From contig CM037865.1 in the NCBI GenBank assembly GCA_021292105.1, positions 18,383,533 to 18,447,532 on the forward strand: a DNA stretch of 64,000 bases. The letters run 5' to 3'. Shown one piece after another: positions 1 through 64,000 of this stretch. Made by a program: the position numbers and the translations under genes. Every line of letters starts with the position of its first letter. Position 1 is the stretch's first letter. Below the pieces are notes generated by a model. The model ran no database searches, was not told the DNA's origin, and saw nothing but the letters and a program-made list of their open reading frames with translations. The DNA is from Anadara kagoshimensis. Lineage: Eukaryota; Mollusca; Bivalvia; Arcoida; Arcidae.

Positions 1-280
1 ATCACAACCTGTTGTTTTGATGAGCTAATGATGTGTTGATTTTAAATTAATCCAAGCATGTAATGTCATATTGATAACTTAATGCAGTTACTCTATCGAA
101 TTGAATAATAAATCATGCCCCAGGGATAACTGACTATTAGTGTTGCTTATAAAAAAGATTTAGGTTGAGAGCTTTTGGACATGGATCAGTGATTAATTAA
201 GTATCCTTGACAATGAAAAGTCCTGCTTATTGTTTTAATCCTTAAACAAAATGATAGCAACCATCCCATGAAAAAACTAT
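1..280. other. Non-coding, no feature seen
   Basis: AT-rich sequence without an open frame of note, immediately left of a tandem repeat. No gene, RNA or repeat boundary could be supported. Confidence 0.4.
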
Positions 281-760
281 AGTTTGGGGATGGGGATCGC
301 AAAGTTAATACTAAGACCTACCTGTCTTCACCCTCCTATTGGAATGAAAATATGGGTTTACTTTAGTATCAGTCTATTCAACTTTTCATAAAGAATAAGA
401 ACATATATGTTAGGGGTGGGGATCTCAACTCTTCAACAATTAGTACCCAGCCTCGCCTGTTCCCACCCTTCTCTGGAATAACGTCATTGGTAATTCTGCA
501 GTATTACTCTATTCAACTTTTAAAACAGAACTGCAAAATATATAGTTTCAGGGTGGGGATATCAAACATTTAAAAGTTAGTACCAAGCCCCGCCGTTCCC
601 CACCCTCCATCAGGAATGAACCCATGGGATTTTCTTTAGTGTCACTCTATTGAACTTTTCATGTAGAACCAGAAAATACATAGTTAATGGGCGGTGATCT
701 CAACCGTTTAAAAGTTAGCACACTGTCCCGTCCACCATTACCCCTCCCTGATAGCCCGGG
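281..760. repeat. Tandem repeat, about 4 diverged units of 126-138 bp
   Basis: The phrase 'tggggatc' or a close variant recurs at about 291, 417, 554 and 692. Each time it is followed by 'caa..tt.a.agttagtac..ag.c' and a C-rich 'cccaccctcc' block, then by 'tctattcaacttttca'. The spacing of 126, 137 and 138 bp, and the same internal order in each unit, mark a short minisatellite-like array. The units are clearly diverged, so the array is old. No coding frame runs through it. Confidence 0.8.
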
Positions 761-1028
761 AAATCTTTTGATACAGACTTGTACATCTCGAGACCCTGGT
801 TATGAATATATATGGTTTTATAGTACAAAATAAAGTATAAATGGCAAAATTGATCATTATTGTTTTTAAGACCCCCCGCTGTCCTACCCCTAATGACCCC
901 GTGGGCATTTTGGCTCGGCCTCTAGGAAAGGTTTAGGGATCAACCTTCTAGTGAACTTTGGTTACGATTGGACCAACGGTCTTTGAGAAATTGGTTGTAC
1001 AACTTCATGGCCAGAAGAAGAAGAAGAG
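761..1028. other. Non-coding spacer
   Basis: Nothing recognisable between the tandem repeat and the TAA microsatellite. There is a short C-rich stretch ('ccccccgctgtcctacccc') near 870. Confidence 0.35.
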
Positions 1029-1122
1029 GAATAATAATAATAATAATAATTATAATAATAATAATAATAATAATATAATAATAATAATAATATAATATTA
1101 ATAATAATAATAATAATAATAA
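1029..1122. repeat. (TAA)n microsatellite
   Basis: About 94 bp of almost pure trinucleotide TAA/ATA repeat with a few interruptions. The long runs of Ile/Tyr/Leu in minus-strand frames across it are only translated microsatellite. Confidence 0.95.
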
Positions 1123-3177
1123 GAAACGGTGCAAAAACAATAAGTCGCCAAACTTTGTTTGAGCGTCTTATTGAATAGAATATGGGACATGGGGTTTAAA
1201 ATTTATAAAAACAATAGTAAGATTGCAATATCCCGGTGTCAACACTTGATTTATAACCGGTTTTTGTCATTGTATAAAGTTCCTAAATAATTAACTCAAC
1301 AACTGAATACTTTTAAGTAGTAAGGCAATTCACAATACATATAAAACAAATTTGACTATTGCTTCAGGTGATTTTATTAACCCTTTGTTGACCAGGCATT
1401 TTCAGCACCCAAAACATACATTTTACAATACATATCAGTGTGTCATAATGTATTAGTTTAATTATATAACCTAGGTATCAACTTTTAGGGGAGACCCAGT
1501 ACTTTAATTCACATACTAATGAATATGTAATAGAGCGACCTTGATTACGTGATCCAAGGTCAAATTTGACATTGAAGGTCATTTTTTAACATTTTTAAAG
1601 CAAATTTTTATATTTTCCTTCTCTTTCTGGAAAGACCCCTTAGTATATTATTGAAAAACCGATATAGTCTGGTAGCCACAGGTAATGTTGTAAATATAGA
1701 GTAAAGTTGGATTTAATTTATCATTGTATTTATAAAACAAAGGGGAATAACTCTACACCACTAACATCAGATTTTCAACAAAAAATGTCTGATTTAACTA
1801 TTTTGTGGTGAAATTTTCAAAAGTTAGTTCGTTTACTAAGGCATATCTTAGTTATTATAGTTGGCCAATGTGTTAAGTAATATTTTAAAAGGTTAACTAT
1901 TCTAATAATAGAGAATCTGATCACGTGACCTGGGGTCAAAGGTCAACAAAAATCACGATGTTAAGAGGAATTTAGTATTTTTTTAATCATTATGTGCGTT
2001 TTGTCATTGATGTTTAAAAAAAGGTCAAGTAACCAAAGATTCTTAGAACATGTTAAGTCATCCTTAAAATATTATCTTTAGAAGTTTGAAAATTATACAA
2101 TATCCATGGCAACAAAAAGGACAAAGGTCATGAGCACTTTTACAAGATCCCATTCTCAAAAGGCGTTATTTTCAATGTGTAATCCACTTGTCATCTAAAA
2201 ACCTACATTTGTTGTAATAATTAAATGTAAAAACAGAAAATCAAGTTCCAAGACATTGCAATGCTGACATAGGACGTTTCGTTAATAGTATATAGATCAC
2301 GTGAGCTTGATAAAACGCAAGCTATATCAAGCATAAGAACCAAAATGTGAAAGGTTACTAATAGTTCCATAACCACACCTCTGGAAATTTCATTCAATGC
2401 CCGTGTAAAGTCGGGATATTTATGACAAGATGCCTCATTTTGTGCTTGATTTTTGGTCTTATCTTGTTTGACCTTTTCTATTATTTGAGTGTATTGTGTT
2501 GTGTTCTTGGTTACGTTTGGTGTTGCTAATACAGGGTTTTTAGTTGTTATGGTCCAGTCTTGCATATAACACGTGAAGGTTTATGTTTATGACGTTTACA
2601 TGGTACTGCTGTTCTATAAATGTCATTATAACTGAGCACAGGCTCTGCATTGCCAAAATTTGGAATGTATTTCGACTTCATTTATATAATAATGAATTTT
2701 TTCATCGAAGTTTGAAAGATCGATAAATATAATCCCGTCGTCTATATCGACTGTGTCATTGCAAACAAACTCCACTACTGTTTCTTTATTTATTTTTAAC
2801 AATACCGTTTAAAAGTACATAGCAATTATAAAGTAGCACATCGCAGTCTTGTCTAAGTTATTTTATATTTACATAAAGATGTCGAAAATTGCGTTTTCCC
2901 AAAAAAGTTGCAAGTTTTAAAATAAAATGCTTTTTGCGATATTAATAAAAGTTAGTTTATTTTCATTAAGCTTAATTTTGTTTCAGGCTGGTAGATATTT
3001 TAAGTGTAAGAAACATTATTTTGAAAGTATTTTGTAAGAAGTCACAAAATTTGGTATAATACAACCAAATTCTGAAGTTTTTGAATCAAATCTTTTCGAG
3101 ACTCATTTCCAAATAATCCCCGCCTAACCTAGTCCATTTAAGATGATTTGACAATTACTTTATCGTTTTACTATTCA
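1123..3177. other. Non-coding region with scattered AGGTCA-type motifs
   Basis: No coding sequence supported. Short related phrases recur at about 1545-1585, 1919-1950 and 2112-2135 ('tcacgtgacctggggtcaaa', 'ccaaggtcaaa', 'gacaaaggtcatg'), suggesting fragments of one old repeat. The copy near 1932 contains GGGTCA-A-AGGTCA, a match to a DR1 nuclear-receptor consensus, probably by chance. The 114-codon minus frame at 2221-2565 has no recognisable domain. Confidence 0.4.
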
Positions 3178-3191
3178 CTAAAATACATAGT

Positions 3192-3440
3192 TGAGTTAAG
3201 TAATGTTGTTTAGCGCACCAGTCTAGAAAACTTATATTGAGATGTCGCCAGCTCAAGCTGAAAGTGCTGATTTTTTGTCAATAGCGTTGCGCTGATGGTA
3301 TTATACAGCAGGGTGATTTTGATTTTTACTTTTGCTTGGCGAATGAACAGTCACTACCCAATTTTCAAGTCTTCGGTCAGACCCGGTGGGGGTTTGAACC
3401 CACTGAGCGAGCACTTTACCCACTGAGCTACCGCAGTGGT
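3192..3440 (-). mobile_element. tRNA-derived SINE with 14-bp target-site duplications
   Basis: Read on the minus strand, the element starts near 3440 with a tRNA-like head. An A-box-like 'TAGCTCAGTGGG' is followed about 30 nt later by a B-box-like 'GGGTTCAAACCC', the two internal RNA polymerase III promoter elements. The body continues to about 3192. The 14-mer CTAAAATACATAGT occurs at 3178-3191 and again at 3441-3454, exactly flanking the element, as expected for target-primed insertion. The head is a degenerate tRNA, not a functional tRNA gene. The family was not identified. Confidence 0.85.
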
Positions 3441-3454
3441 CTAAAATACATAGT

Positions 3455-4239
3455 GGTACAAGGCGATTAAGTATCGAACCAAGACCATTTACCAACATTT
3501 TCATGAGTGCAATAGATAAATAAAGTTTACAGTCTCGTAAAGATTATTTCACCTATATTCATGGGGTGAAGGAGGGAATCTGAGTATCTAGAGAAACGAC
3601 CTGCCATCGATAAGCAAACTGACACTTATCACACCCGGATCCGTTCCATACGTTTTAACACTTACCCGTTACCGAAATGCCAAGTGCTGATATCAGAATA
3701 AAAATTTGTGATGCTAAATTTGCACAGGCTAGTTGCCAAATCTCTATAGACTATCGACATAAAATATAAATGAAATAATATCTTAATATTCATTCCTGCC
3801 AAGTGCTAATTTTTAATTTTTGTATCCTCAAAAGTAGCAGAATATCAACATTGCCTATTCAGTAATCAGGGGTACATTCGTAAAGACAGCTAAATATTAC
3901 ATAGATGAAACTGGTCTAGTTCTAAATAGACGCTGCAAGAAATAAATTCCAGGAAACATGTAATTTTTATTTGTATTATGGATTTCTGGAATAATAGAGG
4001 GAACTCTACGAAGTGACGGAATTGTTTTGCCTTTACCGTACTATCAGGACAATGCAGTGAACTTGCAGTTGGTTAAAATGTTTTTTTAAAGTCGAAACCC
4101 TGATATTCACAACTAGATAAAAGTTAAGTAATCTCTAAGGATTAACCTTAGAACATGTTTGTAGATGTGCGTGTGTTTTATAAGCATGTACTTGGGTTGA
4201 GTTTTAAGGAGCTAACTCACAGAGTCATAATGCTACAGA
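3455..4239. other. Non-coding spacer
   Basis: AT-rich sequence between two repeat elements. No open frame, RNA or repeat could be supported. Confidence 0.35.
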
Positions 4240-5400
4240 AAGTTAACCACTTTCCTAGTCATTTAATACTGACACCGGGTGAACAAATCGCTACTCTTTC
4301 AATACAGAGAGACAGGTGAAGAAGCAGTATCTGATCTAGTCATGGTTTAACTTAAAACCCCCAATTCTCGACACAGACACACTAACACTGAACCACTCCG
4401 GCCGGTCGTGCAGTAAGGGACTTTAGTGTCACGCCACTGACATCAGGATTACAGATCTCACCCAAATGACCTACAACTTTCATTCCTCAATACATAGGGC
4501 TCGGCGAAAGAACAGGCACAACCGACATCCATGTCTTGTTCACGGCCTATCGGGGCTTGAACCGTCGACCGCCAAATACGAAGCGATCACTTTGCCTACT
4601 GAGTTGCAAAAATGATACAGTTGATATTGAAATTTTTAAAATTTGCAAGATATTATACCAATTAAGAGAAAATGGTGATATTTTTGTTACTGAATTTTGT
4701 TTTTCTTACTGTATAGTTGTTTAATTTTGCGGGTAAAAAATTTGCTGTTCAGACACTGGAACTTATTCACGGGTATAAAATTTCGCAGTCCTGTGGCGAG
4801 TGTTAACAATTTTCTGCACGGATTATATCACTCAATGTTTAATAAATGCTTCATGAAAATATTGACTTTGTATTTAATTTCGCGCTATGAAGTCAAACCG
4901 CGTATATAACAAAATTAAATCCGCAGTGAATAAAAGCAACTATACACTATCTTAAGAGAAATTCAAAAAAAGAAAAAAAAAGACATTTACCGATGGAAAA
5001 TTCAACTAAAACATTGACTAGGCTAAATTGTAGCTTGAATTTGGTTAGAATTTATCAAGACACAATATAAATATTTTTTCTTGGTTGAGATCAATGTTTA
5101 GAATTAAAAATTGAAATATAACCACTAATTTCCAACTTACAGAGTTACAAATACACCAAGATAATATAATGCTGTCAAGCAGGCGGGTTGTTGTTCCCTC
5201 TGACATATATTTAAGGGACTCGTACCTAAAAATTCTATCAGAGGAACGATCTAATATTTGACCCCTAATCGTACATATAAATAGAAGTAGGTTACGGACG
5301 TAGTAGAAGAATCTTTATCTGTGTCACATTTGTACTGCTACATGACGCGTACGTTATTTTATATTTTCTCTAAATTTTTATGTTTATATCCAAAGTTTGA
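4240..5400 (-). repeat. 1.15-kb dispersed repeat with two tRNA-like heads (copy 1)
   Basis: Nearly the whole segment is matched, in reverse complement and in the same order, by 11640-12805. Landmarks in both copies are the 'tgaagaagcagt' block, the 'cggccggtcgtgcag' block, a 'gacggttcaagcccc'-like B-box, 'gcaaagtgatcgct', 'tgctgtcaagcaggcggg', and the 'acgtccgta'/'acgcgtac' end. Two tRNA-like promoter regions lie in tandem near the 4.3-4.6 kb end, so at least that part resembles a dimeric tRNA-derived SINE; the rest is unknown. Divergence is considerable and no conserved reading frame spans both copies. Confidence 0.8.
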
Positions 5401-7590
5401 TTCAATCGTTTTTCGGTCTTATAACATATTTTTCCAAAATGTAAAAAATAACTGTGAGAAAAAATTCTATAGTTTTACAACATATAAGTTTAAATTATTT
5501 TCAAAAAATGCATCATTATTTTTTCTCACAATTTCTTAAATAAAATAAGTTCAGGCAATTTTTGACTCCGAAAAAGTTAGAACCTAAAACGTAAGCTAGA
5601 AATAAAACTGCATCATATTAATTTTTAAAAATAGTTTTTATACCAGAAGAGACATTGAATAATGTACTAATGATGTCTAGTTGGAAATCTTGAAATGTTT
5701 TTTTGATATTGAGTTATCCTAATGTATTCAACAAAAATCAAATCGCCCGTGGTTAGGGCAAAAACGCTCTTTTCTGCAACATGTTTTTGAAAGAATATCT
5801 ATCAGAATTTTTTGTTGAGCCGTTACATTTCAATAATTTTATAACAGCAAGAAACCTGAGAAATGAAATTTCTCTTTTCAGTGATACCAAATTTATTAAA
5901 ATCTAATGTTAATTTGATTTTGAAATCATCGATTGAAAGATGGGGTGTGTGTAAAAAACGTCAAATCGTGCGTTTTCGCACGATTGGTCAACAAAGGGTT
6001 ACCTTGTTTTAACTCACTGATTCTCTTTCTGGTATGCTAATTGATGTAAACGGTTGACACACTTCCTCATTCTGAATAATAATAATTAAACGATGAAGAA
6101 TGATAACAGCAAAAACAAATTGCAAAAATCGAACAATACATATTTCGCATGTTTAAACAATTAGCTGCGAATCTTTTGATATATTGAAAGGATACTGAAT
6201 TAACAACTAACAACTTATAGATCTGAAATCCATTGCTGATTATCAAACGACATTTTGTTTACAAAATATGTGTAAGGTAATGAAGACATAATTTTGAATG
6301 TTCGTCTTCGGTAACAAGATGGCGCCTATCAAGAATAAAGTTAACTGGATAACGAAATTGTAATGTTCTGTTAATTTTGCCCGTTGCTAGCGACAGACGA
6401 AAATTGTATAATGAGTAAACAAAAACCTAACATATCGGTCCGTGGTCAAATTACAGTCCAAAAAATCATTCTAAAATTTAAAATTTGCAGTTTATTGTTA
6501 CTAACGTGAAACATAAATAACCCAGAGGTTTCCGTAATTGCTTCTAAACAATGTGAGCAGGTCGGTGGCATGGCACGAGAACAGCGTACAACTATGTTAT
6601 GTGAAAATGAACGTGTCGGCTCGTCTACTAAGGGGTTCTTTAGATAGTGCAGTTCCCTTCATAATTTTGGAGTGAACTACTTTGATCTCAGTTAATAAAC
6701 ATTTACTTGGACTATTGTAATTGCCATAAACAAGTGCAAATTTTAGATGAAGTACTTATTCTTTACAAGTTATACAAGCCTGTAAAATGTTCTTGTCATC
6801 TTTCAAAGCAGTACACGTTTATTCATTTTAACTGTGATTTACTTTCCTGTGTAACTTGCGTACCTCAACTTCCGCGAATGCACAACTTGCTTCCCTTTTA
6901 CCGCTTACTATGTCCCAGCATTGCACAGTTTAATGTTCTCTGGTTAGTTAACCAATAATTATGCGAGAATTTGTTTTGGAGGTTGAAAAAGTACAGATCA
7001 CCTGTTTAAAAGTTTGACTTTTAAAATACCGTAATTGACAAACAACTGTTAATACTACATTTGCATTATGAACAGGTTTAATAAAATGTATTTGTGTTGT
7101 ATGAAACAAAAATGTTACTCACGTGGTTACATGGGTACGTGTAACTTGTTGTAAACTCGCCTGTGAATAGTTCTGATACTGAACTTGTTTCTACAATGAT
7201 TAAAAGACAAAAACGAGTGTGCATGTGAAAAGAAGACAGAATGAAATAGAAACAATTACCTTTAAAAAAACTTATGAGCAATGAAAAACAAGTATTTAAC
7301 TGTGCTCAATAGAGGCAAATATAAAACCGTCGTCTCTAAACAAACACTAGGGAGCTTTGTAACATTTGATCCCTGATAATGAATGCACCAATATAAGCAA
7401 CGATAAATGAGAGCAATATTTTCGTTCGTAAAGGACACAAATATGAGAACCTGCAATGAAAACCTACCGAATTTGTTTCGTTATGAGAACAATTTAATCA
7501 AAATCAAACATACTAATCCATGTCTGAATCACAATACAGACGCAAGGAAAGAACTTTAGAACTGACAAGTTAGGTTAGACACGTAAACTT
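5401..7590. other. Non-coding region, nothing recognised
   Basis: AT-rich sequence without supported genes. The small open frames (83 codons at 6707-6958 and others) have no recognisable motifs, and no splice signals frame them. Confidence 0.4.
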
Positions 7591-7591
7591 C

Positions 7592-7815
7592 CACCAGAAA
7601 AGTGAGGTCATGTGCTCCGGAAGGGTAAGCACCACCTGTTTAGCTAGCTACACCCGCCACGTGTGTAACAAAAATTGTGTGCAAGGAACATGGAACTGTG
7701 AGACGTCAAATATATCTAGAGACATCAATCTTATCAACAATACTGTGATGACGGCCATAAAACGTTTTGAGGGCCTTAATAAGCCTAGGCTTGCAATATC
7801 CATAAGTCAAACGAT
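7592..7815 (-). mobile_element. 3' fragment of the YIDD-type retroelement (minus-strand copy)
   Basis: The minus strand of about 7598-7815 matches the plus strand of 14160-14415. It starts in the last codons of the reverse-transcriptase frame ('CKPRLIKALK', 'FYGRHHSIVD') and continues into the 3' untranslated block with 'ccacgtg', 'ggtgcttaccctt' and the 'ggagcac' phrase. It is a 5'-truncated remnant, as LINE-like elements commonly leave. Confidence 0.8.
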
Positions 7816-8009
7816 AAATTATATGCATTGTTCCTCATAATTTATTATCTGGTATCAACATTTGGGTAAATGATTCATAGAACAACCATACTAATCTAAT
7901 TTAAATCACAAAACCAATAGGAAATCGGAAGATCTGTAAGCATCAACATACGCAATGTGTGAAATCAAGGAAATCGAAAATGTGAGAGGTCAAATATACC
8001 TGTGGTGAT

Positions 8010-8110
8010 TTTGGACACGGCAACTTTAAACAATATTTTATGAAGGCAATAAGATTTTTTGGGGGTTTTGATAATCTTAGGCTGGCGATATTATTCTGTG
8101 AACTATCTAA
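8010..8110 (-). mobile_element. Degenerate fragment of the same retroelement
   Basis: On the minus strand, 'cgccagcctaagattatcaa' followed by a 'ttttgccttcat' block resembles the 'CKPRLIKA..K.F.GRH' coding stretch at 14180-14235, at lower identity. It lies about 200 bp from the better copy at 7592-7815 and in the same orientation, so both may derive from one insertion or a local duplication. Confidence 0.45.
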
Positions 8111-10562
8111 TCCTAAGGAGCGTGTTTCGTTAAATATATCACATCTGGGTAAAACACAATTGTTACAAAAGTTTTATTTGAACTTACCATTGTCCACTGG
8201 TCCTTCTCTTTCCACGTGTTTATGTAATAATATTTTTGTTTATAATTAAGAAACAGCTTAACCAAGAACATGTATATAGGCAAACGATATTGACCTGTCC
8301 GTTTGACCTGTCATCAGGAATATTCATATAGAAGGGCACAGCCTGTACATAGGTAGTAGTAGGGTTCGCCACATTAAGAATGTTCACACAAGATAAGTGA
8401 TTAGTGATCTCATTATGTATGCAAAATAAACCCTTGTGATTCCTATATATAAAAGCTGTCGTCCACAATGAATATTTAAAATGGCCATTTCGTACCCAGG
8501 TACCATAACCATTTTGTACCATGACCATTTCGTACCTAAATTTAACATTACTAAGGTACGAAATGACTAGCAAAATTTAAAAATCTGCGAAGATCATAAC
8601 GACTTTTCCTTTTATAACACGCATTTCTTTGCAACATTTATATCAGTACGTGAATTTATCGTCTTACCGGAAAAGTATTTAAACCCTGTGTGCAGATGGT
8701 TATGTAATCACGTTAACCACCAGTGCCAGTAATGGTGATAAGATTTGGAAAGCAAGAAACTAAATTTATCGATGAACACGCCTGCTGCATGATCTGTGAT
8801 AATTTTATATGTAATTAGTATAATTAATAAATAGTGTTGTCCCGAACGCCTAACCTCAATAGAGATGGGGATTAAGGGACCTATTCAAGGGTGTTTTACC
8901 TGTAATTTTACCTATAATTTACCTGTTCAAGTTTAAGTTCTATATTATCTGTATTTTGATGTCATCATAATTATTTATAATTATTTATTGTTATCCCCAT
9001 TACATGATATATAGTTATTTAATTATGTATCTTAACTAATTATATAACAGAACATGTAAACAAACATTACATAGCCATGAACAGAAACAATTTAACTGTG
9101 AAAATTAATATCTATTTACACTATTATTTATACAGCATATATATAGTAAGAAATTATGAGTTCTGGGGTATCCGCGGGATAGTGTAAATCAAGCGTTCAA
9201 GGTTCATACAGGGTATTAAGAATATAAACAACATCACAGCAAAGTGGTTATGTAATCGATAATTTTATCCGGGTGAAAATGTGTCCGGGAGGATATGCTT
9301 TCATGGTAAAATCTATCTGGTGGAATAAATGTCATGACTTATCCGTAAAATATTGTATATGAACAATATTTACTTGCATGGACCAAAGATATTACCCAAT
9401 GAAAATATTCCATGTGGATAAAATAAACCATTCAATGTACATTATTTCGAAATTATCTACACTCGAAACGATGATATAAATATAAATCTACTGTATTTTT
9501 TGTTCATGGAAGCATAATAAATATTTAAGTTGTTCCTATTTACAAAAGACTAATTGATTTATAATAAAATTTCTGATATTTTATTTATCGTAGTTTAGAA
9601 AACTAAGTGCATTTAAAATAAATACATAGGCACGGTAAACACCATACCGGCAAATTCAAAATGGCGATTGATCGAGGGCGGAACATTTATTAAAGTCCGT
9701 TTACAGCCAATTAGTCTCTTTGTTTTTGTCCCTTTTTATGGGGTTAACGTGTGAATAAAAACCATAGCTTTTTGCATCGTGAAAACAAGCCTATGCCGTA
9801 ATGTGGCCTGTTGTAACCGGTGTCGAATCTACTCTCTTGATTTCGTATTAAAACTTTTTAATATCGCCTTCTTTATCGCTATGTAAATTGTTTTAGCGCT
9901 ATTTTCCTAACCTTTGCGGCGATACCAAAAACAGGAGTGAGAGGGTTTTTCATATGCTAATCAGTTTCTGTTACGGGTCATTAACACAATCTTAGCTTCT
10001 TCGACTCTACGAAAAAAGTCACCCCTCATTACCATCTGTGTGTATATTAATATCACCATCCGTTTTCCTGAAACTCGTTTAAAGTGAATGTTTCTAAAAA
10101 TCTACACAGTTGTTGATTTATCGTTATTATTTTATCCATATTTTCTGCTACAACGATCAGAAATATTTGTTAACATACGCTTCTAATTATAATCCGGTAA
10201 CATAATGACTAAAGGCAAAGTTGACCGACTTTTACAACACATGTACACCTGATCATGCATGTGGTAGTTCTTGCCAATCACCAAGAACTTGCAGTCTTAC
10301 TAATTACCCGTAAACACTATTTATAAGTTCAATTAGTTACCATAATTTACCATTTCTTACATATTAGAATTTTACTGTTCAAAAAAGTATCAATTTTCCC
10401 TTGATATAAAATCATTGAAATGGGGGAAAATCAGAATCAAAACAATTCATTAATAATTTAATTAAATATTTCGAAAAGGGAAAACCATGAACACGATACT
10501 GTAATGAATTCAGACTTCCCGCGTAGCATTATTTAAATTGAGTCTATAGGTATCTTCATTCA
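8111..10562. other. Non-coding region
   Basis: No gene supported. Around 8476-8567 the phrase 'catttcgtacc' or a close variant occurs three times forward and once inverted ('ggtacgaaatg'), a small cluster of direct and inverted repeats. The remainder is AT-rich with no identifiable element. Confidence 0.4.
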
Positions 10563-10564
10563 AC

Positions 10565-10618
10565 GTTTTAAGTTTTTCTAGGTAAAGTAAGCCGTTCTTA
10601 AATGAATTTCAGTAAGAA

Positions 10619-10685
<67 letters not shown>

Positions 10686-10780
10686 GTTGTCTCAAATAAT
10701 GATTTGCATGTGAATTGTTTTAAGTTTTTCAGGGATAAGTATGACCGTTCTTAAATGATTTTCAGTAAGAATTATTGTAC

Positions 10781-10833
<53 letters not shown>

Positions 10834-10867
10834 CGTTGTCTCAAATAATGATTTGCACGTGAATTGT
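10565..10867. repeat. Tandem duplication of a 152-bp unit, each with a (GA)n tract
   Basis: Two consecutive units share the order: 'gttttaagtttttc', 'ccgttcttaaatga', 'ttcagtaagaatta', a (GA)n run, 'cgttgtctcaaataatgatt', 'tgcacgtgaattgt'. Unit 1 begins at 10565 and unit 2 at 10717. The GA runs differ in length (about 62 bp at 10623-10684, about 50 bp at 10785-10834), and unit 2 has a short insertion ('tgtacaac') before its run. Confidence 0.9.
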
Positions 10868-11099
10868 GGCAAGAATGCTATTTCGCAAAAAAATCTTTTG
10901 TAAACAATTTTTTTTTGTACATGACATACTCGTAGGTGCAGCATTATAACACATGTATTTTGATAACTATTGATAAATTGAAACAATTTTGAGTAATTTT
11001 ATCAACAAATTTAGGAAAACAATATCCGTCCTTGTCAGTCATGTGAAGTGTTGCGTGTCAACATCGTCGATAAGTATTTCTTATTGAAATTAGCTTAGT

Positions 11100-11630
11100 A
11101 TTTTCCTGTCCAAAATGGTTTAGACCAAAATGTAGGTCTTAGACAAAATAGCCGTTGTTCAAAATTGACCAAAATTTACGGAATATGGGAAAAAACTGAG
11201 AAAAGTTTTAGAATAGAAATATTAAAAATTAATTACGGCATAAATTGTATAATAAATGTACGATTTTACTTTTTGACTATTTGCACGTCGGTGAAGAAAG
11301 GCAAAATGGCGCAAAATGAAAATTTAATTTTTTTAAATACCTTTCCGTAATATTTGGACATTTTCCGGAATAATAAGTCAAAATCCGAAATAATTAGGCA
11401 AAATGATTTTAGATTCTTTTGATTCCGGAAAATTTACTGTAAAAAATATAGCCTAATTATTCCGGATTTTGACCGATTATTCCAGATTTTGTCTGATTAT
11501 TTCGGATTTTGCCTAATTATTTTTGATTTGACTTATTATTCCGGATTTTTGTCTTAAGATTCCGGATTTTTCCAATGATTACGGAAAGTGTCTAACTATT
11601 TTGGAATTTCGCAATTATTCCGGTAAAACC
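11100..11630. repeat. About 20-bp periodic array ('attattccggattttg') with inverted arm
   Basis: From about 11450 to 11625 a roughly 20-nt unit, 'ctaattattccggattttga', repeats about nine times with drift. Between 11349 and 11415 the same unit is present in reverse complement ('tcaaaatccgaaataattag'), so the array has a centre of inversion near 11430. Weaker copies extend left to about 11110. No coding potential is evident, and the unit is not a simple microsatellite. Confidence 0.75.
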
Positions 11631-11639
11631 CCCTTCTAG

Positions 11640-12805
11640 TGAAACATGGTATAGACATGAAAAATGGCGAGAAAATATAAAATTATGTACGCGTCATTCA
11701 GCAGTACAAATGTGACATACATGTATAAGGCGTCTTCTACTACGTCCGTAACATACTTGTACGATTAGGGGTCAAATATTAAACCGTTCCTCTGATAAAA
11801 TTTTTTGTTGTCACCAAAAGTATTAGTCCCAAAAATATATGTCAGAGTGTGACCTCCCAACGGAACAACACCCCGCCTGCTTGACAGCATTATATCATCT
11901 TGGTATACTGGTAACTCTGTAAATAAGGGTTTATATGTAAATTTAAAATGTTTAATATTGATTTCAACCAAGAAAAATATTAATACTGTGTCTTGATAAA
12001 TCCTAACCAATTTTAAGCGACAGTTTAGCCTAGGCCATGTTTTTGTTGATTTTTCCATCGGCAAATGTCATTTTCCCCTTTTTGAATTTTATAGTTGCTT
12101 TTATTCACTGGGGATTTAATTTTGCTATATTCGCGGTTTGACTTCATAGCACGAAATTAAATACAAAGTCAATAATCTCATGTTGCATTCATTAAACGTG
12201 GACCGATATAATCCGTACAGAAAATTGTTAACAGTCGACACTGGACTGCTAAACTTTATACTCGTGAATACGTTCTAGTGTCTGAACAGCAAAATTTTTC
12301 CCCGAAGAATTAGTCAACATTACAGTAAGAAAAACAAAATTCAGTAGCAAAATTACCACCATTTTCTATTAATTGGTATCTCAATCGCAATTTTATCATT
12401 TTCGTAACTCAGTAGGCAAAGTGATCGCTCCGTATGTGGCTATAGACGGTTCAAGCCCCGTCACACTGTAACCAAGATATGAAAGTCGGTAGTGCCTGTT
12501 CTTTCGCCAAGCCCCATGCATTAAGGAATGGAAGGTGTAAGTCATTCGGGTGAGGTCTTTAATCCCGATGCCGCATGTAACTGTAAGCGTGACAGTAAAA
12601 TCCCTCACTGCACGACCGGCCGGATTGGTTCAGTGGTAGTGTGTCCGCCTGGGGAAAAGAGGGTTTTAAGTTACAACCGTGGCTAGGTCATATACTGCTT
12701 CTTCACCTGTCGCTCGGTATTTAAAGAGTAGCGATTGTTTCACACGGTCTCATTATAAAATGACTGGGGGAGTTGAGTTGATAAATGGTGTTTAACAGTC
12801 AAGAA
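11640..12805 (+). repeat. 1.15-kb dispersed repeat with two tRNA-like heads (copy 2)
   Basis: Collinear inverted partner of 4240-5400. The first tRNA-like head starts near 12405 ('taactcagtaggcaaagtg', then 'ggttcaagcccc' as B-box). A second A-box-like 'ggttcagtggtag' follows near 12628. The 3' side ends with 'gataaatggtgtttaac', a phrase common in molluscan repeats. A 99-codon minus-strand frame (12064-11765) exists here but is closed by substitutions in copy 1, so it is not treated as a gene. Confidence 0.8.
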
Positions 12806-13630
12806 TATTTCACTGATATCGAGACGTAGCCAGCTATAGGCGAAGGTGCAGAAATTAAAAAAAATTAAAGAAGTCAAGCCGGGGAGTTAAAAGTAGCTAA
12901 ACAGGAAGAAACATCGCTGTAGCTAAGAGACTTGTCGTTGTTGTGAATACAGATTGTCTTTGTTGGCTACCTGTTGGAATTCTGGATAAGCATAGTTCTG
13001 GATATAAATCTTGTCGCAATTAAATATTCTTAAGAATAAAACATAATGAGTCCACAGAACAAATAATTTGCAAAAAACATTAGTTTCAAAATATACTGTA
13101 AAAAGAATTGTTACTAGCTTTGTTAATTCACATCTATCGCAAGCCATCTATAATAAACATGTGATTACCAAAATCAAGACAAGTACCGTATTACCTTCTA
13201 TAGAGTCTACCTCTATATAAAATATATCTGTCTATAGTAACCGATATGTAGTATCATCAGATAATTTGACTGTATGATTACCCTCTGTATAAAGTGTCCA
13301 CTCTTTTAGTCCCTATTATCAATTTTTTAGGCTTTAAAATTCTATTGTTTTTAAAGTTTAAAAAAATTAATAGGTAATTCTTAAATTCTTAATGCATAAA
13401 GATTATAAATATTTTATTACTATTATTAAAAATCTTTAATCAGTTTATATAGTGACATTAGAATTTTTTCATTTTTTTGTAAAGAGTACAGTTTTGAGTT
13501 ATAAAGTAAACTGTTGAGGGGAAAATATATGAAGGCATTATTTTTCTCAAGTCAATGACTCAAGTCACAACACCAGAGAGTAGAAATAGTCTTTGTTATT
13601 TAAGGGTTGTATGTTTTCTACACATAATGT
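12806..13630. other. Non-coding, very AT-rich
   Basis: No supported coding sequence or repeat apart from short A/T runs near 13320-13480. Confidence 0.4.
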
Positions 13631-13667
<37 letters not shown>

Positions 13668-13687
13668 CTAGTTAGTTAGTCAGTTAC
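13631..13687. repeat. (GTTA)n microsatellite
   Basis: About 13 units of the tetranucleotide GTTA with two single-base interruptions. Confidence 0.95.
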
Positions 13688-13823
13688 CTTGCCTCAATTA
13701 GTTCATTAAAATTACAAAAAATATAATTTTAAATAGTACAAAATAATTTTTCCCGCATTTATAATACAGTATGCTTGTATCGTAAATATATGTATGTAAA
13801 CTAGTTCATTCATCTCATCATAC

Positions 13824-14480
13824 AGATATATAGATGACGTTCTGTCTCCTAACAATCCTAAATTTGGAGACTACGTAAATGTCGTCTATCCTAGTCAGCT
13901 TGAAATAAACGATACGACTGATTTGTCAAGTGTTGCTTGATATTTAGACTTATTTCTGAATTATGACGCACCGGAAAGGCTACATTTGTAACCTTGACAA
14001 ACGTGATGACTTCAATTTTTTTATTGTCAACTGTCCTTTTTTATGCAACAATATACCTGCTTCTCCTGCTTATGGTGTATTTGTTTCCCAATTATTACGC
14101 TATAATAGAGGCTGTTCCTACTACGGGGACATTGTACAACGAAGTAGGCTGCTTGCAAATAAATTGTTGACTCAGGGATATTGCAAGCCTAGGCTTATCA
14201 AGGCCTTCAAAAAGTTTTGTGGCCGTCATCACAGTATTGTCGATGAGTTTGATGTCTCTGTTTCCAGGATTGCCTTGGATATATTTGGCGTCTCGTAGTT
14301 CCATGTTTCTTTCACACAATTTTAATAACACGTGGCGGGTGTAGCTAGCTAAACAGGAGGTGCTTACCCTTTCGGAGCACTCGGCCTCACTTGCCATGTG
14401 GAAGTTCACGTGTCTAACCTAACTTGTCAGTTCCAAATTTTTACTTTGCTTTTGGATTGTGATTCGCAAATGGATTAGTA
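13824..14480 (+). pseudogene. 3' end of a reverse-transcriptase retroelement (YIDD motif), decayed
   Basis: The segment encodes the end of a reverse transcriptase followed by a non-coding 3' tail. 'RYIDDVLSPNNP' begins at 13824, carrying the YxDD polymerase metal-binding site (YIDD here). 'SYLDL'-like residues follow near 13945, then an open 111-codon stretch (13963-14298) with 'LDKRDDFNFFIVNCPFL', 'SPAYGVFVSQLLRYNR' and 'KKFCGRHHSIVD'. In-frame stops and at least one frameshift between 13930 and 13980 show it is dead. The frame ends at 14298, and the 3' block with 'ggtgcttaccctt' and 'ggagcac' follows. I recognise the protein type from bivalve and coral genomes but cannot place it firmly: a Penelope-like or other non-LTR lineage is possible. 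It is the best source copy for the fragments elsewhere in the window. Confidence 0.8.
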
Positions 14481-14825
14481 TGTTTATTTTTGATCATAAG
14501 AGATGACCCTTTATATAAAGTCCACCTGTCTATTTGGTCCAATGTTGATCAGTCCCCGGGGTGGTTCTTATACACAGGTTATGCTGTATATTAATGTAGC
14601 TTTAACTACTGTATCTAACGGTGACACCTCACTATTAATCATAGCTACCATAACAAAATGTCGGACTTCCTGATAAACAGCATAAATATTGTGTTTGGTT
14701 ATATAATGTTCCAAAAACAATCGGTATTGCAATGTGCACAAACTCTATATCATTGCTGGTCGATTTGTTTTTTTTTCGTATGAAGTAGAATCTATGCATC
14801 TGAAAAAAGACTAAGCTAATCCTTT
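14481..14825. other. Non-coding spacer
   Basis: AT-rich. Only a short T-run near 14768 is notable. Confidence 0.3.
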
Positions 14826-14940
14826 CAACTCCTGATACATATGCATATATGACGTTCTACCTTTTACGAATCTTAAAGATACGACTGATTTCTCAGGTTC
14901 TGTTTCATATTTAGACGTATATCTAAATTACATAACTTAT
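14826..14940 (+). pseudogene. Second, shorter reverse-transcriptase fragment
   Basis: The phrase pattern 'gatgacgttct', 'aat.ctaaa', 'gatacgactgatttctcagg' and 'tcatatttagacgtat.t.taaatta' repeats the region 13836-13960 of the decayed element upstream. It corresponds to the YIDD-to-SYLDL interval with an internal deletion, and it lies about 1 kb downstream in the same orientation. Confidence 0.6.
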
Positions 14941-15666
14941 TTGTATTGTATTTGTTCTTTTTTGATATATTTAAAAATAAATATAAAATGAACTTAAGAT
15001 TGATAAGATAAAATCATTCAGTTATTTTGTCACTAGCTAATGTGAGAACACCTAGAGATGTGTATGCCTGGGTGATAATTTTTATTCTACTGATCAATGT
15101 GGCAGTAAATCTATACCTTTACACTTTGACAAAGATTGACACTAGAACGGTAGGATATTGCTAGCTTTAACCCAAATTTTGTCTTGTACATAATTTTATT
15201 TTTTCAATATTGTGTAACCTTTTATTGTTGCTTAGCGTCCTTGTAAGCATGTGGATAACTGTGGTAAAGTACATAAAACCGAGCTCACGATCAAAAGCGC
15301 CTGTAACTTGTAGGTTCCAATTTGGACATATCCATAGTCGGTATTTTTTCGGAATGTAGGTGTTCTTAATCATCCATGAAGATTGCAATATCAGAACAAG
15401 AGTCCTGGCTAAGAATTCCAATATGTAACCAACTTCAGACAATGAAATTGTCTTTCTGTGGTGACATTCAATACATGGCCAAAATAATTTTTTTAATTCT
15501 TACTTACGATTGTACATAACTTTGTGGATGTCATAATTATTCCCTATTAAAAAATGAGACGCGGTATCAACCACACATACACATAAATTATTTTTCAGCT
15601 ATTCCTGAAATTTTTAAAACAACATGTGCTAAATTTTTACATCAAAATTGCGGAAATAGTTGGTTT

Positions 15667-15668
<2 letters not shown>
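14941..15668. other. Non-coding spacer
   Basis: No feature supported. The 91-codon minus frame at 15167-15442 has no recognisable motif. Confidence 0.35.

Positions 15669-15723
<55 letters not shown>
15669..15723. repeat. (TA)n microsatellite
   Basis: About 55 bp of alternating T and A with one interruption near the right end. Confidence 0.95.
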
Positions 15724-16982
15724 TACTGTTTCTTATACCGATGGTCCTTAAATATGTTCAAAGACAGATGTAATTTAATTTCTTAACTTAAAACGGGCTT
15801 TTAAATGTGATGATATGAATTCGCATTGTGATTACGACCTTATCGATATTTTTTTGAAATCGGAAACATCAAATACCCTTGTTCAAACTATAGTAACTAT
15901 ATTTCAAAAGGTTACATAGAAATATAGTTCCTGTAATTTTATAAAGGTCTTAAAGCGAATGAAAAATTTCCCAAAAAAATCATTAAATTAAAACGAACAT
16001 GGATTCGTATGGTTTTTTAAGCCCATTCGGATGTTAACAAGGTTAGTTTTTGCAGGTTAAAGAATATTTCGGTATGAAAAAATAAACCGCTAACAGACAT
16101 AATACGATGAAGAATAAACTTAAACGTGGCTTCTGAGGAAGATTTACAAATGAAGTGTAAAACATATGATACATACATATATATTTGGTACGGTGTTGAT
16201 ATTGTAGGACTGAATTCGCGAAAATATTTATGTTTAATATACAGCTTATATAAATACAATATAATGTACAACTTTATATTATAGTAAAATATTTTATAAG
16301 TCACAGTTGCTTTTAAGAAAAGTGTTTATTTTCTTAAAGTATATTTTATTTCTTATTCGTATCAAGGATTTAAAAAATATTTTAAAATGTTCACATTGAT
16401 TCGGGACCATAAATTACACATATAGAGACTACATATTATAAATCATTTCACAGGTATCAATAACATTTAGTTGTAATTACATATTTGACCAGAGTCAATT
16501 TATTTTATGCTAGATATATTTGTAACTAATATTATATTCAATAAATGTTATGTAAGTGTAACCTGATAATTTATTTTTGTTTTTATCGTGTAATGCAACA
16601 TAGTTACATATCAACTCAAACATATATCTTTATATAGAATACACCTGTTTGAAAACGGCAGTAAAATTATATTATAACTGTTCTTTGTGCAGGATATATA
16701 AATATGTATGTAAAGGCAATCTATCCATAAGTGTCAGTTTCACTGGTTTTGTTGGAAGACAAAATAGACAACGTGGAATATATTTTTATTATTTTATTTA
16801 GCTTTAATTCATAAGGTGTGCATTTTTGTTCCTATTCCTGGTTGCAAAAATCGCCGCTGACTACTAATTTCTAAAACAATTCTCCAAAATGAATCAGGGC
16901 TCCAAGTAAGATATAGGTTTCACTACCCTTCTGACTACCATGTACAATTTCTACCAAAACTAACTACCTAGGGTTTTACCAG
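15724..16982. other. Non-coding flank of the nested transposon block
   Basis: AT-rich, no coding support. It ends at the TG start of the left LTR; the last flanking bases are 'ttttaccag'. Confidence 0.35.
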
Positions 16983-17412
16983 TGACATTGTTACATTTAT
17001 TATAATTTTATCGTGTCTTTTTTTTATAATGTATACGGTAATTCTGCGCTGTTCGTCACCGTGAATAATTGAGTGTATCCAGTGATTTGTTTATGAATGC
17101 GTTGGTTCAGCCATAAGGAAAAAAATATTAGTAATTGTTATAATCAAAGGCTTAGGGATATCTCGAGGTCATTGGTAATGGTTATGGTAGCGACCACAGA
17201 AATATATAATTGGTGGGTTTAAAATATGTTTCGTGTTTCTTGGAACAGATGGTTAATAAACTTGTAATTTAATCTGCCGATGGATTGTGCAGATGCTATA
17301 GGTGATACCAATGGATTGTGTTGTACCTGTTTAGCCGCCGATGGACTGTGCGGTTGATCACCGAAGGACTGTGTAATACCACACATTTTTTAAACTGTTC
17401 TGAAGAAAGTGT
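16983..17412 (+). repeat. Left LTR, first part (split by insertion)
   Basis: Starts TGACATT. Its continuation is at 23143-23391, ending CGTTACA. The two parts together align to the reverse complement of the intact, inverted LTR at 27646-28376. It contains four copies of 'ccgatggattgtg' or a near variant (17276-17372), present also in the inverted LTR. Together the parts make about 680 bp, in the usual range for a Gypsy LTR. The last five bases, AGTGT, are the left target duplication of the inserted TIR element. Confidence 0.85.
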
Positions 17413-17577
17413 AGTGGAGCGGCTAAGTCAAAAAATTGGCCAAATAGTTCACTTTGTGATACAAGTATGAAACTTGGTACATATGTTTATTGGATCATGG
17501 ACTTTGCAAATCCACCGTTGGCCATTTCAATTTTGACCATTTTCAAGATGGCCGACGCAAAAATCAAAATGGCGGCT
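17413..17577. repeat. Left terminal inverted repeat of the nested element
   Basis: Pairs with 22970-23137 in reverse complement. The outer 17 bases are identical, followed by small indels. Both arms contain 'caagatggc' and 'aaaatggcgg'-type motifs near their inner ends. Confidence 0.85.
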
Positions 17578-17737
17578 TTTTTAGGTTATATTTATTTATT
17601 ATACATCCTAAGATTAAATTGTTAGCTTTTTAATAAGATTTTGGCTCTAAGATATGTGTGTTAATATGTAGTTGTATTTCTTTTGTTTATTTGATAAACC
17701 AAATAGTTCAGGGATTGTGAACTTCCTGTGAAATTGC

Positions 17738-20700
17738 TCAGTTTAAGTCACAGTTGCAGCTGCATAATGCTGTACATGGCAGACTGGATCTATAGCATTT
17801 GCAGTTTCCTACACAAAGCCTTTTCTTGCAGCCACACTTCACTAGTTCTTGACAACAAGAAGCAACCGCTTGAAGAGAAGTCCAGTATGGTACCCAGTGA
17901 TCGCCATCTTTTCGCCAACCCCATAAAGATGGAGATGGCAATTCTGGTTGACATTTAAGTGCTTGGCCCCAAACATGACCGGACTGAAAGGCACTCCGCT
18001 TTATATGCTGCACTAGTGCTGCTTGAGTTGGTGGGATAGTATCATATGTTTTCTGCTTCCTGGCGAACAAACTAAACCGCGCTTCATTAACCTTCACTGT
18101 TTGAACTGACCTGTCATATAAGACTACTGTAAACGCCTCAATTATTGATATATCATCATTGCTTATACAAGTCGGTCTATTACTTAATCGGCTAAATACC
18201 TCTGTCACTTCATCAAAAACTTCCCAAGCCTGCCATGCTGACTTTTTTCCTTTTGTGTGAAAAGCAGATACTGTATCACAGCCTGTAAATGCGTGGAAGA
18301 ATGGGAGTGCTATTGACCTAGGTCCTAAGGAATTGTTAAGTTCATGGATTGGAATCCACCGAAAGTCTTTGCCTCTACCAAATGCAATCCAAAGTGTGTC
18401 AAGTGTCAGTGAGCTAAACACCGCTACTCCTATAACAACAACATCTGTATCAGAACTGCTAACAATTACATTTTTGTAATTACTTTCATCCGCATGTTTT
18501 ACGTGAAGGAAAATTCGTGTGTCAGCTTCTTCTTGTGAACAAGGTGCTATGTTTGTCTTGTCTATTTGTTGGTTGCTAAGAACACCATCATTACATGTTG
18601 CAAGAACAAGATTTGAGTCTTCTGTCTGAGAAACTATTTTTTGTGCAAGAAAAGTAAAAAGCTCAGTTTTATTTTCGTCAACCCTTAGAAAACTATTCCA
18701 ACTGCTTGGTACTTTGCCAGTACCCAACACTCTTCGCCGAACTCCAGTACCTCTTTTTAACCTTGTTTGAGCTTTCAGACTGTCATCCACATAAACATCA
18801 AAGATTATGTCAGTTCTCAAATATCTCTGTGCAAAAGATTTAATTGAAGGTATTATCACCTCGGATGCATATTCATCAAATGTCTTGGAACCTCCAGGAG
18901 ACCTTGCATTTACTAGAGCTGATCCATCAACAATCATAACGTCAGCCTGAGGTTCATCATCTTGTCTAGTAATGCGCTTTTCCAATACACTCATTAATTG
19001 CGATTTGGTGCCAGTCCTCATTTTTCCATTCTGGGATAGAGACGGTGGACTTACTTGGTTCTCATGCATGAAAAATTCGTTTAAATCACATTGTCTACTT
19101 TGACATGATATGAAAAGACGAGAAAAAAGCTGACAATCATCTTTAACTGATGCTAATTTTGTTTGGCTGGACGAGGACTGAGATGTTGGTGACTGATAGC
19201 TAAAAAGAGGCAGTTTACTTTTCTTGATAGGCGTGTAAAAAGACGATTGCTCTGATTGCGACTGCAATCTCTTCATGAATTCTTCAAATTTATCTTTCCC
19301 AATCATTTGTAGCTGAGCAATAGTTTCATGGACTTTAGGATCTGCGATTTCTTAGTAACCAAAGAGATCAAATCTTTTGAATCCTCTTCGAAGGGATTTC
19401 CAAGCTGATTTAAAACCTCAGTTAACCTGTCAATATTTTCTAAAAAGCGGACTTGATGAGATTTGCTCTGCTCATGATGCTCATCTAGATTTGTATCACT
19501 ATCGGATGCTTCAAACTGTTGAACTATTCTACAAATCTCAGGGCCAGCAACCATCCATCTTCGTAGTGCTGAAGGATCTTCAGTTAAACCAACAGCTCCT
19601 CCATCGCCCTTGACAAGTGCATTATTCTGTTCATGAGCATGATCTATTGCAATAGCAGAGAATGGTCTCGGTGTTTTACGAACAGTGAAATTGCCTTTTA
19701 GAAATTCTTCATAAACAGCTGGGTGAATTGTTTTTAACATAAGCATATCTTTCAAATGCACTGGAAGCCAACGAGAGTAATTAGTATGATCCAGAGCAAA
19801 GATATATGGTATAAGTTCTCGAAGAGTTTCAATGTAGAGCTGAAAATTCGCTTCTCTGTATGAGCGAACAAACATAAGAACAAGCAACTCTAGATTGAGA
19901 ATCATGTGCCAATACCGAAATTGTGGATGTTGTTTTGATTCTTGTATACACCACTCCTCTAAATTCAAATACGCATCTTCTCTGCTCCGATATGCAATTT
20001 TGAGTAGCCTATAAAGACAACAAGTAGTTATTTGATGAACCATACGGGTTTTTGCAATATTTGACGCAGATAGAAATGAATCTGCGGTGCCAGAGGTTGC
20101 AATGTCTGCCTCGACTAAAGCTGCTGTCCATCCACTATCCTTTAATAAATCTCCCAATGTTTTCAGTAAGGCCATTTCTATATGAAGTCCACCTAGAATA
20201 ACTACAAATTTGTCTTCACCATATTGCGCGGGCCAATACCACTGTATCTGTTTTGAAATGGCAAAAAGAGGTAGATCAGCCGTCAGTATAGGTATCTGAC
20301 CAGGATTCAAGAATGCTACTACTTCCTTAACTCTGTCCATAGAATGTTTTATTGTGGCTACTGAATGAGCTTGTTCAGGGAGTAATGGAAGTAATGAAGA
20401 AATGTTTGGTAAAAATTCTAAACCCCTTTTAGCAGCAGCGTGATGTGAAGACCATGTGGCATTAGTTAAATCCTCATCGGTAGCATTTACTTTCTCTAAC
20501 CAATTATATTCAAGTTTAACATTTTCGATTATAACATCAAAATCTGGGTTGGGAAATTCAGGAAAAGGGTCTGGTTTAGGATCTTCCTTAAAATAAGCTG
20601 GTCTGACATTGGTATAAGTTTCAGGAAGAGGAGGGATCTTCCTAGAATCTGGCGTAGCTTTTAAAGAAGGAAAAATTCTCTTTTCTCCCATACTGTCAAT

Positions 20701-22221
20701 ACATGGATGCTGGAAGATAGAAATTCCTGTCCCATGAAACGATGATTTAGCGGTGGTAGATGAAGGATTATAGTCTATGTTATCCACAGCAGCAGTAGTA
20801 AATAATCCCTTTCGAAGAACGGGTGGACATACTATACCATCTTCTACATACTGTGATACAACTGACTCGCCCAATAGACATGAAATTTCTAGAACTCTGT
20901 CGTATGAAACACAGATTCCATAATGGTGTAATATGTCAATAATTTGTCGCTTTCTTGTTTTTGTGTATATAAGCAGAGCCACATAGATAGCAAACGGTGT
21001 TTCGTGAGCCTTGGAATGCCTCTTGAAGCTGCCTTGCTTTGACTGTTTGCGGCAGTTGTACTGGAGAAGCTGCGCTAAAGCCAAATCAGAATCCATTGAA
21101 GAATTTTCAATCTGAGATTTAATATCTGGACCATTTACCAACATGCCAACTAATTCTACGAGCGAAACTGGAACTGATTCTTTCTGACTAACTTTGTCTA
21201 GTCGTCCTGTGAAAGATGTAGATTTGTAGCATTTCCTTTCGGATTGTGGATGCAGACTTTGCAAGCTGTAGAACGTCAGTGCTATAATCACAAGCTTGAG
21301 CAATAGCTAGACCAACATCTGTCTTAAACGACAGAAGTACATCACGGCCTTTTTGATAACATTCCAAGTTTGGAACAGACATCAAGATGTTTTCCTTTAG
21401 TCTGGTTCTATTGGGAATGTTGACAGATCCCAACTGTTTTAATCTCTGCGTGTAAAGATCAAACAGGTCGGCAAGCCTAAACACAACTGCTTCTTCACTA
21501 CTTCTGTATGTTTCGTTTATATATGTTACAAGTTCGGCCAAGGCTACTGAACATGAAACCACTTCAGCTTGCAAAGTTGATGATTCTAATGATCGAATAT
21601 GCGCTCTCTTCCTGTTATATAATGCAGTTAGACATGCTGTGTGATATTTTAGTTCTTGAGCAACGACATCACCACCACTCAACTTAGCCAGAAGTTTTTG
21701 ATCTTGTAATATAATGGCACACTCTTGCAGTGTTTCATTTAATTTCATAGTCATTGCTTCTCTAAGCTCCTTCTTTGGAACAGTTTTCTCGCACAAGAAA
21801 CATTCTTCTGTCTTACTGATTATTAACTGACCACTTGATCTGCGAGTAAATTTGCTACAACTTGCTGAATCCTCAGATGACCCTTCAGTCAGTTTATGTT
21901 TTTTCTGTAGACGCTGTAATTTAGTGTTGTTAAATTTCAGTCTACAGCTTTGATGATAAAGAGCCTTGTTGTTCCTAAGAGTAGACTCAATGCCACTGCC
22001 GTCGTCTAACCTCCGAGGATCCAGTGCAATTGGCATTTCATTTAGATCAGAAAATAGAGGAATGTTGGTTGCAAGAGTTTTGTATCCATCACTGTCAGAT
22101 TTGGATTGAGTCGGGGACACATCAATTTTTCTTCGGTAATTGTCTGACACAAACAACATTTTTCCCAAATTGTTGACCAGCTACTTTTAGTAGGGTTTGC
22201 CAGTAATACTTGATCTGACAT
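17738..22221 (-). pseudogene. Transposon gene: Cys/His clusters + DDE-like core + FEN/XPG-like PIN domain + Cys-rich tail, three frameshifts
   Basis: One gene in four pieces. A start at 22221 (ATG of 'MSDQVLLANPTKS') leads to 'WEKCCLCQ'. Frameshifts lie near 22100, near 21240 (between 'STIRKEML' and 'TSFTGRLDK') and near 19350; each piece continues the same protein type. N-terminal clusters are 'CCLC...YHQSC' and 'CFLC...YHTAC'. A middle region holds 'AAVDNIDYNPSS' (about 20780), 'ILTADLPLF' (about 20285) and 'IDHAHEQNN' (about 19635), a plausible D-D-E set. The next 522-codon piece (19306-17738) has 'MIVDGSALV', 'EEADTRIFLH', 'SSDTDVVVIG' and 'FTGCDTVSAF', whose order and acidic residues resemble FEN/XPG-type PIN nucleases. 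The end is a cluster 'KCGCKKRLCVGNCKCY'. I know similar uncharacterised proteins from invertebrate and fish genomes. Function as a transposase is inference. Confidence 0.75.
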
Positions 22222-22969
22222 TTTAACTATATGCAAATAAATTATCAAACCAAGTCGAGGGGCTATCCTTTTACCACTCGGAAGTAATACTTCTTTGCAT
22301 GGAATCAAAAGCACTTTATTGTATGGGATACAACAAGGTTCGGGATTTTGTCTTTTTTGCCTACACCTTGCCCGATCGTTCATCCAGTATCATTCAACTC
22401 CCGTGCGATCTGTACACCATCCGGAAAACCTAGTCCCCGTTTTCCTTGGCTCGGCTCTCCCGCGCTGGCACATCCTGTCCATTCAGGTGCGACTCCTTGA
22501 TCACTATGTAGGGGGAAAATCAAAGAGTATTTGGGAGACTGTTCCGTGATAATAAAAAAAACCAGGTTATGAAACAGCTGATACTGAACCCCATGCTGAG
22601 TTTAACAGCTACGATTTAGACCAATGTGCCTTGGTAGTGCTGCTAAATCGTACATCTTTTATTTTGTATGTGGATAAGTTCATATTGCTATCCTTTTAAA
22701 ATTAGACATTGTTGTATTTCTGTATATTGAAATGGTAAATACTACTAAGAACAACAGTTACATGCATTCAGAAGAACAGGAGCACTTTGACCTTAGAGTC
22801 CCTCTGAAATCGCCGCCATTTTGAATTAAGATGATAGTAATCAAGCAGAATGCCACATTCAGACACATTTCATGTCAGGTGTGTAATATCTAGTCATTGT
22901 AAAATGATAAATATAACCAACCGTGGTCATTGAATTGCCTATACTGGTACCTTCTGATTTTTAAACATA
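22222..22969. other. 5' region of the nested element's gene
   Basis: Between the gene's probable start and the right inverted repeat. 22380-22500 is noticeably more GC-rich than its surroundings. It should contain promoter and leader, but no specific TATA or initiator could be chosen. Confidence 0.35.
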
Positions 22970-23137
22970 AAAAATGGACAAAACCCGCCATTTTTAATTT
23001 ATTGGCAGCCATCTTGAAAATGGACAAAATTTGAATGGCCAACGCTGGATATGTAATGTACATGATACAAATAACCTGTGAGCCAAGTTTCATGCTTGTA
23101 TCACAAAGTGAACTATTTTTGACTTAGCCGCTCCACT
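22970..23137. repeat. Right terminal inverted repeat of the nested element
   Basis: Reverse-complement partner of 17413-17577, ending GACTTAGCCGCTCCACT just before the AGTGT target duplication. Confidence 0.85.
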
Positions 23138-23142
23138 AGTGT

Positions 23143-23391
23143 TGATGTTGTATAAAAGCTGTGTTATACTGTGTTATGCTGTATTATGATGTGAACAATA
23201 ACATTAATTTTTTTATGTGATGAAGATGTTAAAATTGTTTGTTGCTTGAAAGAACTGTCATCAAAATATTTAGTGAAAATACCTATTTTCTGTCCTTATA
23301 CGATAATAACAGAAACTATAACCGGAACTGAAAGCACCGATATATACTTATTGACTAGATGTCCAGGTATCGGCCTCTAGGGCTCGTTACA
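23143..23391 (+). repeat. Left LTR, second part
   Basis: Continuation of the LTR after the inserted element, beginning right after AGTGT and ending 'ggctcgttaca'. It contains short 'ctgtgttat' direct repeats near 23160-23195, which appear as 'ataacacag' in the inverted LTR at 27853-27893. Confidence 0.85.
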
Positions 23392-24720
23392 ATTATGGTG
23401 GCAGTGGTGGGATACATCAAACAGCGGTGGGATACATCAGGGTGCTGTGATACATGGACATAGTAATCCCAGTCTGAATATTGTTGACATTTTGTTTATT
23501 TGATTTGTGATTTTTGTTGTATTATATGTGATTCTATTTAAGCTTGTTTTAAGGTAGTTAGGATAATTTGTATTACTGATTACATGTATGACCTCGGGAA
23601 TATTTGATAGGTGTAGGTAGGATTTATTTGTTTATTTGAAATTTACTCTGCGTTGCAAACCCACAAACAAAAATGGAAAGTCTTAAAGATATCATTAAAA
23701 TGAGGGCACAGTTAGGATATGCGGATGAAGCATTGCAAACATTTGTCAAAGAACAACAAGAAATGGAACGTCAGGATAAAGCTAAAAAACGTGAGGAGAG
23801 CAAATATATGAAGAAAGGAAATGGAGGTTACAAGAGATACAATATCAGAGATAAAAGTTAGCAATGGAAATGGATTTAGAACAACAAAAAAGTAAGGAAT
23901 CAAAAAACACCAAAGGAAACTTGAAGTTTCAGAACTGAATGAAAAAAACGAAAGGCAAAATTGAAATTCAGAGTAAACCGGAAAGTATTAGTACGACGTT
24001 GTTCAAATATTATCTAAAATTACCAGCATATAATGATACGAAGGACGATATGGATGCGTATTTGCGACGATTCGAAACATTTGCACAAGCTCAAAGTTGA
24101 CCTGTGGATAAGTTGGCTCTTGGTCTAAGTACGTTACTGAAAGGCAAAGCGTTAGAGGTATTTTCGCTTTTAGCACCAGAACAAGCATTAAGCTATGCAG
24201 AACTCATCGAAAAGTCCGAAAACATATCAGGGTTTAAGGGATTTGTTATTACGTGAACAATTTTTATTAAGTTGCAGTGGTGAACTAGAACTGTTTTGTG
24301 CGTAAGAATTCCGTCTAGTTTGGGTGATATGTCAAAACTTGCTGACCAGTTTGTTAAAGCTCGAGGTAGCAAAGCACTTGTATTTACTCAGAAAGTCAAG
24401 ACTTTAAATATGCAGCAATCGAACGTTCAAAGCTAAGCTCAGCCAAATAGATCGCGAAATGAACCACATAAAGAGGGAGAAAAGAACTTTGAATTGAAAG
24501 CGCCAAAATTTAGTAAAAGATGTTTTATTTGTAATAGCTTTGACCATCTGGTAAATAAATGTCCGCGAAAGTTTGAAAGAGGAAAAGCGGCAGGAAAACA
24601 TGTCTCACCGTTAAATGAACAAAACACTGACACGGAAATAGAATACCCAAACCCAAGTCGGAAAGTAAATTAGCGAATGTTTGCGATTTTAAGTCGTTGC
24701 AAAAAGAATCAATGCCAGTG
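23392..24720 (+). pseudogene. gag remnant of the Gypsy-like element, CCHC zinc knuckle
   Basis: A start at 23673 gives a charged, coiled-coil-like N-terminus ('MESLKDIIKMRAQLGY'), stopped after 62 codons. In other frames the typical gag core 'KLPAYNDTKDDMDAYL', 'RRFETFAQAQ' follows near 24020-24095, then 'LLKGKALEVFSLL'. The nucleocapsid knuckle C-x2-C-x4-H-x4-C ('CFICNSFDHLVNKC') lies at about 24521-24562. At least four frameshifts or stops interrupt it. Gag would form the particle that packages the element RNA. Confidence 0.75.
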
Positions 24721-24734
24721 GTAAGTGGTCGTTA

Positions 24735-25100
24735 AGAAACAGAACATTTTAGTACTACGAGACACTGGTTGTAATGGCGTCGTTATAAGGACATCCTTAG
24801 TCAAAGACAATGAATGCTTGATAGGAAACAAACATGTAAATTAGTTGATGGTAGTGAGGTTCCGGTTCCGGTTGCACAAGTTAAAATAGAGTGGAATTAC
24901 TAATGCGTGGTGTTTGGAATCGCCGCTATATGACGTGATAATCGGTAACATTTCCTGTGCACATCCACCTGACAATCCAAATAATAATTGGGAGAAAGAA
25001 GTGATTAGCGCGGTTAAAACAAGAGGAATGAAAGTTAGAGCAAGCAAAGCGGATAAATTACTAGTTCCACCGAGATCCAAGGCGTTGATCGGATCAATTT
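24735..25100 (+). pseudogene. Aspartic protease domain remnant
   Basis: 'LVLRDTGCNGVVI' carries the DTG active-site triad at 24761-24769. 'LYDVIIGNISCAHPPDN' near 24920-24975 is the C-terminal flap/hydrophobic end typical of these proteases. Stops near 24843 and 24900 break the frame. It would process Gag-Pol. Confidence 0.75.
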
Positions 25101-25109
25101 AAAAAATGC

Positions 25110-26330
25110 GCAAGTTCACGATGAAACACTAGTTCCTTTATGGAAATTAGCGGAAGAGAATAATAAAACAGAATCAGCAAATCGAGTTAAGACTAGATTT
25201 TATGTACGGAATGATATTCTACTTGGAGAACGTATAGACAAACGGGGAAAGCGTACTCAGTTAGTGGTACCAAAACAGTTTTGCGAGGCTGTGTTGAAGT
25301 TAGGTCACGACTCGGTAATGTCTGGACACTTAGGTACAACAAAGACTGTTGATCGAATGTTGATGAAGTTCTTTTGGCCAGGTATTATTACAGACATTAC
25401 GAGATACTGCAAATCGTGTGATGTATGCCAACGGACTGCACTGAAAGGACGTGTCAGAAAGGTCCCGATTGGTGATATGTCTATAATCGATAAATTGTTT
25501 GACCGGGTAGCCGTGGATATGATTGGACCGTTATATCATGCGTCAGATAGGGGGTATAGGTATATTTTGACAATCGAGATATCCTGAAGCAGTCGCATTG
25601 AAGCGTATTGAGATTACAGAATTAGCAGAGGCTTTGGTTGATGTGTTTAGCCGCGTAGGAATTCCTCGCAAAATATTATCTGATCGGGGTTCGCAATTCA
25701 CCTCTGAAGTAATGCAAGAAGTTTGTCGACTTTTATCAATCAAACAACTTACGACAACACCGTACCATCCGCTTGCAACGAATTGGTTGAAAAGTTTAAT
25801 AAGACATTAAAACAGATGTTGCGCAGAATGTGTGTTGAGTGCCCTAAAATTGGGATAGGTATGTGAATGCCTTGTTATTTGCCTATTGCGAAGTTCCTCA
25901 GGAGAGTTTAGGTTTTGCTCCTTTTGAGTTGATATATAGACATTCTGAAGGGGGACCTCTAAGGATTTTAAGAGAATTATGGACGACGGATGTACCAGAT
26001 TCGGACGTCAAAACAACATATTATTATGTACTTGATCTTAGAGAGCGATTAGAAGAAACATGTAAGTTGGCACATGAGAACTTAAAATTGGCAAAGATTA
26101 AACAAGCAAAGAATTACAACAAAGCAGCAAGAGCGAGAAATCTAACAGTTGGAAAGAAAGTTTTAGTATTACTTCCGATGAAGAGGAATAAACTACAGCT
26201 TCAATGGAAAGGACCATTTGAGATTGTGGAACAGTTGAATGACGTAGAATATCTCATTTAAATGTATAGTAAGATAAAAACATTTCATATTAATATGTTG
26301 AAGGAATATGTAGATAGAAATGAAATTTGT
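25110..26330 (+). pseudogene. Integrase (HHCC zinc domain, DDE core, GPY/F-like C-terminus), frameshifted
   Basis: The zinc-binding part has two His in 'LGHDSVMSGHLG' and two Cys in 'CKSCDVCQR' (25304-25437). The catalytic core has 'VAVDMIGPLYH' (first Asp, about 25515), 'ILSDRGSQFTSE' (second Asp, about 25680) and, after a frameshift near 25785, a Glu in 'LVEKFNKTLK'. The C-terminal part has 'LQWKGPFEIVE' (about 26200-26233), the GPY/F-type module of Gypsy integrases, and 'FHINMLKEYVDR' just after. Frameshifts near 25585, 25785 and 25850 and a stop at 26259 inactivate it. It precedes the reverse transcriptase. Confidence 0.85.
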
Positions 26331-26555
26331 GCCTTAAAGGGTGTAGAAACCAAAGGTGTGTTTGCGTGTGCAAGTATATCGGTCATAGAGGAAAATTTTG
26401 AGGACAGTGAGGATGGACACATGAACGAAACAGACATATCTCCATTGATGTCGTTACAGTTAGAACCTGCAGAGACTGTAAATGATGTGCACATATCTAA
26501 CGAGTGTGTATATACGAAAGGAAATAGAAATTTATAAAAGGGATTTAATTGTGTT
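26331..26555 (+). pseudogene. Linker between integrase and reverse transcriptase
   Basis: An open acidic frame (to 26537) joins the integrase end to the RT start without any LTR or foreign sequence. This supports INT-before-RT as the original order rather than a fusion of two elements. Confidence 0.55.
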
Positions 26556-27390
26556 ATGACAGACCTCCCAGGACAGACGCATTTAGCAACACATGATATC
26601 AGAACAACAACGAAGGAACCAATACGGGTCAAGCTATTTTCGATACCTTATACAACACGTGAAGCGATCAAAACTGAAGTGCAAAAGATGCTGGACATGG
26701 ATGTTATAGAACTGTTCGACTCTGATTATTCATCAACTGTGTTTTTGTTACGTAAGAAGGATTCTACCTATGGGTTTTGCGTAGATTATAGGTAGTTAAA
26801 CAAAGCTTCTATCTTTGACGCAGAACCTTCAGTCGACGATCCATTTGTGAATTAAGCTGGATGTAAACATTTTAGCAAATTTGATCTCAGCAAAGGGTAC
26901 TGGCAAGTACCAATCACTGATAGTGCAAAGCGGAAGAGCGCTTTTACCACTCCGTTTGGACTGCATCAATTTAAATTGATGCGTTTTGGGTTAGTGAATG
27001 CACCATCGACGTTTAATCGACAGATGCAGAAATTACTCCATGGAATGAAACACGTGGATAACTTTCTGGATGATATTTTGTTGTTCACCGAAACATGGGA
27101 AGATCACGTGAATATACTCAAAGTTTTATTTACCAGATTAAAGGAAGCCAATTTAAACGTCTAGACCAACGAAATGTTATATCGGGTACCAAAGTTTAGA
27201 ATGTTTAGGGCACATAATAGGTCAAGACATTTTAAAACCGACTCCAGATAAACTAGAGGCAATACTTAATGCTCCTCAACCTGTTACAAAACGTCATGTT
27301 AAATCTTTTATCGGTTTAGCTGGAAACTACAGGAGGTTTATTCCTAACGTTTCTACAATTGCAGTACCACTACCGATCTAACGAAAAAAA
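26556..27390 (+). pseudogene. Reverse transcriptase, FLDD active site, interrupted
   Basis: 'TDLPGQTHLATHDI' and 'MLDMDVIELFDSDYSS' start the domain. 'FCVDYR' is followed by a stop at 26794. 'FSKFDLSKGYWQVPI' (about 26870-26915) carries the first catalytic Asp, 'FGLVNAPSTFNRQM' follows, and 'VDNFLDDILLFTE' (about 27052-27090) holds the second and third catalytic Asp as FLDD. The connection region 'FIGLAGNYRRFIPN' follows after a frameshift. Several stops make it non-functional. Confidence 0.88.
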
Positions 27391-27392
27391 GT

Positions 27393-27645
27393 ATGCCAAA
27401 TAAGGTAGAGTGGAATCAGCCACAGGAAAACGCATTTGCTACACTGAAGCAGTTATTGACATCGAAACCGACCCTTCGCTTACCTGATATACACAAAACA
27501 TTCGTATTAAGGACAGATGCTGCTGATTTGGGCATTGGTGCTGTCTTACTTCTGGAATTGAATGGAGTAATGCACCCAGTAGCATTTGCCAGTCGTAATT
27601 TGTTACCTCGGGAGAGACGATATGCCGTTATAGAAAAAGAATGCT
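27393..27645 (+). pseudogene. RNase H domain, truncated at inverted LTR
   Basis: 'LRTDAADLGIGAVLLLE' holds the first catalytic Asp and 'VIEKECL' the second catalytic residue (Glu). A Gypsy RNase H should continue for roughly 70-90 more residues, but the sequence switches abruptly to the inverted LTR at 27646. Confidence 0.85.
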
Positions 27646-28376
27646 TGTAACGAACCCGAGAGGCCGAACCTCGACATCTAGTCAATAAGTATATATTGGT
27701 GCTTTCAGTTGCGGTTAGAGTTTTTGGTATTTACATATCAGGACAGAAAATAGGTATTTTCACTGAATATTTTGATGACAGTTCTTTCAAGCGACAAACA
27801 ATTTTAGCCATATCTTCATCACATGAAACATTTAATGTTATTGTTCACATCATAACACAGTATAACACAGTTTAACACAGTATAACACAGCTTTTACACA
27901 AAATCAACACTTTCTCAGAACAGTTAAAACAAACGTGTAGTATCAAACAGTCCTTCGGTGATCAACCACACAGTCCATCGGCGCTAAACAGGTACCACAC
28001 AATCCATCGGTAGCACCTATAGAATCTGCACCATCCATCGGCAGATTAAATTACAAGTTTATCAATCATCTGTTCCAAGAAACATGCAACATATTTCAAA
28101 ACTCAGCAATTCTATATTCCTGTGGTAGCTATCATAACTATTACTAATGACCTCGAGATATTCCTAAGCCTTTGTTAATTACAATTACTAATAAATTTTT
28201 CTGATGGCTGAACCAACACGTTGATAAACAAACCACACCCTGAATAACTTGCGGACCCAATATCCAATGAAAACACTGGGTACACTCAATGATTCACTGT
28301 GACAAACAGCGCAGAACTACCGTAAACATTATAAAAAAGTAGACACGATAAAATTATAAAAAATATAAGAATGTCA
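27646..28376 (-). repeat. LTR in inverted orientation, uninterrupted
   Basis: On the plus strand it begins TGTAACGAACCC and ends AAGAATGTCA; its reverse complement aligns end to end with 16983-17412 joined to 23143-23391. It lacks the 5.7-kb insertion and reads through the site with a single AGTGT. The two LTRs differ by many substitutions and small indels. No short duplication flanks this copy ('agaatgct' before, 'ctagtg' after). Confidence 0.88.
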
Positions 28377-28990
28377 CTAGTGACATAGGGTAAAATATTT
28401 TCGTCAAAATTATGCATTGATAAAAAATCTGAAATTTCAGAACATTTAATTCAAACGCAAAGCTTATAGTATATGGTATATGTGCCTGGAAGTTTGACAT
28501 AGAATATGGTATATGTGTATGTAAGTTTCACAAAATTTGTAATACATTCACCCGTCGTTTTTTACATTTAGCCAAAATAATTCATCGCACAATATTGTTG
28601 CAAACTTTTGCACACTTAATTCAGCAGCGAATGATTTGTTTGCCATTAACAGCAACACATCGATGGTATATCGCGAACCAAATTGGGACATGTCTTCTGT
28701 ATCTGGCTTCACCATGATATTTTCTATAGCAATATTCTCATAAGCTACAGGAGTTCATAAGACTTTATATCTGCATAACAAAGAAGGTCTGTGTATATGA
28801 ACAAGGGCTATAAACTAACAATTTGAAACACTTGCAGCCGATGTATATCAAATGTCCGGGTTGAAAAAGGATCATTGACTTACAAAATACATTTTCGGTC
28901 CTAACCTTTTTATTTATTGATCGCCGTTCGGCGAAAACATTAGAAATTGTTTAATCATCTCCGATTGTTTGTCGCAAAATGTATTTAAGG
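28377..28990. other. Non-coding spacer
   Basis: No remainder of RNase H or other retroelement sequence was found beyond the inverted LTR. A phrase 'tatggtatatgtg' occurs twice near 28474-28520. Confidence 0.4.
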
Positions 28991-29187
28991 CTATATGTAA
29001 AAGTACTTTCAAATCGAAAACAAAAATACAAGTCAATATACAAGTCTATATGTAAAAGTACTTTCAAATCGAAAAAAACATACAAATCAATATACAAGAC
29101 TATATGTAAAAGTACTTTCAAATCGAAAACAAACATACAAATCCATATACAAGACTATATGTAAAAGTACTTTCAATTCGAAAACAT
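28991..29187. repeat. 55-bp tandem repeat, about 3.6 units
   Basis: Units begin 'ctatatgtaaaagtactttc' at about 28992, 29047, 29101 and 29156, followed by 'aaatcgaaaac' and 'atacaa.tcaatatacaag'. Divergence between units is low, so the array is relatively recent. Open frames on both strands here are translated repeat. Confidence 0.92.
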
Positions 29188-29310
29188 GTACACACTATAA
29201 TTCCAGAGTAAATGAAAACAAATAAAATTTGCAGATTTATTTTAACTTCTATCATGTTTTAACAATTTCAAAAATTATAGTACTTAGCAAATTTCTAAAG
29301 TTTGTAACTA
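29188..29310. other. Non-coding spacer
   Basis: Nothing recognised. Confidence 0.3.
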
Positions 29311-29545
29311 TTTAGTCGATGTCTCATAGTCCCATGTTTTTTTCTTTTTCGTTCTCTCTTTAATGGCACATGTGACTTGTGTAGATAGCTAAACTGGAGA
29401 CGCTTACTCTTCTTTAAAATCTGGCCCAACTACCATAGCTAAAGTTAACTTGTTTCAGATACAATAGTTTGCCAGCTTTTTTTTACTTCACTTGGGAATT
29501 GTGGTTTTAGCATAGAATGCTATGTTTGTTTTTGAACGACTATAT
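29311..29545 (+). mobile_element. Degenerate 3' fragment of the YIDD-type retroelement
   Basis: The order 'gatgtctc', 'agtcccatgttttt', 'gtagatagctaaac', 'gacgcttactctt', 'tttacttcacttgggaattg' follows the 3' block at 14248-14465, with lower identity. Confidence 0.6.
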
Positions 29546-31410
29546 CACTTTTAAATGAAATTAAAGCCAGACGGCAAGAAAAGAAACTGTATAATATTAG
29601 ATAATGCATGCATCTATCAATTAAAGCTGTTCAAATATATGCACTATGTTAATGGCTATTTTAGAGCATTGATTCGCTTATCAAAATGAAGATCACTAAT
29701 TTATCATTCTATTAAATAAGCTTTTGTTATTTTGTGTTGTGTTATGGAGGTAAAAACTTGGTATTAACGAGAAAAAAAAGAACATGAAATTTGTTAAATA
29801 TTTTATTTTTAATTAATGTTCTTCAGATCATGATATGTTATTTATTTTCAGACCTTACTAACAAAATATCTCTTTTGAATTAATATAAAATGTTTTACCT
29901 GAACAGAATAAAACAGATGGTAATATCAAACTTGTGTGTCAGATCTTTGCGTTCAATGGTAATACGTATATTCGTGAAAATTGCTCACATGTGATGTTTA
30001 TCTCTAACCTTCCGGAGCACCCGATCTAACATCAATGGTAGACGTTTATTTGTGCTCTCTAGGGATGCTGCTTGAACATGCACCTGTATATATGTTTGTA
30101 ATTAATTGTATATAATATTGTTTACAATACTACATGTATACGATTTTACATCAACCAGAATAGGGAGGGTAGAAATGAACCATTTAATACTATTAACGAA
30201 ATACTAATCTGAACAGGCTTTTACATGAATAAAAGAATAAATAGCAATATGCCTTTCTGGAGTGCATTATATCTTCTTGATTTCCACATTTATCAATATA
30301 ATATCAACAAAAAATAAAGACATCTTTCCAAGTCAGAATCACAACTCCAAACAAAGTAAAAATAGAAAACTGATAAACTGATAAATTACGTTTAAATACC
30401 TGGACATGAGACGGTCGGCTGCTCAAGAAGGTTTAGTACGTAGTGTTTAGCTTAAAAACATTTGGCTATTTGTGTATTAAAAATTCCAGGGACATGATAA
30501 AAAGAAAATTGTTGAAAATTGATTTTGCTAGAGCTATGTGTTTTTTATCTCAATATATTTCCCCCACATTTTCATATTTCATAAATTACCGTGAAAAATT
30601 GTTTTCAAAAAAAAATTAGTAAATTTTTGTATTAATATCATCATAACAGTTACACGGTTATAATCTCAACCTTTAATTTTTATAATAATCGCATTATAAC
30701 ATTCATTGGTTTTTTTTAAATATCCAGATACTATAACTCCGATCATGATGTAGGAAAAACAGAAATATTATACCAATCTTATTTATACATATATACTTTT
30801 GAAATAACACATGAGTACAATCATGATAATCTCAGTGTAAAAAAGTATTAACTTCAACTTTTCAAAATAAAATTTAGCATACTGTTTCTTTTCAGTCAGA
30901 ATACATATATATTCAATGCAGATTAAACTCTTCGTTTTTTACGTTTTTAAGTTTTAATTTCGGAGAAAAAGATTAAATTTAATTAAAATTCTGTCTCATT
31001 TTCATGATGCTACTTACTTGCCAGATGTTTAAAAAGTTTTGGAAACGTGATACCAAGAGTTTTACATTTTAATTTTAAAAACTAATTTTTATCATGACTT
31101 AGCAAAAAAGAAAGTAGCTGTATAAATCATAAAATTATTTATACATAGACACCATCTTGGTATAAAACACCATAACTAAGCACTTTAATATGTACGTAAC
31201 TAAAATGGAGTTTAAAGGCGTGACAACTCGGACACATCTTTGCTTAAATAAACATTTACATAGAATGTACACTTTGTAAAATTACTTTCCAATCTACACT
31301 TATCTAATATCTACAATAATAGTTATAAACATCGATTAAAATAAAACAAACTAAAATATAAAAACACTCAACAAAGTAAAAACTGTGAAAATTGCGAATC
31401 AGTATAAAGA
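29546..31410. other. Non-coding; includes one arm of an old duplication and retroelement scraps
   Basis: AT-rich without coding support. 30000-30050 has 'aaccttccggagcacccgat', a scrap of the retroelement 3' block. 30850-31290 is collinear with 44760-45240: shared landmarks include 'tttcttttcag.cagaatacatat', 'ttttaatttc.gaaaa', 'tttatcatga..tagcaaa' and 'aaataaacatttac'. This suggests an ancient local duplication. Confidence 0.45.
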
Positions 31411-31495
31411 TATGAAATGCCACTAGTGAAGGGAGCACGGGTGCTTTGGAAGGGTAAGCACCTCTTGTTAAGTAAGGTACATCCCCAGCTAAAAC
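31411..31495 (-). mobile_element. Minus-strand scrap of the retroelement 3' block
   Basis: The minus strand reads 'gaggtgcttacccttcc' and 'agcacccgtgc', matching the block at 14360-14390, with 'acttaaca' where the source copy has 'agctaaac'. Confidence 0.6.
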
Positions 31496-33383
31496 AAAAC
31501 ATAGAAATAAAACAGTAGGATAGCCGACCCGGCCAGCGCATTGATTCATCAAACAAAATTTAACGCGCAGACAAAGTGAAGAAATTGTCAAAAATTTATA
31601 TTTCACTCGAGGCGGTAAAATTACATAATATTTATTTCACTGCGAGTTTTTAATACTATTTGTATTATTTTATCGTCTTTTGAGGACAAAAGTAAGTCAT
31701 TAAAGACGATTTTTATCAAAGTCGGTGAGAATTTAACAATTTAAATCGTAATTGAATGTGAGGCACCGGCGAAAAATTAAAAAATTGAAACTTTAAAAAA
31801 TATCATTCTGTGTACACAGTTCCTCATGCACCAAAGATGTTTTTACATGAACGGAAAGAACTTTTTCTCACGGTTATTTTGATGTATAATTTGTTGAATA
31901 ATTTTCTTTACAGAAAAACGTACCAGTTTCAAATGTCGAAAAAATCTATGACATTGTCGGATTCTCGATCATGGGCCGCCCCCTTTCCGGCTAATTTGAC
32001 ACAGAAAAAATGCTAAGACAGCTTCCTTATTGTATGTAATATATAAATTTGATAATCGAGAGACGCTGTGGAGATATTTATGTTGAAATAGTAAGTTTTT
32101 CTTTAAAAATATTGTATTTTTACTCCATTTCTCGTCTAATCTGCCGATTTTTTGGAACTACTTCCAGTCGGACATATTTGATTAGCATTCGTCCCGCTTC
32201 GATCACAATTTAAAAATGCAGAAAATGTCATCGTGTATTTTGGACAAAATAGTCAAGGTTTTTTGCCTTATTTGTCATGTATGATCGATCTGCATGGCTG
32301 TCAAACACATTAGATACGCATGTGTTCTAACTTTACCCATATGGACTCGGGATCTGTACCAATAGAGTGTACAGTGCAACCTGGTCATGTAGGGCTGGTT
32401 AAAGAAGGTTAGACTGGATTTTTCTTTATGAAATATTTCAGAAAATGAGGAAAAATCTCCCATGTTAGTTTAGCCAGAGTCAACACAACATTGGTCTTTA
32501 TTATTGAAATTTTTGTTTCTGTTAAAATACCAATAACCCCGGCATTATTATTTTAGCACAATTTAGACATGAAAAGTTGATTATTTTGCTTCATTAAAAG
32601 TTTTAAGTCAACTTGACATAGCACAAATAACAATTAAAATAGACTATGTGGAAGTAGGAAATAAGAAAAGTGAATATCAATCATGTGGATTTCATTTGAC
32701 TTGGTTAAAAATTTAACTACGTATTATAATGATTAAATACAGATCTGTAAAATATTTAGGAATTTCAGCAATTTCTGTAAAATTGTCAAATTCTGATAAA
32801 TAAATATCACCTTCTTTCAGGAAAATTCATGGGAAATGGTTTGATAATAACATTAAGAAACAAGTTTATGCAAATGCAGTGAAATTCATGACACAGTGTA
32901 TCCAAATGGGCATTAATTTTGAAAGAATTCAAAATAATTGTAACACATTAGGCCTATTCCAGATTTATTGATTTATTATTTATATTTAAAAGATTGGTTG
33001 GTATACACACTCCATTCAAGATTATTTCAATTATAATCAGGTAAATGAGATTAAGGGGGAAACTAGGTATAGGGATGAAAATTTGCAGGGGCCCAGTAGC
33101 CAATGGCTTCTAAATTCGAGTGTGGGTCACTAAATGTTTTCACATTTAAGCCATTTATTACTGTTACAAATTCTTTTATGAGGTGAGCTGGCCCCAGACT
33201 CAAAATAGTTGGGTTTCATCCCTGAGGTAAAACACACCCCTCAACAAGAGAACTGGCAAACTTTCTGACATAGTAAGATTTTAATATATGCTGTTACCTG
33301 TATGCTTCACTTCAGACAACGGTGCATGAAAAACATTTCATGTGGTGAAAAAAAGAGGTATTCAGTATTAAGAGAAGCATTCA
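31496..33383. other. Non-coding region
   Basis: No gene supported. 31822-31931 shares 'cctcatgcacca' and, 91 bp later, 'aaaacgtaccagtttcaaa' with 35649-35761 at nearly the same spacing. A short inverted pair, 'agggatgaaa' at 33072 and 'tttcatccct' at 33215, encloses about 130 bp. Confidence 0.4.
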
Positions 33384-33530
33384 ATTCATAAATGTGTAAT
33401 AGTATATAATTCCCAGTATGTTAAGGATATTGATATGTGTTGATTTTTTAAGAACATTCATAAATGTCTGATGATATTTAATTCCTAGTGTATTAAAGAT
33501 ATTGTTATGTTTTAATTTTACATGAAATGA
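33384..33530. repeat. 72-bp tandem duplication
   Basis: 'attcataaatgt' starts both units (about 33384 and 33456). Each continues with 'taattcc.agt.t.ttaa.gatattg.tatgt'. Confidence 0.75.
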
Positions 33531-34425
33531 GCCATTCAGCATTATTACAATTTACAAAGTTGGTTTAGTCACACATAATGCATTTTTCTTTGAAAAATGT
33601 TCCATTATGTGTAAACAGTAATAACCATGAGTGTTTATTCTAGGATTTTTTTCAGATGGGTTCATTTCTAATGAAATTCCTCTAATAACAAGTTGAATAA
33701 CATCAATAATTTTGCAAACATCTAATGTTTGATGAGACTTGTAGTCTTTTAGGCTGATGTAAAAGCTTTTGTAATGAAGTATTTAAAAGTTCATATAATG
33801 TAGCTTTTATATATGACAATGCTATCAATTATTTTGAACTTGCATTTGAAATCTAATTTCAAATGTGGTCCACTATGGCTTTTACAATGGTGCCATTTGG
33901 CAAAATAAAGGATCAACAGCCCCTTTCTAGAATGAACACTGCCATATGATCCCATGGTTTTTGATTTATTTGTAAATGATTCATCTATTTATCACAGCCA
34001 GAACAACTAGAAAGTACCTGTCCCCATAAAATCACTTGTTTTTGTAGTTTCTAAATTAAATTTGATAATTTAGACAATTTTAGTCCTTTTAAATGCTATT
34101 ATGACCCACTTGTCATTCATTTAACAAACAACAGTATGACAAAATTTCTAACTATCTGCCTGTTCATAATTTTTTTAACCTTTTAGTAATTTAAAATCTT
34201 TTATTTTTTAAATGCTAATTTTGTTCATATAAAAATATTTGTTTTATTTTTCCAAAAAATATCTGAGGTTACTTTCCATGGTACCCATGCCACATTTTAT
34301 GTTAGTACCTTGAGGAAAGACAAAATGCAATTTATTTGGATCTCTTTTTATGTATTTACTCTATTTATCATCACTAACCTTCTCAACATACTGTGTCCCA
34401 ACTCTAACTTATTTCTCTGTAGAAT
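33531..34425. other. Non-coding spacer
   Basis: No feature supported. Confidence 0.35.
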
Positions 34426-34427
34426 GC

Positions 34428-34486
<59 letters not shown>

Positions 34487-34576
34487 TTATCATCTCTAAC
34501 CTGCTAGACATTTTGTAACCTGCTCAACATATTGTGTGCCTGCAGCTCTAACTTATTTCTCTGTAGAATTTCTGAT

Positions 34577-34627
<51 letters not shown>

Positions 34628-34768
34628 TTCATTTATTTATTTATTAACTGCTGACATATTGTGTCCCAGCTCTAACTTATGTGTCTGTAGAATTTCTTAT
34701 TTATTTATTTATTAACTGCTGACATATTGTGTCCCAGTTCTAACTTATTTCTCTGAACAATTTCTGAT

Positions 34769-34823
<55 letters not shown>

Positions 34824-34970
34824 TTAACTGTTGACATATTGTGTCCCAGCTCTAACTTATGTGTCTGTAGAATTTCTTATTTATTTATTTATTAACTGCT
34901 GACATATTGTGTCCCAGTTCTAACTTATTTCTCTGAACAATTTCTGATTTATTTATTTATTCATTTATTT

Positions 34971-35001
<31 letters not shown>

Positions 35002-35165
35002 TTTATTTATTTATTTATTATTATTTTTATTTATTATCATCTCTAACCTGCTAGACATTTTGTAACCTGCTCAATATACTGTGTCCCAGCTCTAACTTAT
35101 TTCTCTTTATTTATTTATTTATCATTTATTTATTTTTCTTAATGTAGGCCCTATTTATTTATTTC
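34426..35165. repeat. Compound (ATTT)n array with higher-order units
   Basis: Long ATTT runs alternate with a conserved interspersed segment ('gacatattgtgtcccagctc', 'taacttatttctctg', 'aatttctgattt'). The stretch from about 34643 to 34770 is repeated almost exactly at about 34823-34950, showing that a compound unit of about 180 bp was duplicated as a block. A shorter variant with 'ctctaacctgctagacattt' occurs near 34495 and 35041. Confidence 0.9.
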
Positions 35166-35254
35166 TGTTGGGGTCCTAAAGTATCTCCATCAACAAACAC
35201 ATGTCATTTGATGTGTGTCAGATGAGGATGCCTGTTGCAAAAAAAATCGATAAA

Positions 35255-35470
35255 TACAGTACAGACCTGTACAAAGTTTAGCATCCAGCTAACGTATTAG
35301 TGCCGACAGCCCATATTGGTCTCTCGTTTGGTGATTATATCGACAGCAGTTGCCATCTATCTCTTGGCAGCTTTTCGACCGCTACCTTTCCATACCTTAG
35401 GCACTCGGCAGTCGAGCTTTGACTTCTTTTGGTTAGCTTAGTGTTAAACTTTCGACAGGTCTGTACTGTA
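35255..35470. mobile_element. Tc1/mariner-like MITE (TA target, CAGT termini)
   Basis: The ends are a perfect 16-bp inverted pair, TACAGTACAGACCTGT at 35255 and its complement ending 35470. Similarity continues inward ('aaagtttag', 'agctaac' against 'gttagcttagtgttaaactt'). If the flanking TA is the target, the termini start CAGTACAG, as in Tc1/mariner elements. There is no coding sequence inside its 216 bp. A more degenerate relative lies at 54556-54738. Confidence 0.75.
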
Positions 35471-36906
35471 CATTGCGTGTACTGTGTATACAGTAGACAG
35501 TTGACCTATATATTTGACACGGGGAACGTTGTTTACGTCATTACGTTGGAACAATGTTCATCAAGGTCGTGGCCATATTTGTTTTCATTGACAACAGGAC
35601 GTACTGAAATCATGCTGTTGAATTTTTGCGATTTTCGCATATTTAACCCTCATGCACCAGGTACGATAATTTACTGGCGTAAACTATACTAATTTTCTGG
35701 CATTGTATTAACATTTCTAGGACAAGTATTCTTTACAAAAAAAAACGTACCAGTTTCAAAAATGGAGAAGAAATTTCTGTTGATTTTCAAGAGAAATCGG
35801 TTATCGTCGGGATATCAGTAATTTTAAGTAAATGTGGCGTTTTATCTCGGACTTTTTGATACATGTGGAAAGTTTAGTTAATTCCTCACACGCTTGCATC
35901 ATATTAGTAGCTAGATATGTTAATTTTATGGTATAAAAACGATTCTGAAAATGACGATTTTTTGGGGTTCAGACACTTGCCAAAAAGTAATCCCTTTTTA
36001 TTTTCCACGGAAGGTCTCAAATTTTAAAACCAACGCACAATTTAGACTTGGCTATCCTACTGAAAAGAACATGGCAATATTGGACCACAAATATATACAC
36101 TGACATCATGCATATCAGCAATATTGGTATTGCGGCTTTAAAACCGTTTGAAGACATTTATAAAATTTGACCTGTTATACCCTTGCGTCAATTTTTGAAT
36201 TGTAAGCAGGTTGTTTCGTTGTAAAACATGTCCGTAGTTGGTTGAAGTTCTACTATTGCTAAATAACTTTGAAACATTTACACAATAAGCAGCAGAACCG
36301 GGTATAGTATCGCATAGAAAAGGACAGTTAACAATAGAAAATTAAAGTCATCACGTTGTCAGTTTTTGATATTTTTCAGAAACATATCTGGTGATAATGA
36401 AGCAAAAAGTGCATTCAATATCAATCGTAAAATTTCACAGGCAATTATAAAACATCCTTTTGGTTTTAAATCAATGATTATATTCTCAATATTTTATATA
36501 ATTACAATCGAAGCTAAGATGCTTTGGATCACATATCAAACCGTGCTTATAAATACAATTTGAAACATTATGTGCCAAAGAGATATGTGTCTGGCTTATT
36601 TTAAATTTAACTTGCAACCTCAATTTTTTTCTCCAGCTATAAACCAATTGCCCCCACAATATTTAATTATATTGCATTGTTTGAACTTTCAAAAACTTGC
36701 TGTCCTTCTTCAGGTCAAATCTATGGACCAACTGGACATATAATAACTGGTGATCACATAAATCATCAAGAGGTTGTAGGTTGTTTCCACCACGAGAACG
36801 ATTAAGCTTCTTACATAAAAAAGGTTAACTCAGGGGAAATGAAACTCCAGGTTTATATGCGTCCTCAAGTATGATGTATTGATGTGTCTGATTGTCCTGG
36901 ATATAT
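35471..36906. other. Non-coding region left of the OTU transposon
   Basis: No gene supported. 36370-36450 shares 'cattcaatatcaatcgt' and the neighbouring order 'cacag.caattataaaa' with 45350-45395. Confidence 0.4.
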
Positions 36907-37269
36907 CGAGGGGTGTATACCAGAAGGTCGTAAGTGCAAAATTTAAAAATTTTGACATTTTATCATAATATTGCATATTTATAATTAATCTATCATTTGT
37001 ATAAATCTTGCACTTGAATTTGTTTTTATTAAGTATATATTACACAAAAACATAATGTCGTAAGTGCAATCTTCACACTTTAACACATACCAAAAGCTCT
37101 TAAAGGTACTCAGTACCTTTTGGATGATTTTCATGCCCTACTATTAACAAGTCTAAATTGGACATATGTGATCATAGGAGATTGTTCCAGTCAACAAGCA
37201 AACATTTATAAAGGGAGAATTTGCTCTTATTTGCCCTTATTATTAGGTTTGTTATTTTATTGCATTTAG

Positions 37270-40081
37270 GAAGAAAAGGAGATCAATAAAAAGGAAAAAA
37301 TTCTTATTTGAAGATGATAGTGACTTAGAAAACAATTCAAGTAAAAAGGATAGACAGGAAACACAACGAAAATCAGCTTGTACCACAAACCATAGTCAGA
37401 AGAAAAAACTTGTATCATCAAAACGCTTCAAAGCCAGAAACTTCACAGCAAATCAAACCATTCAAAACCAGTTTAGAAATGTAGGCTTGAAAAAGAAACC
37501 AACTAATTTAAACAGAAACCAGAGAAACACACCAGGAAGACCTAATGTATTGGTATCAAAAAAGATAAAATTAAAATATGTCCGCTCCAAAACTGCAAAG
37601 ACATATTCAGAAGTACAGAGTATTCAAAAAGTCAAGAAAAAGAGCTTTTTGGCTTACAAGGCAAGACAAATTGTATATAAAAACAATATAAGAACACTTG
37701 ATGTGCTACTGTTTAGTAATGGAATGCAACGACAGGAAATTCAAGGTGATGGTAATTGTTTTTTTCGTGCTGTATCTAAACATATAGGATACAACCATCT
37801 GGAACTACGGAATGCAGTTTGTGACCATTTTCTTAACCATCCAGATGAATATAACCGTGCTCTAGCAAATGAAAATTCATCATCCAATTATGAAGATCAA
37901 GTAAACTTTTTGAGACAAGAAGGAAATTGGTCCTGTGGGCTTGCAGATGCCCTTCCTTTAGCATCAGCCAATACTTTGAGAAAAGATCTTTTGTTATATT
38001 CCAGTTTGAGAGAGAGACCCATTTTGAGAATTACACCATCCCTGTTTGACATAACTTCAGACCAACCCATACCTCTAGCTCACATTGCTGTGTCAGGATT
38101 TGACCATTATGATGCATGTATCGCATTGAATGCCAATACTCCGTCTAATTCTACATCTAATTCTGTTACTGGTTCCACAACACCAAGGTCAAAAGATAAT
38201 TTTCCTTATAATACACAACCTAAAGTTATAACTCCAAGGAAAGCTGCAAAATATAAGAGTCCAAAAAGGAAATTTAGATGTAGAAAACGGCGTATTTCAA
38301 CACCTGAAACGTGGAAAAAGAATATAAGAAAATACCTCAGGTTATCTGGCAAAGAATATGTAACAACTACTGGCAAAACGATGAGAAAAAGAAAACTGCA
38401 GGAGCAAGACTGTGGAAAGTGCAGGTTTAAATGTTCCATCAATATTTCACTAGAAAAGAGGCAAGATATTTTTGAAAGTTACTGGAATCTAAATGACTAT
38501 AACAGACATATGGATTTCATCTGTGGCACGGTAAAAGAATGTGCGCCTGAACGAATTAGACCAAAAGCAACCAGGGTTCGTAAACGTACACGCCATTTTA
38601 GTTTTAATGTCAATGGTAATTATGTTCGTGTATGCAAATGTTTTTACCTTAAAACATTAGACATTGGTGAAAAAGTAATTGAAAGTGCTTTAAAGGCTAG
38701 AAGGTCTGGAACTTTTACATCACAAGACAACAGAGGACGCCACAAGCCAGCTAACAAATTACCAGAAGCCACAGTTTCTCACATTAGAAGTCACATCGAA
38801 TCTTTCCCATTAATGGATCCACATTACACCCGCAAAGACACACACCGCAAATTTTTAGGGAGTGATCTTAACATAACTAAAATGTATGAACTCTATAAAA
38901 TTGACTGTGGCAATAGAAACATTACACCAGCAGGAGCTTCAAAATACCGCAAAATATTCTGTGAAGAATACAATTATTCATTCCATACACCGAAAAAAGA
39001 TCAATGTCGGGTATGTAATCTGTACCTGGAAAAGAAAACAAATGGCAAGCTTGCAGATGGAGACCAAGAACAATATGATCTTCATATTAAGAGGACATTA
39101 AAAGCGCGGGAAGAAAAAACAACAGATAAGACCTTAAGTAAAACAGGAAATGATTTTCACACAGCCATATTTGATTTACAATCTGTTCTCCACACACCAT
39201 GTTCTAAAGTGAGCCAAGTCTACTACAAAAGAAAGCTTAATTGTTACAACTCTTCATTTTATTCGCTTGGAGACGGTCGTGGGACTCGTTTTATGTGGAA
39301 TGAGACAAATGCAAAACGCGGATCAAATGAAATTGGAACTTGTATTTTAAAATATGTTAAGTCTTTACCACCAACAATAAAACATGTATGTCTATATTCA
39401 GACAACTGCACAGGACAGAACAGAAACAGAATTGTTTCAGCAGCCATCCTACATGCTGTCTTAACATGTCCTAACAGCAAGACAATTGACCAAAAATTCT
39501 TAGAACCCGGTCACACAGAAATGGAGTGTGACTCCATGCACGCAGCTATTGAGGCGGCAAAGAAGAACACTTCGATTTATGTCTCTAGCCAGTGGGACAC
39601 AGTAGTAAGGCTAGCCCGTAAGAAAAAACCATACACTGTAGTTACCTTAAGACATCTAGACATCATTGATTTTAAAACCGTTTCAAAAAAGTTGTTTCCA
39701 CCGTCTGCGGTAGACACTAAGGGGTCAAAGTTGCAGTGGATGAACTGCAAATGGATACGATTCAGAAGCAGTGATCCTGACTGCATGTATTTTAAATATG
39801 AATTTGGAGATAATGAGTTTCAAATCTTCAAAATGAAATAAAAAAAAAACAGAAAAGGCGGCATGATCCACATAGCTGAGTCTGTGACTCAGTGCTATGC
39901 TGAAAAATTACCAATTTCTGAAAAGAAAAAACGTGATTTGATTTCACTTTGTAAAGACGGTACAATCCCAGAGGAATATGCCCATTATTATTATAACATG
40001 CTTTCTGATGCTGAAATCGGTGATACCTTGCCAGAACCAGACCTCTATGATGAGGTTGAAGATTCTGACTTTGAAGTTTAA
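37270..40081 (+). pseudogene. OTU cysteine-protease domain fused to a transposase-like (DUF7869-type) core; in-frame stop near the C-terminus
   Basis: The frame is open from a splice acceptor ('ttattgcatttag', ending 37269) with no ATG before the methionine at about 37721, so the start must lie in an upstream exon. A basic N-terminus is followed by an OTU domain: 'GDGNCFFRAV' holds the catalytic Cys (37757-37759) and 'DHYDAC' the His (about 38106). A Cys-rich region ('CGKCRFKC', 'CRVCNLYLEKK') leads to a probable RNase H-fold core with 'FDLQSVL', 'YSDNCTGQNRN' (about 39397) and 'GHTEMECDSMHAAIE' (about 39508). A TAA at 39839-39841 interrupts it. The same frame continues for another 79 codons (39842-40078), including 'LPISEKKKRDLISLCKDG', the usual tail of this protein type. 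OTU domains cleave ubiquitin chains in other proteins; the role here is unknown. Otherwise intact, so probably a recent copy. Confidence 0.8.
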
Positions 40082-40956
40082 AAGTTCTTGTTTACATGTA
40101 TATGGACTGATTTTAGGACAGTTATCCTGGTGGTTTTGCTATTTAAAATATGTCTAAAAAACATTCTACATATTCTATGGCATTGTCAAATGAAGGGTGG
40201 ATTGTTTTACTTAGTGGTAATTTTAATGAGAATTCTTTCATATTATAATTTCTGACATTGAGTTCAGTAGTTAATTAGCCATTAACTTTAACTCAGTTGT
40301 TTTAATTTATTAAGTAAGTTCTTTAACAATCAAAATTTAAATCAATTTGAAAATAGTTATTGTAGATTCATAAAGGACAAAGTGACAGAAGATATGCAAA
40401 TATATTTAGTTTTTAAGTGCTTAAGTTGTAAATTTTGAAGTACTGTTAAAATATTTCATAAACACATCAACACTTCAAAATGCCACCTGTTGAATTAATC
40501 ACGATTTTATTAGAATATTTACACAGTAAACAGTTTGTACAAAGTGAACAGCTATTAGTTTAATCATTACTATTATATACATCTTAAGAGCATTTAATGT
40601 GTTAACAGACCATTACAAATGTCCATTGTTTTTTTGGCCACATGATTTTAAGGACAGATATGCCATTTAACTCACTTTCTGACAACCCACTTTAAATCGA
40701 CCAATTCATCCTAAATGATTATAAGACAGCTGGACATCAGTTGTAAAGTCATGATACCCGCAGACCAGAAAGTCTTAAGTGGTTTAATTAGACATAATTA
40801 ACATAATAATAACATTATCTTGTAAATTTTACATCCAATAGATAAATCTTTTCATCCTTCAATTTTAAATGTTATTTTGAAGTACATAATATCATCAGCA
40901 AACAAGCTAAAATGAACTTAAAACTTTCAGTTGGACTTTTCTTCATTACATAAAAT
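40082..40956. other. 3' non-coding part of the OTU transposon
   Basis: AT-rich, no second gene. It ends in the right inverted repeat at about 40958-40989. Confidence 0.5.
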
Positions 40957-40993
40957 ATGCACTTATGACCTTCTGGCATACACCCCTCGATAT

Positions 40994-42287
40994 TTAACGT
41001 CTAATTAAGCAATTTTCTTTACACTTTCAATTTAGATTACATATGATTAAAAATAAGGAACTTACATTTCTTGAGCACACGGTCTCACTTCCTTGCAAAT
41101 CGGGTTTAACACGATTTGTCACTTTTAAAGTTTGCGTTGGGATTGTTAATTGGACATAAGTTAGTTTGAACTTACTATGCTTGGACATAAGCATAGATTT
41201 GGAATTTAAAAGGCGTCTAAAAGAATAGGATGTAATGCAGATTATATAATTTGCACTCCGCAATAGCTAATCTTACCAAAAACAAGACAAATACATAAGG
41301 AATACGATCAAATAATTCGACATATATTTCATCAGATGATAATATCAGTGATGTGGTTGAACAAATAGTTATTCTTCAGTCAAAATAACAACATTTCTGC
41401 AATACATGCATGTGTATTTTCAATACATTGTAGTCTTGAGTATGTCAATTGTATCAAGATTGTCAGTTAACTTTGGATATTAAGTAAAACAACTGGTGAA
41501 ACCGCAAAACTTCTTCGACTTCTGCAATCATATCACCAACTTCCGATGCAACCGGCTTCACTTTCCATTTTCTTTGCAACTTATTGTGTGCAATTTGTTT
41601 TGACAGTTTGCTAAGATTTAGCTTTGTTTTAGAATTGTGTTTTGCAGTTTAAGCGGTATGTTGTTTTAAACTTTAATTTGTTTTACCTGACAACGTTTTA
41701 GTATTATTAATTGCAACGTCAAAATATCCCTGTCCTATTCTGCTGAATCATTCTGCATATTTGTAATCATACGCAATAATACTCAATTATTATACAGTGT
41801 ATAAACAAGCTAGATGGAGCAGCTGAAGTGACAAATTGATATTTAATATTATCATTTGTATATGATTTTTTTAACCTGTTTTCTTCGCGAATTTTTATAT
41901 CTTTTAATAGCGGTATAATACAGAAAAATAATAACTGAGAATTAGTTTGTAAAAAGATAATTATATATATATTGTCTACACGGCACATTCAAAATTCACT
42001 TTATACTCGAATTTTGCAACATTGAAGATATTTAAGTATTTCAGAATTTATTGTATCTTTTAAAATGGTATGTCATTGTTAATGACAGCAGTTCAGGAAA
42101 ACTGAAACTAACACTTTTTCACTTATAACATTCAAAGTAAATCCTATATAATATATGATATTAAATATTAATTAAAACTATTTAAACCGCCATTTTTTTA
42201 CAAAACCCACGAGGTTAAGTCAATAAGTTACTTACTTTTCACGGTTGCGTCCTTGAAAACTTTGACATTCACATTCCCAGCAAATGG
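40994..42287. other. Non-coding; possible arm of an old duplication
   Basis: 41230-41360 and 41640-41860 are similar to 46620-46760 and 47080-47270. Shared phrases are 'caatagctaa.c.tacca', 'atcagtgatgtggtt', 'cattctgctgaat' and 'agctgaagtgacaaatt'. 41065-41090 resembles a scrap of the retroelement 3' block ('gagcacacggtctcact'). No genes. Confidence 0.45.
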
Positions 42288-42299
42288 TTGCCTCTTAAA

Positions 42300-42600
42300 C
42301 TATTTGGTCTCTGGAAACCTACTAACGACTTGGCGATTTATAATTATAACTCATTATCTAATCTACAGTCAACGAAATCATCTTTTGAACTAACACGCTT
42401 CAATAAGGCGTTGTATACTGATGCTTTAGTTGCCATTTGTTTATCGCTAAGACAATTGGGGACCCTACTAGCTGTTACCTAACGCAGGCCCGAACGAACA
42501 TGTAAAGTTGGTAAAACGCTACCATGTGGAATGCCAAATGCCTCCGCTAGTTCTTGCGGTCTAGCAGAGTATATTACATCCTGAGCTTTGTAGCACAAAG
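42300..42600 (-). pseudogene. Possible coding remnant, unidentified
   Basis: The minus strand of about 42486-42590 reads as a compact, protein-like stretch ('ARPQELAEAFGIPHGSVLP', then 'TLHVRSGLR' and a stop). It is followed in the same frame, after the stop, by about 60 open codons to 42295. Composition and lack of low complexity suggest a decayed coding fragment. I do not recognise the family, and no splice signals are convincing. Confidence 0.3.
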
Positions 42601-42659
42601 TTCATTGTTGGCATCTAATAGTCGTCTGGATCTGGCTTGCTCTTCCAAAGACGTTTTAC

Positions 42660-43570
42660 CGAATTTGAATTCAAACATCCAGAATTTAAACTGAGTATGA
42701 GTATGTGCAAAAGAACAGACACACCTTCTCATTTTTTATTTCCTTGCCTGTTTTGTCTTTGTAAAGACAAGTACCAAATTACACACGTACTTACTTTAGA
42801 TGAATAGCATGGACTTACATCATTAGCCATGTTTGTCACGCAATATGTTTTATCTATTAAGGAATGATTCGGAGACCAAGGCAATTATGACGTGTTGGAC
42901 AGGCTGGTTACTGAATGAAACACATTTACCACATATACTTATCAATCACTAACTGGGATTTCCCTGCTAACAGAATTTAAAAGAAAATCCGTATAAATTA
43001 AATTTTAAAAGACTTATTCACAAAAAAGACCTAGTTGATTAGTTTGCATATTTTATAATGAGGTGATTTTAATGATTAATCTGTATATAGTCGGTATATG
43101 GATCCGTATTTATAAGTTAAAAGTGTTAATACGTCACTAAATAAAATATACGAAATAGATAGGCCTTGAATATTAGATATCTAAGTGTAAGGTCAGATTC
43201 ATTATAGACTTGCAATATTCCTGGGTCTACAATTAATTTGTAAGTAGCTTGCTCTGTTCAATAAAATAACCGTATTGGAAACAAGATATACCATAGCGTA
43301 TTAGTTAAAAAATAAACACACTACAAGGAGGAGAAGTAAGTATAATGCTGCATATAAAAAATGAGATGACAATGAAAAAATTCGGATATTTGTTCAACGC
43401 CTAGAAACAATATTTGTTTCACAATTTTGAAGCAATACTGATGATGACTAGAATTCCGACATGTTTGTCTAGTACTATAAAAGAGCACTTCTTTAACGTC
43501 AGAATATAGATTCAATACATGTAAATGGCAATTTTAGATTTTACGTTTTAGTTAAATGGTAATGATAATA
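42660..43570. other. Non-coding spacer
   Basis: Nothing recognised. Confidence 0.35.
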
Positions 43571-43574
43571 TATA

Positions 43575-43711
43575 AATATTACATTTCTGACAGGTTGCCA
43601 GTACATATTGTCACCTTGAGGAAGTATTGTTTGCCGAGGCGATAGCCGAGGCTGACAATGCTTTTCGAGAGGTGACAATATGTACTGGCACCCTGTCACA
43701 AATGTAATATT
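43575..43711. repeat. Large palindrome, arms about 42 bp (MITE-like)
   Basis: Left arm 43575-43616 ('gacaggttgccagtacatat', then 'tgtcacct') pairs with right arm 43669-43711 ('aggtgacaatatgtactggc', 'accctgtcac'), including the outer 'aatattacattt'. The 50-bp centre contains 'gccgaggcgatagccgaggc', itself a short direct repeat. Confidence 0.88.
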
Positions 43712-44230
43712 TATTTTATTACACCGACTGTTTGTTTTATTTTACCAATACATGATGTGCATTCGTCTTTAGTAATGTCTATACCAATTTTCATTCGGCA
43801 ATTTATCGACAAGGAATGCCTCAACTGCAAAGTCATTTTAGCCAAGAAATTTAAGAAACGTATCCACAGCCCGCCTAATGATCCGTTTAGTTGATGCAGA
43901 GTCTTTAGACTCTAACAAATTTCCAAGATAGTTATGTCAACCTCGGCAAACATCATCCGTTGTTGTTACAGGCGAATGTAAACAATATCAATAACAATGA
44001 GACGCTTGCCGTAGACACAACTGAAAACATGTTTTGTTTAAAGCGCTGACGTTATGCTATGTGACATTATAAATTTTATGTGACAGTACAAATTGTACAT
44101 AGCTCTTATCGAATGAAATTGCTAGATTTTTACATAAGGTGTAATAATAATAATTATCTAACATTAGACTAGTTTTTCTGTCTGTATATGATAAAATACA
44201 AGTTTCATCGAACACGCGTGATACAGAATC
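43712..44230. other. Non-coding spacer between palindromes
   Basis: No coding support. Confidence 0.35.
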
Positions 44231-44257
44231 TTGTATCACCACAGTGTGGTGATACAA
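44231..44257. repeat. Perfect 13-bp-arm hairpin
   Basis: TTGTATCACCACA, one G, then the exact complement. An overlapping shorter pair ('gtgatacagaatcttgtatcac', 44218-44239) offers an alternative fold with the left arm. Confidence 0.85.
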
Positions 44258-44464
44258 CATTGGCGGTAAAGTACACGAGCACTTCTCATTGTGACGTCAT
44301 CAGGAAATCTCCGATTTGTCAAATGTAAACAATGACGTCATTACTACAAAACATATCATAACAAAGTTCAGTGGTTTTCTGTGATGAAATGTATCATTTT
44401 TCACATAAAGTATTGGGTTTTTATTATTTTAATGACCTAATAGGAAATGTTAGATAAAAATATC

Positions 44465-44576
44465 ATATACACAGTGTGTAGGTACAACCCTTCGTATCAG
44501 GTCGAGTCCTTTTTTGTAGCCGTATCACTACGAGTCGACCTGATACTGAGGGTTGTACCTACACACTGTGTATATA
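44465..44576. repeat. Large palindrome, arms about 45 bp
   Basis: 'tatacacagtgtgtaggtac', 'aaccct', 'cgtatcaggtcga' on the left pair with 'tcgacctgatac', 'agggtt', 'gtacctacacactgtgtata' on the right, around a short loop ('ttttttgtagccgtatcac'). There is no coding content. It resembles a short foldback or MITE; no target duplication could be fixed. Confidence 0.88.
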
Positions 44577-44599
44577 ATATGTATTTATCATAATCTAGT

Positions 44600-47300
44600 A
44601 ATTAGTATTTTCAGTATAAGTAAAATTGTTATCAATATCATGAAACTTATTATACCGTTTAAATTTTATTGTTCAAATTCCAAATACTTATCATGATGTA
44701 GCAAAACAATGAGTGTCAATATTAATCTTATGTATACACTAAGTTTAAAAGTAATACTTTTAGTGTTACACTCCACTTTTCAAAATTGAAATGTAGGATA
44801 GTGTTACACGCCATTTTTAAAAAATTGATACTATTTCTTTTCAACCAGTATACATATTCAATACAAAGAAATAACGTTTTCTTGTTTAAATACGTTATAT
44901 AATTTTAATTTCAGAAAATAAGGATACATTTTAATTTTAATTGTCATTTTACTTTCATGGTGAAGTTTATGCGTCCGACGTTTTAAAAAATAAACGACAC
45001 GTGTTCTTAATAAAGCTACATTTCATTTAAAAAAATTGATCATGATGTAGCAAAAATGTTCCCGTGGTTTATGAATTATATGTCTATCAGAAAACTAATA
45101 CATGTATTTAAATGGACAACTATACTCTTTTATATCATCAGGGGTATTATGAGGTATCAATCTTTATATACAAAGAGACCTTTGAAACATGTCGCACTTA
45201 AAATAAACATTTACCTTGAACGGACACTTAATCAAAATACAATTAGCGTTTGTTTGAAATACTCTTCGGAGACACTTAGCATCTGTCTTATATCTACAAG
45301 AAAAATTCTAAAACAAATCAGAAATATATCTGATCATTTGGAAGGAAATCGTACATTCAATATCAATCGTTAATCTACACAGACAATTAAAATGGCCAAC
45401 TGTGTATGAAAAATTCTGATAACATTATTAAATCACTAAAATGCAAATAATGATTAACGCCTGGTATCAATAATATAAAAATAACAAAAAATTATTGTTT
45501 ATTGCGTGTCACTGATATCTGCGTCTGGTAACAAACTTAATTAAAAATAAATTCAGGTGTTTACCGTAGGTATAAAAGTTTATTTTAAAATACCATCTTC
45601 CTGATCCTAGCACTTACAATAGAAGAAATTGTACCCATTGTACCCAGATGTAAAGTTAATTCTGTTTTAGCTATGGTAAAAATTGCTCTGAATTCACGTT
45701 CTGAATTATTACTGGGCACTTCTGACATTTATAATACCCATCTTACTGTTGGTGGGTTCGGGTTCTCTGTGACCGGGGTTGTCTTGGATGTGTTTGGCGT
45801 ATCATGGTTCTGTGTTTCTTACGCACAGTTTTAGTTGAACGCGTGGTTGATGTGGCTGGATAAGGACGAGATGCTTGCCCTTCCGGAACACCCGGCCTCG
45901 CTTCCTTGGTGGAGGTTCGCGTGTTTGGCCTTACTTATTGGTGCCAAAGTTATTACTTTGCTTTTGCATTGTAATTCGATCATGGATTAGTATGTTTCTC
46001 TTTGATGAATATTTAGTTTTTAATTTTGATAGTAAAGAATTATCATTTAAGGATTTTTTTAAATTGCCGGATAGATTTAAAACATGTGAGATATACATCA
46101 TTTTCACGTATTTTAGTTATAATATTAAACAGACAAAGCTATTTAATTTCATTTGCTATACTTATGATGATGATTGGCATTAGATTTAGAGTAAGTAATA
46201 TTCATTGTTTTATGATTAGTTTCATATTTCAAAAACATCATTGTACCAAAAAAAGTAAAGTAACCATCTTCCATCTTAAAAGACAATGTTAAAACGCCAT
46301 ATTGAAATAAAAATAATACTGTTTTTGGTCAGACACTTAAAATTAAAATGGTATCCAAAAGAGTGGCTAAATTACTTTGTAGAACTATTTATATACAGTA
46401 ATAAAAAGACAAATCTAACCTATTTTTAAGTCAAATGTATTTAATGTCGAATCCTCCCAGTATAAATGCTACTTCTTACTAATATATAATTCTACAGTAC
46501 TAGTTTAGCCTGCAATAAAGCACAAAGAAATCGAATCCAGCGATGTGGTGAAATTATTTCTGTTACAATTTTTACAACTACTTGAACTGACTAACAAAAT
46601 ATTTTAGTATGTATCATAATGTAGAATCATCTATACGCCTCAATAGCTAACCATACAAAGAACAAGATATTGCAAGAAAATATGAAGATAAAACCACTAG
46701 CCAAAAAGTAATTCTAGGTATTATGCCCATCTGATAATAAACAAAAAATCAGTGATGTGGTTTTACCGACGGTGAAATAAAGATGATCCAACAACCAGCT
46801 ATGACAAGTATTTATTATACACGGGTGATGTTAAAAATAACTTGTTCAATGCATTTCAGTCTAGAATAATAGATGAAGACGTTCAGTTTATTGTTGATTG
46901 GTGGAACAACAGGAGGAACCAGTCAATCTCTTAAAACTGACCTTAACGAAGTTTTGACCGAAAGTGCCCGACCTTCCGAAAAAAACCTGCTTCACTTTTT
47001 TCCTGAAAACTTTGTGTAACTACATTTGTCTTTCTTAAGGTTTTTCCATTGGTTGTGTTGTGGACTTCGATATTTTGTCTAATATGTTATATAGTATATT
47101 TTATATTTTATTTCACCATAGCTGACAACATATAAGATTATTGAATACAACCTAGAAATATGTCTCTATCTCATTCTGCTGAATAAAACTATACATTATA
47201 AAATCATAAAACAATTATAATCACACTCTATGAAGAAACTAATTGCAGCAACTGAAGTGACAAATTTAATATAATCGTATGTATAAAATAATTATCCGAG
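44600..47300. repeat. Compact arm of an old duplication (partner dispersed over 30.6-42 kb)
   Basis: Four blocks occur here in the same order as at 30850-31290, 36370-36450, 41230-41360 and 41640-41860. The other arm would have been expanded by insertions, among them the OTU transposon (between blocks 2 and 3) and the ATTT array. Identity is moderate and judged by eye. Repeats shared by chance remain possible. Confidence 0.45.
45735..45995 (+). mobile_element. 3' fragment of the YIDD-type retroelement (variant)
   Basis: 'ggttgtcttggatgtgtttg', 'gcgtatcatggttc', 'gagatgcttgcccttccgga', 'acacccggcctcgcttcc', 'tggaggttcgcgtg' and 'ttactttgcttttgcattgt' follow the order of 14270-14460. It is a distinct subfamily variant from the copies at 7.6 and 57.8 kb. 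Confidence 0.75.
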
Positions 47301-47714
47301 GCTGTTTCTTTGTGAAATTGTAGAGTTTTAATATATTTACACACAGAAAATAATACTGACAGACATTTTCAGAAATATAACATAATAGTCTCTCCATTGA
47401 ATCATGTTTTCAACACGTTAAAAATTATTGCTAATTTCGTAATAATACAGAACTTGTACGTTCAGTTATATATTGGCCCGTTCTGAATGTTTTAGAACTG
47501 CACATAAACATAAGCTTTTTAAAATCAGCATTTCATCAACCGATATTTTCCAAAAATGATGCACAAGCTTGAAACATGTCTTGGAAGAATAACAATTGGC
47601 GGTATTTCAATTGCTTTATGGTTGAATACCCCTGGTCCAATAAAAATGTAAGATTACCAATTTATGTCAAAAAACATAGTAAAGCTTTGAAAAACTTTAA
47701 AACTCACAAATTAA

Positions 47715-48180
47715 TTAAACATGATTACTTCCACCAGAAAAGTGAGACCGAGCGCTCTAGAAGAGTAGGTAAGTACATCCTTGTTCAACTACGTATACCG
47801 CAACCTGTGTTTTTTTTTTTAATTTAGATATAAAAGGAAACTTGATGGGGCCACTGGACGTCCAATATACCAATGGTACTTTAAGATACAGAAACATCAT
47901 ACTTTTTAATAATGAAACTTTTGAAGTACTTGATAGCAAATGCATGAAAATATAAGCTGTCTCTCAAAAACACTATCTTTTTTTTGATGATTTCTTCAGT
48001 TAAATTTTGTTTGTAGTCTGTTTGGTGCTTGACAAAATAACAAAAAGCATGTTTCAGCACCAGATATTTGTATCTTAACTTACCGTTCTTGTAAAAGAAT
48101 GACAAATTAATAATTTGTTTTAGAAGTTCGTATAAATATAGAATTCCGGAAAATGGTATTAAGTATAGAAATACCAAACG
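47715..48180 (-). pseudogene. Minus-strand reverse-transcriptase fragment of the same retroelement family
   Basis: On the minus strand, 48177-47881 encodes 'LLKQIINLSFFYKNGKLRYK' and then 'YLVLKHAFCYFVKHQTD'. This corresponds to the palm region upstream of the YIDD motif in this RT type ('FFFKNGK' followed by 'YFVKNH'-like residues). The 3' block ('gaccgagcgctctagaagag', preceded by 'cttccaccagaaaagtgaga') lies at 47728-47765 on the same strand sense. The YIDD region itself is missing, so an internal deletion has joined palm and tail. Confidence 0.6.
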
Positions 48181-49555
48181 TTTTTACTTTTACTTGAGAT
48201 TAACTGTAAGTGGTAATGTATTCAATTAATGTTTTAAATCTGCATATGCTGATGGCAAATATGGAATATATTTTATGAATAGAACAGCAACAATTTGGCG
48301 AATGTCAAAATTTGTGTTAGAATTTCTGAAAATGATTTAAAATGTACATGTACAGAAAATCTGATACATATCTTCCTTTTTTAATTTATGGATTCAATAG
48401 AGGTATGGGCGATTATGGCCTTTATGTTATCCCATCTTCTCTGCGTTTAGATGTAATAAAACAGCGAAAAGCACGCTTTGTTAGAGGCAATTATACTACA
48501 ATTTAATTTATAGAAATTAAATTAATTTATTATATTGAAGTAGTTTGGTCAATTTTTCGTCTGCTATTATTTTTGTCTTAATCATAAGGGGCTCGTCACG
48601 TATGATTTCATTCATTGTTAAGCGGCATTCACGCATATAGTTCGTGCACGTTCCTCGTGATCACTTCACATTTGATTTTGATTAGAAGGCAAGCAGATCG
48701 AAAAATCCCTCCAATAATCCCACCCATTATAAATCAAATTCTGCTGTTTCTATTGTATATTATCAGCTTTTCTCACGTGACGTCATGGATTTGGAATGGA
48801 TAGAGTTTAAACCGTTCATGGTATATTTTGTGGATGAAAAGATGTATATATAAAGGATATTATAGCATCAGCGGACTTATTATTTATGTGTTGTGTTCAC
48901 TGGTTGCCCAGTTGATATATCCGGAAGATGCATATGTTGGTGGCCCTCCATATCTATTCTTAGTGACAAGTCTTGAATGTCGACGATTTTAATCATCGTT
49001 GATCAGTTGTATAATTTTAGTTTAATTGTCAATATCTGTTGTTTAATCCTATTATATTTAATAAATCCATGACAAAAAAGTGCCAAATGAAAAATACTAT
49101 ATTGTTTTTTTTTTTTTTTTTTTTTTTTTTGCTTTCAAGACTGAACATATAATAATTCTTTAGTTTCATTTTGCGATACAACGCATTGTTATATCGCGTA
49201 ATAACTATTCATATATCTATTATTACGCTTTCTAATTAAGGCATTGAGGCGTATTTAGCAAAATAGTTATAACGCATTCCAATTCGCGTCATGTTAGAGT
49301 GTTCTCCTTATTATACTTTTTGCACATTTTACATAGACAGGCGTAACTTTACCAGCATTAAAATGTATTTAATACAAATCATTTTGTATGTAAACTAACT
49401 ATACATTCCTTTTTTCGATTGATGTAGTATGTATTATCATACCAAGTGTTTATTTTAATATCATAAAGATTATAAAGTCATTGTTCTAAATTTTGTATTC
49501 GATTCATTACATCATGTTACATCCTGTCAATTTCTGATTGGTTTTCACAATTCAG
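48181..49555. other. Non-coding spacer
   Basis: 49105-49130 is a 26-bp T-run. Near 49175-49200 'gcgatacaacgcattgttat' continues into 'atcgcg', forming a short stem. No gene supported. Confidence 0.4.
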
Positions 49556-49746
49556 GTTTTCAATAAACCAGTCAAAAGTTACTTGAAAATGCTTTATATG
49601 TGTACAGATCCGTTTACAACGATACTTCATCAGTATCGAAAGATTTGTATATGTAAATTAATTTACTATTACTGGCTTAAGAATGGTGTTGAAGTATATG
49701 CTAAACTTAATTTTCCTTCAGCTAATGATGGAATACGGAAAAACTG
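49556..49746 (+). CDS. Candidate internal exon, unidentified
   Basis: An open stretch of 63 codons is bounded by an acceptor-like 'ttttcacaattcag' (ending 49555) and a perfect donor 'gtaagt' (49747), ending in phase 2. The translation ('VFNKPVKSYLKMLYMCTDPF', later 'NFPSANDGIRKN') matches no domain I know. It lies on the same strand as, and 3.6 kb upstream of, the YWTD exons, so it could be an upstream exon of that gene, but chance cannot be excluded. Confidence 0.25.
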
Positions 49747-52700
49747 GTAAGTAGGAAACACACTTATCACTGTCAAATTAATTCACATAAATAAAAACAT
49801 ATATAGACAAATTAAATAGAATTCTATTTTTATTTCTTTCCATACTTTTTTAAACAAAGCCTTAGTATAATTGTATAAATGTAACTGTTGCTTTGGATTT
49901 AAACGCACATGAGATATGAATATACAAAAACAAACATACTGATATATCTTTAAAAGACGGTTTAAAATTTTGAACATTGACACAGTCAGTTAATCATTTG
50001 AACTTCTGACATTTAAGTGACGTTTTGTGCATATTTGCTTCCTAGATTACAACACCAACCAACTGTAACAATTGAAATTAAGCAACATAATTCGGACTTT
50101 TGGAGCTTAAATATATATAATATAACATATATATAAAGTTATAATATATACGGGTTAATATTGGATGGAATGACATCATACTTTAAATATCCCTCAGTCA
50201 ATAATTTATCTTTAGTATGTTGTTTTGTTGAGAAAAAATCCCGAACCGTAGTAATTTTTATCCCCGATAGATAATTTACTATATTTTTAGTATTAAGGTA
50301 TTTTCCGTAGATTTTCTGATATTTGAACTCGTATACATGAGTATGCGCTTTGCGAAATAAAAACAGAAATAGATATGCTTGGGTTTTTTTCTGTATTTGA
50401 ATTATTTTAATGCATTTATTATAATGGCGTGTGTCAGAAAGTCTCTATTCCCGTTGCCAGATTACCATACAATTAACTATATAATTTGTAAAAAAGATTT
50501 TTACGAGAAACTACACACATGCGTTTGTTTGATAAAATGAAAGAAATAACTTCATATTCTTGGGTTCTTAATTCGATCTTTTAAAAGGATAATCTCCCCT
50601 ACCTTTAATTCTAAATTTGCTTTTAAATTTAAAATTAAAACAATCTATATTACCTGTTAAAATAATTCCGTTTACAAACGTTTGTTAAATTTTACATTAA
50701 CCATTCTTTGTTAATTTATTGTATTTTATTCTCATGTTTGCTACGTAAGGACCCATATTTTTTTTCAAAATGGTCGAATGTAAATACTTTATTCGTTTGC
50801 ATCAGCGTAATTTATCCTAAAAATATATATTTTGCAGACACCAAAGTATCAAATTGTATATAAAAATATGAAAATAAATCTGATCATTTTTAGGTGAAAA
50901 TTACCAATGAAGTCACTCAAAACTTAAGTTGTGTAATAACTATTTCCAAAACTTGTGTCTAAACGTTTTTTTTTTTTTGAAAGCCTATATTTTAACACTA
51001 TGAGCCTTCCTGAAAGGTCGCTATCTCAAATATTTTTGCAAATTCATATGAATGGAAACAATTTGTTTGTGAATTTTACAACTTTATTTTGATACGCTAT
51101 ACCCAAATCATTTCTACTTTGTCGATAATTTTTTCACCTGTAAAGATCGGCGTGAATAACAAGTATTTTAAGCGACGGGGACTGAGAAAGACCCTACCTT
51201 GTCAATTGATGTGTAATTTGGTACGAACACGATGTTATATGTTTATAGAATGCATGCAGATGATCTTATAAAAGACACAAAAGACTTTGTATTATAAAAA
51301 TTGTCAAATGGTGTGTATGGGGCCCCAAAATCGACACAATGTCACAATAACAAAACTAAACTATTAATTTTAGCCATTTTCCTGATTTAAAAATGTGAAA
51401 ATGCAATGCAATGCAATAACACGCATATGTAAAAGGAGATAGTTAAATGCATACATATCGCAATGTCGACTGCAGATTTTAGGGAAACGTTATTTTCATA
51501 CGATTATATTGACCTATCGGTTACTTTGTATTGTTGCATAGTCTTGAATACAATTACTTTCCTCAGTATCGGCAATCACCTTAATATTAAAATGCGACGA
51601 CGTTTTATATCAACCTGTGTTTTTGTTTCCCTTGTCCATTTGTGCACAAAAATCCACATAAGAATTCAACTTAAATAAGTTGCGATAGAAGTTTATTTTA
51701 ACTGTGTGATTAGTGATACTTAATATTGCAATATATTTTGTCTAACAATAAAAATATTTTAAAATATAACAGTACGAAAGTACTTGCTTCCTAATTTTTT
51801 TTTCAAAGTATGACAAAACTATGCACTATTTAAACGTTAAATTTTTGTATTTTAAAAAGTAAACTTTCCATTCATATACAGTTTATTCTACAAAGAGACG
51901 TCACCCTCGAATTCGCATAATAAATATCAAGCCTAATGGAACAAAAGTACAAATACAGCAAAATCTAATTCGTTTAGTAGTGATTCATTAAGAATCAGTG
52001 GCATCGCTTGGTGTTAAAACAAGCTGATTTACAGATAGTATTTTTTCAGAGAAATTCTTTGCTCGAATAACAGCTCTGGATAGAGTGCTCTGCAAATGAC
52101 AACATCCTGATTTCTTGATCCGATACCACTTTTTTAACAGACTACAATCGATTTCGGCCTATCTTCGGCTACTTTCTAAGCCTAACTCTATTGCAATAAA
52201 AGTCGAAGATTCTGTGTCACGTCAAACACAAACACTATCTTAGTTCATGTACGCAATTCACAGTGAAAATCCTACTCAAGGTCGTGTTTGCGAAATTATA
52301 CAATATAATAATGCAAGTTACTCGAGAATGTTACTTAAACGTAAAAAATGTCAACGCTACCAAACAACAAAGTAAATGAAATACAAATCGAGTGCGTATG
52401 TTGGTTTTCCCGGAAAACACATTTAATCTTTTAGCAAGGCCTAGCTCCTCCTTATAGACATTAATCAAATCAGAAGTTTCTTGAAACAATGAGCATTTAT
52501 ATCCTTGACTGTCCCGGAATTTTCCCTAATACGATCCAAATGGAAAATTGGTTTGATTCCCTAAAACAGTCGTCAAAGATAGTCTGAAATCGTCAACGGA
52601 GCTTACATATAATTAGAGTTTTAGTTTTACAACTGTTACACTACATTACCTTTTTGGAGTGTAATTTCTCATAAGTAGTGCTTTGGTCATAATTTTTCAA

Positions 52701-53395
52701 GATATTGAAAAGGTATATGCCAACCAATTAGATTTATGTCATTAATTAATTTTAAGGATTGTTTTAAATACCGTTATGTGTTTGATCTTCGACCAATTTA
52801 TTTGCTGCAAGCTGTCTGCTATTATTAACAAAATGCAATGATAAATATGATGTTCAATATTAATCCTCTAAATTGAATTTTCTACGATATATGAAAGTAA
52901 AAATAACTTTATTGAGGCTACCTGTATAAGAAGATATTAATCTTAATATAAACATATAGCTCATGGGTTTTTAAAAATATAACCTTTTTATTATCTCATA
53001 AATTTCCATCTCAATACCATAATGTAATCGTTTTAAAATCATAATTTTGTTGTAGAAATGCAGACTTTTTAAAAAATATATATGTTTTTTTCTCATTATA
53101 CAAACTGAACTTTGTTTCACAATCCTTTGCATGATGGTTTCAAAAAAGGATTTCTCGATCCCGTTTAAACTTTCAGCAAACATACTTTTCAATTGAATGT
53201 ATTTTGTGATGATTTCTGGAAAGAAATCGTCATTGTAATTATCAATATATTAAGATTTTACAATTTGTTGTACCTTGATGTTCTATTAATATTTTAATGT
53301 TTTTACAACTATAAACGAGTTCTTATCCAAGCTTAACTGCAACTAAATTTTTGAATACTTTTAATAGACCACGATAATTGTTTTTATCTACACAG
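49747..53395. other. Non-coding, AT-rich
   Basis: No gene or repeat boundary supported. There is a 'tgcaatgcaatgcaat' run near 51402 and a T-run near 50968. Confidence 0.4.
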
Positions 53396-53770
53396 AGCTT
53401 GATGTTTGTCCAGTTGAAGAATTACACCGATATTTTCATTACTGAATTACTTCAAACAAAACTGGTGACGATTGTAGAACCTTTCGACTTCGTGTACCAT
53501 GATCCTTCTATTTTATATATTCACTCCTACCATTATCAAGATATATCAAGCAGGCCTATTTCAATGCATCTAGAGATCCACGGGATGTTGTCAAACATGT
53601 CTTCAAAACCATTGATATGAAGTTCGATTGGCGAATGAGAAACATTTATATAGCCCAAAAGAATTTTATAGAAGTAACAGATATTGACGGAAATTACCGA
53701 CGAACACTGTATTGGCAAAACATGACATTTATACGAAACATAGTATTGGATCCAGTGAAAGGGTATTTAA

Positions 53771-53824
<54 letters not shown>

Positions 53825-54560
53825 GTGTGATTAACAGTAATAATTTGTCCTTTTCTTTATCTACCCTTCAGTGTGTTAACAAAATTATATTATTAAATTT
53901 TGTTACTTTTTTTCTAACTTTTACTCTCTTTCTCTCTCTCTCTCTATCTCTCTCTCTCTCTCTCACTCTCTCTCTCTCTCTTATTAGTATTAACAAATTT
54001 CCATCATATATTGTAACATACCCTGATCTTTCTATTTGTTAACAGATACTATTTGTCTCTCATTTAAGATACTTGTTTTGGGCTCTTGCGGATCGTTTCA
54101 AACATATAGAGCGAGCAAGTATGGCCGGCGATGAAGCAAGCCGCAACATAATTATCACAATAATATAAAACAACCACTTGGATTAGCGTTGGACTCAAAT
54201 AACTCAACACTATATTGGAGTGATGAGTTTTTCAACACGATAAAAAGTGCAGTTACCATGGAAACGAGAGAGCCACAATATTGAAGTTACATGCAGCTAC
54301 ACCTGGACATCTTGCTCTATTTCACAACACGTTATACTGGATTGACAACAAAACCATACAATGAATGCATTAGTACTTGAATCCATGGAATCTGATTTTG
54401 TTGCAGACCTGCCACAAGAGCTTCTGCTAAAAAAGTTTATCATCACAAATCAGGAATAAAACTGCTCATTCCTTTTTTCTAGCTTATCCCAACTTTAAAG
54501 TGGGAGTGTTTGAAGAACAACGATTTCGTGATGGTAAAACAATAAATACATCAGGCCTGT
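53396..54560 (+). pseudogene. LDL-receptor class B (YWTD) exons, frameshifted copy
   Basis: Encodes part of a YWTD beta-propeller, the ligand-releasing module of LDLR/LRP-type cell-surface receptors. Exon 1 (53396-53762) follows an acceptor 'atctacacag'. After a frameshift near 53605 it reads 'KFDWRMRNIYIAQKNFIEVT', 'DIDGNYRRTL' and 'NIVLDPVKG', then a donor splitting the Gly codon. The intron (53763-54068) contains two (TC)n tracts. Exon 2 starts at 54069 with 'YLFWALADRFKHIERASMAG'. Two more frameshifts separate it from 'LALDSNNSTLYWSDEFFNTI' (about 54183-54242) and 'HNTLYWIDNKTI' (about 54322-54357). A further acceptor-like site at 54482 precedes 'YPNFKVGVFEEQRF'. The spacing of 'LDP.K..LFW' and 'LYW.D' motifs is typical of the family. 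Decayed exon copy or assembly-error-ridden real exons are both possible. Confidence 0.7.
53771..53823. repeat. (TC)n microsatellite in the intron
   Basis: About 50 bp of TC repeats, with a second tract at 53930-53980, both inside the intron between the two YWTD exons. Confidence 0.95.
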
Positions 54561-54738
54561 CGAAACTTTATCACTAAGCTAACAAATTAGAGATAATCGA
54601 CAGCTTATATCGACCCCCGTTGGCTATATATCGATAGCATATAAAGTGTCTCCCGGCAATTTTTCTATTACTATATACTTATATCTTTGACTTCTTTTCG
54701 TTAGCCTAGTGTTAATTTGTCAACATGTCTGTACTTTA
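54556..54738. mobile_element. Degenerate second copy of the Tc1/mariner-like MITE
   Basis: 'cctgtcgaaactttatcact', 'aagctaac' at the left and 'gttagcctagtgttaatttg', 'tcaacatgtctgtac' at the right correspond to the termini of the MITE at 35255-35470. Internal matches include 'tttgacttcttttcgttagc' (source copy has 'ttttggttagc'). It abuts the last YWTD exon fragment. Confidence 0.65.
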
Positions 54739-55384
54739 ACTAGTAGTTTTATAACAATATATATATCTATTAGTTGCATATAGTCACTTGCATTTTTCTT
54801 ACATTAGTATGACCTTATGTAATGCTATTATGGTTGGCATCTTTATTATTTATATCGTCTGTCTCTTAGACGAATTTTTCTTACTAATTAATCTAAAAAT
54901 ATGTCATTGTGTCTAAACACATCCATCTTGTTGACTTGCATTTAATGACCGGAAATATATGTCATCGTAAGGAGTTTGTATTGAAATACAAACTTTACAA
55001 TAACATCAAATGTATAAAGTTTCTGCAATTTTTCCTTTCATACCAATCTAAGTGATGTTTAAACTTTTAAATATTTTGTGATCAAACAGATCTAGTTAAC
55101 TGTAAAACTGGTTTAAGCATATATTCCAGGTCATTGATGATTTGATAATACACCCTCTTGTTAAGCCATTGCTAATTATGTAACTGTAATAATAGAATTG
55201 AAATACTGAAATCGTCAAGAATATATTACTTTATATATTAAAAAAATTTTCTTTTGAATTTCAATTAAACATAGTTATCTTTGATTTACTTTTATGAAGC
55301 TTTTGATCAAATACTATGAATTAAAAGAAATCAACATTAAAGAAATTTGTGGCGAGTTTATGTTAATATGCCTTATACAACTAA
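54739..55384. other. Non-coding spacer
   Basis: AT-rich, nothing recognised. Confidence 0.35.
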
Positions 55385-55664
55385 CTGTCAATTGTAATGT
55401 GTTTGTTTGTATTACACAGTCAACTAGAATAGAGTTTAACCATTTCGAAGCACATGATATTTGAGTCAATATTTACCAGGCCATCTTGAATTTAGTTTTA
55501 CTATTTCAGATAATGTTTTTGTGCCTATATTGCACAGACTATCCTAAGTAAGTTTTAATATTTCAACGCACGTAATGTTTGCGTCTGTATAATTACACGT
55601 CATCTTGAATATAGTTTTACGGTTTCAAGGAACATTATGTTTTCGTGTCTATTAAACAGGTTTG
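55385..55664. repeat. About 60-bp tandem repeat, 4.5 diverged units
   Basis: Units start near 55421, 55482, 55540 and 55601 (best seen in 'catcttgaatttagttttac' and 'catcttgaatatagttttac'). Each contains 'atttcaa..ca..taatgttt' followed by 'gtgtct.tat..ta.acag'. A partial unit precedes the first. Confidence 0.8.
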
Positions 55665-57750
55665 CACAAAATATTTCTATCACTCATCTATTACGTGTGA
55701 ACAACTTACCCTGGATCCCCTAACTGGCCATACTTTGCCTGCAGCTGTGGTAAAGATTACCAGTTGATAGAAAGGGAAAATGCGCAAGTAATAAAGGTAA
55801 GGTTAACCTTGTGTCATAGCAATTTACAATATCACTAAGACAAAGTCACTTGACGACGTGAATTAGCTAAGAAAGACTAAGGAAAGGTACTAAGAAATAT
55901 TGACTTTAAATGAATTTACTGATATTATTATTGATAAGTAAAATCAGGAGAAAATATTTTAAAAATAATTAATGACTATGGAAATAATATATTATTATTA
56001 TATTAATTGGAAAATTCACTACATCCAAAGGCAGTATTTATAATAATCAGACGAACAATGCAATGAAAAGTTCAATATTGAAACCATTCTAAAGAAAACT
56101 GTTGGTAAATCATGTTCACACCTTTTGAAAGTTAGACTTTATTGTAATGTTTTCATTAAACAATTATTTTCAACCCAGGCTTATCAAGCCCCTCAAAACG
56201 TTTATGGCCGTGAACACAACGGGTGTTGACAAGTATTGTATCTGTGTATAAAATACAAATGAATGTTTGTAGATGTTCCATAGTTCCATGGTTTTCGTTC
56301 AATTTAAATTTTACTTGTTCACGGTGTCGCATGTTAAATCAGATGTGATTAACCTCATTGAAAACTTCCCTGGTGTAAATTCAAGTGTTTTAATTAAATC
56401 TGCAGTTTACAAAGTTTTTTACATTGCTTTTGGATTACGATTTTGACATGTATTGGTGTGTTTTTTGTTTTCAAAATAAGGTTTTAACTATGGCTGCAAA
56501 CATTATTATCCATTACGCCAACTTTTATATGGCAACTGATGTGTTTTAGATTTTTATGTTTAAATGATCGTCTTAATCGACAAATATATGATCGTGTGTG
56601 CTGTTAGGTTAGGTTTTGAAATGGCATAGATAGTGAAAAAATAAGATCCTAAAATCAATTATAAAATACATCGGCACTCTAGATACCACGCGTCCAATCT
56701 TTGATAAAACCACAAAGAATTTACTTCATGGTCAAAATTTTATCAAGTTTAATGTGTTATAAATTGTCATAAATATCTTTAAGGTAAAACATTTTTCTCA
56801 ACAAACTAAAACTCAATTTCTTTGCCAAGTATAAAAATAATTCATTTCAAAAATATTTATCATATTGATTTCATATATTCATGTAATGGGTCACACAAGC
56901 TAATACATTTCGATTTTCCCCTAACACCCCCAAAATGATCCTTTAGTAAATAACTTGGACACGAGGTCAACCCATATAAAACTATGATTATGGCCAATAG
57001 GTTTATATAGTCTAAATTTCATAAGTATTATGCTTATTGTGGCAGATACTATTAAATATTGATTATTGGCTTTTTATTTTCTTACAACTGCAGAAAAAAT
57101 TGACATTTTAATTCTATTTTAACTTGCACGAAAAATTCTAGATGTTAGTCAGTTTTATATAGGTCATTTGATCTTTATCCTATGATTTAAATTGGACCTA
57201 TTTATTCAAAAGTTTTTTAAACTTTGTCTCGAAGTTGCTTCAAGTTCAATTCTCTTTAGATCTTGTCTAGTACTTTACTTTGCGCAAGATAGAAACATTT
57301 TATTTAAGATCTTTTCTTGAACTGCAGTCTTGTTGAAATCTCGAAAATGTCTTTAAAATGTGTAACTGATACAACTGTAATTGAATTGTAAATTTATGAG
57401 GATACTTTTAAAATTTTGTAGAAAAAAATAATAAAAGTGACTATAAATGTGTCAGTAGTTTCTGAGAAGTCTATGAATAAATAAGGTCACTGACGCCAAT
57501 CGAAATTAAAAAACACGAGGGACAATAAAATCGCTTTGGCAAATTTAGTGTACCCATATTTTGAAAATTTATAGGACTATTTAATATGTCTTTTTTCAAG
57601 TGTTTAACTAATTTAATTTATTTTGTAAGACATGTGTTCATCCTGAAGACAAATACTTTGATATAACATCCTTACATATAAAAAGCAGTTATTTGGATTA
57701 TATGGTTCAGATTCGTGGATCATTTCAAACTATAAGGAAATATGAAGGAA
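55665..57750. other. Non-coding spacer with one retroelement scrap
   Basis: 56178-56225 ('ggcttatcaagcccctcaaa', 'acgtttatggccgtgaac') is a plus-strand fragment of the retroelement coding end ('RLIK..K'). No genes. Confidence 0.45.
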
Positions 57751-57754
57751 CTGT

Positions 57755-57995
57755 GTATTGTTGATAAGTTTGATGTCTCTGTGTCCAGGATTGCCCTGAA
57801 TATATTTGACGTCACAGAGTTTCCATGTTTTTTTACACAATTGTATTACACACGTAGCATTTGTAGATAGATCAAGAGGAGGTGCTTACCCTTATGGAGC
57901 ACCCGGCCTCACTTCTCTGGTGAAGTTTACGTGTCTAACCTAACTTGCCAGTTCCAAAGTTTTTACTTTGCTCTTGGATTGTGATTCAAACATGG
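57755..57995 (+). mobile_element. 3' fragment of the YIDD-type retroelement
   Basis: Close match to 14240-14470: 'tttgatgtctctgtgtccag', 'gattgccctgaatatatttg', 'aagaggaggtgcttaccctt', 'ggagcacccggcctcacttc', 'gtgtctaacctaacttgcca', 'tttttactttgctcttggat'. It is the best preserved of the short copies. Confidence 0.85.
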
Positions 57996-59140
57996 ATAAA
58001 TATTTTGTTTTTTATTATATACCTTTTCAAAATGGTACAGATAAAGACAAACTCTATGTTTGTGTTCATGTCCATGACCCTATTGATAGATTAATTTACT
58101 ACCATGCGACTTCGTGTCATAAATCTCCACTTAAGATATATATCACATACGAGTGACTAAATAATACAAGAATTTTAAATTTCTCAGAAGAATACTTATT
58201 AACTAAAGATGCCGCTTGTTTTTTATTGTCTTCAAGATAATCAAGATAAATCAACTTCATTTTAATTTTCTGAATATATCACAACAAATCAGTGATTGTA
58301 CGGACAATATCTTTTCTATCACACACTTTCTTTTTCTCTCTCTATCTTTATCTTTATTTATTTATCTCTCTAATCTGAGAACAATTGGTAGAATGATATT
58401 CCATAGTTTATGTAACATTCATAAATTGGTAATAACAAACCATTCAGCTATTTAGAGGCCGACTGCTTGGCTTTTATCAATCCAGTCTTAAATGATCTTC
58501 TTGAAATCAGCTAGGTATATAAATATTTAGGTCAAAGGATGATGGCTATTAAAGATGTTTAGTTATCTAAAGCCAATTACAATAACAATGCTTGTTCCTG
58601 TCCATTGTAAATGACATGCCAGTGTTTTTCGTACGTAAACTTATTGACACGGATTATGGTTACACGAATTATGACCTCTCATATTCTTGTTAAGAGCTAT
58701 TGTGTTGCCATAAATATCGATGCTAAATGGACTAAAGGGATTAAAAGAGCTATTCCATTCCCTGACAAATCTAAAACAGATCAAAATGAAAACAAATATT
58801 TTTTATTATTAAAATGTTTAGTTCCATGCCAACTTTTAGCAGAAATGTCAATGATTTATGTTGTGAAAATAACTTTCAAGTGGTTTTGATGTATTAAAAG
58901 ATTTTGAAAGTGACAATTCTATCATAAACTGCTTAACAATACAGAAGTTTCATTTTTTTCATTCAGGTAATCTTTTCAATTATTTGGTGTAAATATATTA
59001 GTTTAAGGTTTTTCAATAGTATCAGATAATATATACAATTATGAATGTCTTCTATGTTTCTTGAAATGATTTAAAAGTATATACAATGTTTTGTTACACT
59101 TATGTTAATTACAAGCCATATATATTACTTCTATTTTAAG
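57996..59140. other. Probable intronic or intergenic sequence
   Basis: No coding motif. Short TCTC/TTTATC runs near 58335-58368. Confidence 0.35.
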
Positions 59141-59528
59141 TTGAAACAGAACTTATCCTTGGAACCGAAGCTGGAGTGCTTTTGTGTAGTAATAAGTCAT
59201 ATTCGCAGTTGTACGGTGGGCGTTTTGTATTACATTTTGACTTCTTAAAAGATCAAAATGAGATAGTGCTTGGAAAAGAGCATGGCGTAGCCATAGGTGA
59301 CTTATGGAATCTAACCTATACTTTGAAGCAGCAAGAACTCAATTTCCATGGATTTGCAATTTCAATTCAATTCGACTGGGTTGGTGAAAAAGTATACTTT
59401 CTTGGACTGTCACTAATTCAATCCGTGATATTTGTAATGTCAGCCATTGATGACAAATATTATGACATGCCTTTGGTCAGATTTTATTATGCAGTTCTAA
59501 AGGGCATTGCTTTAGATCCTGCTAAAGG
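59141..59528 (+). CDS. LDL-receptor class B (YWTD) exon, open
   Basis: Exon of an LRP/LDLR-like receptor gene. It follows an acceptor 'cttctattttaag' and is open for 129 codons ('ELILGTEAGVLLCSNKSYSQ' at the start). It contains 'FDWVGEKVYFLG' and 'SVIFVMSAIDD', a YWTD blade with the usual F-D-W opening, and ends 'LKGIALDPAKG' with a strong donor 'gtgagt' (59529) inside the Gly codon (phase 2). No in-frame ATG marks a start here, so it is an internal exon; upstream exons were not found with confidence. The encoded blade would lie in the extracellular part of the receptor. Which family member this is cannot be told from these blades alone. Confidence 0.8.
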
Positions 59529-60944
59529 GTGAGTGAATTGAATGATAGCTACCTTTTTATATGCCATGTCCCCTTATATTACACTGTATAGTTATATCGT
59601 TATATATGTATGTGTATCAGGTAGTTGTGATCGCAGGAATGCATGTGTGCATCATTAAAACTTATGAACAATTATTTATTTGTAAAATATTTCAGTGAAA
59701 GTCAATTATAAGAAGTTTATGCGGTGTCATGATCTCAGATGCAACTCATTAGGCTTTCAGAGGTTTACCTATCAAACGTTCTGCCAATCGTCAATTGTTC
59801 ATCTTACATTACCTTGTTAACTTTGATCTCTTGTGAAAAAGCTTAACAAAATTCAAATCCTAATAAAAATTATCCTGTATGCGTAAATGGATATAAGAGA
59901 GGGGTTTCCTTGGAACTCAAAGAAGTTGAGAGTAGCAAATATTGTTAAATAGATTGCTAAATGTACAACTGCATTTACATGCATATTATGATAATCAACA
60001 TTACTTTGATAGTTCAAAACTTAAAAAGTGTATACGAGTTAAATAAAAAATATGAATGTTTATAAATGGCACTTGCGACAAAAAGTTTTGATTTTAATTT
60101 TACAAACATCAGGGAAGGTATTTCGATATATTTTTTAATATAATCAATAATTAAAGTGTAAATTTCACCTGAAAAGTTTTAGAAGCAACATTATTGTTTT
60201 CAAACGGAATGGTATTGATACAAATGTTGTCATTTAAACTGCAAATGTACAATGTTCCGATGTGATTTTATAATATACTTCTGAATTAAATAATTTATCA
60301 TAACAATATTAAAATAGACAGCACATGTAATATCAATGAGTCAAGGTGTATTTTGACAATTAAAATTAGATACTTAAAACTCGAATTATGAAATTCACAG
60401 CGAAAGTTTAGATCATTGATATTAAATGTTTGATAAGGAATTTTAATTCGCAAAAAACAGTAATGGCATGCTTCATAAAAGCACGATGTATGAACGAACA
60501 TTTGGTTAAGCAAAATACATGAATATTCAATTCTAATTTACCGAAGTATATTTTGTTGATTTCTGATTTAGTATTTGCCTAGAGTCTACAAGATTGAAAT
60601 TTATCTCAGATTTAGGAGTAATTTTTGGTTATTTATGTTAACATAATTGTAACTATCTTCAACTTAAATCCAAATCCACAAGCAGTAATGCATTCTGAAA
60701 TAATATTTTCTATTCTTGATTATAACTGTTCCAAATAAGGCCATTTTGAGTTAGAAATTTAGGGGTTACATATTTATTTTAATCCAATCGATATTTCGAA
60801 ACATGTAGATATTTGTATTGAATAACATTTAAGTCATCATCATCAGTGCCTAGATGAACAGTTTCAACATAATCGGAAATAATTATGATTTTATGTTGAT
60901 ATCTCGAATACAGACTCTGCTAAAATCAATCTTTTTTTTACCAG
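59529..60944 (+). other. Intron between YWTD exons
   Basis: Begins 'gtgagt' and ends with a pyrimidine-rich 'ctttttttttaccag'. The exons on both sides join in frame through the DPAKG glycine codon. No internal gene seen. Confidence 0.8.
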
Positions 60945-61350
60945 GTTACTCTTTTTCATCAGTGACCACACTATTAACAAAATGTCATTAAATGGAAACA
61001 GGTCAACTATTAAAACTATTCTGAACCGTACAAATATCAACTATGTTGGCTTTATTTTAACTGCCGATGTTTATGAAGAAGATTTGTATTGGATTTCTGT
61101 GGACACACATTACTCAGTGAGAAGAGTTTCATACAATGGTGACATATTGGAGTACCCATTTCAGAAGTCAATAATGATAAACCTTTATACGACAAGGACA
61201 CATTATATAACAGATGATTACAGCGACTTTGGAGATAACTGGATCGTGTGGATGTGCGACAAAAAATTCGGGGGCGATTGTACAATGCTTCTTGAGACGT
61301 CTATTTATATAGGACAAATAAGAACATACCCTGAAGAGAGGAGTATCTAG
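60945..61350 (+). CDS. LDL-receptor class B (YWTD) exon, open
   Basis: Continues the preceding exon in frame: 'LLFFISDHTINKMSLNGN' completes the 'LDP.KG.LF' motif, and 'ADVYEEDLYWISVDT' and 'RRVSYNGDILEYP' form the next YWTD blade. 'IVWMCDKKFGGDC' near the end supplies two cysteines, perhaps the start of an EGF-like module. The frame reaches TAG at 61348-61350 directly before a consensus donor 'gtaagt' (61351). The stop is therefore either the last codon of a truncated product or, more likely, marks a small error or mutation at the exon edge. Confidence 0.8.
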
Positions 61351-62480
61351 GTAAGTATGTTGTAAATGTTACTTGTGTTATCTGTATCAGAAAATGTTCT
61401 GCTCTCTGCCTTTTTTTTGGGGGGGAGGGGATATGGTTGGGAGAGGGAAAGTAAGACGCGCAGACCAATACCTTTCTTCTGTCAGCTATTAAAAATTGTT
61501 TCTATTAACCTACTAATGATTATGCTTCTAAAACCAAAATTAATCTCATATATCTAAGTTTTTTAGGCACATATGGTTTTTATTGAAATTGAAATTGAAA
61601 TTTTAGCTGTCTATTAATGATTGTGATTTTGGAGTATTGGTACGATTTTATATTCTGTACATTTTAACAAATACTGTTAATCTCATTTACCTTTCGCGAT
61701 TAATGCTCATAACGCCTTTCTTTTATGATCCATATGGGATTGCTGGGTGGGAAGGTGCTTATTGAAAGGGCCACTTATACAACATTAATATCTCTTTTTT
61801 GTGTATGGTTACTCTAGAGAGGTTCTTTAAAGTTCTGCATTTCTGCCCGATTCGAATACAGAAAAAATATCATGGAGTGGTGCAAAAATTGTGCCAAATT
61901 TAATATGGATTTTTTGTTACCGAATAACGAAGTCTATTTCTCTTAACATATTGTTGAAGTACTTGCAGTATATCTTTGTTGGAAGCATGCATGTTTGTTT
62001 CTGATACAAAGGTAAAATGTTCAAAGGACTGGATCTTTCAACATTGAAAACATCAAAGGGGCCGGATTGTATATTGATACGGGTTTATTTGCTTTGTTAC
62101 ACCCAACAGAAGATAATATGTTCTTTGAAAATTCCTAATCACCATTCAATATAATACGTAAAGGTTTCTCTTTTGTCTTTACGTGATAGTGCCATTCTTA
62201 GGTCATACTTCATCCTTGATGTTGAAGTTATGGAATCACTAAAATATATAATATAATATGTTACGTCGTTTATTATTCTCTTAATTTGTAATTAGCAAAT
62301 TATCATGTGTTGGAACATCTTAAGATGCTAAATGAACGTGAGCGTTTGTCGACAATAGTATAAAATCTCTCCTACTTTTCACTTACCGCAACCGTAAAAC
62401 ATTTGATAAAGTACTGGATTTGTATGTGCATTTTCTTGGGCTCATAATTAGCAAAGGATGAAATCACATCTTTAAGCTTT
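61351..62480. other. Probable intron or 3' flank
   Basis: Begins with a consensus donor. A G-run near 61421-61440 and no further YWTD motif. Confidence 0.4.
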
Positions 62481-62523
62481 GCATAAAGATGGCATAAAGA
62501 TGGTCTTTATGCCATCTTTATGC
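62481..62523. repeat. Perfect 20-bp-arm hairpin of a CATAAAGATGG unit
   Basis: GCATAAAGATGGCATAAAGA, three bases (TGG), then its exact complement. Each arm is itself a direct repeat of an 11-bp unit. A diverged third arm ('ctttatgccacctttatacc', 'atctttatgcat') lies at 62553-62585 and could pair with the left arm as an alternative. Confidence 0.92.
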
Positions 62524-62784
62524 ATAGCGTAAAGATGCATAATGTCCAAAGTACTTTATGCCACCTTTATACCATCTTTATGCATGAAAATGTTTTATAA
62601 AGTTAACTGTACATTTTCATTTGTATGGTTTAGTCTCACTTAGCCATACATTTGAAAAAAGCATAGTCTCGTTTAGATATATTTTAAAATCGCCAAATTT
62701 TACCCGAGACCTGTACACCTGGAAATAGTCTATTTCCTAAATATGCATTTCATAACCAAAAAAAAAAAAAATTACTAGTTTGTT

Positions 62785-62945
62785 TATGTTCTTATTTATT
62801 TATTTTTTATTTATTTATTTATTTATTTAATTATTTATTTCTTTATCCATGTATTGATTTTTTTACATATATTGATTTTATTTATTTATCTATTTATTTA
62901 TTTTTTTGTATTGATTTTATTTCTTCATTTATTTATTCAATTCTT
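62785..62945. repeat. (ATTT)n-rich low-complexity tract
   Basis: Interrupted TTTA/ATTT repeats, preceded by an A-run at about 62758-62771. Similar in composition to the 34.4-35.2 kb array but without its interspersed unit. Confidence 0.85.
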
Positions 62946-63533
62946 CTTGCATGTCAGAATCACAATAAATAATTTATTCCGGCGAGAAACAGAAGCTGAT
63001 TATTATTATTATTATTAATATTATTAAACCTGACAGTCATCGGAAGTTTCTCTGTAACGAAATAACGTCTCTGGGTTAAGAAATAACTAAAAAAAAATAA
63101 TAATAAATAATAAATTATTATCGGCGACATTTACTACAGATTATTACGTTATATACCATCTTTGAAATATAGCTGGTCCACAGCTTCTGAGATAATTATT
63201 ATTAGTCCACCTTGATAAAAGGTTTGTTTATTAGACATTCCTTAGATTGAGACCCGTACCTTTAATCAACAGGAAGTGTTCTTACAATTAACAAAATTGA
63301 TTGACAGGTGTTCAGATAGCAGGATTTCATGACACCTGGAAATATACCACTCCAATCATTTGATTTTGTCTTGGATGTAGAACTGATTGTGAAAAGAAAA
63401 TATTATGTATACGAGAGTAATATGAAAATAGGCATTGCCTATCCCGGGAAATGTCCAAATTTATTATCGGGTTATTGTGCACACACACACACACATACAC
63501 CCAAAAAAGGGATGGCACACATTGTTTTGTCTT
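62946..63533. other. Non-coding with short simple repeats
   Basis: TTA repeats near 63000-63025 and a (CA)n tract at 63479-63500. No gene supported. Confidence 0.45.
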
Positions 63534-63546
63534 ACCAAATACTAGT

Positions 63547-63824
63547 TAAAGTTAAAGTCTGTCCCGAGCCATTAGGCCCATCAGGCCGGAGCTTATCCCG
63601 GTTTCGGTGATGTTAAGCGACTGAGAGTACAAGACTCTCCCCTGAATGGGACGCCGGTCCATCGCAGGGTTAACCCCCAGCATTTTGCTGGTACTCATTT
63701 ATTTTTCAGCTGAGTGAACTGGAACAACGTGAAATTAAATGTCTTGCTCAAGGACACAACACATCGCCCGGTCCAGGGATTCGAACCCACGACCTTGAGT
63801 CCAACGCCTTAACCACTAGGCCAC
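63547..63824 (-). mobile_element. tRNA-derived SINE with 13-bp target-site duplications
   Basis: On the minus strand it starts at 63824 with a tRNA-like head: A-box region 'TGGCCTAGTGGTTAAGG' and a perfect B-box GGTTCGAATCC. Next comes a conserved body ('TTGAGCAAGACATTTAA', 'CAGTTCACTCAGCTGA', 'GAGTACCAGC'), a type of central domain seen in many animal SINEs, then a tail with repeated 'ACTTTA'. ACCAAATACTAGT flanks it at 63534-63546 and 63825-63837, giving exact boundaries (278 bp). Perfect duplications and an intact B-box suggest a young insertion. Confidence 0.93.
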
Positions 63825-63837
63825 ACCAAATACTAGT

Positions 63838-64000
63838 GGGACTGACTATAGGTAACTACCGCCAAGTTCTTGCGTCATCTTTCAATCATGTTCTGTCACA
63901 CAGAACTGAGTTTTGGGTATGATCTTTCCAGGGACACAAAAGGCTATTCAATTACCCAATATAGTGAATATACTAATCCATACCACAACATTCTCACATT
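63838..64000. other. Non-coding end of window
   Basis: Nothing recognised. Confidence 0.3.

Follow-up and report, generated by a model that had tools for sequence, protein, structure and literature searches.

The window analysed here, a stretch of 64,000 nucleotides of Anadara kagoshimensis DNA (C9:18383533-18447532 of a 1.115-Gb genome in 36 contigs), carries an inserted element with the following features.

17409 to 17411, no strand: left target-site duplication GTG, from the comparison of copies and the empty-site relative AAAGTGTTGAT
17412 to 23138, minus strand: whole element of 5,727 bp with termini TAGTGGAGCGGC...GCCGCTCCACTA, from the exact-span match of copy L009 and the terminal motifs
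17412 to 17598, plus strand: terminal inverted repeat at one end, with AnATGGC-type subterminal motifs, from inverted pairs I1 and I2
17738 to 22221, minus strand: transposase gene, running from a probable ATG at 22221 to the stop, with frame changes in the window copy
17741 to 17836, minus strand: Cys-rich C-terminal tail (CGCKKRLCVGNCKC...CTALCSCNC), absent from lineage E
17882 to 19009, minus strand: predicted PIN nuclease of the EXO1/FEN1/XPG type
Minus strand: codons of the PIN acids, D142 at 18928, D185 at 18799, E275 at 18529, D277 at 18523, D301 at 18451, D303 at 18445 and D359 at 18277
Minus strand: codons of the PIN basic residues, K193 at 18775, R197 at 18763 and R200 at 18754
19327 to 21234, minus strand: predicted DDE core, from conservation, a structure model and the P-element match
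Minus strand: starts of the candidate catalytic codons, D151 at 20784, D320 at 20277 and E535 (HEQNN) at 19632, from the alignment rows
21632 to 22158, minus strand: N-terminal zinc-like region, CCLC at 22158 and YHQSC at 21958, then CFLCE at 21802 and YHTAC at 21646
22962 to 23138, minus strand: terminal inverted repeat at the other end, from the inverted-pair comparison
23139 to 23141, no strand: right target-site duplication GTG, from the comparison of copies and the empty-site relative
27600 to 28300, minus strand: related copy of the target repeat with no insert at the corresponding position, inverted in the window and reading AAAGTGTTGAT

The earlier note had placed the element at 17413..23137 with inverted terminal repeats of 160 bp. 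An element does lie there, with its true ends one base further out on each side (TAGTGG...CCACTA), and the inverted repeats were confirmed: the arms 17412-17434/23116-23138 are 100% identical and the arms 17442-17598/22962-23118 are 80% identical, these two pairs (I1 and I2) making up the terminal repeats. The sequence AGTGGAGCGGC occurs twice in the window at up to one mismatch, against an expected 0.13. Since copy L009 (C9:18696958-18702686) is 99.6% identical over exactly 17412-23138 and has different flanks, the ends are fixed independently of their symmetry. Another copy, L020, is 99.5% identical over the whole 8.5-kb stretch compared, flanks included, and is therefore a segmental duplicate of the window insertion and no separate insertion. 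The insertion lies within a repeat, of which the insert-free sequence at 27600-28300 is a paralogous copy, not an empty allele.

A 5-bp duplication, AGTGT, had been read from the window, and this proved to be wrong. The duplication is the 3-bp GTG, and the longer match appears because the T and A of the element's termini happen to extend it. The window alone, together with the insert-free paralogue, fits either length. We scanned the window and 25 loci (L009-L028 and L037-L041) with five terminal motifs derived from the loci themselves, allowing up to two mismatches, and found both ends in 20 (the window and 19 loci), leaving out L014 (one end only), L021, L023, L025, L037 and L038. The flanking repeat is exactly 3 bp in 18 of the 20, 2 bp in L012, absent from L017 and 4 bp or longer in none; when the window and L020 are counted once, 17 of 19 have the 3-bp duplication. 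Agreement over 3 bp by chance is estimated at about 1/64 per site. The duplicated triplets vary (GTG, TAA, CAT, ATA, ATG, TTA, AAC, TGT, TCA, CTT, TTT, GTA and AAA).

The family has been mobile in this genome. The terminus TAGTGGAGCGGCTAAGTC is found genome-wide 50 times forward and 51 times in reverse at up to one mismatch; the reversed control gave 1 and 0. Among the 10 elements of lineage B all 45 pairs are 97.0-99.6% identical, and the near-identity of copies in lineage B and in lineage E, as judged from their sequences, points to recent transposition. We also observed about two dozen cases in which paired termini of the window family lie 3.6-3.8 kb apart (for example G000 C5:54362168-54365904), which suggests a family of internally deleted, decayed derivatives. 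The terminal 2x450 bp of the element (17412-17861 and 22689-23138) contain seven AnATGGC motifs against 0.59 in first-order Markov resamples, none of 500 reaching seven, for a motif that was picked after inspection. The count is also high in lineage B (7 in L010, 5 in L022) and lineage D (5), weak in E (2; reached by 35/500 resamples) and not enriched in C (1; 150/500). These repeats, which we take to resemble the YY1 site AAnATGGCGGC, could be sites for the transposase or a host factor.

Elsewhere in the window, a series of long inverted repeats at 4249-12773 (for example 4655-4944 with 12090-12379, 88%) frames about 8.5 kb and is probably another mobile element, and a plus-strand fragment at 25057-25587 with an integrase zinc-binding domain (E 1.8e-19) is probably a retroelement remnant. 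The 864-aa open frame at 37247-39841 (plus strand) matches an OTU-like protease at 25.9 bits (cut-off 23.3) and DUF7869 at 25.5 bits, just under the 26-bit cut-off, and is possibly a further transposon protein.

In the window copy the minus-strand gene is split by frame changes into open pieces of 537, 667, 330 and 115 aa. The description of one long gene thus fails for this copy and stands for the family, where the same junctions are crossed by open frames of 1,549 aa in L040 and L041 (the whole gene), 1,236 aa in L011 and 1,137 aa in L010. The motif order that had been noticed, from Cys/His clusters through D..D..HEQNN and the PIN series to the Cys tail, is borne out on the minus-strand pieces. 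At the N-terminus the Cys/His spacing is identical in lineage B (L011), lineage C (L024) and L023, and that of the second unit also in lineage E (L040).

The candidate catalytic residues of the DDE core are conserved wherever alignment rows cover them: D151 in 16/16, D320 in 18/18 and E535 in 16/16, the rows not being independent of one another. In a low-confidence structure model of this part, P element and hAT (Hermes) are the best transposase matches (VIA), the elements follow an RNase-H-like order, and a long helical stretch lies between the second D and the E. This model agrees with the DDE-like core guessed earlier, the P-element transposase being the best match, at a moderate level. Foldseek with the model gave no hits at E <= 0.001. 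At the level of sequence, DUF6589 (PF20231) weakly matches the DDE core in 13 of 18 rows in Pfam (best 5e-5; 3e-4 for lineage E), and the two rows with scores shown reach 11.7 and 20.1 bits, under the 27-bit cut-off. It is our conjecture that DUF6589 is the core of Academ, and the weak match raises the possibility that the family represents a transposase core. The same genome has 27 matches to DUF6589 proteins, the best at 1.3e-40 (G000 C6:30725233-30726849 and 26 more), which may represent the helicase-bearing branch of Academ.

Modelling places the PIN part well within the EXO1/FEN1/XPG type of nuclease, as had been suspected from its motifs; all 50 of the VIA matches listed have the EXO1/FEN1/XPG/GEN1/XRN-type fold. 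The residues follow the order of these nucleases (D, D, K..R, E-x-D, D-x-D, GCD), and their conservation in covering rows is nearly complete: D142 12/12, D185 13/13, K193, R197 and R200 each 13/13, D277 17/17, D301 16/16 and D359 15/15. For E275 (16/17) the exception is a K where the L009 row begins out of frame, and for D303 (15/16) one row ends there. We take the seven acids together with K193, R197 and R200 to be the metal-binding acids and basic arch residues of FEN/EXO1/XPG nucleases.

The two domains occur together at all 25 loci examined. The PIN part lies collinear downstream in 20/20 loci sampled from 69 matches to the DDE piece, the DDE core lies upstream in all three loci sampled from PIN matches (one of them, L037, 23-33% identical to the window), and both are present in the lineage E loci L040 and L041. 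In L014, L040 and L041 the DDE core and the entire PIN part share a single frame. Lineage E is 22% identical to L037, ends in an acidic rather than a Cys-rich tail, and in L040 and L041 shows inverted repeats of about 915 bp starting TAGCCCAAGAGC and 3-bp duplications. At least 76 of 124 listed rows have one identical score, by which alone all but L040 and L041, the two that were read, are placed in lineage E; at least 19 are in an uninterrupted 1,549-aa frame. L040 (C9:11488300-11496300) and L041 (C12:19753300-19761300) lie on different chromosomes and share 99.9% identity over 7,065 bp. It appears that lineage E, a remote branch of AcademX, multiplied in a recent burst.

The earlier note could not assign the element to a named superfamily. 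The combination of DDE core, nuclease and 3-bp duplication fits AcademX as described in PMC10045372, where AcademX duplications are 3-4 bp and those of AcademH 9-10 bp, apparently tied to the encoded nuclease or helicase. Here 18 of 20 copies have exactly 3 bp, the modelled nuclease is encoded with the transposase (L014, L040 and L041 have both in a single frame), and D151, D320 and E535 are present in all covering rows, the confidence of the DDE model being low. We therefore regard it as very likely that the window element is a decayed DNA transposon of the AcademX type, matched by published description. The nuclease of AcademX we take to be of the XPG type. The domain combination, which had been called unusual, is so among transposons at large, but the architecture already has a name. 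Since this placement was made by description and neither domain rises above a Pfam cut-off in the matches shown, a distinct superfamily outside Academ, in which a P-like DDE core and a FEN/XPG-type nuclease were joined independently, has to be weighed. We consider it very improbable: duplication length and nuclease agree with the AcademX description in PMC10045372, bivalve genomes are reported in PMC10294476 to be rich in Academ elements of similar length (curated consensi averaging 5,565 bp), and the DDE core is weakly like DUF6589, itself conjecturally the Academ core. Searches of Pfam with the window pieces and every row of both alignments found no XPG and no known transposase family (bit scores cover the first rows only). 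Two profiles had no match in a PDB sequence search up to E 1, and single proteins gave chance-level values (E 0.48 and 0.63). No relative was found in phage records (DDE piece) or viral contigs (PIN piece), and in the literature searched AcademX appears only in PMC10045372 and DUF6589 nowhere.

The biochemical steps that we infer, including the one that the nuclease would serve, start from a single protein of about 1,500 aa, as in the relatives with an intact frame. Its N-terminal zinc-like region would bind the subterminal repeats, and the DDE core would cut at the 3' ends and transfer these to target DNA at positions staggered by 3 bp, leading to the 3-bp duplication. The 5' strands would be the task of the FEN/EXO1-type PIN domain, which would release the element by cutting the non-transferred strand or else trim 5' flaps at its ends. 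It is most likely that the nuclease handles 5' strands, whether during excision or on ends already joined. The fuller proposal of a two-enzyme excision, with DDE acting on the 3' ends and PIN on the 5' strand and thereby setting a 3-bp duplication as opposed to the 9-10 bp of the helicase branch, is tentative and on balance unlikely. A variant of the AcademX reading, not exclusive of it, confines the nuclease to 5' flaps or joint structures after integration and gives it no part in excision. 5' flaps and gaps are known substrates of FEN1/EXO1-type enzymes, which fits such a role, as does the helicase that AcademH has instead, together with longer duplications (PMC10045372); no observation separates the two timings, and we give this variant a substantial chance, a little short of even. 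The literature searched contained no test of the AcademX mechanism.

Could the nuclease be a captured passenger, a fragment of a DNA repair gene with no role in transposition? Transposons do capture pieces of host genes, and selection could not be shown by dN/dS: between lineages synonymous sites are saturated in nearly all pairs, and the sole unsaturated pair, L021/L025 in the DDE part, has a near-neutral 0.63-0.71. Against a passenger stand the presence of the PIN part in 25/25 loci, in proteins as distant as L037 from the window (23-33% identical) and lineage E from L037 (22%), and the retention of the seven acids and three basic residues in covering rows, including those of the uninterrupted lineage E; we hold this origin to be highly improbable. 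With several lineages in the genome, one of them present in at least 19 places in an intact 1,549-aa frame, the question of a nuclease within a transposase becomes testable. The P-like core would provide a structural template for AcademX.

P element and hAT have 8-bp duplications and were set aside on the 3 bp found here, as was Kolobok on its TTAA duplication. The transposases of P element and hAT (Hermes) are not known to have a PIN nuclease; they resemble our element in the DDE model match and the helical stretch, and differ in the duplication and the PIN domain. DUF6589, whose function is unassigned in Pfam, is like the DDE core only weakly. The PIN fold is common to the EXO1/FEN1/XPG/GEN1/XRN nucleases and the element, whereas the fusion to a transposase and the lack of a Pfam XPG match are the element's own. 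AcademH was rejected on its 9-10 bp duplication and because no helicase match was found in the window pieces or L040; in the literature it belongs to the same superfamily as AcademX, the helicase being AcademH's and the PIN nuclease the element's. With AcademX itself, compared by description, the element shares transposase and nuclease, the 3-bp duplication and the approximate length, and no difference was found. The division of labour proposed for DDE and PIN is analogous to that of TnsB and TnsA in Tn7, but here with a PIN nuclease of the repair type.
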